Source: Rhizobium sp. CC-YZS058 | Lineage (GTDB): Bacteria > Pseudomonadota > Alphaproteobacteria > Rhizobiales > Rhizobiaceae | Direction of reading: 5' to 3' | Assembly: GCF_034720595.1 (NCBI RefSeq) | Contig: NZ_JAYESJ010000001.1 | Span: 1,638,001 to 1,702,000, forward strand | Length of the DNA: 64,000 bases | Shown: positions 1 through 64,000 of the stretch, one piece after another | Layout of the letters: every line of letters starts with the position of its first letter | Numbering within the stretch: the stretch's first letter is position 1 | Program-made: the position numbers and the translations under genes | Notes under the pieces: model-generated | What the model was told of the DNA's origin: nothing | The model's input: the letters and a program-made list of their open reading frames with translations, nothing else | Databases searched by the model: none

Positions 1-1
1 C

Positions 2-349
2 GCCACGGTCAGCCTTTCGAGCCAGACAATGACGGTGACGCAGGACGGGGTCCTGCGCTATCGCTGGAAGGTGTCAACCGCACGGCGCGGCTATGTGACG
101 CCGCAGGGAAGCTGGAGCGCGAAGTGGCTGTCGCGCGATCATCATTCGAAAAAATACGACAATGCGCCGATGCCCTATGCCGTCTTCTTCAACGGCGGCT
201 ATGCGGTCCACGCCACCTTCGATCTCAAGCGGCTCGGCAGCCCGGCCTCGCATGGCTGCGTGCGGCTTCACCCCGACAACGCCGCGGAGTTCTTCGCCAT
301 GACCGCGAGCAGCGGGCTGGCCAATACGCGGATCGTCATCGGGCAGTAG
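2..349 (+). CDS. L,D-transpeptidase, C-terminal part (5' end outside window)
   Basis: This is the C-terminal end of an L,D-transpeptidase (YkuD/ErfK family), a periplasmic enzyme that makes 3-3 peptidoglycan cross-links or attaches proteins to peptidoglycan. The reading frame is open from the first bases of the window and already shows family-like sequence before the first internal ATG at 29, so the true start lies upstream. The catalytic motif SHGCVR is present about 30 residues from the end, preceded by the conserved histidine of the AVHAT segment. The motif makes the family certain; the specific reaction is not determined. Confidence 0.88.
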   Translation, partial: ATVSLSSQTMTVTQDGVLRYRWKVSTARRGYVTPQGSWSAKWLSRDHHSKKYDNAPMPYAVFFNGGYAVHATFDLKRLGSPASHGCVRLHPDNAAEFFAMTASSGLANTRIVIGQ

Positions 350-396
350 GAGCGGATCGACTTACCGAGAAAATCGCTGTGGGCCCTCAAGGACCA

Positions 397-425
397 TTGG
401 CTTTTGCCGAGCATTTACCTATAGC
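397..425 (+). promoter_or_regulatory. Candidate sigma-70-type promoter for acpXL
   Basis: A -35-like TTGGCT (397-402) and a -10-like TATAGC (420-425) are separated by 17 bases. They lie about 30 bases upstream of the GTG start of acpXL, in the only intergenic space before that gene. This is motif reading only. Confidence 0.5.
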
Positions 426-457
426 TCTGGCAAAACACCGATAAGACGAGGTCCAGC

Positions 458-736
458 GTGACAGCTACATTCGACAAGGTCGCCGACATCATCGCAGAAA
501 CCAGCGAAATCGACCGCGCGGCGATCACGCCGGAAAGCCACACGATCGATGACCTCGGCATCGACAGCCTCGACTTCCTCGACATCGTCTTCGCGATCGA
601 CAAGGAATTCGGCATCAAGATTCCGCTGGAGCAGTGGACCCAGGATGTGAACGAGGGCAAGGTTTCGACCGAGGAATATTTCGTTCTCAAGAACCTCTGC
701 GCCAAGATCGACGCGCTGCGCGCCGCCAAGGCCTGA
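458..736 (+). CDS. acpXL: Acyl carrier protein AcpXL
   Basis: AcpXL is the special acyl carrier protein of rhizobia that carries the growing 27-hydroxyoctacosanoic acid chain before its transfer to lipid A. The 92-residue product has the phosphopantetheine attachment motif [15 protein letters not shown], with the modified serine in DSL. It matches the rhizobial AcpXL type closely and is longer than the housekeeping AcpP. The start is a GTG at 458 with GACGAGG just upstream; no in-frame ATG fits better. It heads the cluster that continues to lpxXL. A hairpin follows directly, so acpXL may be transcribed at a higher level than the genes behind it. Confidence 0.96.
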
Positions 737-756
737 GCCGGACCGACCCATGCCTT

Positions 757-787
757 CGATGCCGCCGTCGCTTGACAGGCGGCATCG
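757..787 (+). terminator. Hairpin between acpXL and fabZXL (terminator or attenuator)
   Basis: A perfect 10-bp stem (CGATGCCGCC, 757-766, with GGCGGCATCG, 778-787) encloses an 11-base loop and is followed by the short T-rich stretch TCATTTCT. It sits 21 bases after the acpXL stop. It could end most acpXL transcripts or stabilise their 3' end while allowing some read-through into fabZXL. Confidence 0.6.
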
Positions 788-932
788 TCATTTCTACTGA
801 CGGGGCGCCGCACCGGCGCGGCCCGTGCGGCAGCGCTTCCTGGCCGCCTCGGTCGTTTGCGAAAGCCCGCGCTTGGCGCCGGGGCAATGCGGCGATCAGC
901 CCAGCCGGATCGCTGCCGGGAAAGTCTGTGCC

Positions 933-1424
933 ATGCTGCTTGAATATTTCCAGATGATCGATCGCGTCGACGCCGTCGATCTTTCTGCCGGCCATTTGTC
1001 GGCGCGCTCGGTCGTGCCGGCCGCAAGCCCGGTCTTCGAAGGCCATTTTCCCGGCTATCCGCTGGTGCCCGGCGTGCTGCTGATCGAAACCATGGCGCAG
1101 GCCTCCGGCTTCCTCGTGCTGGCCGCCACCAATTTCGCCGCCATGCCCTTCCTGATGTCGGTCGATGGCGCAAAGATGCGCTCCTTCGTGGAGCCCAATG
1201 CCGTGCTCGACATCGAGGCGCATCTCGAACATGACGGCTCCGGCTTTGCCGTGACCAGGGCAAAGATTTCCTCGGCCGGCAAGCGCGTCGCCGATGCACA
1301 GTTGAAGCTGAGGACCATGCCCTTCGACCAGGTTCCGCTGGCCGCCATCGTGCGGGGCCGGGCGGAAGAGGTAGGGCTGATGGCGGCCATGGCCGCGTCG
1401 GGCAGAGCAGGGGAAGGCGCATGA
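933..1424 (+). CDS. fabZXL: 3-hydroxyacyl-ACP dehydratase, FabZ-like, for the lipid A long-chain fatty acid
   Basis: A hotdog-fold dehydratase that would remove water from 3-hydroxyacyl-AcpXL in each elongation round. The product (163 residues from the ATG at 933) carries the FabZ signature GHFPGYPLVPGVLLIE, with the catalytic His at about residue 38 and the acidic partner Glu at about residue 52. The start at 933 was chosen because the family begins shortly before this region; the frame stays open upstream to 825 but that stretch is low-complexity and not family-like. The stop overlaps the next gene by four bases (ATGA), implying translational coupling with fabF2XL. Confidence 0.92.
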   Translation: MLLEYFQMIDRVDAVDLSAGHLSARSVVPAASPVFEGHFPGYPLVPGVLLIETMAQASGFLVLAATNFAAMPFLMSVDGAKMRSFVEPNAVLDIEAHLEHDGSGFAVTRAKISSAGKRVADAQLKLRTMPFDQVPLAAIVRGRAEEVGLMAAMAASGRAGEGA

Positions 1425-2626
1425 CAGCCGCAAACGACGTCGTCATCACGGGCATCGGCATCGTCACCTCCCAGGGCGTGGGCATTGCCCCGCATCGCTC
1501 CTTGCTGACCGCCTCGTCCGCGCCGGAGGTGGTGGTCGAGACCGAGCGTTTCGCCCCCTATCCGATCCATCCGCTGCCGGCGATCGACTGGTCGGCCCAG
1601 ATCCCCAAGCGCGGCGACCAGCGGCAGATGGAAAACTGGCAGCGGCTCGGCGTTTTCTCGGCCGGGCTTGCCCTCGATGATGCCGGGCTGAAGGACGATA
1701 TCGAGGCTTGCGGCACGATGGACATGATCGTTGCCGCTGGCGGCGGCGAACGCGACATCGCCGTCGATAGCCTGATTGTCGACGAGGCGCTGAAGCGCAA
1801 CGACCGCGAGCAGCTGCTGAATGAGAAATTGACGACGGAATTGCGGCCGACCCTCTTCCTCGCCCAGCTCTCCAATCTGCTGGCCGGCAATATTTCGATC
1901 GTTCACAAGGTCACCGGCTCCTCCCGCACCTTCATGGGCGAGGAAGCGGCCGGCATCTCCGCCGTCGAAACCGCCTTTGCCCGGATCAAGGCGGGCCAAT
2001 CCACTCATACGCTTGTCGGCGGCGCGCTGTCGGCCGAGCGGCTGGACATCGTGCTGCTGATCGAAGCGATCGGCGGTCACGCCATCGGCCGATGGTCGCC
2101 ACTCTGGTCCCGCGTCGATGGCGAGGGAGGCGGGGTGATCCTCGGCTCGATCGGCGCCTTCCTGGTGCTGGAATCGCGCGCCCATGCCGAGGCGCGCCAG
2201 GCGCGAATCTATGCCACGATCGACGCCATCGAGGGCGATCGCGGCAGCCGTGACGAGGGCCGGCTCGAAGCGCGTCTCGACCGCATGACCGAAGGGTTGA
2301 CTGGCGAAGGGACGATCGTCTTTTCCGGCGCCAGCGGGCTCTCCGCCCTCTCGGCGCGGGAAAAGGCCTATCTCGACCGCAGGCTTCCCGGCGCGCCGGT
2401 GCGCGGCTATGCGGGCTTTGCCGGCCACGGCATCGAAGCGCAGTTTCCGCTGGGCTTGGCCCTTGCCGCCCTTTCGCTCGAATCCAGTGCCCGCGTGCCG
2501 GCTTTCGATCCGACGGAGGACGCGCAGGGTGAACCCGCCACACGCGCGATCGTCACCACCATCGGCCATCAGCGCGGCGAGGGCATTGCGGTTCTCGTCA
2601 AGGAGACAGGGGAGGGGCGGGCATGA
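1421..2626 (+). CDS. fabF2XL: Beta-ketoacyl synthase-like protein lacking the catalytic cysteine (FabF2XL)
   Basis: A 401-residue member of the thiolase-fold ketosynthase family, second gene of the elongation operon. It has the N-terminal VVITGIGIVTSQG segment of the family. Where active enzymes carry TACASG it reads MGEEAAG (Glu at about residue 175 in place of Cys), and the NAHGTST histidine motif is replaced by FSGASGLS; only the C-terminal GH is retained. It should therefore be unable to condense acyl chains by itself. It overlaps the start of the intact ketosynthase fabF1XL by four bases, so a heterodimer in which this subunit sets chain length, as in type II polyketide synthases, is a reasonable inference. 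Confidence 0.9.
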   Translation: MTAANDVVITGIGIVTSQGVGIAPHRSLLTASSAPEVVVETERFAPYPIHPLPAIDWSAQIPKRGDQRQMENWQRLGVFSAGLALDDAGLKDDIEACGTMDMIVAAGGGERDIAVDSLIVDEALKRNDREQLLNEKLTTELRPTLFLAQLSNLLAGNISIVHKVTGSSRTFMGEEAAGISAVETAFARIKAGQSTHTLVGGALSAERLDIVLLIEAIGGHAIGRWSPLWSRVDGEGGGVILGSIGAFLVLESRAHAEARQARIYATIDAIEGDRGSRDEGRLEARLDRMTEGLTGEGTIVFSGASGLSALSAREKAYLDRRLPGAPVRGYAGFAGHGIEAQFPLGLALAALSLESSARVPAFDPTEDAQGEPATRAIVTTIGHQRGEGIAVLVKETGEGRA

Positions 2627-3906
2627 GCCGCGCGACCACGGATCATCTCGGCCGTCCGCTGATCGCGGTCACAGGCATGGGCATCATGACCTCGCTCGGC
2701 CAGGGTCTTGCCGACAACTGGGCGGCGCTGACCGGCGGCGTGTCCGGCATCCACAAGATCACCCGCTTCCCGACCGACGGGCTTTCGACGCGCATTTCCG
2801 GCACGGTCGATTTTCTCGATGTCCCCGTCAACAATGCGGTCGAGCGCTCCTATGCGATGGCGCGCGAAACCGTGCTCGAGGCGCTGTCGATGGCCGGTCT
2901 CGGCGGCGATTTCGGCGGACCGCTGTTTCTTGCTGCCCCGCCGATCGAGCCGGAATGGAGCGCCCGCTTCGCGCTTGCCGATCGCGCAGGACCCTCCGTT
3001 CGCCCGGGCGACGCCTATGATCGGTTCCTGGCCGCCATGCGCGTCCGCCCGGATCCTGTCTTCCACGAGGCAAGCCTGTTCGGCGCCATTTCCGAACGGC
3101 TGGCCGATCGGTTCGGGACGCGCGGCCTGCCGGTCACGCTCTCGACCGCCTGTGCCTCCGGCGCAACGGCGATCCAGCTCGGCGTCGAAGCGATTCGCCA
3201 GGGGCGCACCGACCGGGCGCTGACGGTGGCGACCGACGGGTCGGTCAGCGCCGAAGCCTTGATCCGCTTCTCGCTGCTTTCCGCCCTGTCGACGCAGAAC
3301 GACCCGCCGGAAAAGGCATCCAAGCCCTTTACCAAGGATCGCGACGGCTTCGTGATCGCCGAGGGTGCGGCGACCCTCGTGCTGGAATCGCTCGAAGCGG
3401 CGCTGGCGCGCGGCGCGACCGTGCTCGGCATCTTGAAGGGCTGCGGCGAGAAGGCCGATCTCTTTCACCGCACCCGCTCCTCGCCGGATGGCGGCCCGGC
3501 CATTGCCACCATTCGCGCAGCCCTTTCCGATGCCGGCATCGACGAGGACGGGATCGGCTATATCAATGCCCACGGGACCTCGACGCCGGAGAACGACAAG
3601 ATGGAATATGGGGCCATGTCCGCCGTCTTCGGCGAGCGGCTGGCGCGCATTCCGGTCTCCTCCAACAAGTCGATGATCGGCCATACGCTGACGGCGGCCG
3701 GCGCGGTCGAAGCGGTCTTCTCGCTGCAGACCATGCTGACCGGCACGCTGCCCCCGACCATCAACTACCAGAACCCGGATCCGGCGATCGTGCTGGACGT
3801 GGTGCCGAATGTGAAGCGGGATGCTGCGGTGAAGGCCGTGCTGTCCAACTCCTTCGGCTTCGGCGGCCAGAATGCGAGCCTCGTCATGACGGCGGAGCCG
3901 GCCTGA
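2623..3906 (+). CDS. fabF1XL: Beta-ketoacyl-ACP synthase II, lipid A long-chain fatty acid type
   Basis: The catalytically complete ketosynthase of the cluster, which would condense malonyl units onto acyl-AcpXL. The 427-residue product has all active-site residues of the FabF family: Cys177 in STACASG, His317 in NAHGTST, and Lys349 and His354 in SNKSMIGHT. It overlaps fabF2XL by four bases, consistent with co-translation and pairing of the two subunits. A 91-base gap separates it from the dehydrogenase gene that follows. Confidence 0.95.
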   Translation: MSRATTDHLGRPLIAVTGMGIMTSLGQGLADNWAALTGGVSGIHKITRFPTDGLSTRISGTVDFLDVPVNNAVERSYAMARETVLEALSMAGLGGDFGGPLFLAAPPIEPEWSARFALADRAGPSVRPGDAYDRFLAAMRVRPDPVFHEASLFGAISERLADRFGTRGLPVTLSTACASGATAIQLGVEAIRQGRTDRALTVATDGSVSAEALIRFSLLSALSTQNDPPEKASKPFTKDRDGFVIAEGAATLVLESLEAALARGATVLGILKGCGEKADLFHRTRSSPDGGPAIATIRAALSDAGIDEDGIGYINAHGTSTPENDKMEYGAMSAVFGERLARIPVSSNKSMIGHTLTAAGAVEAVFSLQTMLTGTLPPTINYQNPDPAIVLDVVPNVKRDAAVKAVLSNSFGFGGQNASLVMTAEPA

Positions 3907-3997
3907 CCGCGCGACGCCGCGCGGCCGGGACAAGACGTATTAAAAATGTGCGTGGCTATCGCCGATCGCACGGGACGGTGATGGGAAAGGACGTGCC

Positions 3998-5026
3998 ATG
4001 CGCTCTCTGCAACTGATCGAGGATCGCAAGCTCGAGATCGTCGATGTGCCGGAGCCGGAGGCACCCGCAGCCGGCGAGGTGACGCTGCGCGTCAAGGCGG
4101 TGGCGCTGAACCATATCGATGTTTGGGGCTGGCGCGGCATGGCTTTCGCCAAGCGCAAGATGCCCCTGGTCATCGGCGCGGAGGCCTCCGGCGTGGTCGA
4201 GGCGATCGGCCCCGGCGTCGCCACTGTCCTGCCCGGCCAGTTGGTCTCGATCTACGGTGCCCGAACCTGCGGGCTTTGCCGGCCCTGCCGCGAGAAGCGC
4301 GACAATCTGTGCGAGAACGTCTCCGGCGTGCACGGCTTCCATCTCGATGGATTTGCGCAGGAGAAGGTCAATCTCCCGGCCCGCCTGCTGGTGCCGGCCC
4401 CGCCCGGCGTCGATGCGGTGGGTGCGGCGCTGGCGCCGGTCACCTTCGGCACGGTGGAGCACATGCTCTTCGACAATGCCAGGCTCGAGCCCGGCGAGAC
4501 GATCCTCGTCCATGCCGGCGGCTCCGGTATCGGCACGGCGGCGATCCAGCTCGCCAAGAAGATCGGCTGCACGGTCATCACCACCGTTGGCTCCGACGAC
4601 AAGACCGAGAAGGCCAGGGCGCTCGGCGCCGACCATGTGATCAACTACCGCTCCGACCGCTTCGAGGGGGTTGTGCGCAAGCTGACCAAGAAGAAGGGCG
4701 TCGACGTCGTCTTCGAGCATGTCGGCAAGGATACCTGGGCGGGCTCGATGTTCGTCCTCAAGCGCGGCGGCCGGCTCGTCACCTGCGGCTCGACCTCGGG
4801 CGTCTCGACCGACATCAACCTGATGATGCTGTTCCAGCAGCAGCTGCGTCTGATCGGCTCCTTCGGCTGCCGCATGGAAAACATGGCGAATGCCATGCAG
4901 AAGATGGCGCGCGGTCTGGTTCATCCGGTCATCGACACGCAGGTCGGTTTCTCCGACATCGACAAGGCGCTGGAGCGCATGGAAGGCCGGCAGGTCTTCG
5001 GCAAGATCATGCTCATGATCGAGTGA
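3998..5026 (+). CDS. adh2XL: Zinc-type alcohol dehydrogenase/quinone oxidoreductase family protein of the lipid A fatty acid cluster
   Basis: A 342-residue medium-chain dehydrogenase/reductase, placed in the cluster where an enoyl-ACP or related reductase step is needed. The nucleotide-binding motif HAGGSGIGTAAIQLA is clear, and the four structural-zinc cysteines are present (CGLCRPCREKRDNLC). The usual catalytic-zinc Cys-His pair is NH at the expected place (NHIDVWGW), so this may be a quinone-oxidoreductase-like or enoyl-reductase-like member rather than a classical alcohol dehydrogenase. It ends four bases before lpxXL. Membership of the cluster is certain by position; the exact reaction is inferred. 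Confidence 0.88.
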   Translation: MRSLQLIEDRKLEIVDVPEPEAPAAGEVTLRVKAVALNHIDVWGWRGMAFAKRKMPLVIGAEASGVVEAIGPGVATVLPGQLVSIYGARTCGLCRPCREKRDNLCENVSGVHGFHLDGFAQEKVNLPARLLVPAPPGVDAVGAALAPVTFGTVEHMLFDNARLEPGETILVHAGGSGIGTAAIQLAKKIGCTVITTVGSDDKTEKARALGADHVINYRSDRFEGVVRKLTKKKGVDVVFEHVGKDTWAGSMFVLKRGGRLVTCGSTSGVSTDINLMMLFQQQLRLIGSFGCRMENMANAMQKMARGLVHPVIDTQVGFSDIDKALERMEGRQVFGKIMLMIE

Positions 5027-5030
5027 GCGG

Positions 5031-5978
5031 ATGCGCCAGCTTCTGACACGGATTGTCCTGTTCTTCATGCGCCTGCGCGAATGGCTGGTGGCGCAGCTTG
5101 CCTTCGTGCCGCTGGCGCTTTTGAAGCTGCTGCCGGCCGATACCGCGCTGAACCTGATGGACCGCGCCGCCCGCTTCATCGGCCCGCGATTTCTGAAGCG
5201 TCGCCATCGCCTGACGCTGACCAATCTGCGCAACGCCTTTCCCGAGAAGGACGAGCGCGAGATCACGGCGATCGCCATGGAAAGCTGGGGTTCGATTGGC
5301 CGGCTGGCCGCCGAATATGTCTTCCTCGACACGCTGTTCGATTTCGACCCCGCGCGCGAAACCCCGGGCCGCGTCGAGGTTACCGGCATTCCGGTCTTCG
5401 CCGAGCTGCGCGACAATCCCCAGCCCTTCATCGTCTTTACCGCCCATAGCGGCAATTTCGAAATGCTGCCCGTTGCCGGCTCTGCCTTCGGGCTCGATGT
5501 CACCGTTCTCTTCCGCCCGCCGAACAACCGCTACATGGCTGAAAAGGTCTTCGAGTTTCGGCGCAAGCGCATGGGCACTCTCGTGCCGTCCCACGCCGGC
5601 TCGTCCTTCGCGCTTGCGCGCCAGCTGGAGCGTGGCGGCGGGGTCGGTGTGCTGGTGGACCAGAAGTTCAACCGCGGCCTTTCCACCCTGTTCTTCGGCC
5701 AGAAGGTCAAGACCAATCCGCTGGTTGCCAAGCTGACGCGCCAGTTCGGCTGCGCCGTCTATCCGGCGCGCTGCGTGCGCCTTCCCGGGAACCGCTACCG
5801 TCTCGAGCTCGAACCGGCGGTGACCATTCCGCGCAAGCCGGACGGGGCGGTGGATGTCGACGCGACAGCGCAGATGCTGAACGACAAGGTGGAGAGCTGG
5901 GTGCGCGAGCATCCCGGTCAGTGGCTCTGGTATCACGATCGCTGGGCGATCAAGAGAAAGCTTGCCCGCGAGGCCTGA
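5031..5978 (+). CDS. lpxXL: Lipid A long-chain acyltransferase LpxXL
   Basis: LpxXL transfers the C28 hydroxy fatty acid from AcpXL to the 2' position of lipid A at the inner membrane. The 315-residue protein belongs to the LpxL/HtrB acyltransferase family. It has a hydrophobic N-terminal segment and the H-x4-E catalytic motif HSGNFE (His139, Glu144), followed by LVDQKFNRG, a second conserved block. It is the last gene of the operon, four bases after adh2XL. Confidence 0.94.
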   Translation: MRQLLTRIVLFFMRLREWLVAQLAFVPLALLKLLPADTALNLMDRAARFIGPRFLKRRHRLTLTNLRNAFPEKDEREITAIAMESWGSIGRLAAEYVFLDTLFDFDPARETPGRVEVTGIPVFAELRDNPQPFIVFTAHSGNFEMLPVAGSAFGLDVTVLFRPPNNRYMAEKVFEFRRKRMGTLVPSHAGSSFALARQLERGGGVGVLVDQKFNRGLSTLFFGQKVKTNPLVAKLTRQFGCAVYPARCVRLPGNRYRLELEPAVTIPRKPDGAVDVDATAQMLNDKVESWVREHPGQWLWYHDRWAIKRKLAREA

Positions 5979-6085
5979 TGCGTCCTCTCCATGCGACCTG
6001 AGGTAGTTGCGCTGGCCTTCGGAGCGCGAATCTGTTCAAAGCGTCCGGCCGGGAACCTCGGGCTCTTCTGCCTCTATCCGATATT

Positions 6086-6114
6086 TTGCATTGAAGAAAG
6101 GTCTGATTTAGAAT
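6086..6114 (+). promoter_or_regulatory. Possible promoter upstream of the PAS-domain gene
   Basis: TTGCAT (6086-6091) and TAGAAT (6109-6114) are spaced 17 bases apart in the AT-rich stretch between lpxXL and the PAS-domain gene. The coding start is about 119 bases further on, so the leader would be long. Weak evidence. Confidence 0.3.
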
Positions 6115-6232
6115 AGCGTGAGAGGATGAATTTCCGTCTCTTTCTTTCTTCAATGCGATGAAGACGTGTATCTTTTTTAATTTATACATTTAACAGTCCA
6201 GGCACTGCGCCGAGTAGCGATGGAGCGACACG

Positions 6233-6943
6233 ATGCAAGCTTTGATCGATTCCTTTTGGGCCAAGCATGCACAACTTCAGCATGCAGTCTCTGTTGGAGA
6301 CGATCTTCTGATCGATTATCTCGATCGTGAGATCGATCCATTGCTGAAAACGATCGTCGAGCGTCAGGCAGCGAGCACGGCCGAGGCGCGGCTGCAGTTC
6401 GGCCTGGTGCTCGATCTTCTCCAGCAGGATGCGGACGATTCCTCGACCGTGCTGCGCTATTGCTCGACGCTGCGTCTGCTCGCGCGTCGCTACCTGATCG
6501 ACGAGTCGATCGCGCTTGGCGCAGGCGGGGAGCGGCGTGTTGTTCCGCTGCGGCGTCTTGCGGCTCACGCCGATGACGGGTTGCTGAACGAGGCGATTTT
6601 GAACTCGCTGCCGGACCGGGTGACCGTGATCACGCCCGATTACCGCTATCTCTATGCCAACGCCCTGCATTGCCACCGCATGGGGCAGACGCCGATGGGG
6701 CTGGTCGGCCGGCACGTTGCCGAATTCATGGGATTTGCCCGGTTTGAAGAGCGGGTAAGGCCATATCTCGATGCCTGCTATTCCGGGCGGGATGTGGATT
6801 ACACCTTCTCCAAGCAGGCAGATGGCAGAACCGTCGTCGTTCGCTGCCGCATGACGCCCTGCCGCTCCGCGAACGGCAAGATCCTGGGCGCGATCGTCGT
6901 GGTGCAGGAAATGGCCGACCGCAGGCGCGCCATCGCGGCCTGA
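6233..6943 (+). CDS. Single PAS-domain protein of unknown role
   Basis: A 236-residue cytoplasmic protein. Residues about 1-100 look like an all-helical region with no recognised motif. Residues about 120-230 form a PAS fold, starting ILNSLPDRVTVITPDYRYLYAN and ending with the strand-rich GKILGAIVVVQEMADRR. No histidine kinase, GGDEF, EAL or HTH output domain follows, so it is a stand-alone sensor or a partner of another protein. The gene is preceded by an AT-rich intergenic stretch and stands alone; its neighbours give no clue. Confidence 0.8.
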   Translation: MQALIDSFWAKHAQLQHAVSVGDDLLIDYLDREIDPLLKTIVERQAASTAEARLQFGLVLDLLQQDADDSSTVLRYCSTLRLLARRYLIDESIALGAGGERRVVPLRRLAAHADDGLLNEAILNSLPDRVTVITPDYRYLYANALHCHRMGQTPMGLVGRHVAEFMGFARFEERVRPYLDACYSGRDVDYTFSKQADGRTVVVRCRMTPCRSANGKILGAIVVVQEMADRRRAIAA

Positions 6944-7076
6944 GGCCGGCCGGTGGTGCCAGTGCACCCGGCACCGGAGGCCCCCCGGCGATGGGACTGC
7001 GTGGCGCCCTTTTCAGTCCGACAGTCCAACAGCCCGTCAGCCCGGCAGCCCGTGCGGACCGTCGCCGCTGTCTCGG

Positions 7077-7481
7077 TCAGACGGACGATTCGATCAGCGT
7101 CTTCAGCCGGGTCAGATCGTCGTGCACCCAGGCGACGTCGCGGGCATAGTCCTCATCCGTCATGTCCGGCGTCCGCAGGAGAGTGAACATCACCTCCGTG
7201 CCGGTGCCGTTTGCGACCACACGCATCGAATTGTAGGTGGTGGCGCCGCCATCGACGGTGACCCAATGGTCGAGGATGCCGAAACTGTTTGGCGGCGCAA
7301 AGCGCAGCGTGGCGGTCCCGAAGGGCGCCTTGACCAGGAAATGATCGCCCTTGTCGATCAGCCCGCTCGCCAACCCCGTTGCCCATTGCGGCATGATCTT
7401 CGGATTGCGGGCGATCTCGTAGACCCGGGCAACCGGTCGCTCGATGCTGACATGGACGATCGTGGCCTGCTGGGTGGACAT
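7077..7481 (-). CDS. SRPBCC (START-like) family protein
   Basis: A 134-residue soluble protein of the polyketide cyclase/START-like superfamily, which binds hydrophobic ligands in a deep pocket. The family-like N-terminus is IVHVSIERPVARVYEIARNP, followed by the typical HWVTVDGG and VMFTLLRTPDMTDEDYARD strands and helix. The ATG at 7481 is supported by a GGAG six bases upstream; the longer open frame upstream is not family-like. Transcribed divergently from gnd. Substrate and role are unknown. Confidence 0.85.
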   Translation of the reverse strand: MSTQQATIVHVSIERPVARVYEIARNPKIMPQWATGLASGLIDKGDHFLVKAPFGTATLRFAPPNSFGILDHWVTVDGGATTYNSMRVVANGTGTEVMFTLLRTPDMTDEDYARDVAWVHDDLTRLKTLIESSV

Positions 7482-7755
7482 GACATGCTCCGCGGGATGG
7501 GCTTCTCCCGCGCTTCTTGCCGCCCGCGCGTTTGTTTTGCAAATGTTCTTTTCCGTTTCAGGGTGGAGCGCGGCTTGCAGCCACGCCGGATTCCATCCGG
7601 AGCCGGCCAACAAGCGCTTGTGCTTGCCAGGCGACGGTGCGAGAACTTCTCGCGAAACGGCAGCCCTCCCTTACCGGGGGTGCCGTCAGAACGATGGCGC
7701 CCCGACCCAGGAGAGGGCGGCGCGCCGACAACCACGTCGAATGGAGGCTTTACAG

Positions 7756-9195
7756 GTGGCACAGGCGGAAATCGGCCTTATCGGGCTTGGCGTCATGGGA
7801 TCGAATCTTGCGCTCAACATTGCCGAGAAGGGCAACACGATCGCGGTCTTCAACCGGACGACCGAGCGCACCGACGAGTTTTTCCAGGAAGCGGGCGACT
7901 TGCAGGACCGCGTCATCCCTTGCAAGACGATCGAGGAGTTCGTTGCCGCCATCAAGCCGCCGCGGCCGATCATCATCATGATCAAGGCCGGCGATGCGGT
8001 CGATCAGCAGATGGAGACGCTCAAGCCCTATCTGCAGGCGCATGACATCATGATCGACGCCGGCAACGCCAATTTCCGCGATACGATGCGCCGATTCGAG
8101 GCGCTGAAGGATAGCGGCCTGACCTTCATCGGCATGGGCGTCTCCGGCGGCGAGGAGGGCGCGCGTCACGGCCCCTCGATCATGGTGGGCGGCACGGAAG
8201 AGAGCTGGAAGCGCGTCGAGAAGGTGCTGACCTCGATCGCCGCGCGCTATGAGGGTGATCCTTGCGTGGCCTGGCTCGGCGAAAACGGTGCCGGCCACTT
8301 CGTCAAGACCATTCACAACGGCATCGAATATGCCGACATGCAGATGATCGCCGAGATCTACGGCATCCTGCGCGACGGGCTGAAGATGCAGGCGAGCGAG
8401 ATCGCCGATGTCTTCGGCGGCTGGAACAAGGGCCGTCTGAATTCCTTCCTGATCGAGATCTCCGAAATCGTTCTGCGGGCCAAGGACGATATTGGCGGCG
8501 GTCCGCTGGTTGACGTGATCCTCGACAAGGCCGGCCAGAAGGGCACCGGCAAGTGGTCGGTCATCGAAGCGCAGAATATGGGCGTGCCTGCGACGGGCAT
8601 CGAGGCCGCCGTCGCCGCGCGCAGCCTCTCCTCCATGAAGGCGGAGCGCGAGGCCGCCGAAACCACGCTCGGCCTGCCGGACGTGCCGGCGCTTGCCGTG
8701 TCCGACAAGGCCGCCTTCATTGCCGACCTCGAAAACGCGCTGCTCGCCGCCAAGATCGGCGCCTATGCGCAAGGGTTCGCGGTTCTCTCGGCAGCCTCCA
8801 AGGAATTCAGCTGGAACCTGCCCATGCCGACCATCGCGCGAATCTGGCGCGCCGGCTGCATCATCCGATCCGAGTTCCTCGACGAGATCACCCAGGCCTT
8901 CACCGAAACGCCGGATGCGGCAAACCTGATCGTTACGCCGGCTTTCGCCAAGACCGTGAAGGAAACGGATGGCGCGTTGCGCCGTGTCGTTTCCGCGGCC
9001 GTGCTGGCCGGCCTGCCGGTTCCGGCACTCGCGTCCGCGCTCGGCTATTTCGACAGCTATCGCCGCGGCCGCGGCACGGCGAACATGATCCAGGCCCAGC
9101 GCGACTATTTCGGGGCGCACGGCTATGACCGCACCGACGGCGCCGATTCCCACCACGGCCCCTGGGGCAGCGGCCTCGTGTCCGAACGGTCCTGA
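7756..9195 (+). CDS. gnd: 6-phosphogluconate dehydrogenase, decarboxylating
   Basis: Converts 6-phosphogluconate to ribulose 5-phosphate with reduction of NADP+ and loss of CO2 in the oxidative pentose phosphate pathway. The 479-residue product shows the dinucleotide-binding GLGVMGSNLALNIA, the substrate-loop signature GMGVSGGEEGARHGPSIM, the catalytic lysine block GAGHFVKTIHNGIEY, and the C-terminal tail YFDSYRRGRGTANMIQAQR. The start is a GTG at 7756, chosen because a strong GGAGG (7743-7747) lies eight bases upstream and the family begins there. A good intrinsic terminator follows. Confidence 0.96.
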   Translation: MAQAEIGLIGLGVMGSNLALNIAEKGNTIAVFNRTTERTDEFFQEAGDLQDRVIPCKTIEEFVAAIKPPRPIIIMIKAGDAVDQQMETLKPYLQAHDIMIDAGNANFRDTMRRFEALKDSGLTFIGMGVSGGEEGARHGPSIMVGGTEESWKRVEKVLTSIAARYEGDPCVAWLGENGAGHFVKTIHNGIEYADMQMIAEIYGILRDGLKMQASEIADVFGGWNKGRLNSFLIEISEIVLRAKDDIGGGPLVDVILDKAGQKGTGKWSVIEAQNMGVPATGIEAAVAARSLSSMKAEREAAETTLGLPDVPALAVSDKAAFIADLENALLAAKIGAYAQGFAVLSAASKEFSWNLPMPTIARIWRAGCIIRSEFLDEITQAFTETPDAANLIVTPAFAKTVKETDGALRRVVSAAVLAGLPVPALASALGYFDSYRRGRGTANMIQAQRDYFGAHGYDRTDGADSHHGPWGSGLVSERS

Positions 9196-9216
9196 GACGA
9201 TCGCCTGACTGCTGAA

Positions 9217-9248
9217 GGCCGCGCAGCGATCAGGCTGCGCGGCCTTTT
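9217..9248 (+). terminator. Intrinsic terminator of gnd
   Basis: A perfect 10-bp GC stem (GGCCGCGCAG with CTGCGCGGCC) with an 8-base loop is followed by TTTT. It lies about 20 bases after the gnd stop and before the convergent LacI-family gene. Confidence 0.85.
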
Positions 9249-9278
9249 CCATGATCGAGGCTGCGATCGAAAGGGGCG

Positions 9279-10313
9279 TCAGGCCATGGGGATGGGCTCG
9301 CTGATGCTCTGCAGCTCCTCCGCTGGCCGGCCGGCGATGCGGGCCAGAACGGCTTTGGCGAGTTCGTGGCCGGCCAAGCGAATGTCCTCCCGCAGCGTCA
9401 TGACCTCGGGCCGCAGCCAGCCGAGGAAATCGCTCGGCACTTTCGAGACCATGTCGATGTCCTGACCAAGACGGCGGCCCTTGGCTTCCAGTGCGGCTAC
9501 CAGCGCGATGGCGCCGGCGCCGCTGCCGCAGACGATGCCGTCCGGTGGCGAGGGGCGGTCCAGCAGGCTCTCGAAGGCGCCGCGAATGTCGACCAGACGA
9601 TTGTCGATATCGACGCCTTCGAAGGGCACGACCTCGACATTCAAGTCGTCGACCGCCCGTTCGAAACCGCGACGCATGTGGCGGTGGAAGGTGAGATGCT
9701 CCGGCGGCCTGAGAAAGGTCAGCCGCCGCCGCCCCTTGGCGACGAGCTTTTGGACGGCTTGATAGGCGAAACCTTCATTGTCGAAATCATGAAAGGGGTG
9801 GACCAGTCCCATGTCGGTGCGCCCGTGGGTGGCGAAGGGAAAATTGCGCTCCATCATCATCTGCACCCGCGCATCGCGCGGCTCCGTGCGCGAAATGATC
9901 ACGCCGTCGGCGGCACCGGTGTCCAGCACATAGCGCACCGGCGCCAGCGCGTCGCGCGACGGGCTGTAGGGGGTAACCACGAGGTGGTACGGCGTTGACG
10001 CCAAAACCTCGGAAATGCCGATCACGATCGGGCTCGTGAGACCCATCACCTCCTCTTCCAGCGACAGGACAAGGCTGATCACGTTGGTCTTGCCGGTGCG
10101 CAGGCGCACGCCGGCGCGGTTCGGCTGGTAGCCGATCTGCCGCGCGACGAGCCGCACCCGCTCCTTCGTTTCGGCACCGATATCCGGTGCATCCTTCAGC
10201 GCCCGAGACACGGTGGTGATTCCAAGGCCCGTCATGAAGGCGATCGTCTTGAGCGTTGGGCGCTCGCGCGTGACCAGCGCCGCACCATCCCCGCTGCGAG
10301 CCTTCTCGTCCAT
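9279..10313 (-). CDS. LacI-family transcriptional regulator
   Basis: A 344-residue repressor with an N-terminal helix-turn-helix of the LacI type (TLKTIAFMTGLGITTVSRAL, about residues 20-40) and a periplasmic-binding-protein-like ligand domain. The ATG at 10313 has GGGAG upstream and places the HTH about 20 residues in; the open frame continues much further but encodes non-family sequence. It is divergent from the carbohydrate ABC importer, the usual arrangement for a local sugar-responsive repressor. The ligand is probably the imported sugar or its phosphate (inferred). Confidence 0.93.
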   Translation of the reverse strand: MDEKARSGDGAALVTRERPTLKTIAFMTGLGITTVSRALKDAPDIGAETKERVRLVARQIGYQPNRAGVRLRTGKTNVISLVLSLEEEVMGLTSPIVIGISEVLASTPYHLVVTPYSPSRDALAPVRYVLDTGAADGVIISRTEPRDARVQMMMERNFPFATHGRTDMGLVHPFHDFDNEGFAYQAVQKLVAKGRRRLTFLRPPEHLTFHRHMRRGFERAVDDLNVEVVPFEGVDIDNRLVDIRGAFESLLDRPSPPDGIVCGSGAGAIALVAALEAKGRRLGQDIDMVSKVPSDFLGWLRPEVMTLREDIRLAGHELAKAVLARIAGRPAEELQSISEPIPMA

Positions 10314-10418
10314 TCCCAACTGCTCCCTATTCTCGACCGCTCGTTTTCGGACCGGCACCTTCGCATGTTCGAGGCAAAAGCGCACCCTGACCAACGAAAG
10401 GAGTGTAATCCAAAAAAA

Positions 10419-10432
10419 CTGTAACGATACAG
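10419..10432. promoter_or_regulatory. Candidate LacI-family operator 1
   Basis: CTGTAACGATACAG is a near-perfect palindrome (6 of 7 base pairs match) with a central CG, the form typical of LacI/GalR-family operators. It lies about 106 bases upstream of the LacI-family gene start, in the divergent promoter region. Confidence 0.55.
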
Positions 10433-10724
10433 GAAAATCGGTGTTGGCATTTGTCAGTTTTCCTCCTACCGCAACCAATGCGACAGTTTGCACGCACGGA
10501 TCGTGTCTTCGCGACCGCAGCAAAGGCCTTCTTGAGCAGGAAGCGGACCGTTGGGCCAAATTGCGGCCGGTATTGGGCTTTCAGCGACGTTTCGCAGCGC
10601 AAACGCTCAGAGAGAACCTCTCACGCTGCCCACCGAGAATGCACGCATGAGGTGCGTAGTGGCTTTTCAGCAAAATTTGAGAGGGAGGGCGTTGCCACGG
10701 AAAACCACATCCGCTACGCTTCTC

Positions 10725-10738
10725 CGGCAACGTTACAG
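10725..10738. promoter_or_regulatory. Candidate LacI-family operator 2, beside the ribosome-binding site
   Basis: CGGCAACGTTACAG shares the half-site CTGTAACG (here on the minus strand, 10731-10738) and the central CG with operator 1. It ends about 15 bases before the ATG of the sugar-binding protein gene, so bound repressor would block transcription just before translation starts. Confidence 0.45.
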
Positions 10739-10753
10739 TGAGGGAGGAACTCA

Positions 10754-11986
10754 ATGAAACTGCATCTTTTGGCTGCCGTCATGGCGGCAAGCGTGGCTCT
10801 GCCGTTTGCGGCCGCCAAGGCGACCGATCTGGAAGTAACGCATTGGTGGACGTCCGGCGGCGAGGCGGCCGCGGTTGCGGAATTAGCCAAGGCCTTCGAT
10901 GCCACCGGCAACAAATGGGTCGATGGCGCGATCGCCGGCTCGGGCGGCACCGCCCGCCCGATCATGATCAGCCGTATCACCGGCGGCGACCCGATGGGTG
11001 CCACCCAGTTCAACCATGGCCGCCAGGCGGAGGAGCTTGTGCAGGCCGGGCTGATGCGGGATCTGACCGATGTCGCGACCAAGGAGGGATGGAAGGACAA
11101 GATCCGTCCGGCAAGCCTGCTCGAGTCCTGCACGATCGAGGGCAAGATCTACTGTGCCCCGGTCAACATCCACTCCTGGCAGTGGCTGTGGCTGTCGAAC
11201 GGCGCGTTCGAGAAGGCCGGCGTCGCCGTGCCGAAGAACTGGGACGAGTTCGTTGCCGCTGCCCCGGCGCTGGAGAAAGCCGGCATCATTCCGCTGGCGC
11301 TTGGCGGCCAGGCCTGGCAATCCGCCGGTCTCTTCGACGTGCTCGTCATCGCGCTCGGCGGCAAGGATCTCTATCTGAAGGTCTATGGCGACAAGGATGC
11401 CGACACGATCGGCGGCGAGGGCATGGCCAAGATCTGGAAGGCCGCGGATGATGCCCGCAAGATGGCCAAGGGTTCCAATGTCCAGGACTGGAACCAGGCG
11501 ACCAACCTCGTCATCACCGGCAAGGCCGGCGGCCAGATCATGGGCGACTGGGCGCAGGGCGAATTCCAGCTCGCCAACCAGAAGGCCGGCACCGACTATT
11601 CCTGCCTTCCCGGTCTCGGCGTCAACGAGTTTATCTCGACCGGAGGTGACGCCTTCTACTTCCCGCTCCTGAAGGACGAGGAGAAGGCGAAGGCCCAGGA
11701 GGTTCTCGCGTCCACGCTGCTGAACCCCGACACGCAGGTTGCCTTCAACCTGAAGAAGGGCTCGCTGCCGGTGCGCGGCGACGTCAATCTCGATGCGGCG
11801 AACGACTGCATGAAGAAGGGTCTCGCCATCCTCGCCAAGGGCAATGTCACCAAGAGCACCGACGAGCTGCTCTCGGCCGATATCCAGAAGCAGAAGGAAG
11901 ACCTGTTCTCGGAATTCTTCGCCGGCTCCATGCCGGTCGAAGATGCGCGTGCGCGCTTCGCGGACATCATCGCCTCGGCCGAATGA
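10754..11986 (+). CDS. Carbohydrate ABC transporter, periplasmic sugar-binding protein
   Basis: A 410-residue family 1 extracellular solute-binding protein that captures the sugar in the periplasm and delivers it to the two permeases that follow. It has a signal peptide (MKLHLLAAVMAAS... cleaved after AAAKA) and the segment LEVTHWWTSGGEAAAV seen in glucose/mannose-type binding proteins. The start is set by GTGAGGGAGG upstream. Two hairpins follow, consistent with higher expression of the binding protein than of the membrane parts. Given the beta-mannosidase downstream, mannose-containing oligosaccharides are the likely ligand (inferred). Confidence 0.92.
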   Translation: MKLHLLAAVMAASVALPFAAAKATDLEVTHWWTSGGEAAAVAELAKAFDATGNKWVDGAIAGSGGTARPIMISRITGGDPMGATQFNHGRQAEELVQAGLMRDLTDVATKEGWKDKIRPASLLESCTIEGKIYCAPVNIHSWQWLWLSNGAFEKAGVAVPKNWDEFVAAAPALEKAGIIPLALGGQAWQSAGLFDVLVIALGGKDLYLKVYGDKDADTIGGEGMAKIWKAADDARKMAKGSNVQDWNQATNLVITGKAGGQIMGDWAQGEFQLANQKAGTDYSCLPGLGVNEFISTGGDAFYFPLLKDEEKAKAQEVLASTLLNPDTQVAFNLKKGSLPVRGDVNLDAANDCMKKGLAILAKGNVTKSTDELLSADIQKQKEDLFSEFFAGSMPVEDARARFADIIASAE

Positions 11987-11998
11987 CGGTCTGACCCC

Positions 11999-12082
11999 GG
12001 TCCGGCGCCGGCCTTCTGGTCGGCGCCGGACCGATCGCCTCACGCCCGCATCCGCTCCTCTTGGCGCCGGCCTTTTGGCCGG
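11999..12082 (+). other. Two hairpins between binding-protein and permease genes
   Basis: The first has a perfect 12-bp stem (GGTCCGGCGCCG, 11999-12010, with CGGCGCCGGACC, 12021-12032). The second has a 6-bp stem CCGGCC/GGCCGG with a TTTT loop (12067-12082). Neither has a T tract. Both contain a related GGCGCCGGCCTT-TGG element. They probably stabilise the binding-protein mRNA or reduce transcription into the permease genes. Confidence 0.6.
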
Positions 12083-12125
12083 GCGGGCCTCTGTGCCGTC
12101 TTGCTCGTGACAGGAAAGGTCCCTC

Positions 12126-13073
12126 ATGCTCCAACCTGCCAAGGCCCCCGCTGCTGCCTTTCCGGCTGCCGCCCCCGCCCGAAAGGCGGCCGGCCGGCCG
12201 AACCAGCTCCTGAAAAACCTGAACTCCAAGATCGCCTCGATCCCGATGATCCTGACGGCGGTCGTCATCTTCCTCGGCGGCACGCTGTGGACGGTGCTCT
12301 ATTCCTTCACCAATTCCCGCCTGCTGCCGCGCCTCTCCTTCGTCGGGCTCGACCAGTATGAGCGTCTCTGGGCCGCGCCGCGCTGGGGCGTGTCGATCAC
12401 CAATCTGGCGATCTACGGCGTCTTCACGCTGGTCTTCAGTCTGGTGATCGGCTTCGTGCTCGCCGCGCTGATGGACCAGAAGATCCGTTTCGAAAACGCC
12501 TTTCGCACGATCTTCCTCTATCCCTTCGCGCTCTCCTTCATCGTCACCGGCCTCGTCTGGCAGTGGATCCTCAATCCGGAATTCGGCGTGCAGTCGATCG
12601 TGCGCTCGCTCGGCTGGACCAGCTTCACCTTCGATCCGCTCTACAATCCGTCGATCGTCATCTACGGCATCCTGATCGCCGGGCTCTGGCAGGGGACGGG
12701 GCTTGTCATGTGCCTGATGCTGGCGGGCCTGCGCGGCATTGACGGCGAGATCTGGAAGGCCGCCCGCGTCGACGGCATCCCGACCTGGCGCACTTACATC
12801 TTCATCGTCATCCCGATGATGCGCGCCGTCTTCATCACCACGCTCGTCATCATCGCGAGCGGCATCGTGCGTGTCTACGACCTCGTGGTCGCGCAGACGA
12901 GTGGTGGCCCGGGCATCTCGTCCGAAGTGCCTGCGAAATATGTCTACGACTACATGTTCCAGGCCCAGAATCTCGGCCAGGGCTTCGCCGCCTCGACCAT
13001 GATGCTCGTCACCGTCGCCATCATCATCATCCCCTGGGCCTATCTCGAATTCGGAGGACGCAAGCGTGGCTGA
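12126..13073 (+). CDS. Carbohydrate ABC transporter permease 1
   Basis: A 315-residue inner-membrane permease of the MalF type with about six transmembrane segments, the first beginning near residue 38 (SIPMILTAVVIFLGG). The cytoplasmic coupling (EAA) loop reads EIWKAARVDGIPTWRTYIFI. The start has GGAAAGG upstream. It overlaps the second permease by eight bases, indicating coupled translation. Confidence 0.92.
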   Translation: MLQPAKAPAAAFPAAAPARKAAGRPNQLLKNLNSKIASIPMILTAVVIFLGGTLWTVLYSFTNSRLLPRLSFVGLDQYERLWAAPRWGVSITNLAIYGVFTLVFSLVIGFVLAALMDQKIRFENAFRTIFLYPFALSFIVTGLVWQWILNPEFGVQSIVRSLGWTSFTFDPLYNPSIVIYGILIAGLWQGTGLVMCLMLAGLRGIDGEIWKAARVDGIPTWRTYIFIVIPMMRAVFITTLVIIASGIVRVYDLVVAQTSGGPGISSEVPAKYVYDYMFQAQNLGQGFAASTMMLVTVAIIIIPWAYLEFGGRKRG

Positions 13074-14010
13074 GACCGCCTCCCTGACCATGACCGCAGT
13101 CGGTCTCGATGCCGCCCGCGGCCAGCTCGCCGCCGGCCCGCGCGGGGCCCGGCCCCGCAAGCGCCTCTCCGGCCGCAACATCATGATCTACGGCACGCTC
13201 TTCGTGGCGGCCTGCTACTATCTGCTGCCGCTCTACGTGATGGTCGTCACCTCGCTGAAGGGCATGCCGGAGATCCGGCTCGGCAACATCTTCTCGCCGC
13301 CGGTCGAGATCACCTTCGAACCCTGGGCGAAGGCCTGGGCGAGCGCCTGCACGGGGCTCAACTGCGACGGGCTTTCGCGCGGCTTCTGGAACTCGGTGCG
13401 CATCACCATCCCGTCGACGATCGTCTCGATCGCCATCGCCTCGATCAATGGCTATGCGCTGGCCAACTGGCGCTTCAAGGGTGCGGAGATCTTCTTCACG
13501 ATCCTGATCGTCGGCGCCTTCATCCCCTATCAGGTGATGATCTATCCGATCGTCATCGTGCTGCGCGAACTCGGCATCTATGGCACGCTGACCGGCCTGA
13601 TCATCGTCCACACGATCTTCGGCATGCCGATCCTGACGCTGCTCTTCCGCAACTATTTCGTCTCGCTTCCCGAAGAGCTGTTCAAGGCGGCACGCATCGA
13701 CGGGGCAGGGTTCTGGACGATCTATCTCAAGATCATGCTGCCCATGTCGCTGCCGATCTTCGTCGTCGCCATGATCCTGCAGATCACCGGCATCTGGAAC
13801 GACTTCCTGTTCGGCGTCGTGTTCACGCGGCCCGAATATTACCCGATGACCGTCCAGCTCAACAACATCGTCAACTCCGTCCAGGGGGTGAAGGAGTACA
13901 ACGTCAACATGGCGGCAACGCTGTTGACCGGGGCGGTGCCCCTCTTCGTCTACTTCGTCTCCGGACGTCTCTTTGTCCGCGGCATCGCCGCCGGCGCCGT
14001 GAAAGGCTGA
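13066..14010 (+). CDS. Carbohydrate ABC transporter permease 2
   Basis: A 314-residue MalG-type permease that pairs with the preceding permease. It has about six membrane segments and the EAA loop ELFKAARIDGAGFWTIYLKI. The GTG start at 13066 follows a good CGGAGGA and overlaps the end of permease 1. The ATPase gene begins six bases after its stop. Confidence 0.92.
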   Translation: MAETASLTMTAVGLDAARGQLAAGPRGARPRKRLSGRNIMIYGTLFVAACYYLLPLYVMVVTSLKGMPEIRLGNIFSPPVEITFEPWAKAWASACTGLNCDGLSRGFWNSVRITIPSTIVSIAIASINGYALANWRFKGAEIFFTILIVGAFIPYQVMIYPIVIVLRELGIYGTLTGLIIVHTIFGMPILTLLFRNYFVSLPEELFKAARIDGAGFWTIYLKIMLPMSLPIFVVAMILQITGIWNDFLFGVVFTRPEYYPMTVQLNNIVNSVQGVKEYNVNMAATLLTGAVPLFVYFVSGRLFVRGIAAGAVKG

Positions 14011-14016
14011 TCCTCC

Positions 14017-15099
14017 ATGACGTCCAGCGTATCCATCCAGGATCTCTCCCTCAATTTCGGCGCCGTGACGGTGCTCGAACATCTCAACCTCGAAATCGAG
14101 GACGGCGAGTTCCTCGTGCTGCTCGGCGCGTCCGGCTGCGGCAAGTCGACGCTCTTGAACTGCATCGCCGGGCTGCTGGAGATCAGCGACGGGCAGATCT
14201 TCATCAAGGGCAAGAACGTCACCTGGGAAGAGCCCAAGGACCGCGGCATCGGCATGGTGTTCCAGTCCTATGCGCTCTATCCGCAGATGACGGTGGAGAA
14301 GAACCTCTCCTTCGGCCTGCAGGTGGCCAAGATGCCGCAGGCCGAGATCGACAAGCGGGTGGCCCGCGCCGCCGAGATCCTGCAGATCCAGCCGCTTCTC
14401 AAGCGAAAGCCGGCAGCGCTTTCCGGCGGCCAGCGCCAGCGCGTCGCCATCGGCCGGGCACTGGTGCGCGATGTCGATGTCTTCCTCTTCGACGAGCCGC
14501 TCTCGAACCTCGACGCCAAGCTGCGCTCGGAGCTGCGCGTCGAGATCAAGCGGCTGCACCAGTCCCTGAAGAACACGATGATCTACGTGACCCACGACCA
14601 GATCGAGGCGCTGACGCTCGCCGACCGGATCGCCGTCATGAAGAGCGGCGTCATCCAGCAGCTTGCCGATCCGATGACGATCTACTCCAAGCCGGAGAAC
14701 CTCTTCGTCGCCGGCTTCATCGGCTCGCCCTCGATGAACTTCTTCCGTGGCACGGTGGAGGAGCGCGGCGGGCGCAAGGTGGTGCATGTCGGCGGCGTCG
14801 ATCTGGCGATCGATGCCTATCCGGCGCGTGCGCCCATCGCGGCCGGAGCCAAGGTCGTGCTCGGTATCCGGCCGGAGCATATCCGCGTCGATGAGGCTGG
14901 CGGCGAGCAGCACCGTGCCATCGTCGATATCGAGGAGCCAATGGGGGCGGACAATCTTCTCTGGCTGAAGCTTGCCGGTCAGGTGCTCTCGGTGCGGGTT
15001 GCGGGCAACCGCCGCTATGCGCCGGGCTCGTCCGTCGCGCTCGGCATGGACATGGCGCTCGCCTCGATCTTCGACGCCGAGACCGAGCGGCGTCTTTGA
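14017..15099 (+). CDS. Carbohydrate ABC transporter ATP-binding protein (MalK/UgpC type)
   Basis: A 360-residue ATPase that powers the importer. Walker A GASGCGKST, signature LSGGQRQRVA, Walker B VFLFDEPLSNLD and the H-loop VTHDQIEA are all present. A C-terminal TOBE-like domain of about 120 residues (IRPEHIRVDEAGG region) is typical of the MalK/UgpC class, where it can serve regulation. Completes the binding protein-permease-permease-ATPase set. Confidence 0.94.
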   Translation: MTSSVSIQDLSLNFGAVTVLEHLNLEIEDGEFLVLLGASGCGKSTLLNCIAGLLEISDGQIFIKGKNVTWEEPKDRGIGMVFQSYALYPQMTVEKNLSFGLQVAKMPQAEIDKRVARAAEILQIQPLLKRKPAALSGGQRQRVAIGRALVRDVDVFLFDEPLSNLDAKLRSELRVEIKRLHQSLKNTMIYVTHDQIEALTLADRIAVMKSGVIQQLADPMTIYSKPENLFVAGFIGSPSMNFFRGTVEERGGRKVVHVGGVDLAIDAYPARAPIAAGAKVVLGIRPEHIRVDEAGGEQHRAIVDIEEPMGADNLLWLKLAGQVLSVRVAGNRRYAPGSSVALGMDMALASIFDAETERRL

Positions 15100-15203
15100 A
15101 CCGTTTCGAAGAGGGACGACGGGCAGGCGCCCGTCGTCCCGCCAATGCCGGCGCAGGCGCCGGGAGCAGAAGGCCGATGAGGCCGCGCAAGAGACAGACA
15201 GCC

Positions 15204-17666
15204 ATGACCAAGCCCAGCGAATTCGTCAGCATCGATCTTTCCGGCAGCTGGGAGCTTGCCGATGCCGATGCCAGCCACAGCCTGACCATGACCGTGCCGG
15301 GCGATGTCCATTCGGCGCTTCAGGCAGCCGCACTCATTCCCGACCCCTATGCCGGCCGCAACGAGCGCGATGTGCAATGGGTGGCCGAGCGCGACTGGGT
15401 GCTGGAGCGCAGCTTCACGCTCTCGCCCGAGGACCTGTCCGGGTCCTGGTATCTCGACCTGGCCGGGATCGACACGGTGGCCGAGGTCACGCTCAACGAT
15501 GACCCGGTGATCCACACCGACAACAGCTTCCGCCGCTACCGACCCTTGGTCGGGCCGCTCCTCCAGGCGGGCGAGAACCGGCTGCGCATCGTCATCCGCT
15601 CGTCCGTGCGGGAAGGGGCCGCGCGCCAGGCGCGCCAGCCCTTCCCCATTCCCTATTCCACGGCCAACTCGCCGATCCCGAACGGGAACATGCTGCGCAA
15701 GGTGCAGTGCCATTTCGGCTGGGACTGGAACATCGCCATCGCCCCGCTCGGCATCTACGAGCCGCCGGCCCTGCGCCGGCTTGTTGCCGCCCGGATCGAG
15801 CATCTGACGACCCGGCAGATCTGGCGGGAGGAGGGCGGGGTCGACCTCGTCGTGTCCGTCACCCTGTTTGCCGAGGCCGCCGGTCCGGTGGCGCTGGAGT
15901 TCGATCTCGACGGCGAACCGCACGCGCTCGAGCGCCAGCTGGCGCCGGGCGAGACCACGATCGAGCATAAGATCTCCGTCGACGAACCGGAGCTCTGGTG
16001 GCCCGCCGGCCACGGTGCCCAGGCGCTCTCGCAGCTGACCGTTTCTGCCGGCGGCGACCAGGTGACGCGCCAGATCGGCTTCCGGACGGTGGAGCTGATC
16101 ACCGACCCGGACGAGGCCGGCAGCCGCTTCGCCTTTCGCATCAACGGCCAGGAAATCTTCTGCCGCGGCGCGAACTGGATTCCGGCCGATGCCCTCTTTT
16201 CGCGCGTCAGCCCGCAGGGCGTGGAGGATCTGCTGACCTCGGCCGTCGACGCCCATATGAACATGATCCGCATCTGGGGCGGCGGCTTCTACGAACCGGA
16301 CTGGTTCTACGATCTCTGCGACCGGTTGGGGCTGTTGGTCTGGCAGGACTTCATGTTCGCCTGCAACCTCTATCCCTCGACCGAGGACTTTCTGGAAAAC
16401 GTCGCCGAGGAAGTGGGCTACCAGGTCCGCCGTCTCTCCTCGCATCCCTCGATCGTGCTCTGGTGCGGCGACAACGAGCTGGTCGGCGCGCTGACCTGGT
16501 TCGAGGAGAGCCGCAACAACCGCGACCGCTATCTGGTCTCCTACGACCGCTTGAACCGCACGATCGAGGTCGCCCTGCGCAAGGCCGGGCCGGACCTGAT
16601 CTGGTGGCCCTCGAGCCCGGCCGTCGGCCCGCTCGATTTCGGCGATGCCTGGCACGCCGATGGCGCCGGCGACATGCATTACTGGTCGGTCTGGCACGAG
16701 AACAAGTCCTTTCATAATTACCGCTCCGTGCGCCCGCGCTTCTGCTCCGAATTCGGCTTCCAGTCCTACACCTCCATGCCGGTCATCGCCGAATTCGCCG
16801 AGGCAAAGGATCTCAACATCGCCGCGCCGGTGATGGAATCGCATCAGAAGAATGCCGGCGGCAACGAGCGGATCGCCGGCACCATGTTCCGCTATTTCCG
16901 CTTTCCCAAGGATTTCGCGAGCTTCGTCTATCTGAGCCAGATCCAGCAGGGCCTCGCGATCCGCACGGCGGTCGATTATTGGCGGTCGCTGAAGCCGCAC
17001 TGCATGGGCACGCTCTACTGGCAGCTGAACGACACCTGGCCCGTCGCCTCCTGGTCGAGCCTCGATTATGGCGGACACTGGAAGGCGATGCATTACATGG
17101 TGCGACGCTTCTTCCAGCCGGTGGCCGTTGCCGCCATCCCGTCCGAGGATGGCCGCTCCATCGCCATGTCGATGGTCAACGACACCAATGAGGCCGTCAC
17201 CGTCCGGCTGGAAACCTTCCTCGTCGCGCTCGATGGCACGAAGCAGCCGCTGACAGCGGCGGCGGGCACCTGTTCGCCGGACCGCGCCGCGACGCTCGTC
17301 ACCCTTCCGGCCTCGGATATTCCGGACGATACGCTGCTCTTCTGGCGTTTCGAGGCCTCGAACGGCATGGAGGGCGAGGGCCATCATGTGACCGGCACGT
17401 ACAAGGCCCTCGCGCTTCAGCCGTCGGGTGTGGACCTCCACGCCGTCGCGGCCGATGCCGGCGCCTACGACCTCACGATCTCCGCACGCGGGCTCGCCCT
17501 CTTTGTCATGGTCGAAGCCGACCTCTCCGGCCGTTTCAGCGACAATGCCTTCGACCTCCTGGCCGGCGAGCGGCGCACCGTCCGCTTCACGCCGGACGAC
17601 GCGTCTTCGGGCCGCGCGCCGCGCTTCACGCTGCACGATCTTGAGAGCTGCCAGGGCATAGGCTGA
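15204..17666 (+). CDS. Beta-mannosidase, glycoside hydrolase family 2
   Basis: An 820-residue GH2 enzyme that would release mannose from the non-reducing end of beta-mannosides. The acid/base Glu425 lies in WCGDNELVG and the nucleophile Glu516 in FCSEFGFQSY, and the order sandwich domain, immunoglobulin-like domain, TIM barrel, C-terminal beta domain fits the family. There is no signal peptide from the ATG at 15204, so the enzyme is cytoplasmic and acts on imported oligosaccharides. The 105-base gap after the ATPase gene has no terminator, so it is likely in the same operon. GH2 members are also beta-galactosidases and glucuronidases; the sequence around both glutamates favours mannosidase. 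Confidence 0.92.
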   Translation: MTKPSEFVSIDLSGSWELADADASHSLTMTVPGDVHSALQAAALIPDPYAGRNERDVQWVAERDWVLERSFTLSPEDLSGSWYLDLAGIDTVAEVTLNDDPVIHTDNSFRRYRPLVGPLLQAGENRLRIVIRSSVREGAARQARQPFPIPYSTANSPIPNGNMLRKVQCHFGWDWNIAIAPLGIYEPPALRRLVAARIEHLTTRQIWREEGGVDLVVSVTLFAEAAGPVALEFDLDGEPHALERQLAPGETTIEHKISVDEPELWWPAGHGAQALSQLTVSAGGDQVTRQIGFRTVELITDPDEAGSRFAFRINGQEIFCRGANWIPADALFSRVSPQGVEDLLTSAVDAHMNMIRIWGGGFYEPDWFYDLCDRLGLLVWQDFMFACNLYPSTEDFLENVAEEVGYQVRRLSSHPSIVLWCGDNELVGALTWFEESRNNRDRYLVSYDRLNRTIEVALRKAGPDLIWWPSSPAVGPLDFGDAWHADGAGDMHYWSVWHENKSFHNYRSVRPRFCSEFGFQSYTSMPVIAEFAEAKDLNIAAPVMESHQKNAGGNERIAGTMFRYFRFPKDFASFVYLSQIQQGLAIRTAVDYWRSLKPHCMGTLYWQLNDTWPVASWSSLDYGGHWKAMHYMVRRFFQPVAVAAIPSEDGRSIAMSMVNDTNEAVTVRLETFLVALDGTKQPLTAAAGTCSPDRAATLVTLPASDIPDDTLLFWRFEASNGMEGEGHHVTGTYKALALQPSGVDLHAVAADAGAYDLTISARGLALFVMVEADLSGRFSDNAFDLLAGERRTVRFTPDDASSGRAPRFTLHDLESCQGIG

Positions 17667-17730
17667 CGACCGCTCCGCCGCCGCCCTGCCAAACGCTGCC
17701 TTGCGGCAGCACGACATGAAAGGACATCCC

Positions 17731-18492
17731 ATGCGCCCCTTGAGTTTCCAGCTTTACTCCGCCCGCAACTTCCCGCCGCTGTCGGATTCGCTCCATGCGG
17801 TCGCGTCCGCCGGTTACCAGCAGGTCGAGGGCTATGGCGGCATCTATGCCGATCTCGACGACACGGCGCTCGCAGCCTTGAAGGCCGATCTCGACCGCAA
17901 CGGACTGTCGATGACCAGCGGTCATTTCTCGCTCGACATGCTGGAAAACCGGCCGGAGCGCGTGGTCGAGGTGGCGAAGGCGCTCGGGATCGAGGCCGTC
18001 TACTGCCCTCACATCATGCCCGATGCCCGCCCGACGGACGCCGCCGGCTGGGAAGCCTTCGGTCAACGCCTGCAGGCCGCTGGCGAAAAAATCCGGGCTG
18101 CGGGGCTCACCTATGGCTGGCACAACCACGACTTCGAGTTCAAGGCGCTCGGGGACGGGTCCGTGCCGATGGATCTGATCCTCAAAGGCGGCCCCGACCT
18201 GACCTGGGAGGCCGACATTGCCTGGGTCATCCGGGGTGGTGCCGATCCCTTCGCCTGGATCGAGACCTATGGCGACCGCATCACCGCCGTGCATGTGAAG
18301 GATATCGCGCCGGCCGGGGAAAACACGGACGAGGACGGCTGGTCGGATGTCGGGCACGGCACGGTCGACTGGAAGAGCCTCTTCGGCCGTCTGGCCGCGA
18401 CGCCGGCAAAATTCTACGTCGTCGAACATGACAATCCGAGCGATCTGTCCCGGCTTGCCACCCGCTCCATCGCTTCCATCAAGACCTTCTGA
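17731..18492 (+). CDS. Sugar phosphate isomerase/epimerase (xylose isomerase-like TIM barrel)
   Basis: A 253-residue AP-endonuclease-2/xylose-isomerase-like TIM barrel, probably a metal-dependent sugar isomerase or epimerase. The fold is recognised from LSFQLYSARNF at the start and the metal-ligand segments GWHNHDFEF, VEHDNPSD and HVKDIAP. The ATG at 17731 has AAAGGA eight bases upstream; two in-frame ATGs earlier (17701, 17716) lack this. It lies between the mannosidase and a dehydrogenase, so it probably acts on the released sugar or its oxidised form. Exact substrate unknown. Confidence 0.88.
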   Translation: MRPLSFQLYSARNFPPLSDSLHAVASAGYQQVEGYGGIYADLDDTALAALKADLDRNGLSMTSGHFSLDMLENRPERVVEVAKALGIEAVYCPHIMPDARPTDAAGWEAFGQRLQAAGEKIRAAGLTYGWHNHDFEFKALGDGSVPMDLILKGGPDLTWEADIAWVIRGGADPFAWIETYGDRITAVHVKDIAPAGENTDEDGWSDVGHGTVDWKSLFGRLAATPAKFYVVEHDNPSDLSRLATRSIASIKTF

Positions 18493-18506
18493 CAGGACGA
18501 CCCGCC

Positions 18507-19640
18507 ATGACCCAGGATCTCGGCGTCGGCATCATCGGATGCGGCCATATCTCCATGACCTATTTTAAGCTCGCCCCTCTCTTCAGGGGCATCGAGATCC
18601 GCGCCTGCGCGGATATCAACCCGGAGGCCTCGGCGCTGCGCGCGCAGGAATATGGCGTGCGCGCCCAGACGATCGACGAACTTCTGTCCAATCCGGAGAT
18701 CGACATCGTCGTCAACCTGACCATCCCCGATGCGCATTTCCCGGTTTCCAAGCGGATCCTCGAAGCCGGCAAGCATGTCTATTCCGAAAAGCCACTGGTG
18801 CTGACGCTGGCCCAGGGCGAGGAGCTGCGCGCTCTCGCGGCCTCGAAAAACCTCACCGTCTGCTGCGCGCCCGACACCTTTCTCGGCGGCGCCCACCAGC
18901 TCGCCCGCAAGGCTGTGGATGAGGGGCGGATCGGGCGGATCACCTCCGGCACCTGCCATGTAATGAGCCCGGGCATGGAGATGTGGCATCCCAATCCGGA
19001 CTTCTTCTTCCTGCCTGGCGCCGGCCCGGTTCTCGACCTCGGCCCCTATTACGTCGCCAACCTCGTCAACCTCATCGGGCCGGTCAAGCGGGTGGCGGCG
19101 CTCGCCTCCAAGGCCAACAAGACCCGCACGATCACCAGCGAGCCGCGCAAGGGCCAGACGATTTCGGTCAAGACGCCGACCAACATCCATGCCCTGCTCG
19201 AATTCCATTCGGGCACGACGGTGACGCTGTCGGCCAGCTGGGATGTCTGGTCGCATCGCCATGGCAATATGGAGCTCTACGGCACCGACGGCTCGCTCTA
19301 TGTGCCGGACCCGAACTTCTTCGGCGGCAAGGTGGAAGCGAGCGGCCGCGGCAAGGAAATTTCGCCGCTCGATGGCTGGGACCATCCCTTCGGCGTCGCC
19401 AACCAGGACCATCCGCAGGGGCCGATGGCAAACTACCGCACGGCCGGCCTTGCCGACATGGCGCAAGCGATCACCGAGGGCCGCGATCCCCGCTGCTCGC
19501 TCGACCGCACGCTGCATGGCGTCGACGTGATGACCTCGATCCTGCGCTCCGGCGAGGAGCGACAGTTCATCGACCTGACCACAACCTGCACCCAGCCGGC
19601 GCCCTTGGGTGTCGAGGAGGCCCATGCGCTTCTGCGCTGA
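18507..19640 (+). CDS. Gfo/Idh/MocA family oxidoreductase
   Basis: A 377-residue NAD(P)-dependent sugar or polyol dehydrogenase. The Rossmann motif is GVGIIGCGHIS, the catalytic lysine motif is YSEKPLVLT, and the C-terminal domain has the beta-sheet fold of the family (the DLGPYYVANLV segment). It begins 14 bases after the isomerase gene, so the two are co-transcribed and probably act in sequence. The substrate is inferred only from context. Confidence 0.9.
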   Translation: MTQDLGVGIIGCGHISMTYFKLAPLFRGIEIRACADINPEASALRAQEYGVRAQTIDELLSNPEIDIVVNLTIPDAHFPVSKRILEAGKHVYSEKPLVLTLAQGEELRALAASKNLTVCCAPDTFLGGAHQLARKAVDEGRIGRITSGTCHVMSPGMEMWHPNPDFFFLPGAGPVLDLGPYYVANLVNLIGPVKRVAALASKANKTRTITSEPRKGQTISVKTPTNIHALLEFHSGTTVTLSASWDVWSHRHGNMELYGTDGSLYVPDPNFFGGKVEASGRGKEISPLDGWDHPFGVANQDHPQGPMANYRTAGLADMAQAITEGRDPRCSLDRTLHGVDVMTSILRSGEERQFIDLTTTCTQPAPLGVEEAHALLR

Positions 19641-19661
19641 GGAGCACCTCTTTGAGGATGA

Positions 19662-19693
19662 AGCCCGGAAACCGGTTTCGGTGACCGGGCTTT
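19662..19693 (+). terminator. Probable terminator after the dehydrogenase gene
   Basis: The stem AGCCCGG (19662-19668) pairs with CCGGGCT (19685-19691), with a smaller AACCGGTT hairpin in the loop, and TTT follows. It suggests that the aldo/keto reductase gene may have its own promoter. Confidence 0.55.
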
Positions 19694-19828
19694 CGCGTTA
19701 GACCGGGCGGGCAGATCCGCTGCGTGCGTCGTGGCGTACCTTCGGCGGTTTCTGCATCACGAACATGGCGCAGCCCTGATGGCCGCCCGGACGGGGCGGA
19801 CAAGGCGCGCGCGAAGGAAGGACTGACG

Positions 19829-20860
<1,032 letters not shown>

Positions 20861-20872
20861 CCGGCAAATGCC

Positions 20873-21895
20873 TCAGCCGGCCGCGTAAAGGCGCGGCCGG
20901 CTGATCTCCAGCCGCCCCGCCGTCCCGGCCTTGTAGGGAAACTCCGGCGGGGCGTCGAACTCGACCGTTGTTCCATCCGCCGTCTCGGCAAGGATCCGCC
21001 GGCTGTCCGGTCGATCGATCACGCGGGCGACCGTTGCGGGAACGCCCGGTCCATCCTCTCGCCACACGACATCCGCCGGGCGGAAGAACAGCTCGGCCGG
21101 GCCATCGGGCAGGTCCGGTGCGGGGAAGATTGCGCCGTGGACGCGGGCTTCGCCGGCCGAGACCTGGGCCGGAAGGCGATTGGCATCGCCCAGGAACTTC
21201 ATCACGAAGGCGTTGGCCGGCGCCCGGCACACCTCCTCCGGTGTGCCGCTCTGCACGATCTTGCCCTTGTCGAGAATGACGACGCGATCGGCGAGATCGA
21301 GGGCCTCCGCCTGGTCATGCGTGACGAAGAGGGTGGTGATGCCGAGTTCGTCATGGATCTGGCGCAGCCAGCGGCGTAGATCGCGCCGGACATTGGCATC
21401 GAGCGCGCCGAAGGGTTCGTCGAGCAGCAGCACCTTGGGATCGACGGCGAGCGCGCGCGCCAGCGCCACGCGCTGCCGCTGACCGCCGGAAATCTGCGCC
21501 GGGAATCGCGCGTCGAGCCCTTCGAGCTGCACGAGGCGCAACAGCTCGGCGACGCGGGCGCGGATGTCCGCGGCCGAGCGCCTGGTCTTCGAGACCTTGA
21601 GGCCGAAGGCGATGTTGTCGGCGATCGTCATATGCGGAAACAGGGCGTAGTGCTGGAAGACGAAGCCGACGCCGCGATGGCGCACCGCGATGTCGGTGGC
21701 GTTTTCCGCGCCGAGATAGATGGCGCCGCCATCGGGATGTTCGAGGCCGGCGACCATGCGCAGAATGGTGGTCTTGCCCGAGCCGGAGGGGCCGAGCAGG
21801 GCCACGAGCTCGCCGCTCTTGATCTCCAGCGACACGCCATGCACGGCGCGGAAGGTGTCGAAGGTTTTGACGACGGTGTCGAGACGGATGTTCAC
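20873..21895 (-). CDS. cysA: Sulfate/thiosulfate ABC transporter ATP-binding protein CysA
   Basis: The ATPase of the sulfate importer (340 residues). Walker A GPSGSGKTT, signature ISGGQRQRVALARA, Walker B VLLLDEPFGALDA and VTHDQAEALDLADR are clear, followed by a TOBE-like C-terminal domain. The GTG at 21895 overlaps the cysW stop by four bases (GTGA); longer open sequence upstream is the shadow of cysW. It is the last gene of the sbp-cysT-cysW-cysA operon and converges on the aldo/keto reductase gene with a 12-base gap. Confidence 0.94.
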   Translation of the reverse strand: MNIRLDTVVKTFDTFRAVHGVSLEIKSGELVALLGPSGSGKTTILRMVAGLEHPDGGAIYLGAENATDIAVRHRGVGFVFQHYALFPHMTIADNIAFGLKVSKTRRSAADIRARVAELLRLVQLEGLDARFPAQISGGQRQRVALARALAVDPKVLLLDEPFGALDANVRRDLRRWLRQIHDELGITTLFVTHDQAEALDLADRVVILDKGKIVQSGTPEEVCRAPANAFVMKFLGDANRLPAQVSAGEARVHGAIFPAPDLPDGPAELFFRPADVVWREDGPGVPATVARVIDRPDSRRILAETADGTTVEFDAPPEFPYKAGTAGRLEISRPRLYAAG

Positions 21896-22779
21896 GGGGC
21901 GGATGTCTCCGGGGAAAGCGACGGGCCGGCCAGCTGGGGGCGGCGGACGCGGCCGGCGCCGCGCCGCTCGAGCAGCACCTTGGCGATCAGCGTCACGATG
22001 GCAAGGCTGGCGAGGATCGAGGCAGCGGCAAAGGCGCCGACCGCATTGTAGTCGTGATAGAGCAGCTCGATGTGGAGCGGCAGCGTGTTGGTCTGGCCGC
22101 GAATATTGCCGGAGACCACCGATACGGCCCCGAACTCGCCCATCACCCGCGAATTGCACAGAATGACGCCATAGAGCAGGGCCCATTTGATGTTGGGCAG
22201 GGTGACGGAGAAGAAGGTGCGCCAGCCGCTGGCGCCGAGCGAGGTCGCGGCCTCTTCCAGATCGCGGCCCTGCGCCTGCATCAGCGGGATCAGCTCGCGC
22301 GCCACGAAGGGGGCGGTGACGAAGAGGCTCGCAAGCACGATGCCGGGCAGGGCGAACAGGATCTTCAGCTCTGCCGATTGCAGCATTTCGCCGAACAGGC
22401 CCTGAAGACCGTAGACGAAGAGATAGGCGACGCCGGCAACGATCGGCGAAACGGAGAAGGGGATCTCGATCACCACCAGCAGCAGCCGTCGGCCCCGGAA
22501 GTCGAACTTGGTGATGGCCCAGGCGGCGGCGATGCCGAAGACGGTGTTGATCGGCACGGCAATCAGCGCCGTCGCCGCCGTCATGCCGATGGCATGGAGC
22601 GTGTCCTTGTCGCCGATCGACTTCGCATAAAAGGCAAAACCCTTGGTGAAAGCCTGAACGGCGATGACGACAAGAGGCGCGACGATGACCAGCACGACGA
22701 AGACGAGAACCAGCCCGATCAGGCTGCGGCGGATGGCCGGCGCTTCGCCGATGCGCTGGGGGCGGCGGGACGAAGCCAT
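21892..22779 (-). CDS. cysW: Sulfate ABC transporter permease CysW
   Basis: A 295-residue inner-membrane permease with about six membrane segments and the coupling loop DLEEAATSLGASGWRTFFSV. The segment SRVMGEFGAVSVVSGNIRG is characteristic of CysW. It lies two bases after cysT and overlaps cysA. Confidence 0.94.
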   Translation of the reverse strand: MASSRRPQRIGEAPAIRRSLIGLVLVFVVLVIVAPLVVIAVQAFTKGFAFYAKSIGDKDTLHAIGMTAATALIAVPINTVFGIAAAWAITKFDFRGRRLLLVVIEIPFSVSPIVAGVAYLFVYGLQGLFGEMLQSAELKILFALPGIVLASLFVTAPFVARELIPLMQAQGRDLEEAATSLGASGWRTFFSVTLPNIKWALLYGVILCNSRVMGEFGAVSVVSGNIRGQTNTLPLHIELLYHDYNAVGAFAAASILASLAIVTLIAKVLLERRGAGRVRRPQLAGPSLSPETSAP

Positions 22780-22781
22780 GC

Positions 22782-23603
22782 TCAGCCTTTCACGGTGTAG
22801 CGCAGGGCGCGGGCCTGCAGGGCGTTGGTGACGGCCAGCATCAGGAAGGCGGCGAACAGCATGACGGAGGCGATGGCGGCCGAGGCCGGATAATCATATT
22901 CCTCCAGCCGGATGAAGGTCAGAAGCGCGGTGATCTCGGTTTCGAAGGGCTGGTTGCCGGCGATGAAGATGATGGCGCCGAATTCGCCGAGCGAGCGGGC
23001 GAAGGAGAGCGACAGGCCGGCCAGCAGCGACGGCAGAAGCTGCGGCAGCAGCACGCGCAGGAAGATCGCGCCGTCGCTGGCGCCAAGCGTCTGGGCCGCC
23101 TCCTCCAGGGCCCCGTCCAGCTCTTCCAGCACCGGTTGCACCGTGCGCACGATGAAGGGCAGGCTGGTGAAGGCCATGGCCACGATGATGCCGAGCGGCG
23201 TATAGGCCACCTTGATGCCAAGCGCGGAGAGCGGCCCGCCGAACCAGCCATTGGAGGCGAACAATGTCGTCAGCGCGATGCCGGCGACCGCGGTCGGCAG
23301 GGCGAAGGGCAGGTCGACCAGCGCATCGACAAGCCGCCGGCCGGGAAAGCGGTAGCGCACGATGACCCAGGCGAGCGCCAGACCGAAGACGAGGTTGAAG
23401 GCGGTGGCGGCGGCCGCACAGAGCAGGGTGACACGGTAGCTGGCGAGCGCCCGATCGGAGGAGACGATTCGCCAGTAATCGACCGGGCCGAGGCTTGCCG
23501 CCTTGAAGATCAGCGCGCCCAGCGGCAGCACGACGATGACGGCGACATAAAGCAGCGTCAGCCCGAGCGCGAGCGGCAGACCGGGGAGGGTGCGTCTGGC
23601 CAA
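22782..23603 (-). CDS. cysT: Sulfate ABC transporter permease CysT (CysU)
   Basis: A 273-residue permease that pairs with CysW. It has about six membrane segments, the coupling loop ALEEAAQTLGASDGAIFLRV, and the CysT-type ARSLGEFGAIIFIAGNQP. It is 88 bases downstream of the binding-protein gene. Confidence 0.94.
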   Translation of the reverse strand: MARRTLPGLPLALGLTLLYVAVIVVLPLGALIFKAASLGPVDYWRIVSSDRALASYRVTLLCAAAATAFNLVFGLALAWVIVRYRFPGRRLVDALVDLPFALPTAVAGIALTTLFASNGWFGGPLSALGIKVAYTPLGIIVAMAFTSLPFIVRTVQPVLEELDGALEEAAQTLGASDGAIFLRVLLPQLLPSLLAGLSLSFARSLGEFGAIIFIAGNQPFETEITALLTFIRLEEYDYPASAAIASVMLFAAFLMLAVTNALQARALRYTVKG

Positions 23604-23691
23604 GTCTCTGCCTCTCGTGGTGGAAATGACGGGAAGGGCCGGGGCGGTGTTCAGCCGCCCCAGCCCCCTGTTTCATAAAGCGGCCGCTCGA

Positions 23692-24675
23692 TCAACGGCT
23701 GCCATAAAGTTTGTCGAGCTGACCGCCCTCGCCGAACTGCTCCTTCGTCACCTTCGCCCAGCCGCCGAACACATCGTCGACGGTGAGGAGGCGCAGCTCC
23801 GGGAAATCCGCCTTGAACTTTTCAGCCACGGCCGGATCGTGAACCCGGTTGCCGTTCTCGGCAATGATCGTCTGGCCTTCCGGCGAATAGAGATAGTCGA
23901 GATAGGACTTTGCAAGGTCGCGCGAACCATGGGCGTCCGCCACCTTGTCGACGATCGCCACCGGGAATTCGGCGAGCAGGCTGACCGGCGGAGTGACGAT
24001 ATCGAACTTGTCCTCACCGAATTCGCGCGCGATACCCTTGGTCTCCGCTTCGAAGGTAATGAGCACATCGCCGATCTCGCGCTCGACGAAGGTTGTGGTC
24101 GCTGCGCGCCCACCGGTGTCGAACACGGGCACGTTGCCGAAGAGCTTGGTGATGAAGGCTTCGACCTTGGCCGGGTCGTCCTTGAAGGTTTCCTTGGCAT
24201 AGGCCAGCGCCGCCAGATAGGTGTAGCGCGCATTGCCCGACGTCTTCGGATTGGGGAAGATGACCTTCACGTCGTCGCGCGTCAGGTCGCTCCAGTCCTT
24301 GATCCCCTTCGGATTGCCTTCGCGCACCAGGAAGGAGGGGAAGGAATAATAGGGCGAGGCGTTGTTGGGAAAATCCTTCTGCCAGTCTTCCGAAACGAAG
24401 CCGCCCTTGACCAGCGCCTGCACGTCCGTGATCTGGTTGAAGGTGACGACGTCGGCTTCGAGACCTTCGAGGATCGCACGGGCCTGCTTGGACGACCCGC
24501 CATGCGACTGGTCGATCGTGACCCCGGGATGCGTCGCGACAAAGCCTTCATTCACCTTCTCGAACAGCTCGCGGGAGATGTCGTAGGAGGCGTTCAGCAG
24601 CGTATCGGCGGCAAGGGCGGGCAGCGGCGCGGCCAGAACGGCCAGCGCCGCCCCGATCGTCAGAAGACGTTTCAT
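23692..24675 (-). CDS. Sulfate/thiosulfate-binding periplasmic protein
   Basis: A 327-residue Sbp/CysP protein with a signal peptide (MKRLLTIGAALAVLAAPLPALA) and the family segments LNASYDISRELFEKVN, SHGGSSKQA (sulfate-ligand loop) and NPKTSGNARYTYLAA. GGAG lies eight bases before the ATG. It is first in the sulfate-uptake operon and divergent from the TRAP receptor gene. Whether sulfate or thiosulfate is preferred cannot be told from the sequence. Confidence 0.94.
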   Translation of the reverse strand: MKRLLTIGAALAVLAAPLPALAADTLLNASYDISRELFEKVNEGFVATHPGVTIDQSHGGSSKQARAILEGLEADVVTFNQITDVQALVKGGFVSEDWQKDFPNNASPYYSFPSFLVREGNPKGIKDWSDLTRDDVKVIFPNPKTSGNARYTYLAALAYAKETFKDDPAKVEAFITKLFGNVPVFDTGGRAATTTFVEREIGDVLITFEAETKGIAREFGEDKFDIVTPPVSLLAEFPVAIVDKVADAHGSRDLAKSYLDYLYSPEGQTIIAENGNRVHDPAVAEKFKADFPELRLLTVDDVFGGWAKVTKEQFGEGGQLDKLYGSR

Positions 24676-26094
<1,419 letters not shown>

Positions 26095-26118
26095 CACGAG
26101 CGTGCGACGACACCAGCG

Positions 26119-26155
26119 AAGCCTCGCAGACAGGATGCCGAGCGGGGCTTTCTCT
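26119..26155. terminator. Terminator between convergent TRAP receptor and TPR genes
   Basis: AAGCCTCGC (26119-26127) pairs with GCGGGGCTT (26142-26150) through nine base pairs including one G-T, followed by TCTCTTT. It ends the plus-strand transcript and the stem can also act on the minus-strand gene that converges here. Confidence 0.65.
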
Positions 26156-28063
26156 TTACCTGAACGCCCGGTCTCGTGCAGGCAAGGCTTGGACGGTGAA
26201 GGGGGTGGGGGGCTTCTTGGCCTTGGCGCGGGCGGCCATGGTTTCGAAGGCCTGTTCGAGGTGGCGGCAGAAGCGTTCGGCGTCGAAGAGCGGCGCGCGG
26301 AACCGGTTTTCGGCAAGGCGGGTCTTGGTGCGCGCGATGGCCGCTGGATCTTCGGCAAGGGCTATTGCGCGCGCCACCAGCGCTTGCCGGTTGGGCAGGA
26401 CGAGGTCCGGCAGGCCGATGGCGGTGAGCAGACTTTCCGAAACGCGGGAGGCAAAGTTGCTCCCCTTCTGGGTGATGACCGGCAGGCCGGCCCAGAGCTT
26501 GTCGGAGGTCGTGGTGTGGCCGTTATAGGGGGCGGTGTCGAGGCCGAGATCGGCTGCCTGGAGGCGGGCGATGTGAGTCGCATAATCGCATTTCGGCGCG
26601 AAATGGATGCGCTCTGCCGCAACCCCGCGCCGCTCCAGCGCGGCGAGGACGTTCTCGCGCGCGAGCGCACCGTCGATCATGACCCAGAGCACGGAGCGGG
26701 GCGCGCCGCGCAGGATCTCTGCCCAGGTCTCAAGGGTTTGCAGGGAAATCTTGCGCTGGGTGTTGAAGCTCGCGAAGACGAAGCGATCAGCGGGCAGCCC
26801 CAGATCGTCACGCGGCGTAGCGGGGGGAAGGACGCGATGCACCGGATCGTTCGGCTGGTAGCTTTCCGGCAGGCGGCAGATCTGCTCGTGATAGTGCGGC
26901 TGCGAGGAGGGCGGCAGCACGATCGGATCGCCGATGACATAGTCGAGATCGACGCCGACGGTGGAGCCTGGAAAGCCGAGCCAGGCGACCTGCACCGGTG
27001 CGGGGCCGTAATTCAAAATGCCGCTGCGCGAGCCGCCTGTGAAGCCCTTGAGGTCGACCAGGATGTCGATGCCGTCGCGCCGGATCGTTTCCGCGGCTTC
27101 CGCATCGCTCATCGTGCCGATCGGCACGATCTTTCCCCAGCGGTCGCGCCCGCCGGCGTCGAAGCCGACGAAGCGCTCCGGCGTGTAGCAGTAGAGCACC
27201 GGCTCGACGCGGCCTAAATCATGCTGTTCCAGAACGGACTGGAGGAGGCGCATGGTGGCGTGGTCGTCCCAGAGATCGCTCGACAGATAGCCGACGCGCA
27301 GCCGCGCGGTCCAGGCATGCGGGCGGGTGCGGCGCGCGGCGATGGAAGCCGGGCTCGGCATCGGGCGCGAGCAGGGATTGTTGGTGGCGAGCCGATTGAC
27401 CGCTTCGTCCGCGCACCAGAGCAGGTTGGAATAGCCCGTCTCGCCTTCGAACACGGCGGCCTCCCGCGCGCGCAAAGCGGGTTTCAGCTTCTCCTCCACC
27501 GTCTCGATGAGGGCGTAATCGCAGAAGTTGCGCGCCACTGCCAGCAGCTTCAACTGCGCGAAGGGGTCGTCCGGGTGGAGAGCGGCGATCTTGCGGAAGA
27601 CGGTCAGGGCCGCCGGGTCGCGCTCCTCGTCATTGTAGAGCGTGCCGGCGATCATCACATGGTCGGGCCGCTCGCTTTCCGCCAGAGGCGCGCGCAGCAA
27701 CCGCGCGAACGCATCCTCCCCACCCCGCAGGAAGGAGGCAGCGAGCAGCGCGGCATTGTCGGCATCGTCCGGCGCCTTCTCGAAGAGCCGCATGCCATAG
27801 AGCTGGATCCGCGCTTCGTCGCCGATCTTGTCATGCAGTTCGACGGCGCGTTTGAGTACCTGTGGCGAGGGATCGTCGCTCTCGGCCGCGCGGCTGGCGA
27901 TCTCGGCGGCATCGGCTGTCAGGCCCAGTTTGTCGAACGTCTCGGCCAGCAGCAGCAGCGTGTCCTGGTCCTCGCTGCCGTCGATCAGCCCGCTCAAGTG
28001 GGTGAGGGCGGCGATGAAATCGCCAGCCTCATAGGCCGTACGGGCCGCTGCCAATGCCGCCAT
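26156..28063 (-). CDS. TPR-containing O-GlcNAc transferase-like (SPINDLY family, GT41) protein
   Basis: A 635-residue cytoplasmic protein with N-terminal TPR-like helices (about residues 1-190) and a C-terminal GT41 glycosyltransferase region. The catalytic half carries RVGYLSSDLWDDHATM, APVQVAWLGFPGSTG, FNTQRKISLQTLETWAEIL and LDTAPYNGHTTTSDKLWAG, the standard OGT/SPINDLY blocks that bind the UDP-sugar. It would transfer GlcNAc, fucose or another sugar to proteins. No target or partner gene is adjacent; the gene stands alone between the TRAP receptor and znuA. Confidence 0.88.
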   Translation of the reverse strand: MAALAAARTAYEAGDFIAALTHLSGLIDGSEDQDTLLLLAETFDKLGLTADAAEIASRAAESDDPSPQVLKRAVELHDKIGDEARIQLYGMRLFEKAPDDADNAALLAASFLRGGEDAFARLLRAPLAESERPDHVMIAGTLYNDEERDPAALTVFRKIAALHPDDPFAQLKLLAVARNFCDYALIETVEEKLKPALRAREAAVFEGETGYSNLLWCADEAVNRLATNNPCSRPMPSPASIAARRTRPHAWTARLRVGYLSSDLWDDHATMRLLQSVLEQHDLGRVEPVLYCYTPERFVGFDAGGRDRWGKIVPIGTMSDAEAAETIRRDGIDILVDLKGFTGGSRSGILNYGPAPVQVAWLGFPGSTVGVDLDYVIGDPIVLPPSSQPHYHEQICRLPESYQPNDPVHRVLPPATPRDDLGLPADRFVFASFNTQRKISLQTLETWAEILRGAPRSVLWVMIDGALARENVLAALERRGVAAERIHFAPKCDYATHIARLQAADLGLDTAPYNGHTTTSDKLWAGLPVITQKGSNFASRVSESLLTAIGLPDLVLPNRQALVARAIALAEDPAAIARTKTRLAENRFRAPLFDAERFCRHLEQAFETMAARAKAKKPPTPFTVQALPARDRAFR

Positions 28064-28133
28064 GGATGTCGCTCTCCGCTCACGCTTTGCCCGAGCCCTA
28101 GCAGCGCGGCCTTGCGCGAGGCGGGCAGCGTGA

Positions 28134-29099
28134 TCAGCCCTCCGCGGCGAGGCAGGTTCGCAGCGAGTCGGCGATGTCCTGCATCATCTGGAAATAGAGG
28201 CTGGGGCCAGCTTGCAGCGTTCCGGCTTCCGGATCCAGCGTGCCGGATTTCGCCTCGGTTCCCTCCGTCACCACGCGGATCAGCTTCGGCTCGAATTGCG
28301 GTTCGGCGAAGACGCAGGTGGCGCCGAGCGTCTTGATCTTGGCCTGGATGTCGCTCAAGCGCTTGGCGCCCGGCATGCTTTCCGGATTGACGGTGATCGA
28401 GCCGGCCACGCGCACCCCGTAATGATGCTCGAAATACTGGTAGGCGTCGTGGAAGACGATGAAGGGCCGGTCCTTCACCGGTGCGAGTGTGGCCACAATG
28501 GCCTTGTCCATGGCGTCCAGCTTGGCCTCGAAGGATGCGAGATTGGCGCTGTAGGCGGCGGCATGGTCGGGATCCGCCTTCGACAGCGTCTTCGAAATCT
28601 CCGCCGCCATGGCCTTGGCATTGGTCGGGTCGAGCCAGGCATGCATGTCGAACTCGCCATGCTCATGCGCTGCTTCGTCTGCATGTGCGTGGTCGGCCTC
28701 GGCTTCGTGCTCGTCGCCATCCTCATGCGGTTCGAAGGGACCGCCTTCCCGGGCGGCGAGCTTTTCGATGCCGGGGGCCTCTTCCAGGGCGACGATGGTG
28801 GCACCGGTGCCGAGCGATTCGAGCGGCTTCTCCAGAAAGTGCTCCATGCCATGGCCCATCCAGAACACGATCCCCGCCTGCTCGAGCGCAGCGGCGTTTG
28901 AGGGCTTCATGGCATAGGTATGGGGCGAGGCGCTGCCATCAACGATCAATGCCGGCTCGCCTACGCCGTCCATGATCGAAGCGACGATCGAATGGATCGG
29001 CTTGATCGACACGACGACCTTGGGCACCTCCGCATGGGCGCTGAAAGCGCATCCGCAAAGAAGAGTGGCGGGGACGAAGCGGAGAAGCGAAGTGCGCAT
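28134..29099 (-). CDS. znuA: Zinc ABC transporter periplasmic binding protein ZnuA
   Basis: A 321-residue cluster 9 metal-binding protein that captures zinc in the periplasm. It has a signal peptide, zinc-ligand histidines in DGSASPHTYAMKPS, DMHAWLDPTNA and FHDAYQYFEHHYG, and the histidine/acid-rich loop HEDGDEHEAEADHAHADEA characteristic of zinc-specific members. Two ATGs six bases apart (29105 and 29099) fit; 29099 is chosen because AAAGGA is at proper spacing from it and too close to the other. Divergent from znuC, with a shared palindrome. Confidence 0.94.
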   Translation of the reverse strand: MRTSLLRFVPATLLCGCAFSAHAEVPKVVVSIKPIHSIVASIMDGVGEPALIVDGSASPHTYAMKPSNAAALEQAGIVFWMGHGMEHFLEKPLESLGTGATIVALEEAPGIEKLAAREGGPFEPHEDGDEHEAEADHAHADEAAHEHGEFDMHAWLDPTNAKAMAAEISKTLSKADPDHAAAYSANLASFEAKLDAMDKAIVATLAPVKDRPFIVFHDAYQYFEHHYGVRVAGSITVNPESMPGAKRLSDIQAKIKTLGATCVFAEPQFEPKLIRVVTEGTEAKSGTLDPEAGTLQAGPSLYFQMMQDIADSLRTCLAAEG

Positions 29100-29154
29100 G
29101 GCCATGTCCTTTCACGACAAAGCGCGGGACAAGACCTGGCAATGTCATGGTTAT

Positions 29155-29184
29155 GTTATTACATTAATTGCGTAATGCTATAAC
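29155..29184. promoter_or_regulatory. Candidate Zur operator between znuA and znuC
   Basis: Two 12-base arms face each other around ATTGCG: GTTATTACATTA (29155-29166) and TAATGCTATAAC (29173-29184). They match at 10 of 12 positions, and the block overlaps ATGTTAT, a core seen in alphaproteobacterial Zur boxes. It is centred in the AT-rich divergent promoter region, and the zur gene itself is in the operon. Function is inferred. Confidence 0.65.
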
Positions 29185-29226
29185 GTGTGCCATAGCCCTT
29201 GGCAACAGAGCGCAGAAAGAATTGCC

Positions 29227-30144
29227 ATGCTGCACGACCCAAGCCGTTCCACCGTTTCCGCGCCGCTCGTCAGCCTGCGGGAAGCAGGCGTGCGCCGCGG
29301 CGGGCGCTGGCTCGTGCGCGGCGTCGATTTTTCCGTTCGCCCCGGCGAGATCGTCACCCTGATCGGCCCGAACGGCTCCGGCAAGTCGACCACGGCCAAG
29401 ACCGCCATCGGCGTTCTGGCGCCGGACGAAGGCCGTGTCGAGCGGCGGGCGGGCCTGACGGTCGGTTACGTGCCGCAGAAGCTTGCGATCGACTGGACCC
29501 TGCCGCTGACGGTCGAGCGCCTGATGACGCTGACCGCCCCCTTGAGCCGCCCGGCACTGCGCGAGGCCGTGGAGGCCACCGGAATTGCGCACTTGCTGAA
29601 GGCCGAAGTGCGGCATCTGTCCGGCGGCGAGTTCCAGCGTGCGCTGCTTGCCCGGGCGATCGCACGGCGGCCCGATCTGCTCGTGCTGGACGAGCCGGTC
29701 CAGGGCGTCGACTTCTCGGGCGAGATCGCACTGTACGACCTGATCAAGACACTGCGAGACCGCACGGGCTGCGGCATCTTGCTGATCTCCCATGATCTGC
29801 ACGTGGTCATGGCAGAGACCGATACGGTGATCTGCCTGAACGGCCATGTCTGCTGCCGCGGCACGCCGCAGGATGTCAGCCAGAGCCCGGAATATCGCCG
29901 TCTGTTCGGCGCGCGCGCGGCCGATACGCTGGCGCTCTACCACCACCAGCACGACCATACCCATCTGCCGGATGGACGGGTGCGCCATGCCGATGGAAGC
30001 GTGACCGACCATTGCCACCCGGACGACGGCCACCACCACGATCCCCACGAGACCGATGCGCACGTCCATGATGCGGGCTGCGGCTGCGGCCATCACCATC
30101 CCCGGCTGAACAGGCTGGACCGCAGGGAGCACGACCGTGCTTGA
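29227..30144 (+). CDS. znuC: Zinc ABC transporter ATP-binding protein ZnuC
   Basis: A 305-residue ATPase. Walker A IGPNGSGKST, signature HLSGGEFQRALLARA, Walker B LLVLDEPVQGVD and ISHDLHVV are complete. The C-terminal tail from about residue 240 is very rich in histidine (YHHQHDHTHLPDG, GHHHDPHETDAHVHDAG, CGCGHHH), which is unusual for an ATPase and may bind zinc. The ATG at 29227 has AGAAAGA upstream and the family sequence starts after it. Overlaps znuB by eight bases. Confidence 0.94.
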   Translation: MLHDPSRSTVSAPLVSLREAGVRRGGRWLVRGVDFSVRPGEIVTLIGPNGSGKSTTAKTAIGVLAPDEGRVERRAGLTVGYVPQKLAIDWTLPLTVERLMTLTAPLSRPALREAVEATGIAHLLKAEVRHLSGGEFQRALLARAIARRPDLLVLDEPVQGVDFSGEIALYDLIKTLRDRTGCGILLISHDLHVVMAETDTVICLNGHVCCRGTPQDVSQSPEYRRLFGARAADTLALYHHQHDHTHLPDGRVRHADGSVTDHCHPDDGHHHDPHETDAHVHDAGCGCGHHHPRLNRLDRREHDRA

Positions 30145-30967
30145 CGACTTCTTCACCCGCGCGCTTATCGCCGGCATCGGCCTGGCGCTCACGGTCGGTC
30201 CGCTCGGCTGCTTCGTCGTCTGGCGTCGCATGGCCTATTTCGGCGACACGATGGCCCATTCGGCGCTCTTGGGCGTCGCCCTGTCGCTGCTGCTGCAGGT
30301 CAATCTGACCTTGAGCGTCTTCATCGTTGCAAGCGTCGTCTCCCTGCTTCTCCTGATCCTGCAGCGGCGCGGCACGCTGTCGACCGATGCGCTGCTCGGC
30401 ATTCTGTCCCACTCGGCGCTGTCGGTCGGGCTGGTCATCGTCGCCTTCATGACCTGGGTGCGCATCGACCTCATCGGCTTCCTGTTCGGCGATATCCTGG
30501 CGGTCAGCGAGGCCGATATCGACCTGATCTGGGGCGGCGGCATTCTGGTCGTCATGGCGATCATCTATCTCTGGCGACCGCTGCTCGCCTCCACGGTCAA
30601 CGCCGAGCTGGCGGAGGCCGAAGGCTTGCGTCCGGAGCGGGCGCGACTGTTCTTCATGCTGCTGATGGCGCTCGTCATCGCCATTGCCATGAAGATCGTC
30701 GGCATCCTGCTCATCACCTCGCTGCTGATCATCCCTGCCGCAACCGCGCGGCGCTTTTCCGCTTCGCCGGAAATCATGGCGGTCCTCGCTTCGCTGATCG
30801 GCGCGATCGCCGTTGTCGGCGGCCTGTTCGGCTCGATGCGCTATGACACCCCGTCTGGCCCGTCCATCGTCGTGGCCGCTGTTCTGATCTTCGTCCTCAG
30901 CCTCTTGCCTCTCGGGCGGCGGCGCGGGGCGGGCGAGTTTCATGCCGTGCAGGGAGGAGACCACTGA
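30137..30967 (+). CDS. znuB: Zinc ABC transporter permease ZnuB
   Basis: A 276-residue ABC-3 family inner-membrane permease with about eight hydrophobic segments, including ALIAGIGLALTVGPLGCFVVW at the start. The GTG at 30137 lies inside the end of znuC, indicating translational coupling. Its TGA overlaps the ATG of zur. Confidence 0.93.
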   Translation: MLDDFFTRALIAGIGLALTVGPLGCFVVWRRMAYFGDTMAHSALLGVALSLLLQVNLTLSVFIVASVVSLLLLILQRRGTLSTDALLGILSHSALSVGLVIVAFMTWVRIDLIGFLFGDILAVSEADIDLIWGGGILVVMAIIYLWRPLLASTVNAELAEAEGLRPERARLFFMLLMALVIAIAMKIVGILLITSLLIIPAATARRFSASPEIMAVLASLIGAIAVVGGLFGSMRYDTPSGPSIVVAAVLIFVLSLLPLGRRRGAGEFHAVQGGDH

Positions 30968-31365
30968 TGGCCATGACCAAGAACCAGGCTCTGGTGCTGG
31001 AAACACTGACCGCAGCCGAGGCTCCACTCAGCGCCTATACCATTCTCGACAAGCTGCGCGACCACGGCTTCCGGGCGCCGCTGCAGGTCTATCGTGCGCT
31101 GGACAAGCTGGTGGAGCGCGGCCAGGTGCATCGCCTGGAAAGCCTCAACGCCTTCGTGGCCTGCCGCCACGAACATGGGCACGACCATGGCGCCCATGCG
31201 GCCAGCGTCATCGCCTTCACCATCTGCGAGGATTGCGGGCAGGTTGCCGAAATCCATGACCATGCGGTGGAGGAACGCCTGGCAACGCTGGCCGCCATCC
31301 GCCATTTCAAGACCGAGAAGACGACGATCGAAATGCGCGGCCACTGCGAGAACTGCACGGTCTGA
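30967..31365 (+). CDS. zur: Zinc uptake regulator Zur (Fur family)
   Basis: A 132-residue Fur-family repressor that blocks zinc-uptake genes when zinc is plentiful. It has the winged-helix segment APLQVYRALDKLVERGQVHR, the histidine-rich hinge CRHEHGHDHGAH, and two CxxC pairs (CEDC and CENC) forming the structural zinc site. Its start overlaps the znuB stop (TGATG). It sits in the operon it probably controls. Confidence 0.94.
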   Translation: MAMTKNQALVLETLTAAEAPLSAYTILDKLRDHGFRAPLQVYRALDKLVERGQVHRLESLNAFVACRHEHGHDHGAHAASVIAFTICEDCGQVAEIHDHAVEERLATLAAIRHFKTEKTTIEMRGHCENCTV

Positions 31366-31388
31366 GCGCCGGCGTCGGCCGGGCCGGA

Positions 31389-31919
31389 TCAACCGAGCAA
31401 TCGAAGCTCGGTCGCGAAGCGCTGCCAGTTGCGCACATAGCTTTCCGCCGAGCGCCGCAGGCCGGCGATCGCCGTTTCGTCGAGCAGGCGCACCATGCGC
31501 GCCGGGCTGCCGACGATCAGCGCGTTGTCGGGAAACACCTTGCCTTCGGTCACCAGCGCATTGGCGCCGACCAGACTATTCTGCCCGATCACCGCGCCAT
31601 TGAGCACGGTGGCGCCCATGCCGATCAAGCTGTTGTCGCCGATCGTGGCACCATGGACGATGGCGCGGTGTCCGATGGTGCAGCCCTCTCCGATCGTGGC
31701 GGGGAACCCGGCATCGACATGCACCACCGCGCCCTCCTGGATGTTGCTGCGCGCGCCGACGCGGATCGGCTCCTGGTCGCCGCGAAGAACCGCGCCGAAC
31801 CAGATGCCGACATCCTCGCCGAGCATGACATCGCCGATCACATGCGCGTCCGGCGCGATCCAGAACCGCTCGGCTTGGGGGAGGGTCGGCGCCAAGGCGC
31901 CAAGAGCATAAAGCGGCAT
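31389..31919 (-). CDS. Gamma-class carbonic anhydrase family protein
   Basis: A 176-residue left-handed beta-helix protein of the gamma carbonic anhydrase/YrdA type. Hexapeptide repeats run from about residue 20 to 130, with the metal-ligand histidines in VVHVDAGFPATIGEGCTIGH and RAIVHGATIG. It is 14 bases downstream of the FAH-family gene on the same strand, so the pair is probably one operon. Many relatives lack measurable anhydrase activity, so the reaction is uncertain. Confidence 0.9.
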   Translation of the reverse strand: MPLYALGALAPTLPQAERFWIAPDAHVIGDVMLGEDVGIWFGAVLRGDQEPIRVGARSNIQEGAVVHVDAGFPATIGEGCTIGHRAIVHGATIGDNSLIGMGATVLNGAVIGQNSLVGANALVTEGKVFPDNALIVGSPARMVRLLDETAIAGLRRSAESYVRNWQRFATELRLLG

Positions 31920-31933
31920 CGGAAAACGATCCT

Positions 31934-32620
31934 CTAGCGAACGCTCACGGCAAGTGCCGCAACGCCCTCGACGCCGCAGGTCACGCGATCTCCGCGCTCC
32001 ACGGGCCCGACGCCGGACGGCGTGCCGGTGAAGATGACATCGCCCGGCGCGAGTGTGAACAGGCGCGACAGCTCGGCGATGATTTCCGGCACCTTCCAGC
32101 TCATCTGGTTCACATTGCCGTCCTGGCGCGGCGTGTCATTGACCGACAGCCAGATGCGTCCTTCCGTCGGATGACCGATCCTGCTGGCGGGAACGAGCGG
32201 GGAGAGCGGGCCGGACTGTTCGAAGGCCTTGGCCACCTCCCAGGGGCGACCGGCAGCTTTGGCTTCGGCCTGCCGGTCCCGGCGGGTGAAATCGATGCCG
32301 ACCGCATAGCCGAACACATGATCGAGCGCGGTATCGACCGCAATGTCCCGGCCGCCCCGATGCAGCGCAACGACCAGCTCGACCTCGTGATGCACGTCGG
32401 ACGACTGAGAGGGATAGGGAAAGATGCCATCCGTCAGTGTCAGATTGTCCGGATTCTTCTGGAAGAAGAAGGGCGCCTCGCGGTCCGGATCGCCGCCCAT
32501 CTCGATGGCATGCGCCGCATAGTTGCGCCCGACGCAATAGACCCGGCGAACCGGAAACATGTCGTCGCTCCCCGACACTGGCAGCATGACGATGGGGGCA
32601 GGGGGAAAAAGGCTTGGCAT
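31934..32620 (-). CDS. Fumarylacetoacetate hydrolase (FAH) family protein
   Basis: A 228-residue FAH-fold hydrolase or decarboxylase acting on acylpyruvate-type substrates. The family signature is clear: YCVGRNYAAHAIEMG near the start, the metal ligands in VHHEVELVV, and FTGTPSGVGPVERGD near the C-terminus. The short leader before the core is normal for this branch. Likely co-transcribed with the carbonic anhydrase-like gene. Substrate not determined. Confidence 0.9.
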   Translation of the reverse strand: MPSLFPPAPIVMLPVSGSDDMFPVRRVYCVGRNYAAHAIEMGGDPDREAPFFFQKNPDNLTLTDGIFPYPSQSSDVHHEVELVVALHRGGRDIAVDTALDHVFGYAVGIDFTRRDRQAEAKAAGRPWEVAKAFEQSGPLSPLVPASRIGHPTEGRIWLSVNDTPRQDGNVNQMSWKVPEIIAELSRLFTLAPGDVIFTGTPSGVGPVERGDRVTCGVEGVAALAVSVR

Positions 32621-32835
32621 GGATGGCTCGCTGTCGGATCGAAAGCACCGACCCTATCAGCCGCGGCACGACGCTGGAACGCCGGTGTTGAGAAAAATGC
32701 AGAGCGTGCACGCCCAAGCCGCGAGGAAGACATCAGCGGGCAATGACGGCGCGAAAGGCGGTGAGCGGCGGCAAAGTTCGGTCGGAAGCTTCAGGCGCGC
32801 GGCGGTGACTGAGCGGCCGCGCGCGGGAAAGTGCT

Positions 32836-33039
32836 TCAACCGCAGGCGTAAGCCTGGAGCTGGTCGCGGGTCAGGAGCGGTGTTCCCTTGCGGGAGTTGC
32901 CGTCCGGATGGCTGTATTCGAGGCTCGGAACTTCCGGAAGCGCCAGGGCCTGGCGCACCGTCATGATGCCGACATCGCGCCGATCGGCGCCACGCTTTAC
33001 GCTCACTTCCACGATGCGATACAGATTCTCTTCGACCAT
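32836..33039 (-). CDS. Small protein of unknown function (67 residues)
   Basis: A 67-residue protein, MVEENLYRIVEVSVKRG at the start, with no recognised motif and no membrane segment. The ATG at 33039 has GAGGGAGAG directly upstream, which supports translation, and codon use resembles that of neighbours. No function can be assigned. Confidence 0.6.
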   Translation of the reverse strand: MVEENLYRIVEVSVKRGADRRDVGIMTVRQALALPEVPSLEYSHPDGNSRKGTPLLTRDQLQAYACG

Positions 33040-33379
33040 CTCTCTCTCCCTCGGCCTCTAAACGGGCCTTTGCAAGATTTCCTCATCCGTATGCCATGCT
33101 TGAGCGAAGTGCTGCGGACGGTGACCGCCGATTCGCGAGATCGCAGTAGGATCTGCGATGGCGGTTTTTGTGAGGCACCTCATCATCAGGATGCCATACG
33201 GTCTGCGTCGCTCCTAGCAGAATATTCGCAAGGACCGGCTTTTCGGCCAGTAGAGGCGAAAATTCGCGGGATGATTTCGCAGTGCGAAAGGAAATCTGTT
33301 CCTTCATGGCACGTTCTACTGCGCTGCGGAACGAAGAGGGCTTGTCAACGTTATGTCGAGAGCCAAGGGAGACAGTGAT
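33040..33379. other. 340-base intergenic stretch with a terminator-like hairpin
   Basis: No protein gene is supported. The main feature is the plus-strand hairpin at 33124-33169. The right end carries the GGGAGAC ribosome-binding site of the next small gene. Confidence 0.5.
33124..33169 (+). terminator. Orphan two-tier hairpin followed by T run
   Basis: Inner arms ATCGCAG (33140-33146) and CTGCGAT (33153-33159) are extended by ACCGCC (33124-33129) and GGCGGT (33160-33165), with a 10-base bulge on the 5' side, and followed by TTTTT. No plus-strand gene ends here, so it may end a short non-coding transcript. Confidence 0.45.
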
Positions 33380-33607
33380 ATGGCAGAACTCAAGACCGGA
33401 TTTACTGGAGCACTCGAGGATCCTGATAGCCTGACGGTCCGCGCCCGTTCTGCGGGACAGGCGATTCGCCGTGAAGCAGGGGCCGTAGCAGCCAGTGCCG
33501 TCGATCGTCCCGCCGGCACGGGCGTGCTTCTTCTGTCTTGCGCTGCGCTGGCATTCCTGGCCGGCTATGCACTTCAGCCAAAGCGCCGTCAGCGACGCCT
33601 TTGGTAA
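33380..33607 (+). CDS. Small membrane-anchored protein of unknown function (75 residues)
   Basis: A 75-residue protein with a soluble N-terminal part (MAELKTGFTGALEDPDSLTV), an alanine-rich helix and a single C-terminal membrane segment (VLLLSCAALAFLAGYAL) followed by a basic tail. This layout resembles small membrane-tethered stress proteins of the ElaB/DUF883 kind, but similarity is not proven. The ATG at 33380 has GGGAGAC at good spacing. Confidence 0.65.
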   Translation: MAELKTGFTGALEDPDSLTVRARSAGQAIRREAGAVAASAVDRPAGTGVLLLSCAALAFLAGYALQPKRRQRRLW

Positions 33608-33639
33608 CGATCTCGCATCCGCAAAAAAACCACTTGTAA

Positions 33640-33780
33640 GTTTTGCAATGCAATATTAGTGTTTTCGCATCGGATCGCTTTCCTCCTCCCAGGCGATCCT
33701 GGATCGAAGGCACTCTCCTCCCTGCCTTTGGTCATTCAGAGCCTGCCGCGCCTCCTCCCCGCGGCAGGCTTTTTCTCTTT
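33640..33780 (+). ncRNA. Cuckoo-type small RNA with CCUCCUCCC loops
   Basis: Two strong hairpins each display CCTCCTCCC in the loop. Hairpin 1: GGATCGC (33672-33678) with GCGATCC (33693-33699), motif at 33682-33690. Hairpin 2: AGCCTGCCGC (33740-33749) with GCGGCAGGCT (33761-33770), motif at 33751-33759, followed by TTTTCTCTTT, so it is also the terminator. A third, near-complete motif CTCCTCCC lies between them (33715-33722). Stem-loops exposing this anti-Shine-Dalgarno sequence define the cuckoo/CcsR-type RNAs of alphaproteobacteria. The 5' end is not defined; CTTGTAA (33633) and the AT-rich stretch after it are promoter candidates. Confidence 0.75.
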
Positions 33781-33920
33781 GTTAGCCATTGCTACCCTTG
33801 CCTTTCCTCGCATCTCTTGCTTCACTGCAGCCACAGTTGCGAGGAACCGGAGCGGATGCTCCCGCGTTATCAATCGCCGTTTCGACGGGCGTGTGTGACG
33901 TGTTTTTTGGGAGGTTTGTC

Positions 33921-34163
33921 ATGACATCGATCAAATGGGTTGAGCCCGTGTCGGTTGCAGCCGGAGCGCAGGAGATCCGCGTCGTCAGCGGACCTTCGGA
34001 AGCTCTGGCCTGCCTGTCCGAGGCCTGGCCGGACGCGCGGGGTCCGCGCTATGTGGCAGCGCGCAGCATCTGCCGCGCGGCGATCGATGGTCGCAAGCCG
34101 GTCGAGGATGCGCGCAACCTCTTCCTCCTCGCCGCCCACGAGGCCAAGCTCCACGCGCATTGA
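33921..34163 (+). CDS. DUF982 family protein
   Basis: An 80-residue protein of DUF982, a family found mainly in Rhizobiales. The conserved core is visible as RVVSGPSEALACLSEAWP followed by RGPRYVAARSICRAA. The ATG at 33921 has TGGGAGG upstream. Function is unknown. It follows the small RNA by 140 bases. Confidence 0.85.
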   Translation: MTSIKWVEPVSVAAGAQEIRVVSGPSEALACLSEAWPDARGPRYVAARSICRAAIDGRKPVEDARNLFLLAAHEAKLHAH

Positions 34164-34223
34164 TGATCCGACGATCGCGGAGCGGGTGAGGCTCGACACG
34201 CAAGTCGATCCCTGCCGGTCCGT

Positions 34224-35117
34224 TCAGCCTCGTTGCGCGAAGGCGCCGGGGCTGGTGCCGACATGACGAGCGAAAGCGACCGAGAAGGCGCTCGCCGATC
34301 CATAGCCCGTTCGCGCGGCAATCTCGGCCACGGGCGCAGCGCGTCGACGCAGCATGTCCTTGGCAAGCGCCATGCGCCACTGCATCACATAATCCATCGG
34401 CGCGAGCCCCAGCTGTCGGCGAAAACGCTCGAAGAAGGCGGAGCGTGACAGGGAAGCCGCGTCGGCAAGCTTATCGATGCCAAGGGATGCTGCCGGATCG
34501 GCATGGATGAGCCGAAGTGCCGGCGCCAGACGAGGATCGGACAGGCCCCGGATCAAGCCCGGCGCCGCCGAAGGGTCACTCCCATTCCGCAACGCGCCCA
34601 GGAGCAGCACGTCGAGCAGCCGGCCGAGGATCATGTCGCGCGCCGGTTCGTCGCGGACCGTCTCGTCATGGATCAGCCGCACGACGGCCATGAGGCGCTC
34701 GTCGCCGCCAAGATGGATGATGCCCGGCAGCAATGAGACCAGCAATGCGCGGTCATCCGCCGCGAAGATGCAGTGGCCGACCATCGCGGTCACATCCGGC
34801 TCCGCCTGCGGCGCGCCCAGGCGAAAAACGCCAGGGCTGGTCTCCAGCCGTTGCGGCAGGGTGCCCGGAGGAGGTGGGTCGAGGCTCGTCATGGTGAAGC
34901 TGTGGATGTCCGGCACCAGCAGAAAATCGCCGGCCGAGAGCAGGCGGGGTGCCTGTCCGTCGATGATGATGCGGCAGCGTCCCTCGACCATCGCGCAGTA
35001 GAAGGGACTGCCGAGATCCCGCCGCTCCACCAGCCAGCGCCCTCCGGCCGTGACCAGCTTGGCAATGCTGGGCTGCGGCTTCAACAGGGCGATGATATCG
35101 GCAAGCGGATCGCGCAT
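34224..35117 (-). CDS. AraC-family transcriptional regulator with cupin domain
   Basis: A 297-residue regulator with an N-terminal cupin-type ligand-binding domain (about residues 10-170) and two C-terminal HTH motifs (ADAASLSRSAFFERFRRQLG and IAARTGYGSASAFSVAFARH). The ATG at 35117 gives the usual family length, but earlier in-frame ATGs exist and the ribosome-binding sites are weak, so the start is uncertain. Divergent from the alpha/beta hydrolase gene, which it probably controls. Confidence 0.9.
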   Translation of the reverse strand: MRDPLADIIALLKPQPSIAKLVTAGGRWLVERRDLGSPFYCAMVEGRCRIIIDGQAPRLLSAGDFLLVPDIHSFTMTSLDPPPPGTLPQRLETSPGVFRLGAPQAEPDVTAMVGHCIFAADDRALLVSLLPGIIHLGGDERLMAVVRLIHDETVRDEPARDMILGRLLDVLLLGALRNGSDPSAAPGLIRGLSDPRLAPALRLIHADPAASLGIDKLADAASLSRSAFFERFRRQLGLAPMDYVMQWRMALAKDMLRRRAAPVAEIAARTGYGSASAFSVAFARHVGTSPGAFAQRG

Positions 35118-35209
35118 TCTGGACTCTCGCGAAAGAGATCGGGATTTCTCCTCATAGATCATCCGGCGTGCGTCGTCCATTCTTCTGCCTGTCGAACAGG
35201 AGAAACACC

Positions 35210-36163
35210 ATGACCACCAACCGATTGATCGAAGCCGCCGCCGCCCTTCCAAGCCCCGCGCCACGCCTGACCCTTTCCTATTCCCCCCTGCGGCTTGACC
35301 GGGACGGGCTGCCGCCGCTCGAACTGCGGCTGACCGCGCCGGCGGAAGGGGAGCGCCTGCCCATCATCCTGCTGTCGCATGGCTATGGTCCGTCCTTCTA
35401 CCTTCCCTCCAAGGATGGCTATGCGCCGCTGGCCCAGTTCTGGGCCGAGCGCGGCTTTGCCGTCATCCAGCCAACCCATGCCAGCTCCCGCGTCGGCGGA
35501 TTGCCGTTGGACAAGCCGGGTGCGCCATTCTTCTGGCGCGAGCGCGTGGCGGAGCTTCGGTTGATCCTGGATCGGTTGCAGGATGTCGCGCATCAGGCGC
35601 CGGGCCTTGAAGGGCGGCTCGATCCCGCCCGCATTGCCGCGGCCGGTCACTCCTTCGGTGGCCACACCGTCAGCCTCCTGCTCGGTGCCACCCTCGACGG
35701 CGAAACATTTCGCGATCCGCGGATTACGGCCGGTGTCCTGCTGGCCGCGCCCGGGCGTGGCGGGGCGGATCTTCTGCCGGAGAGCGCGGCGCGTTTCCCC
35801 TTCTTCGATCTCGATTTCGGTGGAATCGCCGCGCCCAGCCTGGTCGTCTGCGGGTCGGAGGATGCCTCGCACTTCACCACCCGGGGGCCGGACTGGCATG
35901 TCGATCCCTATCGCGATGCGGCGGGCTCCTCGGCGCTGCTCATGCTCACGGGGGCGGGCCACGGACTGGGTGGGATTGCCGGCCTCGATGCCAAGGAGAC
36001 CGAAACCGAATCGCCGGACATGCTGGAGGCGACGAAGCGGATGACGCTGGCCTGGCTGCAGACCGAGCTCCGCCTCGATCCATCCGCCTGGTCCGCCGCC
36101 CGTGACGCTTTGCGGGCGAAGGCTCCCGCTCTCGGCACGGTGGAGGAAAGGTCCGCCGCGTGA
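35210..36163 (+). CDS. Alpha/beta hydrolase (platelet-activating-factor acetylhydrolase/chlorophyllase-like)
   Basis: A 317-residue serine hydrolase. The nucleophile elbow is AAGHSFGGHT, the acid region VVCGSEDASHF and the likely catalytic His is in TGAGHGLGG. ILLSHGYGPSFYLPSKDGY near residues 50-70 is the oxyanion-hole region. There is no signal peptide. The ATG at 35210 has CAGGAGAAA upstream. Substrate unknown; the pairing with a divergent AraC regulator suggests induction by the substrate. Confidence 0.88.
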   Translation: MTTNRLIEAAAALPSPAPRLTLSYSPLRLDRDGLPPLELRLTAPAEGERLPIILLSHGYGPSFYLPSKDGYAPLAQFWAERGFAVIQPTHASSRVGGLPLDKPGAPFFWRERVAELRLILDRLQDVAHQAPGLEGRLDPARIAAAGHSFGGHTVSLLLGATLDGETFRDPRITAGVLLAAPGRGGADLLPESAARFPFFDLDFGGIAAPSLVVCGSEDASHFTTRGPDWHVDPYRDAAGSSALLMLTGAGHGLGGIAGLDAKETETESPDMLEATKRMTLAWLQTELRLDPSAWSAARDALRAKAPALGTVEERSAA

Positions 36164-36206
36164 CGGGAGGCCATCCGCGCACGGCCTAGCCGATCGACCA
36201 TGCGAA

Positions 36207-36251
36207 GAGCCCATGCGGGCTCGGGACCTACCCCGTCGGAAACGGGGTAGG
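36207..36251. terminator. Two hairpins between convergent genes
   Basis: The hairpin GAGCCC/GGGCTC (36207-36222) and a perfect 10-bp stem CCTACCCCGT (36227-36236) with ACGGGGTAGG (36242-36251) lie between the hydrolase gene and the convergent glycine-rich gene. There is no T tract on either strand. Confidence 0.5.
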
Positions 36252-36268
36252 AGGCTTGCGGTGTCGAC

Positions 36269-37099
36269 TCAACGGCTGGCCATTTGCAGCAGCCGGCAGA
36301 GCTTGACGAGTGAAGCATCGTAGCCGCCGGACGAGACGTTTCGGCAGGTCTTGAGAAGCTGCTGGCGCTCCGACTGCGACATGCTGTCGAAGGCATCGAG
36401 TGCCGCGACCTCCCGGATCGCGCGCGGCGGCTTGAAATTGCCGCCGGTATCGCCGACGCTCGGCGTGCCGGGCTTGTCCGGCCTGCCGGGCTTGTCCGGT
36501 CGGGTAGAGGTGCCGCCCGTGTCGGAGCCGCCGATGCCGACATCCACACTGACACCGGTCCCGCCGCCGCCGATCCCCAGCCCGACGCCGGCATCGATGC
36601 CCTTCGAGCCGCCGATGCTGGCGGAGAGGCCGCCGGTCACGCCCTTGCTGCCGCCGACCGAAGCGCCGACGCCCGTCGTGAGTCCGGACGTCCCGCCAAC
36701 CGCGGCGCCGACCCTGGTCGAAACGCCATCCTTCCCGCCGACATCGGCGGAGAGGCCGGCGCGCACGCCGCTCTTGCCGCCGAGGCTCGTGCCGGCACGG
36801 GTGTTCACGCCCTTGCTGCCGCCGATGCTGGCGCCTACGCCGGCACTCAGCCCGGACGAAGGCTTGCTCGAAACATCGGCTCCGACATTGACACCCTTGC
36901 TGCCGCCGACCGAGGCGCCGACTCCAAGGCCCGAGCCGCGGCTCGAACGGCCGACGCCGACGCTGATGCCGTTGCTGCCGCCGAGCGACACGCCCAGGCC
37001 GCGAGACTGCCCGCGGTCCCGGGCATCCGCTGCTGCCGGCAACAGAAGCACCGACGAGATCAGAGCTGCCAGTGTGTAAGTAGCGATACGCGTGTTCAT
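36269..37099 (-). CDS. Secreted glycine-rich repeat protein
   Basis: A 276-residue exported protein with a signal peptide (MNTRIATYTLAALISSVLLLPAAADA). Residues about 35-195 consist of imperfect repeats around GVGASVGGSKGV, about ten units of 11-22 residues. A linker rich in Pro and Asp (TRPDKPGRPDKPGTP) and a C-terminal domain with two cysteines (CRNV and LCRLL) follow. Such glycine-rich repeats suggest a surface or matrix role, but no family is recognised. The start at 37099 is preferred over 37102 because GGAGG is better spaced. Confidence 0.8.
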   Translation of the reverse strand: MNTRIATYTLAALISSVLLLPAAADARDRGQSRGLGVSLGGSNGISVGVGRSSRGSGLGVGASVGGSKGVNVGADVSSKPSSGLSAGVGASIGGSKGVNTRAGTSLGGKSGVRAGLSADVGGKDGVSTRVGAAVGGTSGLTTGVGASVGGSKGVTGGLSASIGGSKGIDAGVGLGIGGGGTGVSVDVGIGGSDTGGTSTRPDKPGRPDKPGTPSVGDTGGNFKPPRAIREVAALDAFDSMSQSERQQLLKTCRNVSSGGYDASLVKLCRLLQMASR

Positions 37100-37319
37100 C
37101 ATGTCCTCCATGTCTTCGTCAGCAGAGAATTTCTGCTGCGAAATCAATCAGAGGCCCTGTTTTTGGTTCGCCGTTTCAACTCTGCGTTCGTCGCCTTTGC
37201 ACAAACAGCGGAAAGGAATGGTTATCAATCACGGGATCGTCGTCGGTTCTGTGCCGAACCGAAACACATGCCTCGGGAGCGGCACGCCTTGTGGTGCCAC
37301 AGGAACGCGCATCGGCAGA

Positions 37320-38285
37320 TCAGCGGATGAAGCGCGCGAGGCCCGGCACATGCGAAAGGACGAGCGTGGCCGCGATGGACAGGGCCGAGGTCGTCGAGAT
37401 CGCGATGAGGAGGGTTGTTCCCGAGGGCGGGCCGAGCATGGCCTGCACCAGCCAGAGGAAGACGAGATGGATGCAGTAGAAGCCGAGCGTGTAGCGGCCG
37501 ATCTCCGCCAGCGCGCGCAAAGACGCCCCGCCGCTTGGGAGCGACACGGCGAGGGAGAAGGCACCTGCGCCATAGGCAAGCGTACCGAGGGTGTCATTGA
37601 TCGATTCGGTCGGTGCGATCAGCCCGGCGGAGGACAGCACGAACCGCTCGCCGAGCGAGACGCCGAGCTCGGCCAGCAGAAGAAGCAGCGCCGCCGGAGG
37701 CCGCGGTCGCCACCGGCGTTTCCTGATCAAAAAACCGAGAGCAACAAAGATCGCACCGAAGAAAGGGCCGTTGCGAAACAGCTTCCAAGGGAGCGCGGGG
37801 CCGAAGGGGGCAAGAAGTTCGATGAAATAAAGGCCGACGATGAAGAGCAGCAGGCAGGAGGCGAGCATCACCTGGTCACCGAACCGGCGGGCGAGGAGGA
37901 AGACGGTGAGAATGGAAATTCCGAACGCCGGGAGGAACCACAGATGATAGCCCGGCCCGCCATCAATCAGCAGCGCACCCAATTTGCTGATGCCGAAGTC
38001 ACCGATGAGCAACTTGTGAACGCCAAGATAGACGAGGACCCAGAACAGATAGATTGGCACCAGCCGCGTGACGAGGCGGGAGAGCAGCGCCGGCAGCGTC
38101 GTCTCCTCGACCTTGAGGAAGTATCCGGCAACGAGAAAGAAGTAGGGGACGCCGAAGCGCGGGATGGTTTCGAGCGCGATGACGACCGCCTCCGGCAGGG
38201 CGGTCCGGTCCGCATGAAGCGCCACGACGAAGACGAAGGCAACGACCCGCAGCGCATCGATCCCCGCCAGTCTTTCCTCCGACAT
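37320..38285 (-). CDS. Acyltransferase 3 family membrane protein
   Basis: A 321-residue integral membrane protein with about ten hydrophobic segments of the acyltransferase-3 family (OafA/NodX/ExoZ type), which adds acetyl or succinyl groups to surface polysaccharides. Family features are the N-terminal IDALRVVAFVFVVALHAD with the catalytic His and the periplasmic GPGYHLWFLPAFG block. AAGGAG lies seven bases before the ATG. No polysaccharide genes are adjacent, so the acceptor is unknown. Confidence 0.87.
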   Translation of the reverse strand: MSEERLAGIDALRVVAFVFVVALHADRTALPEAVVIALETIPRFGVPYFFLVAGYFLKVEETTLPALLSRLVTRLVPIYLFWVLVYLGVHKLLIGDFGISKLGALLIDGGPGYHLWFLPAFGISILTVFLLARRFGDQVMLASCLLLFIVGLYFIELLAPFGPALPWKLFRNGPFFGAIFVALGFLIRKRRWRPRPPAALLLLLAELGVSLGERFVLSSAGLIAPTESINDTLGTLAYGAGAFSLAVSLPSGGASLRALAEIGRYTLGFYCIHLVFLWLVQAMLGPPSGTTLLIAISTTSALSIAATLVLSHVPGLARFIR

Positions 38286-38657
38286 CCTGCATCTCCTTCG
38301 TCCGACATGCCGGCTTCCGGCTGATCGGCTGACCAGCGGGAGCGTCGATGCGCACCCCCTCCTCAGCCGGTGACTATTAGAGTGTTCGACTGAAAGGGCG
38401 CAAGCCTTTCCGGCAGCAGCGGCGAAGCCAGATCGAAAAGGGCCCGCGCCAGGGCTGTGGTCCGAGCGGCGGTCCTTTGGTGACGCAGGGGTCGATCATC
38501 CCCCTGTTTCGCTTCCCGCCGAACTCCGCTAAGGAGAGCGCGACAGCGTCGGCGCGGTGAAGCACCGCGCGCAATTGCCTCCTGGCGCAGCCGGCCCGTC
38601 CTTCGGCTGTCAGCCGCAGAAGGCCGCGCGCCCCTTATCAAACGGCAGACAGATCGA
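38286..38657. other. 372-base gap before dusA
   Basis: No gene is supported. Two hairpins are visible: CAGGGG/CCCCTG followed by TTT (38486-38509), and a perfect 8-bp stem GCGCGGTG/CACCGCGC with a 3-base loop (38552-38570). I see no tRNA-like cloverleaf. Confidence 0.5.
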
Positions 38658-39764
38658 ATGACCATGATCCCAAGCGAATGCGAGCAATCGTCAGTGCCAG
38701 TTTCCGGCAGTCTCCGACCCCCGGTCTTCGCCATCGCACCGATGATCGACTGGACGGATCGGCATTATCGCTTCCTGGCGCGGCAGCTTTCGCGGCATGC
38801 GGTGCTTTATACCGAGATGATCGTGGCGGAGGCGGTGTTGCGGGGGCAGCGGGAGCGGCTGTTGCGGCGCGAGGCCTGCGAGACGCCGGTGGTGCTGCAG
38901 CTCGGCGGCAATGATCCGGCCAAGCTTGCCGAGGCGGCGCGGATCGGCGAGGGGTTCGGCTATGGCGAGATCAACCTCAATGTCGGCTGCCCGTCCGACC
39001 GGGTCCAGTCCGGCACCTTCGGCGCCTGCCTGATGAAGACGCCCGATCTGGTGGCGGACTGCGTGGCGGCGATGAAGGCGGCGGTGTCGATTCCCGTCAC
39101 GGTCAAATGCCGGATCGGTGTCGACGACCAGCATCCGGAGCTGGCGCTGCGCGCTCTGACCGAGAAGGTCCGCGCGGCCGGTGTCGATGCGCTCTGGGTC
39201 CATGCCCGCAAGGCCTGGCTGCAGGGGCTTTCGCCCAAGGAAAACCGCGAGATCCCGCCGCTCGATTACGATCTCGTCACGCGGCTGAAGGCGGAGAACC
39301 CGGACCTGTTCATCGGCCTCAACGGCGGCCTGACCACGCTCGATGCGGCGCAGGCCGCGCTGGAGCGGGTGGATGGCGCGATGGTGGGGCGTGCCGCCTA
39401 CCATGACAGTTCGCTGCTCAGCGGTGTCGATGCCCGCCTGCCGCATCCGTTGACGGGTGCTCCGCCGGAGACGGCGCCGGCCGGTGGCTTCACCGAGGCC
39501 GGCCACCGCCGCGATCCCGCCTTCTGGGAAGAGGTGCGCGATGCGATGGCCGCCCATTCCGCCCGGCATATCGCCGAAGGCGGCCGGCTGGTGCATGTGA
39601 CGCGCCATATGGTCGGGCTGTTTCAGGGCTGGGCCGGGGCGCGGCGGTTTCGCCAGATCCTCTCGGCCGAGGCGACAGCCAGGGACGCCGGGCCGGACAT
39701 CATCCACCGTGCCTTTGCCGAGGTGCTGCAGAGCGAGGCCGCGCGGCTGCCGGAAGCCGTCTAG
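38658..39764 (+). CDS. dusA: tRNA-dihydrouridine synthase DusA
   Basis: A 368-residue FMN enzyme that reduces uridine 20/20a in the D-loop of tRNAs. The DusA signature is complete: FAIAPMIDWTDRHYRFLARQ, the catalytic Cys in NLNVGCPSDRVQSGTFGACL, and HARKAWLQGLSPKENR, which is specific to DusA. A plausible second start (ATG at 38664) exists. No integrase or phage remnant is seen beside this gene. Confidence 0.95.
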   Translation: MTMIPSECEQSSVPVSGSLRPPVFAIAPMIDWTDRHYRFLARQLSRHAVLYTEMIVAEAVLRGQRERLLRREACETPVVLQLGGNDPAKLAEAARIGEGFGYGEINLNVGCPSDRVQSGTFGACLMKTPDLVADCVAAMKAAVSIPVTVKCRIGVDDQHPELALRALTEKVRAAGVDALWVHARKAWLQGLSPKENREIPPLDYDLVTRLKAENPDLFIGLNGGLTTLDAAQAALERVDGAMVGRAAYHDSSLLSGVDARLPHPLTGAPPETAPAGGFTEAGHRRDPAFWEEVRDAMAAHSARHIAEGGRLVHVTRHMVGLFQGWAGARRFRQILSAEATARDAGPDIIHRAFAEVLQSEAARLPEAV

Positions 39765-39933
39765 CGATTATGGCGCAAGCCGGGCGCAGCCGGGCCGGAT
39801 CAGGATTCGATGGGGGAGGGGCCGGGCGAGCGCGTGGCCCGGAACAACGGCCGGACTCTCTCGCGGCGGCTCTTGCCGGGGAGGCCGGCGGGGGCCCCGG
39901 CTCGCGAACGAGCCAGGGCGAAAGGCGAAGCTC

Positions 39934-40146
39934 TTAGGCGAGCGAGACGTTGACGGCCTTCGGGCCCTTGCCCATGCGGTCCGGCTCGGTGTCGAAGGTG
40001 ACCTGCTGGCCATCCTTGAGCGTGGCGATCCCGGCTGCCTGAAGGGCGGAGATGTGAACGAAAACGTCCTTGGCGCCGCCATCCGGCGTGATGAAGCCAA
40101 AGCCCTTTTCCTGGTTGAAGAACTTAACGGTGCCCTTGGTGGCCAT
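39934..40146 (-). CDS. Cold-shock protein (CspA family)
   Basis: A 70-residue cold-shock-domain protein with RNP1 (GFGFITPD) and RNP2 (VFVHISAL) motifs that bind single-stranded RNA and DNA. The ATG at 40146 has AAAGGA about ten bases upstream; the longer open frame upstream is not family-like. A small hairpin (GGCTCG/CGAGCC, 39899-39914) follows the gene. Confidence 0.95.
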
Positions 40147-40753
40147 TGGGATCTGTCCTTTACTTGTCCCTGATAGTCTGACGGCAACCCCGGCGACGGG
40201 GATGCTGATGGCGAGGGGCGGAACACCGGCCCTCACGCCGATACGCCGCCAGTCTGGGTGTCGCGTAGGGAGGAAGACCATGGAAGGCCATGGACATCCG
40301 GGGCGGGCGCTTCCGCAGCGCCTTGGGTCGGAATGTCCGCGCCGCACATTCGGCAAGCCGAAACGGGCGGGCGCATTGGCGCCGGGCAGGGCACTGCCGG
40401 GCGGGCGCGCCGGGCGTGTCCGGACCGGCTTTGAAACCGTCAGTCCAATCTCCGGGAAACCGCCCGGACGTCAGCTTTCTGACAGGAAAGACATCGCTTT
40501 GCAAGGGGACGGAGATGGGGGAAAAGCCCCGACGCACCGCCATGGTTTGGGCTCCGTTCACATTTTCGACGCGGAAAGGCCGCAGGCTGGTCGACGCGCC
40601 GCGCCTGTGCCGCAACGAGCCAATGCGGAGAAGGGTTGAAGCCGGAGGGCGGGGCAGGTACGAAGCGGCGGAGAGGCGATGCGCGAGCCGGACCCCTGCC
40701 GCGTCACCTCGCTCGCCGGAGCGCCGAACCACCATGCAGAGGATGAAGGCCGC
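40147..40753. other. 607-base region between the cold-shock and J-domain genes
   Basis: Apart from the uncertain small frame at 40515-40757, no gene is supported. The left part is the leader and promoter region of the cold-shock gene. Open frames across this stretch on both strands have arginine-rich, family-less translations typical of chance frames in GC-rich DNA. Confidence 0.5.
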
Positions 40754-40757
40754 GTGA
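40515..40757 (+). CDS. Uncertain small open frame upstream of the J-domain gene
   Basis: An 80-codon frame starting MGEKPRRTAMVWAPFTF, with GGGGACGGAG before the ATG and a stop that overlaps the GTG of the next gene as GTGA. The arrangement fits a translationally coupled leader peptide, but the arginine/serine-rich second half looks non-coding. May not be real. Confidence 0.22.
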   Translation: MGEKPRRTAMVWAPFTFSTRKGRRLVDAPRLCRNEPMRRRVEAGGRGRYEAAERRCASRTPAASPRSPERRTTMQRMKAA

Positions 40758-41440
40758 TCGACCCTTACGAACTGCTCGGACTGACGCCCGAAGCCGACGA
40801 CCAGGCGATCAAATCCGCCTGGCGGCAGGCCGCCAAGACCGCGCATCCCGACCAGGGCGGCGATGTGGAGGCCTTCGGCCGCCTGCAGGCCGCCCATGAT
40901 CTCCTGCGCGACCCCGTTCGCCGCAAGCTCTATGACGACACCGGCTATGACCCGCAGCTCGCCGATCCGCGCGACCTAAAGGGTCTGTTGATGATCGAGA
41001 CGCTGGTCAACGAGGTGCTGCTGGACGAGCGTGAGCCCGGCAGCTTCGATCCCGTCGCCGCCATGCGCCGGCGCCTGTCCGACGATCTGGTGAAGAGCCG
41101 CTTCCATATTCTGGAGCTGGAGCGCCACCGCACGCGCATCCGCCAGCATATGGACCGGCTGGCGCGCCGCCATGGGGCCGATGTTCTCGGCTCCATGCTG
41201 CGCGCCCGCAGCCAGTCGATCGCCGAGGCGATCCGCGCGGCCGATGCGCAGGTCGAGGCGATCGAGCAGGCCTATGCCATGCTCGACGGCTATCGCTACG
41301 ACCTGGAGCCGCAGGCCGCCCCGCCGGACCGCGCCCCCGCGCTGCCCGAAGAGGCGCCGCCCGTGGCCCTTGACGCCGATGACCGCCGCTTTGCCGGCGA
41401 GGGCCCGCAGGACGACCCGCGCGACGAAGCGGCCGAATAA
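40754..41440 (+). CDS. J-domain protein (DnaJ-like)
   Basis: A 228-residue protein with an N-terminal J domain (DPYELLGLTPEADDQAIKSA, then the HPD motif in TAHPDQGG) that would stimulate a DnaK-type chaperone. The rest has no zinc-finger or C-terminal DnaJ substrate domain; it is a helical region (about 90-190) and a Pro/Asp-rich acidic tail. The GTG at 40754 is chosen because the J domain begins at once; an ATG at 40679 in the same frame would add 25 residues of non-family sequence. Confidence 0.85.
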   Translation: MIDPYELLGLTPEADDQAIKSAWRQAAKTAHPDQGGDVEAFGRLQAAHDLLRDPVRRKLYDDTGYDPQLADPRDLKGLLMIETLVNEVLLDEREPGSFDPVAAMRRRLSDDLVKSRFHILELERHRTRIRQHMDRLARRHGADVLGSMLRARSQSIAEAIRAADAQVEAIEQAYAMLDGYRYDLEPQAAPPDRAPALPEEAPPVALDADDRRFAGEGPQDDPRDEAAE

Positions 41441-41611
41441 CCCCGCTGAACAGGAAAACGGCCCCGAAGGGCCGCTTGATCTCGCTATAAGAAGAGGCGG
41501 GCAATGCGGCCCGCCAAACCCTCGCGCCCGATCCGCTCCCGCGCACAGGCTCCACGTTTCACTGCGAGAGGGCAGCGTGTCGCGCCGGGGCGGGGAGGGG
41601 CGAAAGGCGGC

Positions 41612-42160
41612 TTAGTTACAGCCGCCGGCGGCGCGCTGCTCGGCGGCGTCGCGCTGCGCATCCTCCATCGCGTCCGGCGAGGCATCGCTCTGGCCGCCGG
41701 ACGGCACGCCGCTCGGTTGCAGGCCGCTCGCGCTGCCCGCCGAGGATGCTGCCCCCGCGTCGCCGGTGCGCCCGGTGCCTTCGCCGCCCGAGGCGGTGGC
41801 GGAGGGGATGCGGCGGGGATCGAAATAGGTGCGGAAGGCGGTGATCTTGCCATCCTTGCCCTCCAGCACGCTGACGCCGCCATAGCGCACCTTTTCTCCC
41901 GCCCGGCTGCCTTCGCTGCGCCATTCGAGAAAGGCGACGCCGTCGCTCTCGGTCACGGCCAGGAAATCGGAGCGAATCTCGTCGAACGCCTCCCGATAAT
42001 TCCCCCAGAACACCCGAGCCCCTTCCGCCCCCTCCCCATGCGCCACCATCGGATTTTCCACCGTGGCGTTTTCGGCAAAGAGGGCGACGAGACCATCGAG
42101 ATCACGGTCGGACTCGAGGCGGGCGAGGGCGGCGATGAAAGGATCGGCAAGGGCGGGCAT
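41612..42160 (-). CDS. SnoaL-like/NTF2-fold protein
   Basis: A 182-residue protein. Residues about 1-120 form a SnoaL-like cone fold (PFIAALARLESDRDLDGLVA, FAENATVENP, ITAFRTYFDPRRI), a fold used by small isomerases, hydrolases and binding proteins. The last 60 residues are a low-complexity Ser/Gly/Ala tail ending in GGCN. The ATG at 42160 has AGGAG at good spacing; an upstream in-frame ATG at 42193 lacks one. Role unknown. Confidence 0.85.
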   Translation of the reverse strand: MPALADPFIAALARLESDRDLDGLVALFAENATVENPMVAHGEGAEGARVFWGNYREAFDEIRSDFLAVTESDGVAFLEWRSEGSRAGEKVRYGGVSVLEGKDGKITAFRTYFDPRRIPSATASGGEGTGRTGDAGAASSAGSASGLQPSGVPSGGQSDASPDAMEDAQRDAAEQRAAGGCN

Positions 42161-42368
42161 GGGGGTGCTCCTGAGTGTTTGAGTCAGGGGCAAACGGGTG
42201 GGGGTGGGGATGGTTCCGAAAGTGAAAGTTGAGCCGGCAGACTGCCGTCAATCACTAGTTTTAGTAATAAAGAAGATCTTGAAACATTCGCTCTTTTGGT
42301 GTGAAACCTTGAATTGCCGAGCCGTCCTGGTTGCTCGGCAAGGTTCTCTCATCAAAAAGGGGTTCGAA

Positions 42369-43214
42369 ATGGCTGTGTTTAACGGTACTTCCGGAAATGA
42401 CGTGCTGCAGGGCACCACAGGTCCCGACCTCATTTATGGGTATGACGGGAATGATACCATTATCGGTGGTTTTGGCAACGACAGCATGTACGGTGGCAAC
42501 GGGGACGACGTATTCGTTTTGAACTCATCAGCCGGTGTGGATTACTACGATGGCGGCAGTGGAACGGACATTATAGCGGTGTCAAATGTCTCTGCAGCGT
42601 TCAGCTATGTCGACATCGGTATAGGGTCGATGTCGTCAATTGAAGGTATCGTCAACAACGATTACAAGCCGGTTTATATCGCTACCGCTGGCTCGCTGGA
42701 TTTGACAGGCGTGACACTAATAAACATCGCCGGTTTTAAGGGAACGGCGACGAATGACTACATGACAGGAGAGGCAGTTTACAATAGCCTGACATCAACC
42801 TGGTCTGGAATAAAGATGTGGGGGTATGCTGGAAACGATCAAATGACCGGATCTAGCTACGGGGACACAATTGATGGGGGAGATGGCACGGATCAGCTCT
42901 TCGGCAGGGGTGGAAACGATACGCTTATAGGCGGACTGGGTGCTGATCAACTAACCGGTGGGGTTGCTAATGATACGTTGACTGGAGGAGCAGGTGCAGA
43001 CCAATTTATATTTGGATCTGGAAACGGCGTAGACACTGTAACGGACTATGTCGATGGATCCGATAAATTCGTAATGGGTGCAAATGTATCTTCGGTGAAC
43101 CTCTATAATCACAACGGGTCTGCTTTGCTTGAAATCAACGGTGGTACAACTTATGTCATTGTTAGCGGTGTGAGTGCGAACTCAATTGATTCGAGTGATT
43201 TTCTCTGGGCGTGA
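42369..43214 (+). CDS. RTX-type calcium-binding repeat protein
   Basis: A 281-residue protein with two blocks of GGxGxDxLx nonapeptides, about residues 6-50 (GNDVLQGTTGPDLIYGYDG and on) and about 155-220 (GDTIDGGDGTDQLFGRGG and on), separated by a repeat-free segment. Such repeats fold into a calcium-bound beta roll, and these proteins are secreted by type I systems through an uncleaved C-terminal signal; the end SSDFLWA fits that. AAGGGG precedes the ATG. The gene is clearly AT-richer and uses more A/T-ending codons than its neighbours, a sign of transfer. No type I secretion genes are in the window. Confidence 0.88.
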   Translation: MAVFNGTSGNDVLQGTTGPDLIYGYDGNDTIIGGFGNDSMYGGNGDDVFVLNSSAGVDYYDGGSGTDIIAVSNVSAAFSYVDIGIGSMSSIEGIVNNDYKPVYIATAGSLDLTGVTLINIAGFKGTATNDYMTGEAVYNSLTSTWSGIKMWGYAGNDQMTGSSYGDTIDGGDGTDQLFGRGGNDTLIGGLGADQLTGGVANDTLTGGAGADQFIFGSGNGVDTVTDYVDGSDKFVMGANVSSVNLYNHNGSALLEINGGTTYVIVSGVSANSIDSSDFLWA

Positions 43215-43219
43215 GAATG

Positions 43220-43256
43220 GAGTGCCTCCCAGTGAGGGAGGCACTCTCTTTGTGTG
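43220..43256 (+). terminator. Terminator of the RTX-type gene
   Basis: A perfect 11-bp stem (GAGTGCCTCCC, 43220-43230, with GGGAGGCACTC, 43236-43246) with a 5-base loop is followed by the T-rich TCTTTGTGTG. It begins six bases after the stop codon. Confidence 0.85.
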
Positions 43257-43292
43257 TTTACATCAATTGCTGCTCTCTAGCGCTCTTGGCAA

Positions 43293-43718
43293 TCAGATTC
43301 CTACCGTCATATAACTTTTCATGAGGCTTGCGGCGAATTCCTCATTGAGTTCGGGGAAGCCGGTTCTCTTTGATAGTGCATTATACCTTGCGATTTCCTC
43401 CTTTGCTTCAGCCTCACTCAGCACGCGGCCTCCCTCTCCGATTGGAGGCGGCGCCCAAACATCGTCAAAGGAGAAGTCGAAGCCGAGGGGCTGGCAGTAA
43501 GGAAACGGCGATGGTTCATTCTGTCCGGCCTTGTCCAAGGCAAGCTTGCCTGCAGCCGCCTGTGCCTGGGTCGAACTGTTCGATGGCACTGCCGAGACAC
43601 TCTGCATAGGCGCGACGGATGCCACTGGGGCGGCACTGCCGCTGTTGCCGGTATTCTGTAGCAGCGTCAGGGCGATCAGCCCTTGAGATTGAACCGATGC
43701 AATCACGATACACTCCAT
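43293..43718 (-). CDS. Hypothetical protein (141 residues)
   Basis: An unrecognised protein of 141 residues starting MECIVIASVQSQGLIALTLL. A hydrophobic start, a Ser/Ala/Gln-rich middle (SVSAVPSNSSTQAQAAAGKL) and a more globular C-terminal half containing FDDVWAPPPIGEGG can be seen. A GTG seven codons earlier (43739) is an alternative start; neither has a strong ribosome-binding site. It lies next to the transferred-looking RTX gene, facing it. Confidence 0.5.
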   Translation of the reverse strand: MECIVIASVQSQGLIALTLLQNTGNSGSAAPVASVAPMQSVSAVPSNSSTQAQAAAGKLALDKAGQNEPSPFPYCQPLGFDFSFDDVWAPPPIGEGGRVLSEAEAKEEIARYNALSKRTGFPELNEEFAASLMKSYMTVGI

Positions 43719-44063
43719 AGGGTCAGGCGCTTGCCCCACGCTTCATCGTGGCTGGGCGCGGGGGCGCGCCTGCTTCATGCAGGGCGGGTGTACGGGAACG
43801 AGACTACAATGCCAGAGGGTGGTTAAAAATATATTTTAGGAATGCATGATTGACAAGATTGCCATTGTATCTGCGGAAAAATTCGCCTGGCGCGCTGCGT
43901 CGCTGTCCTCTGCGAGCATTTGCTCGCGCGCAAAAGCCGGGCCTTGGCGCGAAGGGAATTCGGCAAGGTTCGGCAGCCGGCACGCGTGCGGGCTCTGACT
44001 GAAAATTCGGGGTGAGGATGGCCGCGCTGGAGGGCAAAGCAGGTGGGACGTCCGAGCCCTTCT
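43719..44063. other. 345-base gap before uvrB
   Basis: No gene, repeat or clear hairpin is seen here. The stretch 43800-43870 is AT-richer than its surroundings. Confidence 0.45.
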
Positions 44064-47030
<2,967 letters not shown>

Positions 47031-47182
47031 GTTCGCAATATGGCGCCGGATGCGCGGGAAGAAAAGGGTCGTCGGCGGAAGGCCGCCCACTTTCTTCGCC
47101 TCCCATGTGAGCGGATCCTGATCTGCCCGAATCTCGCCTGCTTCCGGGCCTAGGTCGGCATCATCCGAGGATGGAGCCCCGC

Positions 47183-48817
47183 ATGAGCCTTTCCTTTCCC
47201 ACACTCGCCGCCATCCGCTTCGGCTACGGCCTGCGGCCCGGCGAAGCGCCGCCGGCCGATGCGGAGGCTCTGCTGGCCCAGGCGGCCGCGCCGAAACGCG
47301 CCGATCTGCCCTTCACCGCTCTGCCGCTCGCCCGCCGGCGGCAGCTCTTCCTGGCCATGCGCGCCCGCAACCGGGCGGTCGCCGCGCATGCCAAGCCTCT
47401 GCCGCCGGAAGAGCGCGTTCCGCTCATCAAGGCCCAGGGCAGGGATGTGCAGCTGATGCTGCTTGCCGAGCGCCAGGACCGGCTGTCCAATGCCGTTCTC
47501 TCGCCGCACGGCTTCCACGAGCGGCTCGCCGCCTTCTGGGTCGACCATTTCTCCACCAATATCGGCAAGTCCGGCGATCTGCGGCAATTGGTGCCGATGC
47601 AGGAGCGCGACGCGATCCGGCCCCATCTCACCGGCCGTTTCGCCGATCTGCTCTCCGCTGCCGTCCGCCATCCGGCCATGCTGCTCTATCTCGACCAGCA
47701 AGCCTCCTTCGGCCCGAATTCGCCGGTGGGGAAGAAGCAGAAGCGGGGCCTGAACGAGAACCTCGCCCGCGAGCTGATTGAGCTCCACACCATGGGCGCC
47801 GGCTCGGGCTACAGCCAGACGGACGTGACGAGTGCCGCCCGGGTTCTGACCGGCCTCGTGCCGAATGCGCAGCGCACCGACTGGGCCTTTCTCCGCCAGC
47901 GGGCGGAGCCCGGCGCCCATCCTGTCCTCGGCACGACCTATGGCGGCAGCCTGCGCAGCGAGCGTGATGTCGAGCATCTGCTTGCAGACCTCGCGGCACG
48001 GCCGCAGACCGCCGCGCATCTCTGCCGCAAGCTCGCCGCGCATTTCATCGCCGACCAGCCGCCGGCCGCCCTGGTCAGCGCGATGACGCAGGCCTGGCGA
48101 AGGAGCGATGGCGATCTCATGGCCGTCTACCGCGTGCTCGTAACCCACAAGGACGGGCAGGACGTGACGCTCGGCAAGATCAAGCCGCCCTTCGACTATG
48201 TCGCCTCCAGCCTGCGGGCGCTCGATATCGACCAGGCGACTCTCGATGCACCGCGCCCCTCGGCCCGTAAGGCCGCGCCCGAGCGGGCAGCCATGCTGGC
48301 GGCCGAGACCGAGGAGGCAGCCAAACAGTCCGGCGCTGCCGGCCGCCAGACGATGAGCGCGATGCAGGACGGAGCAGACGCCAAGGAGCCGGGCGGCGAG
48401 GCCATGATGACGAACGGGGCGGCCGCCCTTATCCGCACGCTCGGAAAACCCGGCGACCGGCTGGACGCGCTGCTCGACGAACGGCTCGAGACGCTGGCCG
48501 CTCGGCGCAAGAGCCTCTCGCGCGATGCGGTGCAGACCATTGCCGCGCTGGGCCAGCCGATCTGGCAGCCGCCGAGCCCGGCCGGCTGGCCGGACACCGA
48601 AAGCGCCTGGATTGGCGGCGGCGCCTTGACCGGCCGGATCGCCTGGGCGCGGCGGCTCGGCGCCAGCTTCGGCGGCGACGAGGATCCCACGGCCTTGCTC
48701 AAGGATGCGCTGGGGGAGGCGGCCCGCGATGACACGATCCGCACCGTCTCGCGCGCGCCGCGTCGCCAGGTGGGTCTGACGCTGGCGCTTGCATCCCCCG
48801 AATTCAACCGCCGATGA
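47183..48817 (+). CDS. DUF1800 family protein
   Basis: A 544-residue protein of DUF1800, starting [20 protein letters not shown]. Characteristic blocks are [15 protein letters not shown] and [22 protein letters not shown]. The ATG at 47183 has GGAG seven bases upstream. The family is of unknown function and is nearly always paired with a DUF1501 gene, as here, 82 bases on. No signal peptide is obvious. Confidence 0.9.
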
Positions 48818-48899
48818 CGGCCCGGTCGACAGGCAGGGCAGGGCCCGATCAGGGCAAAGGCTGGAAGCAGCCGCGGCAAGGCCGAACACGGAGAGCACA

Positions 48900-50069
48900 A
48901 TGACAGGTCCCTTCATGCCAACCCGGCGCGCCTTCCTCGCCACGGCCTGCTGTGCCGCGGCGGTGCCGCTCGTCACGCCCGTCAGTTTCGCGGCCATGCC
49001 GGGCGAAAACCGCCTGGTGACGATCGTCCTGCGCGGGGCGATGGACGGGCTCGGCATGGTGCAGCCTTATGGCGACAAGGGCTTTGCGGCCTACCGCCCG
49101 ACGATCGCGCTGACGCCCGAGACAGGGCTGATCGATCTCGACGGCCATTTCGGCCTGCATCCGGATGCTAAGGCGCTGCTGCCGCTCTGGCAGGCGGGTG
49201 AGCTGTCCTTCGTCCACGCCGTCTCCACCCCCTATCGCAACAGCCGCAGCCATTTCGATGGGCAGGACGTGCTGGAGACGGGCGAAAACGGTGTGGGCGC
49301 GCTCAAGGATGGCTGGCTGAACCGGGTGCTTTCGGTCCTTCCGCGCTCGGCCGCGATTCGCGCCATCGACGTCAACACCACCTCCGACCTGATCCTCTCC
49401 GGCGCACAGCCGGTCGATGTCTGGGCGCCGAAAACCGATCTCGCCGTCGGGGCGGACGAACTTGCCTTCTTCACGGCGCTCTATGCCGGCGATCCGCTGT
49501 TTGCCGCGGCCTTGAAGGAGGCGGAAACGACCGACAGTTCGGCCGACGAAATTCGGGGTCAGGGGCCGGGCGAGCGCAGCGTCGTGGAAACGGCGCGGCT
49601 TGCGGGCGGGCTGCTGGCGCGCGACTATCGCATCGCCAGTTTCTCGATCGTCGGCTGGGACACGCATCTGCGCCAGGCGACCGCTTTCGCCAAGCCGGCC
49701 CGGGATCTGGCCGAGGCGCTAATCATGCTAAAACAGACCATGGGCCCTGCCGCCTGGTCGAAGACCGTGGTGGTGGCGATGACCGAGTTCGGACGCACGG
49801 TGCGCGAAAACGGTTCGGGCGGTACCGACCATGGAACGGGCGGCCTGGCGCTGCTGGCAGGCGGCGCCCTGCGCGGCGGCCGCATTCTCGGTCGCTGGCC
49901 TGGCCTGAGCGAGGATGCGCTGCTCGACGGCCGGGACCTGATGCCGACCGGCGACGTGCGGGCGCTTGCCGCCGCCATGCTGCACCGCCAGTTCGACGTC
50001 GCGCCCTCGACGCTGACCAACGCCATCTTCCCCGGCCTCGACTACAGCATGGCCTCCGCTTACCTGTAA
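48900..50069 (+). CDS. DUF1501 family protein, Tat-exported
   Basis: A 389-residue protein of DUF1501, a sulfatase/alkaline phosphatase-like family. It has a twin-arginine signal (MPTRRAFLATACCAAAVPLV), and RGAMDGLGMVQPYGDKGF and AMTEFGRTVRENGSGGTDHG are family blocks, the latter like a metal site. Partner of the preceding DUF1800 gene; together they are predicted to act in the periplasm. Function unknown. Confidence 0.9.
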   Translation: MTGPFMPTRRAFLATACCAAAVPLVTPVSFAAMPGENRLVTIVLRGAMDGLGMVQPYGDKGFAAYRPTIALTPETGLIDLDGHFGLHPDAKALLPLWQAGELSFVHAVSTPYRNSRSHFDGQDVLETGENGVGALKDGWLNRVLSVLPRSAAIRAIDVNTTSDLILSGAQPVDVWAPKTDLAVGADELAFFTALYAGDPLFAAALKEAETTDSSADEIRGQGPGERSVVETARLAGGLLARDYRIASFSIVGWDTHLRQATAFAKPARDLAEALIMLKQTMGPAAWSKTVVVAMTEFGRTVRENGSGGTDHGTGGLALLAGGALRGGRILGRWPGLSEDALLDGRDLMPTGDVRALAAAMLHRQFDVAPSTLTNAIFPGLDYSMASAYL

Positions 50070-50232
50070 GATAGGCGAAGAGTGCGTTCACAAAGCAACC
50101 AAGGCCGATCATCTGTGCCATCGACGTCGGCGCCGATCCTTTCATCTTGGTTCCACACAGACGATCGGGCGTTGAATTAGGATATTCTAAATCTTTCCAT
50201 TCCTATCCTCTGATTTTACTGGAGGACAGGAT

Positions 50233-52038
50233 ATGAGAAGACTCTCGATCTCTGCGCGGCTCTACGCGCTCGTTACCTTTGTAATCCTGGCACTGGTCGC
50301 AGCCATGACCCTCTCGCTTCTGCAATCCCATGCTCGACTGGTGCAGGAACGCAAGGCGATGCTGTCGGCGATGGACGAGGCCGCTGTCGGGATTTTCCAG
50401 AAATACTTCGACCTTGAGCAGAAGGGTGTCCTTACCCGGGAAGCCGCGCAGGCGGGAGCTATGGAGGCGGTCCGTGCCATGCGCTACCAGGATGCGGGCT
50501 ATTTCTTCATCAGCGACATGCAGGCGCGGATGCTGATGCATCCGCTGAAACCCGAACTGGTCGGCAAGGATCTTTCCGGCCTGCAAGACAAGACCGGCAA
50601 GGCCATCTTCAAGGAATTTACCGCGACGGTGAAGGCGCAGGGGCAGGGCTTCGTCGATTATTACTGGCCGAAGCCCGGCGTCGAAGAACCGGTGCTGAAA
50701 CTGTCGCACGTCATCGGGTTCAAGCCCTGGGACTGGATCGTCGGGACCGGGGTCTATGCGGATGACCTGGACGCGTTGTTTCGCGCAGGGCTGATCCAGC
50801 TCGGGATCGTCTGCGCAGCGGCCTCCGCGCTCACCCTCTCGGCCGCGCTGCTGGTGGTCCGCAGCGTCGTGCGCCCGCTCGTTCGGCTCAAGGGCGCGAT
50901 GCGGGCCATCGCCCGAGAAGATCTTTCCGAGCCGGTGCCCGAAACCGGCCGGGGGGACGAAATCGGCCAGATGGCGGAGGCGCTCAGCCTGTTGCGTGAC
51001 AGCGTCGAGGATCGTGTGACGCTGCGCCAGCGCGAGCAGGAGCGCCAGGCCGAGATCGACAATCAGCGGGATGCAGCAGCCGCGCAGCTGCGGGAGCAGG
51101 CCGATCGGCAGGCACGGTCGATCGCCACCCTTGGCACGGCCCTGGAGGCGCTCTCGTCTGGCGATCTGACACCGGAGATCGGCACGATCGCCAGCGACTA
51201 TGCCAAGTTGCGGACCGACTTCAACACGGCACTTGCCGCCTTGCGCCACGTGATCGGCGCCATTAACGGCTCGACCGACATCGTCTTCGACAGTGCCGGC
51301 GGCATTTCGGAAGCGGCCTCCAATCTTTCGCGGCGCACCGAGCAGCAGGCAGCGGCGCTGGAGGAAACGGCTGCAGCCCTGAACGAGATCACGACAACGG
51401 TGTTGACGGCCTCCGAGCGGGCCCGCGAGGCGCGCGACATGGTGGCGGCCACCAAGGCCAGCGCTGCCCGTTCGGGCGACATCGTCCGCAACGCCGTGGC
51501 GGCAATGGGCCGGATCGAAAATTCGTCGTCCCAGATCGGCCGGATCATCGGCGTGATCGACGAGATCGCGTTCCAGACCAATCTCTTGGCACTGAATGCC
51601 GGTGTCGAGGCGGCGCGGGCCGGCGAGGCCGGGCGCGGTTTCGCCGTCGTCGCGCAGGAGGTGCGTGAGCTGGCGCAGAGATCGGCACAAGCGGCCAAGG
51701 AGATCAAGGATCTCATCCGCGGCTCAAGCAGCGAGGTGGAGGCGGGCGTCGCCCTCGTCCGGTCGACCGGGGACGCGCTGTCGGAGATCGAGAATCTGGT
51801 TAACGCCGTCAACGACCACGTCGCCTCCATCGCCCAGGCTGCGCAGGAACAGGCGACCAGCCTGCAGGAGGTCAACCAGGCCGTCAATTCCATGGACCAG
51901 ATGACCCAGCAGAATGCTGCCATGGTGGAAGAGACGAGTGCTGCGAGCCAGACGCTGGCAAGGGAGAGCGAAGAGCTGCGTCGGCTTCTCCGCACATTCC
52001 GCCTCGAACGGAACGGCGGTCACGCGCGTGCCGCCTGA
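50233..52038 (+). CDS. Methyl-accepting chemotaxis protein with periplasmic Cache domain
   Basis: A 601-residue chemoreceptor. Order: membrane segment about 7-27, single Cache (sCache_2) sensor about 35-180 ([20 protein letters not shown]), second membrane segment about 187-210, HAMP about 211-265, second HAMP-like linker, then the signalling domain with the conserved tip [25 protein letters not shown] is seven bases before the ATG. The C-terminal end has no CheR-binding pentapeptide. Sensor ligands of this class are often small carboxylates (family knowledge). Confidence 0.93.
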
Positions 52039-52099
52039 GAAACGGGCCGCGGGGGATGCCTGCACCAATGCAGGATCCCGCTGCGGCTCGAGCGGATAC

Positions 52100-52483
52100 T
52101 CATGCCTCCGGCGGGACGGGGGTGGGCTTGCCGGCGCTGTCCAGCGCCACCATCACGAAGGTGGCGTCGGTGACCTTCTCCATCAGCGGCGACAGGTATC
52201 GCTGCGCCCAGGCTTCCACCTTGAGCGTGATCGACGTGCGGCCGACCCGGGTAATGTCGGTGTAGATGCAGAGCGTATCGCCGATCTTCACCGGAAGCGC
52301 GAACGCCATCTCGCGGACAGCGGCGGTGACGACGCGGCCGCGGGCGCGCTCGGCGGCGCGGATGCCGCAGGACAGGTCCATCTGCGCCATGACCCAGCCG
52401 CCGAATATATCGCCCGCCGCATTCGCGTCTCCCGGCATTGCCAGGGTACGCAGGGTCAGTTCGCCGCTCGGTCGGTTGTCCAT
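52100..52483 (-). CDS. Acyl-CoA thioesterase, YciA-like
   Basis: A 127-residue hotdog-fold thioesterase that hydrolyses acyl-CoA. The catalytic-region block GDANAAGDIFGGWVMAQMD is of the YciA type and is followed by GDTLCIYTDITRVGRTSI. GGAGAGAG precedes the ATG at 52483; the longer open frame upstream is not family-like. Confidence 0.92.
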   Translation of the reverse strand: MDNRPSGELTLRTLAMPGDANAAGDIFGGWVMAQMDLSCGIRAAERARGRVVTAAVREMAFALPVKIGDTLCIYTDITRVGRTSITLKVEAWAQRYLSPLMEKVTDATFVMVALDSAGKPTPVPPEA

Positions 52484-52640
52484 CGTCTCTCTCCGCCTCG
52501 AAGAGCCGCAGCTTCGGCGATCCACGGTGATTCTTCCAGTCGGTGGAGGCGGGCGCAAGAAACGGAAAAGGGCTCGGCAGGGGTCGCTGCCGGGCCCTTG
52601 GCCTCGATCTTCATGAAGGAGCCCGGTGCTCCGGGCGCGC

Positions 52641-52844
52641 TCAGACGTGGCGGCTGTCGAGCCGGCGCCGCTGGCCGCTGGCATAGGATTCCGCCCAGCC
52701 GCGCTGGATGAAGGACTGGCTGCGCTCGACGCCGTTTTCGACGACGAGGACATGCCATTCGCCCATGGCTTCGACCACGGAGACGCTGGCAATCCGCGGG
52801 TTGAGGTAGGTTCGGTCCTGTCCGGTCTGTGCTAGATCGATCAT
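52641..52844 (-). CDS. Small conserved-looking protein of unknown function (67 residues)
   Basis: A 67-residue protein starting MIDLAQTGQDRTYLNPRIAS, no membrane segment, predicted small beta-rich domain (GEWHVLVVENGVERSQSF). AAAGGGG is seven bases before the ATG at 52844 and too close to the alternative ATG at 52850. No family name can be given. Confidence 0.6.
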   Translation of the reverse strand: MIDLAQTGQDRTYLNPRIASVSVVEAMGEWHVLVVENGVERSQSFIQRGWAESYASGQRRRLDSRHV

Positions 52845-53142
52845 GCTCATGCCCCTTTCGATGAGTTCGGGGGCCGCTTTTCCATATGTTCGGAAACGCA
52901 GTCGGCGACGCCCATCAAACGTGCCGCCGATGAAAAAGACTCTACACTCAATCGCCACTTTCGTAAACAGCGGCTTGGTAAAGCCTTCGTTTACCATGTT
53001 CGGCGATGCTCGGCGCTCGTCCGCATCAGGCCCGCTTTCCGACACGAGCACCCATCACGGTCGAGCCTCCGGATCGGGGCAGGCGCGGGGGCGCCGTCGC
53101 GGCAGCTCCCGGCAGTGCGGCAACGGCGGAAGGCGGAACGAC

Positions 53143-54312
53143 ATGCGGAAGACAGCCATGATGAGACGCGGCACGGCCGCCCTGGCGCTTGCGCTGACAT
53201 TGGCCGCCTGCACCACCGACGATCTCTCCCCGCCGGAGCGCTTCACCGACAGCCCGAGCATCGGTCCGGTCGGCAGCATCGCGCCGGGGCCGGTGCCGGA
53301 GGGAAACGTTTCGCCCTATCCGGCGCGCGCGCCGGTTGCGAGCCTTCACGGCTCCGGCCGCACGCTGCCGCCCGACGCGGCCGCCGGTCCGGCTGTCGAT
53401 ATTGACGGCATGCTGGGGGAGGAGCCGCGCGTCACCGGTCTTGCCGAGGAACAGGCCCGGCAGATCCATCCCGATGCCGCGCCGCCGGTGGTGGACGGTG
53501 TCGGCACCGGCGCACTGCGCGAGGTCGCTTCCGTCGCGCCGCCCGCGATGACGCAGTCCGTCCTCGCCGATCCCGACCTGCCAACCATGACTCCGGAGCG
53601 CCAGGCGCAGGAGGAACGTCGTCGTCGCACCTTCCTTGCCGATCAGCAGGAGCAGATGATCAAGCGCCGCAAGGTCGAGGAGGAGCAGCAGGTTGCCTTT
53701 CTGCCGCGCGCGGGGTCGCCGATGTCCGTCCCGGCGGCACCGCGGTCGCCGCAGGCCATGCCGGCGGACGAAGTGGCCTGCCGGTCGCGCCTGAGGCGCC
53801 TCGGCGTGGAGTTCCGCGACGTGCCGCGCATTGCCAATGGCCCGTCCTGCGGCATCGACTATCCGATCGAACTCAGCGGCCTGTCCGGCGGCATCGGCGT
53901 CAAGCCGGCGGTCAAGCTGAACTGCGAGGTGACGGAGGCCTTCGCGCTTTGGGTCAAGAACGAGCTCGCGCCCGCCGCCCGCTATCGCTACTTGACCGGT
54001 ATCCGCACCATCAAGCCACTCGGCGGATATTCCTGCCGGACGATGAATTCGCGTCGCGGCAATCCGATGTCGGAGCATGCGCGCGGCAATGCGATCGATG
54101 TCGGCACGTTCGTGCTGAAAAGCGGACGGGAAATCGACGTCCGCAAGCCCGGCTTCTTCGCTTTCCGCGAGAAGGGCTTGCTGAAGGCCGTGCGCTCCGA
54201 CAGCTGCAAATATTTCAACACCGTTCTCGGCCCGGGCAGCGATCCGAGCCACAAGGACCATTTCCACTTCGACCTGCGCAACAGGAAGTCCGGCTACCGC
54301 CATTGCGATTGA
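53143..54312 (+). CDS. Extensin-like (M15B-related) lipoprotein
   Basis: A 389-residue lipoprotein with a lipobox (LALTLAACTTDD), a long Pro/Ala/Glu-rich linker (about 30-205), and a C-terminal extensin-like domain with the zinc-peptidase-like motif SEHARGNAIDVG and HKDHFHFD. Related domains are D-alanyl-D-alanine or peptidoglycan-binding enzymes of the VanY/M15 type. Cysteines in the C-terminal domain may form disulfides in the periplasm. The ATG at 53143 is followed by ATGs at 53158 and 53161, so the exact start is uncertain. Confidence 0.85.
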   Translation: MRKTAMMRRGTAALALALTLAACTTDDLSPPERFTDSPSIGPVGSIAPGPVPEGNVSPYPARAPVASLHGSGRTLPPDAAAGPAVDIDGMLGEEPRVTGLAEEQARQIHPDAAPPVVDGVGTGALREVASVAPPAMTQSVLADPDLPTMTPERQAQEERRRRTFLADQQEQMIKRRKVEEEQQVAFLPRAGSPMSVPAAPRSPQAMPADEVACRSRLRRLGVEFRDVPRIANGPSCGIDYPIELSGLSGGIGVKPAVKLNCEVTEAFALWVKNELAPAARYRYLTGIRTIKPLGGYSCRTMNSRRGNPMSEHARGNAIDVGTFVLKSGREIDVRKPGFFAFREKGLLKAVRSDSCKYFNTVLGPGSDPSHKDHFHFDLRNRKSGYRHCD

Positions 54313-54337
54313 GCGCAGACAGGTCGCGCAAAAAAAT

Positions 54338-54358
54338 AGGCCGGCGCAGGGCCGGCCT
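54338..54358. terminator. Hairpin after the extensin-like gene
   Basis: An 8-bp stem AGGCCGGC/GCCGGCCT with a 5-base loop. The A run just before it (54330-54336) would give a T run on the minus strand, while on the plus strand no T run follows. Confidence 0.5.
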
Positions 54359-54589
54359 TGAAGAAAACCCGGGCGGAAGGGGACTAGGGTCCAGCCGGGT
54401 GCAAATCACAGGCGGGGTCGGGTGCAACCACCAGCGCGTGCGGGCAGACCATGCCGCGATTCCCGCAACGGTTTGATGACAGCGCCGGCGAGCCTTTCTC
54501 TGCCAGAAGGTGGAGCGGGGGGAGGTGAAAACCGTCGCGAACATGCCATATAAGGGCATCTCTTCGTCACGCTCTCTCGCGGGAACTTC

Positions 54590-55512
<923 letters not shown>

Positions 55513-55516
<4 letters not shown>

Positions 55517-56274
55517 ACTTCGAAGCGGTCAAGGCGATTTACCTGTTCGAAATGGCCCGCACGCGCCGCACCTTGCTGCAGAGCGTCGTCTCGCCGGTCA
55601 TCACCACCTCGCTCTATTTCATCGTCTTCGGTGCGGCGGTGGGGTCGCAGATCCGGCAGATCGAGGGCGTCTCCTACGGCGCCTTCATTACGCCCGGGCT
55701 GATCATGCTGACGCTGCTCACGCAATGCGTCTCGAACGGCTCGTTCGGCATCTATTTCCCGAAATTCACCGGCACGATCTACGAGGTCCTGTCCTCGCCG
55801 GTGTCGATGATCGAGATCGTGCTCGGCTATGTCGGGGCGGCGGCGACCAAGGGCATGATGATCGGCCTGATCATCCTTGCCACGGCGTCGTTCTTCGTCG
55901 ATCTGTCGATCGCCCATCCCATCGCCATGCTGGTCTTCTTCGTGCTGACGGCCGTGACCTTCTCGCTGTTCGGCTTCCTCATCGGCATCTGGGCCAAGGA
56001 TTTCGAGCAGCTGAACCTCATCCCCATGCTGGTCATTCCGCCGCTCGTCTTTCTCGGCGGCAGCTTCTACTCGATCTCCATGCTGCCGCCCTTCTGGCAG
56101 GCCGTCAGCCACGTCAATCCGGTCCTCTACCTGATCTCCGGCTTCCGCTGGTCCTTCTTCGAAGTCTCCGAGGTCAACCCCCTGATCAGCCTCGCCATGA
56201 TCCTCCTCTTCCTCACCATCCTCCTCGCGATCCTCGTCTGGGTGTTCCGGACGGGGTATCGGTTGAGGAGCTAG
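55513..56274 (+). CDS. ABC-2 type exporter permease (YadH-like)
   Basis: A 253-residue inner-membrane protein with six hydrophobic segments and the ABC-2 signature region [24 protein letters not shown] near the C-terminus. It forms the transporter with the preceding ATPase. E. coli YadH is 256 residues. No substrate is suggested by the neighbours. Confidence 0.92.
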
Positions 56275-56280
56275 GTGAGA

Positions 56281-56371
56281 AGTGATTAGTGAGCAGTGAG
56301 CAGTGATCAGTGGGCAGTAGGCAGTAGGGAGTGGCGAGTAGGCGATAGGCAATAGGCAGTAGGGAGCAGAG
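56281..56371 (+). repeat. Tandem heptamer tract, AGTGAGC type, degenerate
   Basis: Thirteen consecutive 7-base units in unbroken phase (AGTGATT, AGTGAGC, AGTGAGC, AGTGATC, AGTGGGC, AGTAGGC, AGTAGGG, AGTGGCG, AGTAGGC, GATAGGC, AATAGGC, AGTAGGG, AGCAGAG). The consensus is AGTRRGC. The tract starts six bases after the exporter permease stop. Confidence 0.85.
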
Positions 56372-56425
56372 AGGGGGGCGATTGGCGAAGAATAGGCTTG
56401 ACTACGGCCCTATGTACTACCTGAT

Positions 56426-56477
56426 CACTACTCACTACTCACTACTCACTACTCACTACTCACTACTCACTACTCAC
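56426..56477 (+). repeat. Tandem heptamer tract, CACTACT, perfect
   Basis: Seven perfect copies of CACTACT plus three bases. On the other strand the unit is AGTAGTG, related to the opposite tract 50 bases away, so the two face each other. The stop codon of the convergent glycosyltransferase gene (56474-56476) lies at its end, within the last repeat. Confidence 0.95.
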
Positions 56478-57607
56478 GCCTCCCGCAGCTCCGTCCCCTT
56501 CGTTCCGATCGTCATCGAGTTGCCGCGCCAGGCGAAGGCGGTGGTTTGCCAGCTTTTGAGCCAGACGAGCGGCAGCAGAAGGTCGCGCGTGATCATGGCC
56601 GGCAGGGAGAGGGCCGAGAGACGCCAGCATTTGGCGCGCGCCAGCGCCAGCTCCGGAAGGTAGATCGCGAGGAGGATGGCCAGAACGGGCAGAAGCGGCG
56701 CGGTGCCGGAAAGCCAGCAGGCGGCAAGGGTGAGGGCGAGCGGCGGAACGGCGCCAAGGATGATTTCGGGCACGAAGAAAGCCGGAAAAGTGACGCGACG
56801 CAACCGCGCCCAGCGTCGCTGCCGCGACCAGACTTCATTGAGCGTTCTGGCGCCAAGCGGCTGCGAGAAGGGCGCGGAAACGAGGTGGACCTTCAATCCC
56901 AGCCGGCTGACGAGCTTGGTCGAGGCCGCGTCTTCGGCAATCTCGGCGCCCAGCGCATGGATGCCGCCATTGGCGTCCAGCATCGGCTTGTGCCAGAGCA
57001 TGCTCTTGCCCTGTGCGAAGCCCCAGCCGAGCGCCTCGCCTGCATATTGCCAGCGGGCCTGGTGGCTGTTGAGGAACATGCATTCCACCTCGGCCCAGAA
57101 GCCGTGCGGGCGCGCACCGATCGGCGTGGAGCAGACGAGCCCGGTGTTCGGCCGCCAGGCCGCCATCAGGTGACGAATGTAGTCTTGCGGCATCAGGACA
57201 TTGGAATCGGCGAGGATCACCCAGTCGTGCCGCGCCGCCAGCCAGCCCTTGACGCAATTGTTGAGCTTGGGATTGGCGCTGATGCGGTCGTCGCCGGTCA
57301 GGATCTGCGCAGGCCGATCGGGTTGCGCCGCCATCGCCGCGCGGATGGTGGGGATCAGCGGGTCCTTGGGGTCGGCGAGGCAGAAGATCAGCTCGTAGTG
57401 CGGCCAGTCGAGCCGGAAGGCGCGGGCGATCGTCTCTTCGCTATAGGGTTCGATCCCGTTTTCGGGAATGACGATCGACACCGGCGGCGCCTCGCCAACC
57501 GCCGGGGCCGGCGTGCCGCCGCGGGCAAGCCGCAGCGAGGCGATGAGGAGACTGATGAGATGAACAAGCAGCAGAATGCCCGTTGCGAGGCTGAGTGCCA
57601 GAACCAT
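56474..57607 (-). CDS. Membrane glycosyltransferase, ceramide-glucosyltransferase-like (GT2/GT21)
   Basis: A 377-residue integral-membrane glycosyltransferase: an N-terminal membrane segment, a GT-A catalytic domain, and two to three C-terminal membrane segments. The catalytic aspartates lie in LADSNVLMPQDYI and IAEDAAST, and the lipid-acceptor-type motif is SRQRRWARLRR. It resembles ceramide/diacylglycerol glucosyltransferases, so a membrane lipid is the likely acceptor. Three CTGTCAT-like half-sites lie 48-93 bases upstream, suggesting PhoB control. In Agrobacterium a related enzyme makes phosphorus-free glycolipids under phosphate starvation (general knowledge; identity not verified). Confidence 0.85.
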   Translation of the reverse strand: MVLALSLATGILLLVHLISLLIASLRLARGGTPAPAVGEAPPVSIVIPENGIEPYSEETIARAFRLDWPHYELIFCLADPKDPLIPTIRAAMAAQPDRPAQILTGDDRISANPKLNNCVKGWLAARHDWVILADSNVLMPQDYIRHLMAAWRPNTGLVCSTPIGARPHGFWAEVECMFLNSHQARWQYAGEALGWGFAQGKSMLWHKPMLDANGGIHALGAEIAEDAASTKLVSRLGLKVHLVSAPFSQPLGARTLNEVWSRQRRWARLRRVTFPAFFVPEIILGAVPPLALTLAACWLSGTAPLLPVLAILLAIYLPELALARAKCWRLSALSLPAMITRDLLLPLVWLKSWQTTAFAWRGNSMTIGTKGTELREA

Positions 57608-57654
57608 GCGCGACCGATCCCTGGAAGGCGCGACATGCGAAGCCGGCCTCGTTT

Positions 57655-57700
57655 ATGACAGGCACAGCAACAGCATTGTCACATGACAGCCGGATGACAT
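57655..57700 (-). promoter_or_regulatory. Candidate PHO box cluster (PhoB sites)
   Basis: On the minus strand three PhoB-type half-sites occur: ATGTCAT (57694-57700), CTGTCAT (57683-57689) and CTGTCAT (57655-57661). The first two are separated by exactly four bases, the spacing of the rhizobial PHO box CTGTCAT-N4-CTGTCAT. They face the glycosyltransferase gene, whose start is 48 bases from the nearest. Confidence 0.65.
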
Positions 57701-57781
57701 GACGCGATTGTGACAGGGCAGGCCCGTGGAGAGAGGCCGTTGGGAAAGGCGGAACGGTGGGCCATGCCGCGCGTCGGCGCG

Positions 57782-58483
57782 TCAATCGCGCAGGCGCAGC
57801 TCGTCGGTCTGCATCTGCAGGAAATCGAGCGTCGAAAGGAAGCTCATGCCGAGCAGGCTCTGGTCGAGCTTGCCCGCTTCGGCGATGGTGGCGCGCACGT
57901 CGCTGCGGTGGATCGGGCCGATCGACACATCGGCGAGCGTCACGGCCGCGCCCCGCGCCTCGCCATTGGCGGTCATGATGCGACGGTTGAAGGCGAGCTT
58001 GGCAGGCTCGAGGCCCAGTCGTTCGGCGTCTTCATAGGAAAGGGCCACCGTCGAGGCGCCGGTATCGACCAGCATCTGCACCGGGCCGCCATTGATCGAC
58101 ACATTCGCCTCGAAGTGGCCGTTCATGACCTTGTGCAGCACTACCTCCTGATAGCCTTCATTGTCGGTGAAGACGGCGGCGCGGCCGGGCAGCAGGCCGC
58201 CGGAAAGCCTGGCCCAGTAGCCGCCGAGCTCGCCGCGATAGAGATAGCCGGTGATGACCGCGAGGAAGATCAGCATCCACAGACCGAACATCCGCGCGCT
58301 TTCGCTCAAGCCTCGGCGGCTACGCCAGATGCCCGCGGCAAAGACGACGAGCAGAGCGCTCAGCGTGACCAGGCTTGCAAAGCTTCCGTTCGGAAGCCCC
58401 AGGGTCTCGCCGGAGTCATGATTGAAAATGAGCAGGAGCAGCCCGAGACCGAGAACCGAAAGGGCGATGGTCAATCGGCTCAT
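57782..58483 (-). CDS. Membrane-anchored retropepsin-like aspartic protease (TIGR02281 type)
   Basis: A 233-residue protein with three N-terminal membrane segments (first [20 protein letters not shown]) and a periplasmic or cytoplasmic aspartyl-protease domain from about residue 110. The active-site motif is [13 protein letters not shown], and the C-terminal [12 protein letters not shown] is typical. Such proteins form dimers to build the active site. It overlaps the DUF1289 gene by four bases, so they are co-translated. Target unknown. Confidence 0.88.
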
Positions 58484-58701
58484 GACCCTGCGCGCTCCCG
58501 CGCCATCCGCGCCCGCCGCGTTTCGCGACGCGGGCGACGCTCGATCGTCGCCAGCCTGGCCGGCAGACCCTGCATGACCGTGCGGCGCTCCGCGTCGCTG
58601 TAACCGGTCCAGCCGGCAATCTCGGCCATCGTCCGCCCGCAGCCGAAGCAGAAGCCGGTGGCCGGATCGATCGAGCAGACGAGAATGCAGGGTGAGTCCA
58701 T
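58480..58701 (-). CDS. DUF1289 family protein
   Basis: A 73-residue protein with the DUF1289 motif [20 protein letters not shown], four cysteines likely binding iron or zinc, then RTMAEIAGW and a basic arginine-rich tail. Its stop overlaps the start of the protease gene by four bases. Function unknown. Confidence 0.9.
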
Positions 58702-58740
58702 GAACAGTCCAAGCGGGGGTCTTCGCCTGATATCGGTGTA

Positions 58741-59538
58741 TCAGACGGCCAGTGCAAGAGTGGCGAGAAAAGCGATCTCCGAGAGTTGTTGTGTCGCTCC
58801 GATTGTGTCGCCTGTATGGCCGCCGATCCGGCGTCGGCAGAGCCGCGTGAACGGTTTTTCCACCAGAAAGCCCAGGGCGAGCGCCATAAAAAGCGCCGCA
58901 GGGCTCACACCGGCAATCAGCATGGGCAGGATCGCAAGCAAAACGGCAGAACCGAGGGCGAGACGGACGGCGAAGCGCTCCGGCAGCCCGACGCCGGCCG
59001 CGACGCCGTCCGTGCGCGCGGGCGGCAGCGCCCGCCAGTGCAGAAGCATTGTCGCGCGGCTGAGCGAGGCCGCCGCGATGAGAGCGAGCCCGGTGCCAAA
59101 TGGGCCGAGCGCGACGGCAAGGCTCGAAAGGGCCGCCGCACGCAGTCCGAGGCTGAAGATCAGCGCCAGCACGCCATAGCTCCCGGTGCGGCTGTCCTTC
59201 ATGATCGCCAGCGCCCGCTCGCGGTCCCGCCCGCCGCCGAGCCCGTCCGCCGCATCCGCCAGCCCGTCCTCATGCAGGCCACCGGCGATCAGCGTGGACA
59301 GCAGGAGGGCCATGAGGGCGGCAAGCAGCGGCGCGCCGCCAAGCAGCAGGAGGAGGGCGAGCAGCAGTGCTGCGGGCAGGGCGATCACGGCGCCTGCTGC
59401 GGGAAACGCACGCACAGTGCGGGACAGCCGGCCGTCGTCGCCTTCGAAGAACCGGGCGGGAACCGGCAGGCGGCTCAGAAAGGCGACGGCGCGCGCCACA
59501 TCGGTGACAAAGGACTGTATCGGCATCGCGAGGCGCAT
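58741..59538 (-). CDS. cobS: Adenosylcobinamide-GDP ribazoletransferase CobS (cobalamin-5'-phosphate synthase)
   Basis: Joins adenosylcobinamide-GDP and alpha-ribazole (or its phosphate) to give cobalamin in the final step of cobalamin assembly, at the inner membrane. The 265-residue product has hydrophobic segments and the motifs GGLHEDGLADAADG and GGHTGDTIGATQQ. The ATG at 59538 is adjacent to GGAGG; a second in-frame ATG is 12 bases downstream (59526), so the start is uncertain. Divergent from cobT. Confidence 0.94.
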   Translation of the reverse strand: MRLAMPIQSFVTDVARAVAFLSRLPVPARFFEGDDGRLSRTVRAFPAAGAVIALPAALLLALLLLLGGAPLLAALMALLLSTLIAGGLHEDGLADAADGLGGGRDRERALAIMKDSRTGSYGVLALIFSLGLRAAALSSLAVALGPFGTGLALIAAASLSRATMLLHWRALPPARTDGVAAGVGLPERFAVRLALGSAVLLAILPMLIAGVSPAALFMALALGFLVEKPFTRLCRRRIGGHTGDTIGATQQLSEIAFLATLALAV

Positions 59539-59720
59539 CCTCCACGGGGTTCGAGACGGGCGTCCACATGGCGGGGCGGGGAGCCGACCGGGCAGGCGCT
59601 TGCCGTTCCCGACATTGCCGAGAACGGTCCCGCCCTCTATGAGGGCGCAGACGAAGACGGTCCAGCGGTTTGCGCCGCAGATCGCGCTTCTCCCCTCACG
59701 ACGCTAGAAGGACCTTCGCA

Positions 59721-60740
59721 ATGAGCGCCAGTGGCCTGCCATTCGACGATTTTCGCACCCTGCTTCGCGATCTGCCCGGCCCCGATTCGGGCGCCGTCGC
59801 GGCCGCGCGGGCGCGCGATTCGGAATTGACCAAGCCGCCGGGCGCGCTCGGCCGGCTGGAAGAGATTGCCTTCTGGCTGGCGGCCTGGACCGGCCGTCCC
59901 CCGGCCGTCACCCGCCCGCTCGTCGCGATCTTCGCCGGCAACCATGGCGTTGCCGCTCAGGGCATCACGCCGTTTCCGCCCAGCGTGACGGCCCAGATGG
60001 TGGAAAACTTCGCAGCCGGCGGCGCGGCGATCAACCAGATCTGCGTCACCCACGACCTCGGCCTGAAAGTCTTCGATCTGGCACTCGATTATCCGACTGG
60101 CGACATTACCCGTGAAGCCGCACTGTCGGAACGCGATTGTGCGGCGACGATGGCCTTCGGCATGGAGGCGGTTGCCGGCGGCACCGACCTCCTGTGCATC
60201 GGGGAAATGGGCATCGGCAACACCACGATCGCAGCCGCGATCAACCTCGCGCTCTACGGCGGTTCGGCCCGCGACTGGGTTGGCCCCGGCACAGGCTCGC
60301 ACGGGGAGCTCTATGAACGGAAGGTGGCAGCCGTCGAAGCGGCGGTGGCCCTGCACGGCGATCATCGCCGCGATCCACTGGAAGTGCTGCGCCGTCTCGG
60401 CGGACGCGAAGTCGCCGCCATGGCCGGCGCGATTCTCGCCGCGCGCATGCAGAAGATCCCGGTCATCATCGACGGCTATGTGGCCACCGCCGCGGCCGCC
60501 ATCCTGCACGCCGCCAACCCGGCTGCCCTCGACCATTGCCTGATCGGCCATGTCTCGGCCGAGCCCGCTCATCTTGCCGCGATCGAGAAGCTCGGCAAGA
60601 CGCCGCTTCTGGCGCTCGGCATGCGGCTCGGGGAGGGCACGGGCGCGGCGCTTGCGGCCGGCATCGTGAAGGCGGCGGCGGCTTGCCATTCGGGCATGGC
60701 CACATTCTCCCAGGCCGGCGTTAGTCAGTCCCAACACTGA
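59721..60740 (+). CDS. cobT: Nicotinate-nucleotide-dimethylbenzimidazole phosphoribosyltransferase CobT
   Basis: Makes alpha-ribazole phosphate from nicotinate mononucleotide and dimethylbenzimidazole, the lower ligand of B12. The 339-residue product has the family blocks TKPPGALGRLEEIA and IFAGNHGVAAQGITPFP, GEMGIGNTT, and the catalytic Glu in GMRLGEGTGAALA. AGAAGGA precedes the ATG at 59721. CobT and CobS use linked substrates, and their genes are divergent across a 182-base gap in which no cobalamin riboswitch is evident. Confidence 0.95.
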   Translation: MSASGLPFDDFRTLLRDLPGPDSGAVAAARARDSELTKPPGALGRLEEIAFWLAAWTGRPPAVTRPLVAIFAGNHGVAAQGITPFPPSVTAQMVENFAAGGAAINQICVTHDLGLKVFDLALDYPTGDITREAALSERDCAATMAFGMEAVAGGTDLLCIGEMGIGNTTIAAAINLALYGGSARDWVGPGTGSHGELYERKVAAVEAAVALHGDHRRDPLEVLRRLGGREVAAMAGAILAARMQKIPVIIDGYVATAAAAILHAANPAALDHCLIGHVSAEPAHLAAIEKLGKTPLLALGMRLGEGTGAALAAGIVKAAAACHSGMATFSQAGVSQSQH

Positions 60741-60804
60741 GCTCTGTCTTCGTGACGGATCGGTGACGGGTTACCGACAGGATTCTCCGCCTATCAGGCA
60801 GGCA

Positions 60805-60832
60805 GCGCGCGGGGGCGAACGGTCCCGCGCGC
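60805..60832. terminator. Hairpin between cobT and eptA
   Basis: A perfect 9-bp stem GCGCGCGGG (60805-60813) with CCCGCGCGC (60824-60832) and a 10-base loop, no T tract. It may end cobT transcripts. Confidence 0.45.
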
Positions 60833-60853
60833 CTTCGGCCCGGAGTTTGATCC

Positions 60854-62488
60854 TTGAAACGCATGACCCTATGGCGGCCTACCATCGGCGGCCGCACCCT
60901 GGCGCTGGCGACTACGCTCTATCTGCTGCTGGCCTGCAACGCCACCTTCTGGGCGCATGCCCACGCTGCCTTCGGCGGCACGACGCCGGCGTTCGTCAGC
61001 TTCGCGCTCGGCATCGGCCTGCTGCTGCTGGCCGTTCTCGTCTTCGCCTCGGTCGATTGGATCCTGAAATCGGTCGCCACCCTGCTCGTGCTGATCAGCG
61101 GCATCTCGTCCTATTTCAACGACACCTTCGGAACGGTGATCGACCGCGCGATGATCGAGAGCGCGGTGACGACGACGGGTCCGGAAGCCGGCCATCTCAT
61201 CACGCCGTCCTTCGTCACCCATGTGCTTCTCTTCGCGGTGCTGCCGGCCCTCGCCATCCTCCTCGTGCGGCTGAAGCCCGAGCGGTTCCTGCATCGGGCG
61301 CTGCGCAATGTCGCGGTTATCCTTCCCGCGCTCCTGCTGACGGCGGGTCTCGCTGCGGCCAATTTCGCAAGCATCGCCTATGTCGTGCGCCAGCATAAGG
61401 ACGTCATGAAGCTTCTCAATCCGACCGCCCCGATCTCGGCGGCGGTTCGTTACGGCCTGTCGACGGTGGCGGACAGCAATCTCGTCGTTGCGCCGTTCGG
61501 GACCGATGCCCGCGCCGGCGACAGGCTGAAGACGGCCGACAAGCCGGTGGTCGTGGTGGTCGTGGCTGGTGAGACCGCGCGCGCGATGAATTTTTCGCTG
61601 AACGGCTATGGGAGGGACACCAACCCGGAGCTCGAGGCGCTCGGCGTCGTCAACTTTACCAACACGACGAGCTGCGGCACGGCCACGGCCGTGTCCTTGC
61701 CCTGCATGTTCTCCGGGTTCCGGCGCGAGGATTACAGCGAGCGAAAGGCGCGCTCGCGCCAGAACCTGACCGACGTGCTGACCCATGCCGGCGTTTCCGT
61801 GTCCTGGTGGGACAACAACACGGGCAGCAAGGGCATTGCCAACCTCATCGATTACGCCCGCCTGAACGACAGGCAGAACAGCCCGCTCTGCAAGGACGGC
61901 GAATGCCTCGACGGCATCTTCCTCGACGGTCTCGACCGTAAGCTCGCGACAATCAAGACCGATACGGTGATCGTACTCCACCAGCTTGGAAGCCATGGTC
62001 CCGGCTATTACCAGCGCTATCCGGACGCGTTCCGCCGCTTCACGCCCGATTGCCGCACCGACGAGCTGATGAACTGCCCGAAGGAGGAGATCGTCAACGC
62101 CTATGACAACACGATCCTCTACACCGACCATGTGCTGGCAAGCGTTGCCAAGCTGCTCGCCAAGCATGAAGGCCAGGTTTCGGGTGCGATGATCTACATG
62201 TCGGACCATGGCGAGTCGCTCGGCGAGAACGGCGTCTATCTGCATGGCGCGCCTTACGCCATTGCTCCGCGCGAGCAGACCCATGTCCCCTTCATCGCCT
62301 GGTTCTCGCCATCCTACCAGAAGGTCATGGGACTTGATCAGGCATGCCTTCTCCCCTATGCGAATGCCGAGATGTCGCATGACAACCTGTTCCACACGGT
62401 GCTCGGCATGATGAATGTCCAGACGGATGTCTACAACAGGGATCTCGACGCCTTTGCGCCCTGCATGGCGAAGAGTGTAAGCCAATGA
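60854..62488 (+). CDS. eptA: Lipid A phosphoethanolamine transferase EptA
   Basis: Transfers phosphoethanolamine from phosphatidylethanolamine to lipid A on the periplasmic face of the inner membrane, releasing diacylglycerol. The 544-residue protein has five N-terminal membrane segments and a sulfatase-fold domain. The nucleophile is Thr278 in [15 protein letters not shown] (by comparison with MCR/EptA), flanked by cysteines 274 and 284; the metal residues lie in [11 protein letters not shown] and [13 protein letters not shown]. The TTG at 60854 is chosen because GGAG is at proper distance; the next ATG is at 60863. Overlaps dgkA by four bases. Confidence 0.93.
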
Positions 62489-62976
62489 TCACGAGCAGGA
62501 CGCCGCGTTCCGTGGCCGGCATGACGAGGACCGAGATGAGCGCGAGCGGCCCCCGCCTGGATGAACCGAACGACACCCCGCCCGTGCGCCGCAGCGGCAA
62601 GAAGCTGACGGGCATCGCGCATCTGCTGGCAGCCGGCAGCTATTCGCTGGGCGGCGCGCGCCGGCTGCTCGGCGAGGCAGCGTTCCGTCATGAGCTCATT
62701 GCCTTCGGGGTGGCGATGGTCGCCTTCGTCATCGCCGGTGCGACGCTGTTTCAATATGTCGCCATGGCGCTCCTCTTCCTGCTGATGATCGCCTTCGAGG
62801 CGTTGAATACGGCCATCGAGGAGATCGTCGACCGCGTCTCGCCCGAAATCTCGGAAATGGGTCGCAACGCCAAGGATCTGGGGTCGCTTGCCTGCCTCTG
62901 CCTCATCCTCGCCAATGCCGGCTATGCCTTCTATGTCGTCTTCCTCTCGCACATGCTCTACGGCGCGGCGATCTGA
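62485..62976 (+). CDS. dgkA: Diacylglycerol kinase DgkA
   Basis: A 163-residue inner-membrane kinase that converts diacylglycerol to phosphatidic acid. The catalytic signature is [20 protein letters not shown] followed by GRNAKDLGS. The membrane part resembles the 120-residue E. coli enzyme, with a 40-residue N-terminal extension. It overlaps eptA (ATGA), fitting a role in recycling the diacylglycerol that EptA releases. Later in-frame ATGs (62521, 62536) could also be starts. Confidence 0.93.
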
Positions 62977-63000
62977 CCCGGTTTCTTCGACCGGTTTAAG

Positions 63001-63029
63001 TTGACCTTTCTAATCCTCTTTTCTATAGA
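63001..63029 (+). promoter_or_regulatory. Strong candidate sigma-70 promoter for the iron-binding protein gene
   Basis: TTGACC (63001-63006) and TATAGA (63024-63029) are separated by 17 bases, close to consensus. The coding start is 45 bases downstream of the -10 box. Confidence 0.65.
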
Positions 63030-63073
63030 GGGCTCGCCGGCCGGCGAGGCCGGACGAAATCAAGAGGTATCCG

Positions 63074-64000
63074 ATGAGCGCATCGCTTCGCAGGGCCGGC
63101 ACGGTCGGTCTGGTTGTTCTCGCATGGGCCGCTGCCGGTCCGGCCAGTGCCGAATCCGCCGGGATCGTCGTCTACAATGCCCAGCACGAAAGCCTGGGCA
63201 AGGAATGGGCCGCCGCCTTTACCAAGGAAACGGGCATTCCGGTGACGCTGCGCAAGGGCAGCGACATGGAGTTTGCAAACCAGATCGTTCAGGAAGGCGC
63301 CGCTTCGCCGGCGGATGTCTTCCTGACCGAGAATTCGCCGGCCATGGCGCTCGTCGATGCAGCCGGTCTCTTCGAGCCTCTCGCCAAGGAGACGCTGGAC
63401 CAGGTGCCGGATAACTTCCGCCCGTCCAACGGCCATTGGGTCGGCGTCGCGGCGCGTTCGACCGTCTTCGTGTACGACAAGACCAAGCTTGCGGAAGACG
63501 CTCTTCCGAAATCGATGCTCGATCTCGCCGATCCGAGCTGGAAGGGCCGCTGGGCCGCTTCGCCGGCCGGTGCCGACTTCCAGGCGATCGTCAGCGCGCT
63601 TCTGGCCCTGAAGGGCGATGCCGCGACCAAAGACTTCCTAGCCGCCATGAAGCAGAACGTCACGCCCTACAAGGGCAATTCGACAGCGATGAAGGCGGTC
63701 AATGCCGGCGAGATCGAGGGCGCTCTGATCTATCACTACTATTATTTCGGTGATCAGGCGAAGACGGGCGAGAACTCCAAGAACATCGCGCTGCACTATT
63801 TCAAGAACGAGGATCCGGGCGCCTTCGTTTCGATCTCCGGCGCCGGCGTTCTGGCCTCCAGCCCGCACAAGGCGGACGCGCAGGCCTTCGTGAAGTGGCT
63901 GACCGGCAAGGGCGGTCAGGCGATCCTGCGCGACGGCACCAGCTTCGAATATGCCGTGGGCAAGGACGACGCCTCCAACAAGGCACTGGTGCCGCTGGCC
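63074..64000 (+). CDS. Ferric-iron ABC transporter binding protein (FbpA/AfuA type), 3' end outside window
   Basis: The first 309 residues of a periplasmic iron-binding protein; no stop codon occurs before the window ends. It has a signal peptide (LRRAGTVGLVVLAWAAAGPASA) and begins the mature protein with IVVYNAQHESLGKEWAAAFT. Iron-ligand tyrosines are expected in LIYHYYYFGDQA, the run of tyrosines typical of FbpA-type proteins. It is 97 bases after dgkA with its own strong promoter; permease and ATPase genes are probably beyond the edge. Confidence 0.9.
   Translation, partial: MSASLRRAGTVGLVVLAWAAAGPASAESAGIVVYNAQHESLGKEWAAAFTKETGIPVTLRKGSDMEFANQIVQEGAASPADVFLTENSPAMALVDAAGLFEPLAKETLDQVPDNFRPSNGHWVGVAARSTVFVYDKTKLAEDALPKSMLDLADPSWKGRWAASPAGADFQAIVSALLALKGDAATKDFLAAMKQNVTPYKGNSTAMKAVNAGEIEGALIYHYYYFGDQAKTGENSKNIALHYFKNEDPGAFVSISGAGVLASSPHKADAQAFVKWLTGKGGQAILRDGTSFEYAVGKDDASNKALVPLA

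Follow-up and report, generated by a model that had tools for sequence, protein, structure and literature searches.

Small RNAs with near-identical anti-Shine–Dalgarno (aSD) motifs share their loops within one cell, and the question they raise is what tells the copies apart. The question is posed here by a locus of Rhizobium sp. CC-YZS058, lying within a 64,000-nucleotide stretch of DNA (the window, taken as a whole) between the genes for a small membrane protein and a DUF982 protein. The initial annotation had described a cuckoo-type RNA with two aSD-loop hairpins, unlinked to a DUF1127 gene and preceded by what looked like part of a stress-sigma promoter. The locus is a further copy of a known aSD small-RNA family, and its new part is a dyad in the spacer between the −35 and −10 elements, overlooked in that annotation. 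The features are as follows.

33380..33607, + strand: small membrane protein, 75 aa; membrane nature judged by eye; matched by no Pfam or NCBIfam model
33633..33639, + strand: −35 element with CTTG core; TTG unchanged throughout the 22 aligned loci
33638..33658, + strand: candidate PhaR-type operator from a matrix match; core TGCAATGCA at 33644-33652, in the −35/−10 spacer
33657..33662, + strand: proposed −10 from the alignment; TAGTGT in the window (weak)
33669..33776, + strand: alpha-r14 small RNA, ~108 nt, from Rfam match and fold; start A33669 predicted
33672..33699, + strand: hairpin 1, loop TCCTCCTCCC; predicted fold
33702..33733, + strand: hairpin 2, 11-bp stem, loop CTCTCCTCCC; predicted fold
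33738..33772, + strand: hairpin 3, terminator-like, loop CCTCCTCCC; predicted fold
33921..34163, + strand: DUF982 protein, 80 aa, PF06169; leader GGGAGG

Family, fold and loops of the RNA

The RNA almost certainly belongs to the alpha-r14 family (Rfam RF02344), the family of Sinorhizobium NfeR1, whose transcripts of ~115 nt silence by aSD pairing. The ar14 model matches 33665-33776 at 73.6 bits, passing its gathering cut-off of 58.8 (E = 2.2e-11), and is the sole match above any Rfam gathering score within the 64 kb; at the RNA, the Rfam models for CcsR1 (29.2 against 65.3 bits) and sX13 (RF02232; 35.0 against 50 bits) stay below theirs. An RNA of aSD-loop design was correctly recognised in the initial annotation, but its family is that of alpha-r14/NfeR1 rather than cuckoo/CcsR.

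The predicted fold of 33669-33776 comprises three hairpins, with a minimum free energy of −51.8 kcal/mol (z = −6.8) equalled by none of 200 shuffles. Both hairpins annotated initially are part of this fold, with CCTCCTCCC at 33682-33690 and 33751-33759 exactly as placed, but 33702-33733 adds another; the partial copy noticed between them, CTCCTCCC at 33715-33722, is not loose but sits in the loop of this 11-bp stem. Each predicted loop carries the aSD motif, complete in two (9/9) and 8/9 in the middle one, where CTCTCCTCCC is unique to the window and the other 20 aligned orthologues show CCTCCTCCC. Hairpin 3, already read as doubling as a terminator, has a 13-bp stem that leads into TTTTTCTCTTT (from 33770), which is rich in T and whose first Ts are paired in the model; a Rho-independent terminator is predicted from these two elements.

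Three aSD-loop hairpins are folded by all 21 aligned sequences, namely the window and 20 named orthologues (L105, which contains Ns and has a single aSD motif readable clean, was left out), so that non-conservation of the loops, proposed as grounds for refutation, was not found. Covariation support is modest, since RNAalifold reports two-sided changes for four of the 23 pairs, in an alignment where the window's hairpin 1 is misplaced, and the terminator stem is nearly invariant. The 9-mer CCTCCTCCC is by itself unremarkable, with 70 copies in the genome versus 108 of the reversed spelling.

Orthologous loci and neighbouring genes

The RNA lies 61 bases past the stop codon of the membrane-protein gene, on the same strand, and follows the same gene in all six other same-genus genomes, with genes for a 67-aa protein and an FAA hydrolase beyond. 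Named genomes were scanned with a four-row alignment built from the window's 67-aa protein and three congener forms, which yielded 28 loci from 39 candidate stretches. Membrane protein and aSD RNA occur together in 21 of these: five in the Ferranicluibacter group, including F. rubi and Rhizobium sp. Leaf371, and 16 in what we label the Pararhizobium group, including R. giardinii, P. polonicum and R. herbae. Both are missing from the other seven (L100, L110 and L112-L116); ar14 exceeded its cut-off in 9 of the 15 named loci given to Rfam, the remaining six being L110 and L112-L116. The window is placed in the Ferranicluibacter group because the five named loci share promoter letters with five same-genus genomes.

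Of the two neighbours between which the RNA had been sited, the membrane protein travels with it, but the DUF982 partner is inconstant, being present downstream in the window and 16 of the 21 named RNA-bearing loci and in no other Ferranicluibacter-group locus seen. DUF982 as an obligatory partner was ruled out, as it is missing downstream in six congener loci. Neither these two proteins nor the 67-aa protein was found near other alpha-r14 genes of the family, where 60 of 85 stretches reach only 400-500 bases upstream. Among 297 order-level genomes, the exact promoter-plus-loop pattern matches only that of the window, being too strict to be informative. Elsewhere in the window, a 292-aa open reading frame of GGSKGV-type repeats occupies 36269-37147 on the minus strand.

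Promoter

Across the 22-locus alignment, TTG is followed by 17 bases, a mostly TA-rich hexamer and then the RNA start. The window promoter reads TTGTAA-N17-TAGTGT, from which the start at A33669 is predicted, and that of several Pararhizobium-group loci TTGATT-N17-TATAGT; the named Ferranicluibacter-group loci have TATCTT as their −10 form. By its spacing the promoter looks sigma-70-like, and the RNA very probably has a promoter of its own. The stress-sigma promoter seen initially in CTTGTAA is not supported by spacing and alignment: CTTG does stand at 33633-33636, kept in seven of seven genus loci, but the spacing fits sigma-70.

The spacer dyad as a candidate PhaR/AniA operator

The dyad at 33638-33658 ranks first in the 64 kb for a palindromic 17-site PhaR matrix (21.7 bits; the runner-up, at position 6081, scores 18.8), and matches of 21.7 bits arise at 0.01 per shuffle of the 64 kb (100 shuffles). 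The matrix sites come from promoters marked ‘Efficient’ in gel shift in Table 3 of PMC12542648, a mark that belongs to the promoter and not to the single site; one of four exoH sites and one strand of the rpoE8/acyP pair were chosen, and the training sites score 17.7-30.5 bits. Published consensuses are TGCRNYGCASMA for B. diazoefficiens (PMC6201568) and WNWD2NYGCRNYGCRNH2WNW for S. meliloti (PMC12542648).

The box is retained in all 21 named loci having the RNA (18.0-30.7 bits) and in the six congeners, five at 28.1 bits and one at 26.3, leaving the window as the weakest of its genus. YGC-N3-GCA is present in the spacer of 22 of 22 aligned loci, and 21 of the 22 cores (window counted) fit YGCRNYGCR although their inner letters vary, L111 having one mismatch; the PhaR pattern persists in Pararhizobium-group variants such as TGCGTTGCA and TGCATCGCA, from which GCTGCA has gone. 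On matrix and alignment, a match to the published PhaR consensus stands at a repressing position. The host genome encodes a PhaR-type protein (PF07879). As a positive control, one box was found at each of its two Phasin_2 loci, scoring 24.6 and 23.5 bits at distances of ~70 and ~260 bases from the downstream Pfam match; the best matrix score at its phaR locus is only 8.9.

PhaR/AniA is a PHB-granule-sensing regulator, and mmgR is among the entries of its site table for S. meliloti (PMC12542648 Table 3); the section of that table examined has no alpha-r14 or NfeR1 label. The PhaR boxes of S. meliloti phaP1 and phaP2 flank the −35 (PMC12542648), and AniA represses MmgR, whose regulatory dyad falls inside the −35/−10 region and is discussed for NtrC and AniA jointly (PMC8401924). 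Judged from the sequence, the locus probably encodes an aSD RNA controlled by PHB status via PhaR.

All six congeners (L022, L023, L024, L025, L029 and L036) have a second PhaR-type box, scoring 21.8-26.4 bits, upstream of the membrane-protein gene, at a place where the window scores only 11.0; the small membrane protein may be PHB-linked.

Alternative explanations

An ordinary alpha-r14 gene whose dyad is a LysR-type (LTTR; LsrB/VtlR-like) site as at NfeR1, with PhaR uninvolved, is unlikely, though it has precedent: NfeR1 is activated by LsrB (PMC10746234), and the LsrB box of NfeR1-type promoters, GCAT-N3-TG-N3-T (PMC8844928), has the core TGCANTGCA in common with the PhaR box. The LsrB pattern lies upstream of 22 of 23 non-window-type congener loci, where, because it overlaps the PhaR core, the PhaR reading is ambiguous. 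At the seven window-type genus loci, by contrast, neither strand near the dyad matches the LsrB consensus, and none of these loci has an LsrB motif ahead of its core promoter, the mark of an NfeR1 orthologue in the strict sense. The dyad moreover lies in the core spacer and not at ~−60, and the Pararhizobium-group variants without GCTGCA still hold the PhaR pattern.

It is more improbable still that the promoter is constitutive or stress-sigma (RpoH)-dependent and the dyad merely promoter conservation. The invariant CTTG of the genus would suit such a promoter, the sigma-70 and sigma-H consensuses of S. meliloti overlap (PMC3616915), and the related CcsR1 family is called stress-induced by Rfam; against this, YGC-N3-GCA in every aligned locus has no plain reason in a mere spacer, and the spacing, together with TTGATT-N17-TATAGT in several Pararhizobium-group loci, agrees with sigma-70. 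Least credible of all, and very improbable, is an RNA that is mainly a processed 3′ UTR of the small-membrane-protein gene in the manner of CcsR/DUF1127: strand, the 61-base distance and the linkage in 21 of 28 named loci would accord with it, but the gap holds a conserved promoter-like block.

Alpha-r14 copies in the genome and family

Three loci of the host genome pass the ar14 cut-off, at C1:1582626, C1:1892069 and in the window. The former two are further alpha-r14 copies (C1:1582608-1582732, with four aSD motifs, and C1:1892069-1892194). Three weaker ar14 matches score 41.9, 40.1 and 21.5 bits, the first two being C-rich relatives with altered loops, at C1:219856-219983 and C1:3593521-3593614, which are possibly diverged copies. 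At C2:22073-22117 (minus strand), on a 100-kb contig, an aSD motif pair is seen by pattern only and goes unreported by the ar14 model.

In the family sample, ar14 is found at E 1e-8 or better in 40 of 41 genomes. Of 120 matches, 85 were scored, all among loci L117-L205, leaving out the host's three, internal copies of tandem arrays (including L128, L132, L140 and L145) and some weak or contig-edge matches; L157 was kept although a near neighbour of L156. With DUF1127 identified by sequence pattern and not by profile, 54 of the 85 genes stand alone and 31 are DUF1127-linked. The missing DUF1127 at the window, where the upstream gene has no Pfam match, had been rightly described but is no anomaly, since stand-alone alpha-r14 genes are ordinary.

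A box, defined as a match within 160 bases upstream that scores no less than the weakest training site (17.7 bits), is carried by 23 of 54 stand-alone genes, where shuffles predict 0.08, versus 0 of 31 DUF1127-linked genes (Fisher p = 5e-6, relatedness not modelled). Shuffles overstate the surprise, because 31 of 519 control tiles of the same loci reach 17.7 bits, far above the shuffle rate; the tiles compare with 23 of 85 genes at Fisher p = 5e-8, again with relatedness not modelled, and some of the tiles may contain other regulated promoters. Eight of the 23 boxed genes carry an LsrB box too, and 15 of the 39 stand-alone genes that have none are boxed. Boxed genes occur in 14 of the 28 genera with a scored stand-alone gene. 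A PhaR match is missing in 5 of the 41 family genomes; boxes accompany 22 of 47 genes with PhaR and 1 of 7 without, which is the expected direction and not significant (p = 0.11), the exception being L188, boxed at 20.0 bits in a 96% complete genome (G332) without a PhaR match. At L147 (G316 C34:66108-66232), an alpha-r14 gene that carries both a 24.1-bit box and an LsrB box, the genome's phaR match is ~1 kb away.

It may tentatively be proposed, at somewhat less than even odds, that stand-alone alpha-r14 genes of the Rhizobiaceae have been put under PhaR, apparently repeatedly, such that the state of the carbon stores directly gates a general silencer acting through aSD loops on uptake and nitrogen genes, while DUF1127-linked paralogues heed other signals.

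Proposed mechanism and targets

A PHB-gated model joins the silencing described for NfeR1, which acts on ntrB and transporter mRNAs via redundant aSD loops (PMC10746234), with the repression of MmgR by AniA. The ~108-nt RNA with its three aSD loops would be transcribed from a promoter of its own and terminate at hairpin 3. At low PHB, free PhaR would occupy the spacer dyad and block RNA polymerase; as PHB granules accumulate, PhaR would be drawn onto them and the RNA transcribed, whereupon its loops could mask ribosome-binding sites in many mRNAs, by analogy with the ABC-transporter and ntrB messages of NfeR1, so that uptake would be reduced once stores are full. Transcription, PhaR binding, the direction of control and the targets are the parts of this model that we infer; the analysis itself shows a predicted structure, its conservation, and an operator match together with where that match lies.

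The suggested search of leaders for GGGAGGAGG did not yield a clear target set. The 70 genomic CCTCCTCCC sites comprise 13 within aSD-RNA loci and 57 elsewhere; 55 GGGAGGAGG sites were scored (two fell outside the position filter), of which 12 precede an open reading frame of at least 40 aa by 2-12 bases. Several of these look like chance frames; the plausible ones are limited to two starts, which by eye resemble those of TrbD and of an MFS transporter. The search covered full-complement pairing, and the NfeR1 pairing on ntrB is 8 nt.

Among the titles and abstract openings of matches listed in an open-access library, no literature on an aSD RNA under PhaR was found, and NfeR1 with PhaR gave there a match titled on ectoines. 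If the operator is true, stored carbon would be tied to gene silencing; and if promoters assign the copies to different inputs, with PhaR for storage, LsrB for redox/nitrogen and further ones linked to DUF1127, one output would be served by several sensors.

Comparison with known systems

The sX13 RNA of Xanthomonas has C-rich loops and three hairpins in common with the window RNA. CcsR/cuckoo RNAs of Rhodobacter share CCUCCUCCC loops with it and are processed out of a DUF1127 (ccaF1) transcript; the window has neither a passing CcsR1 score nor an upstream DUF1127 gene. The alpha-r14 RNA NfeR1 of S. meliloti likewise has three aSD-loop hairpins, a terminator hairpin and its own promoter, from which the window differs in its 8/9 middle loop, the absence of the LsrB consensus and the candidate PhaR-type operator in its core promoter. 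MmgR (alpha-r8) of S. meliloti is also a small RNA with a −35/−10 dyad, repressed by AniA/PhaR (PMC8401924, PMC12542648), but is of a different RNA family and is said to reduce phasin levels. PhaR-controlled phasin promoters have the same dyad and, unlike the small RNA here, protein-coding targets; to these promoters may be likened 8 of the 16 Pararhizobium-group loci, which have a weaker second box of 14.4-19.8 bits ~30 bases upstream.
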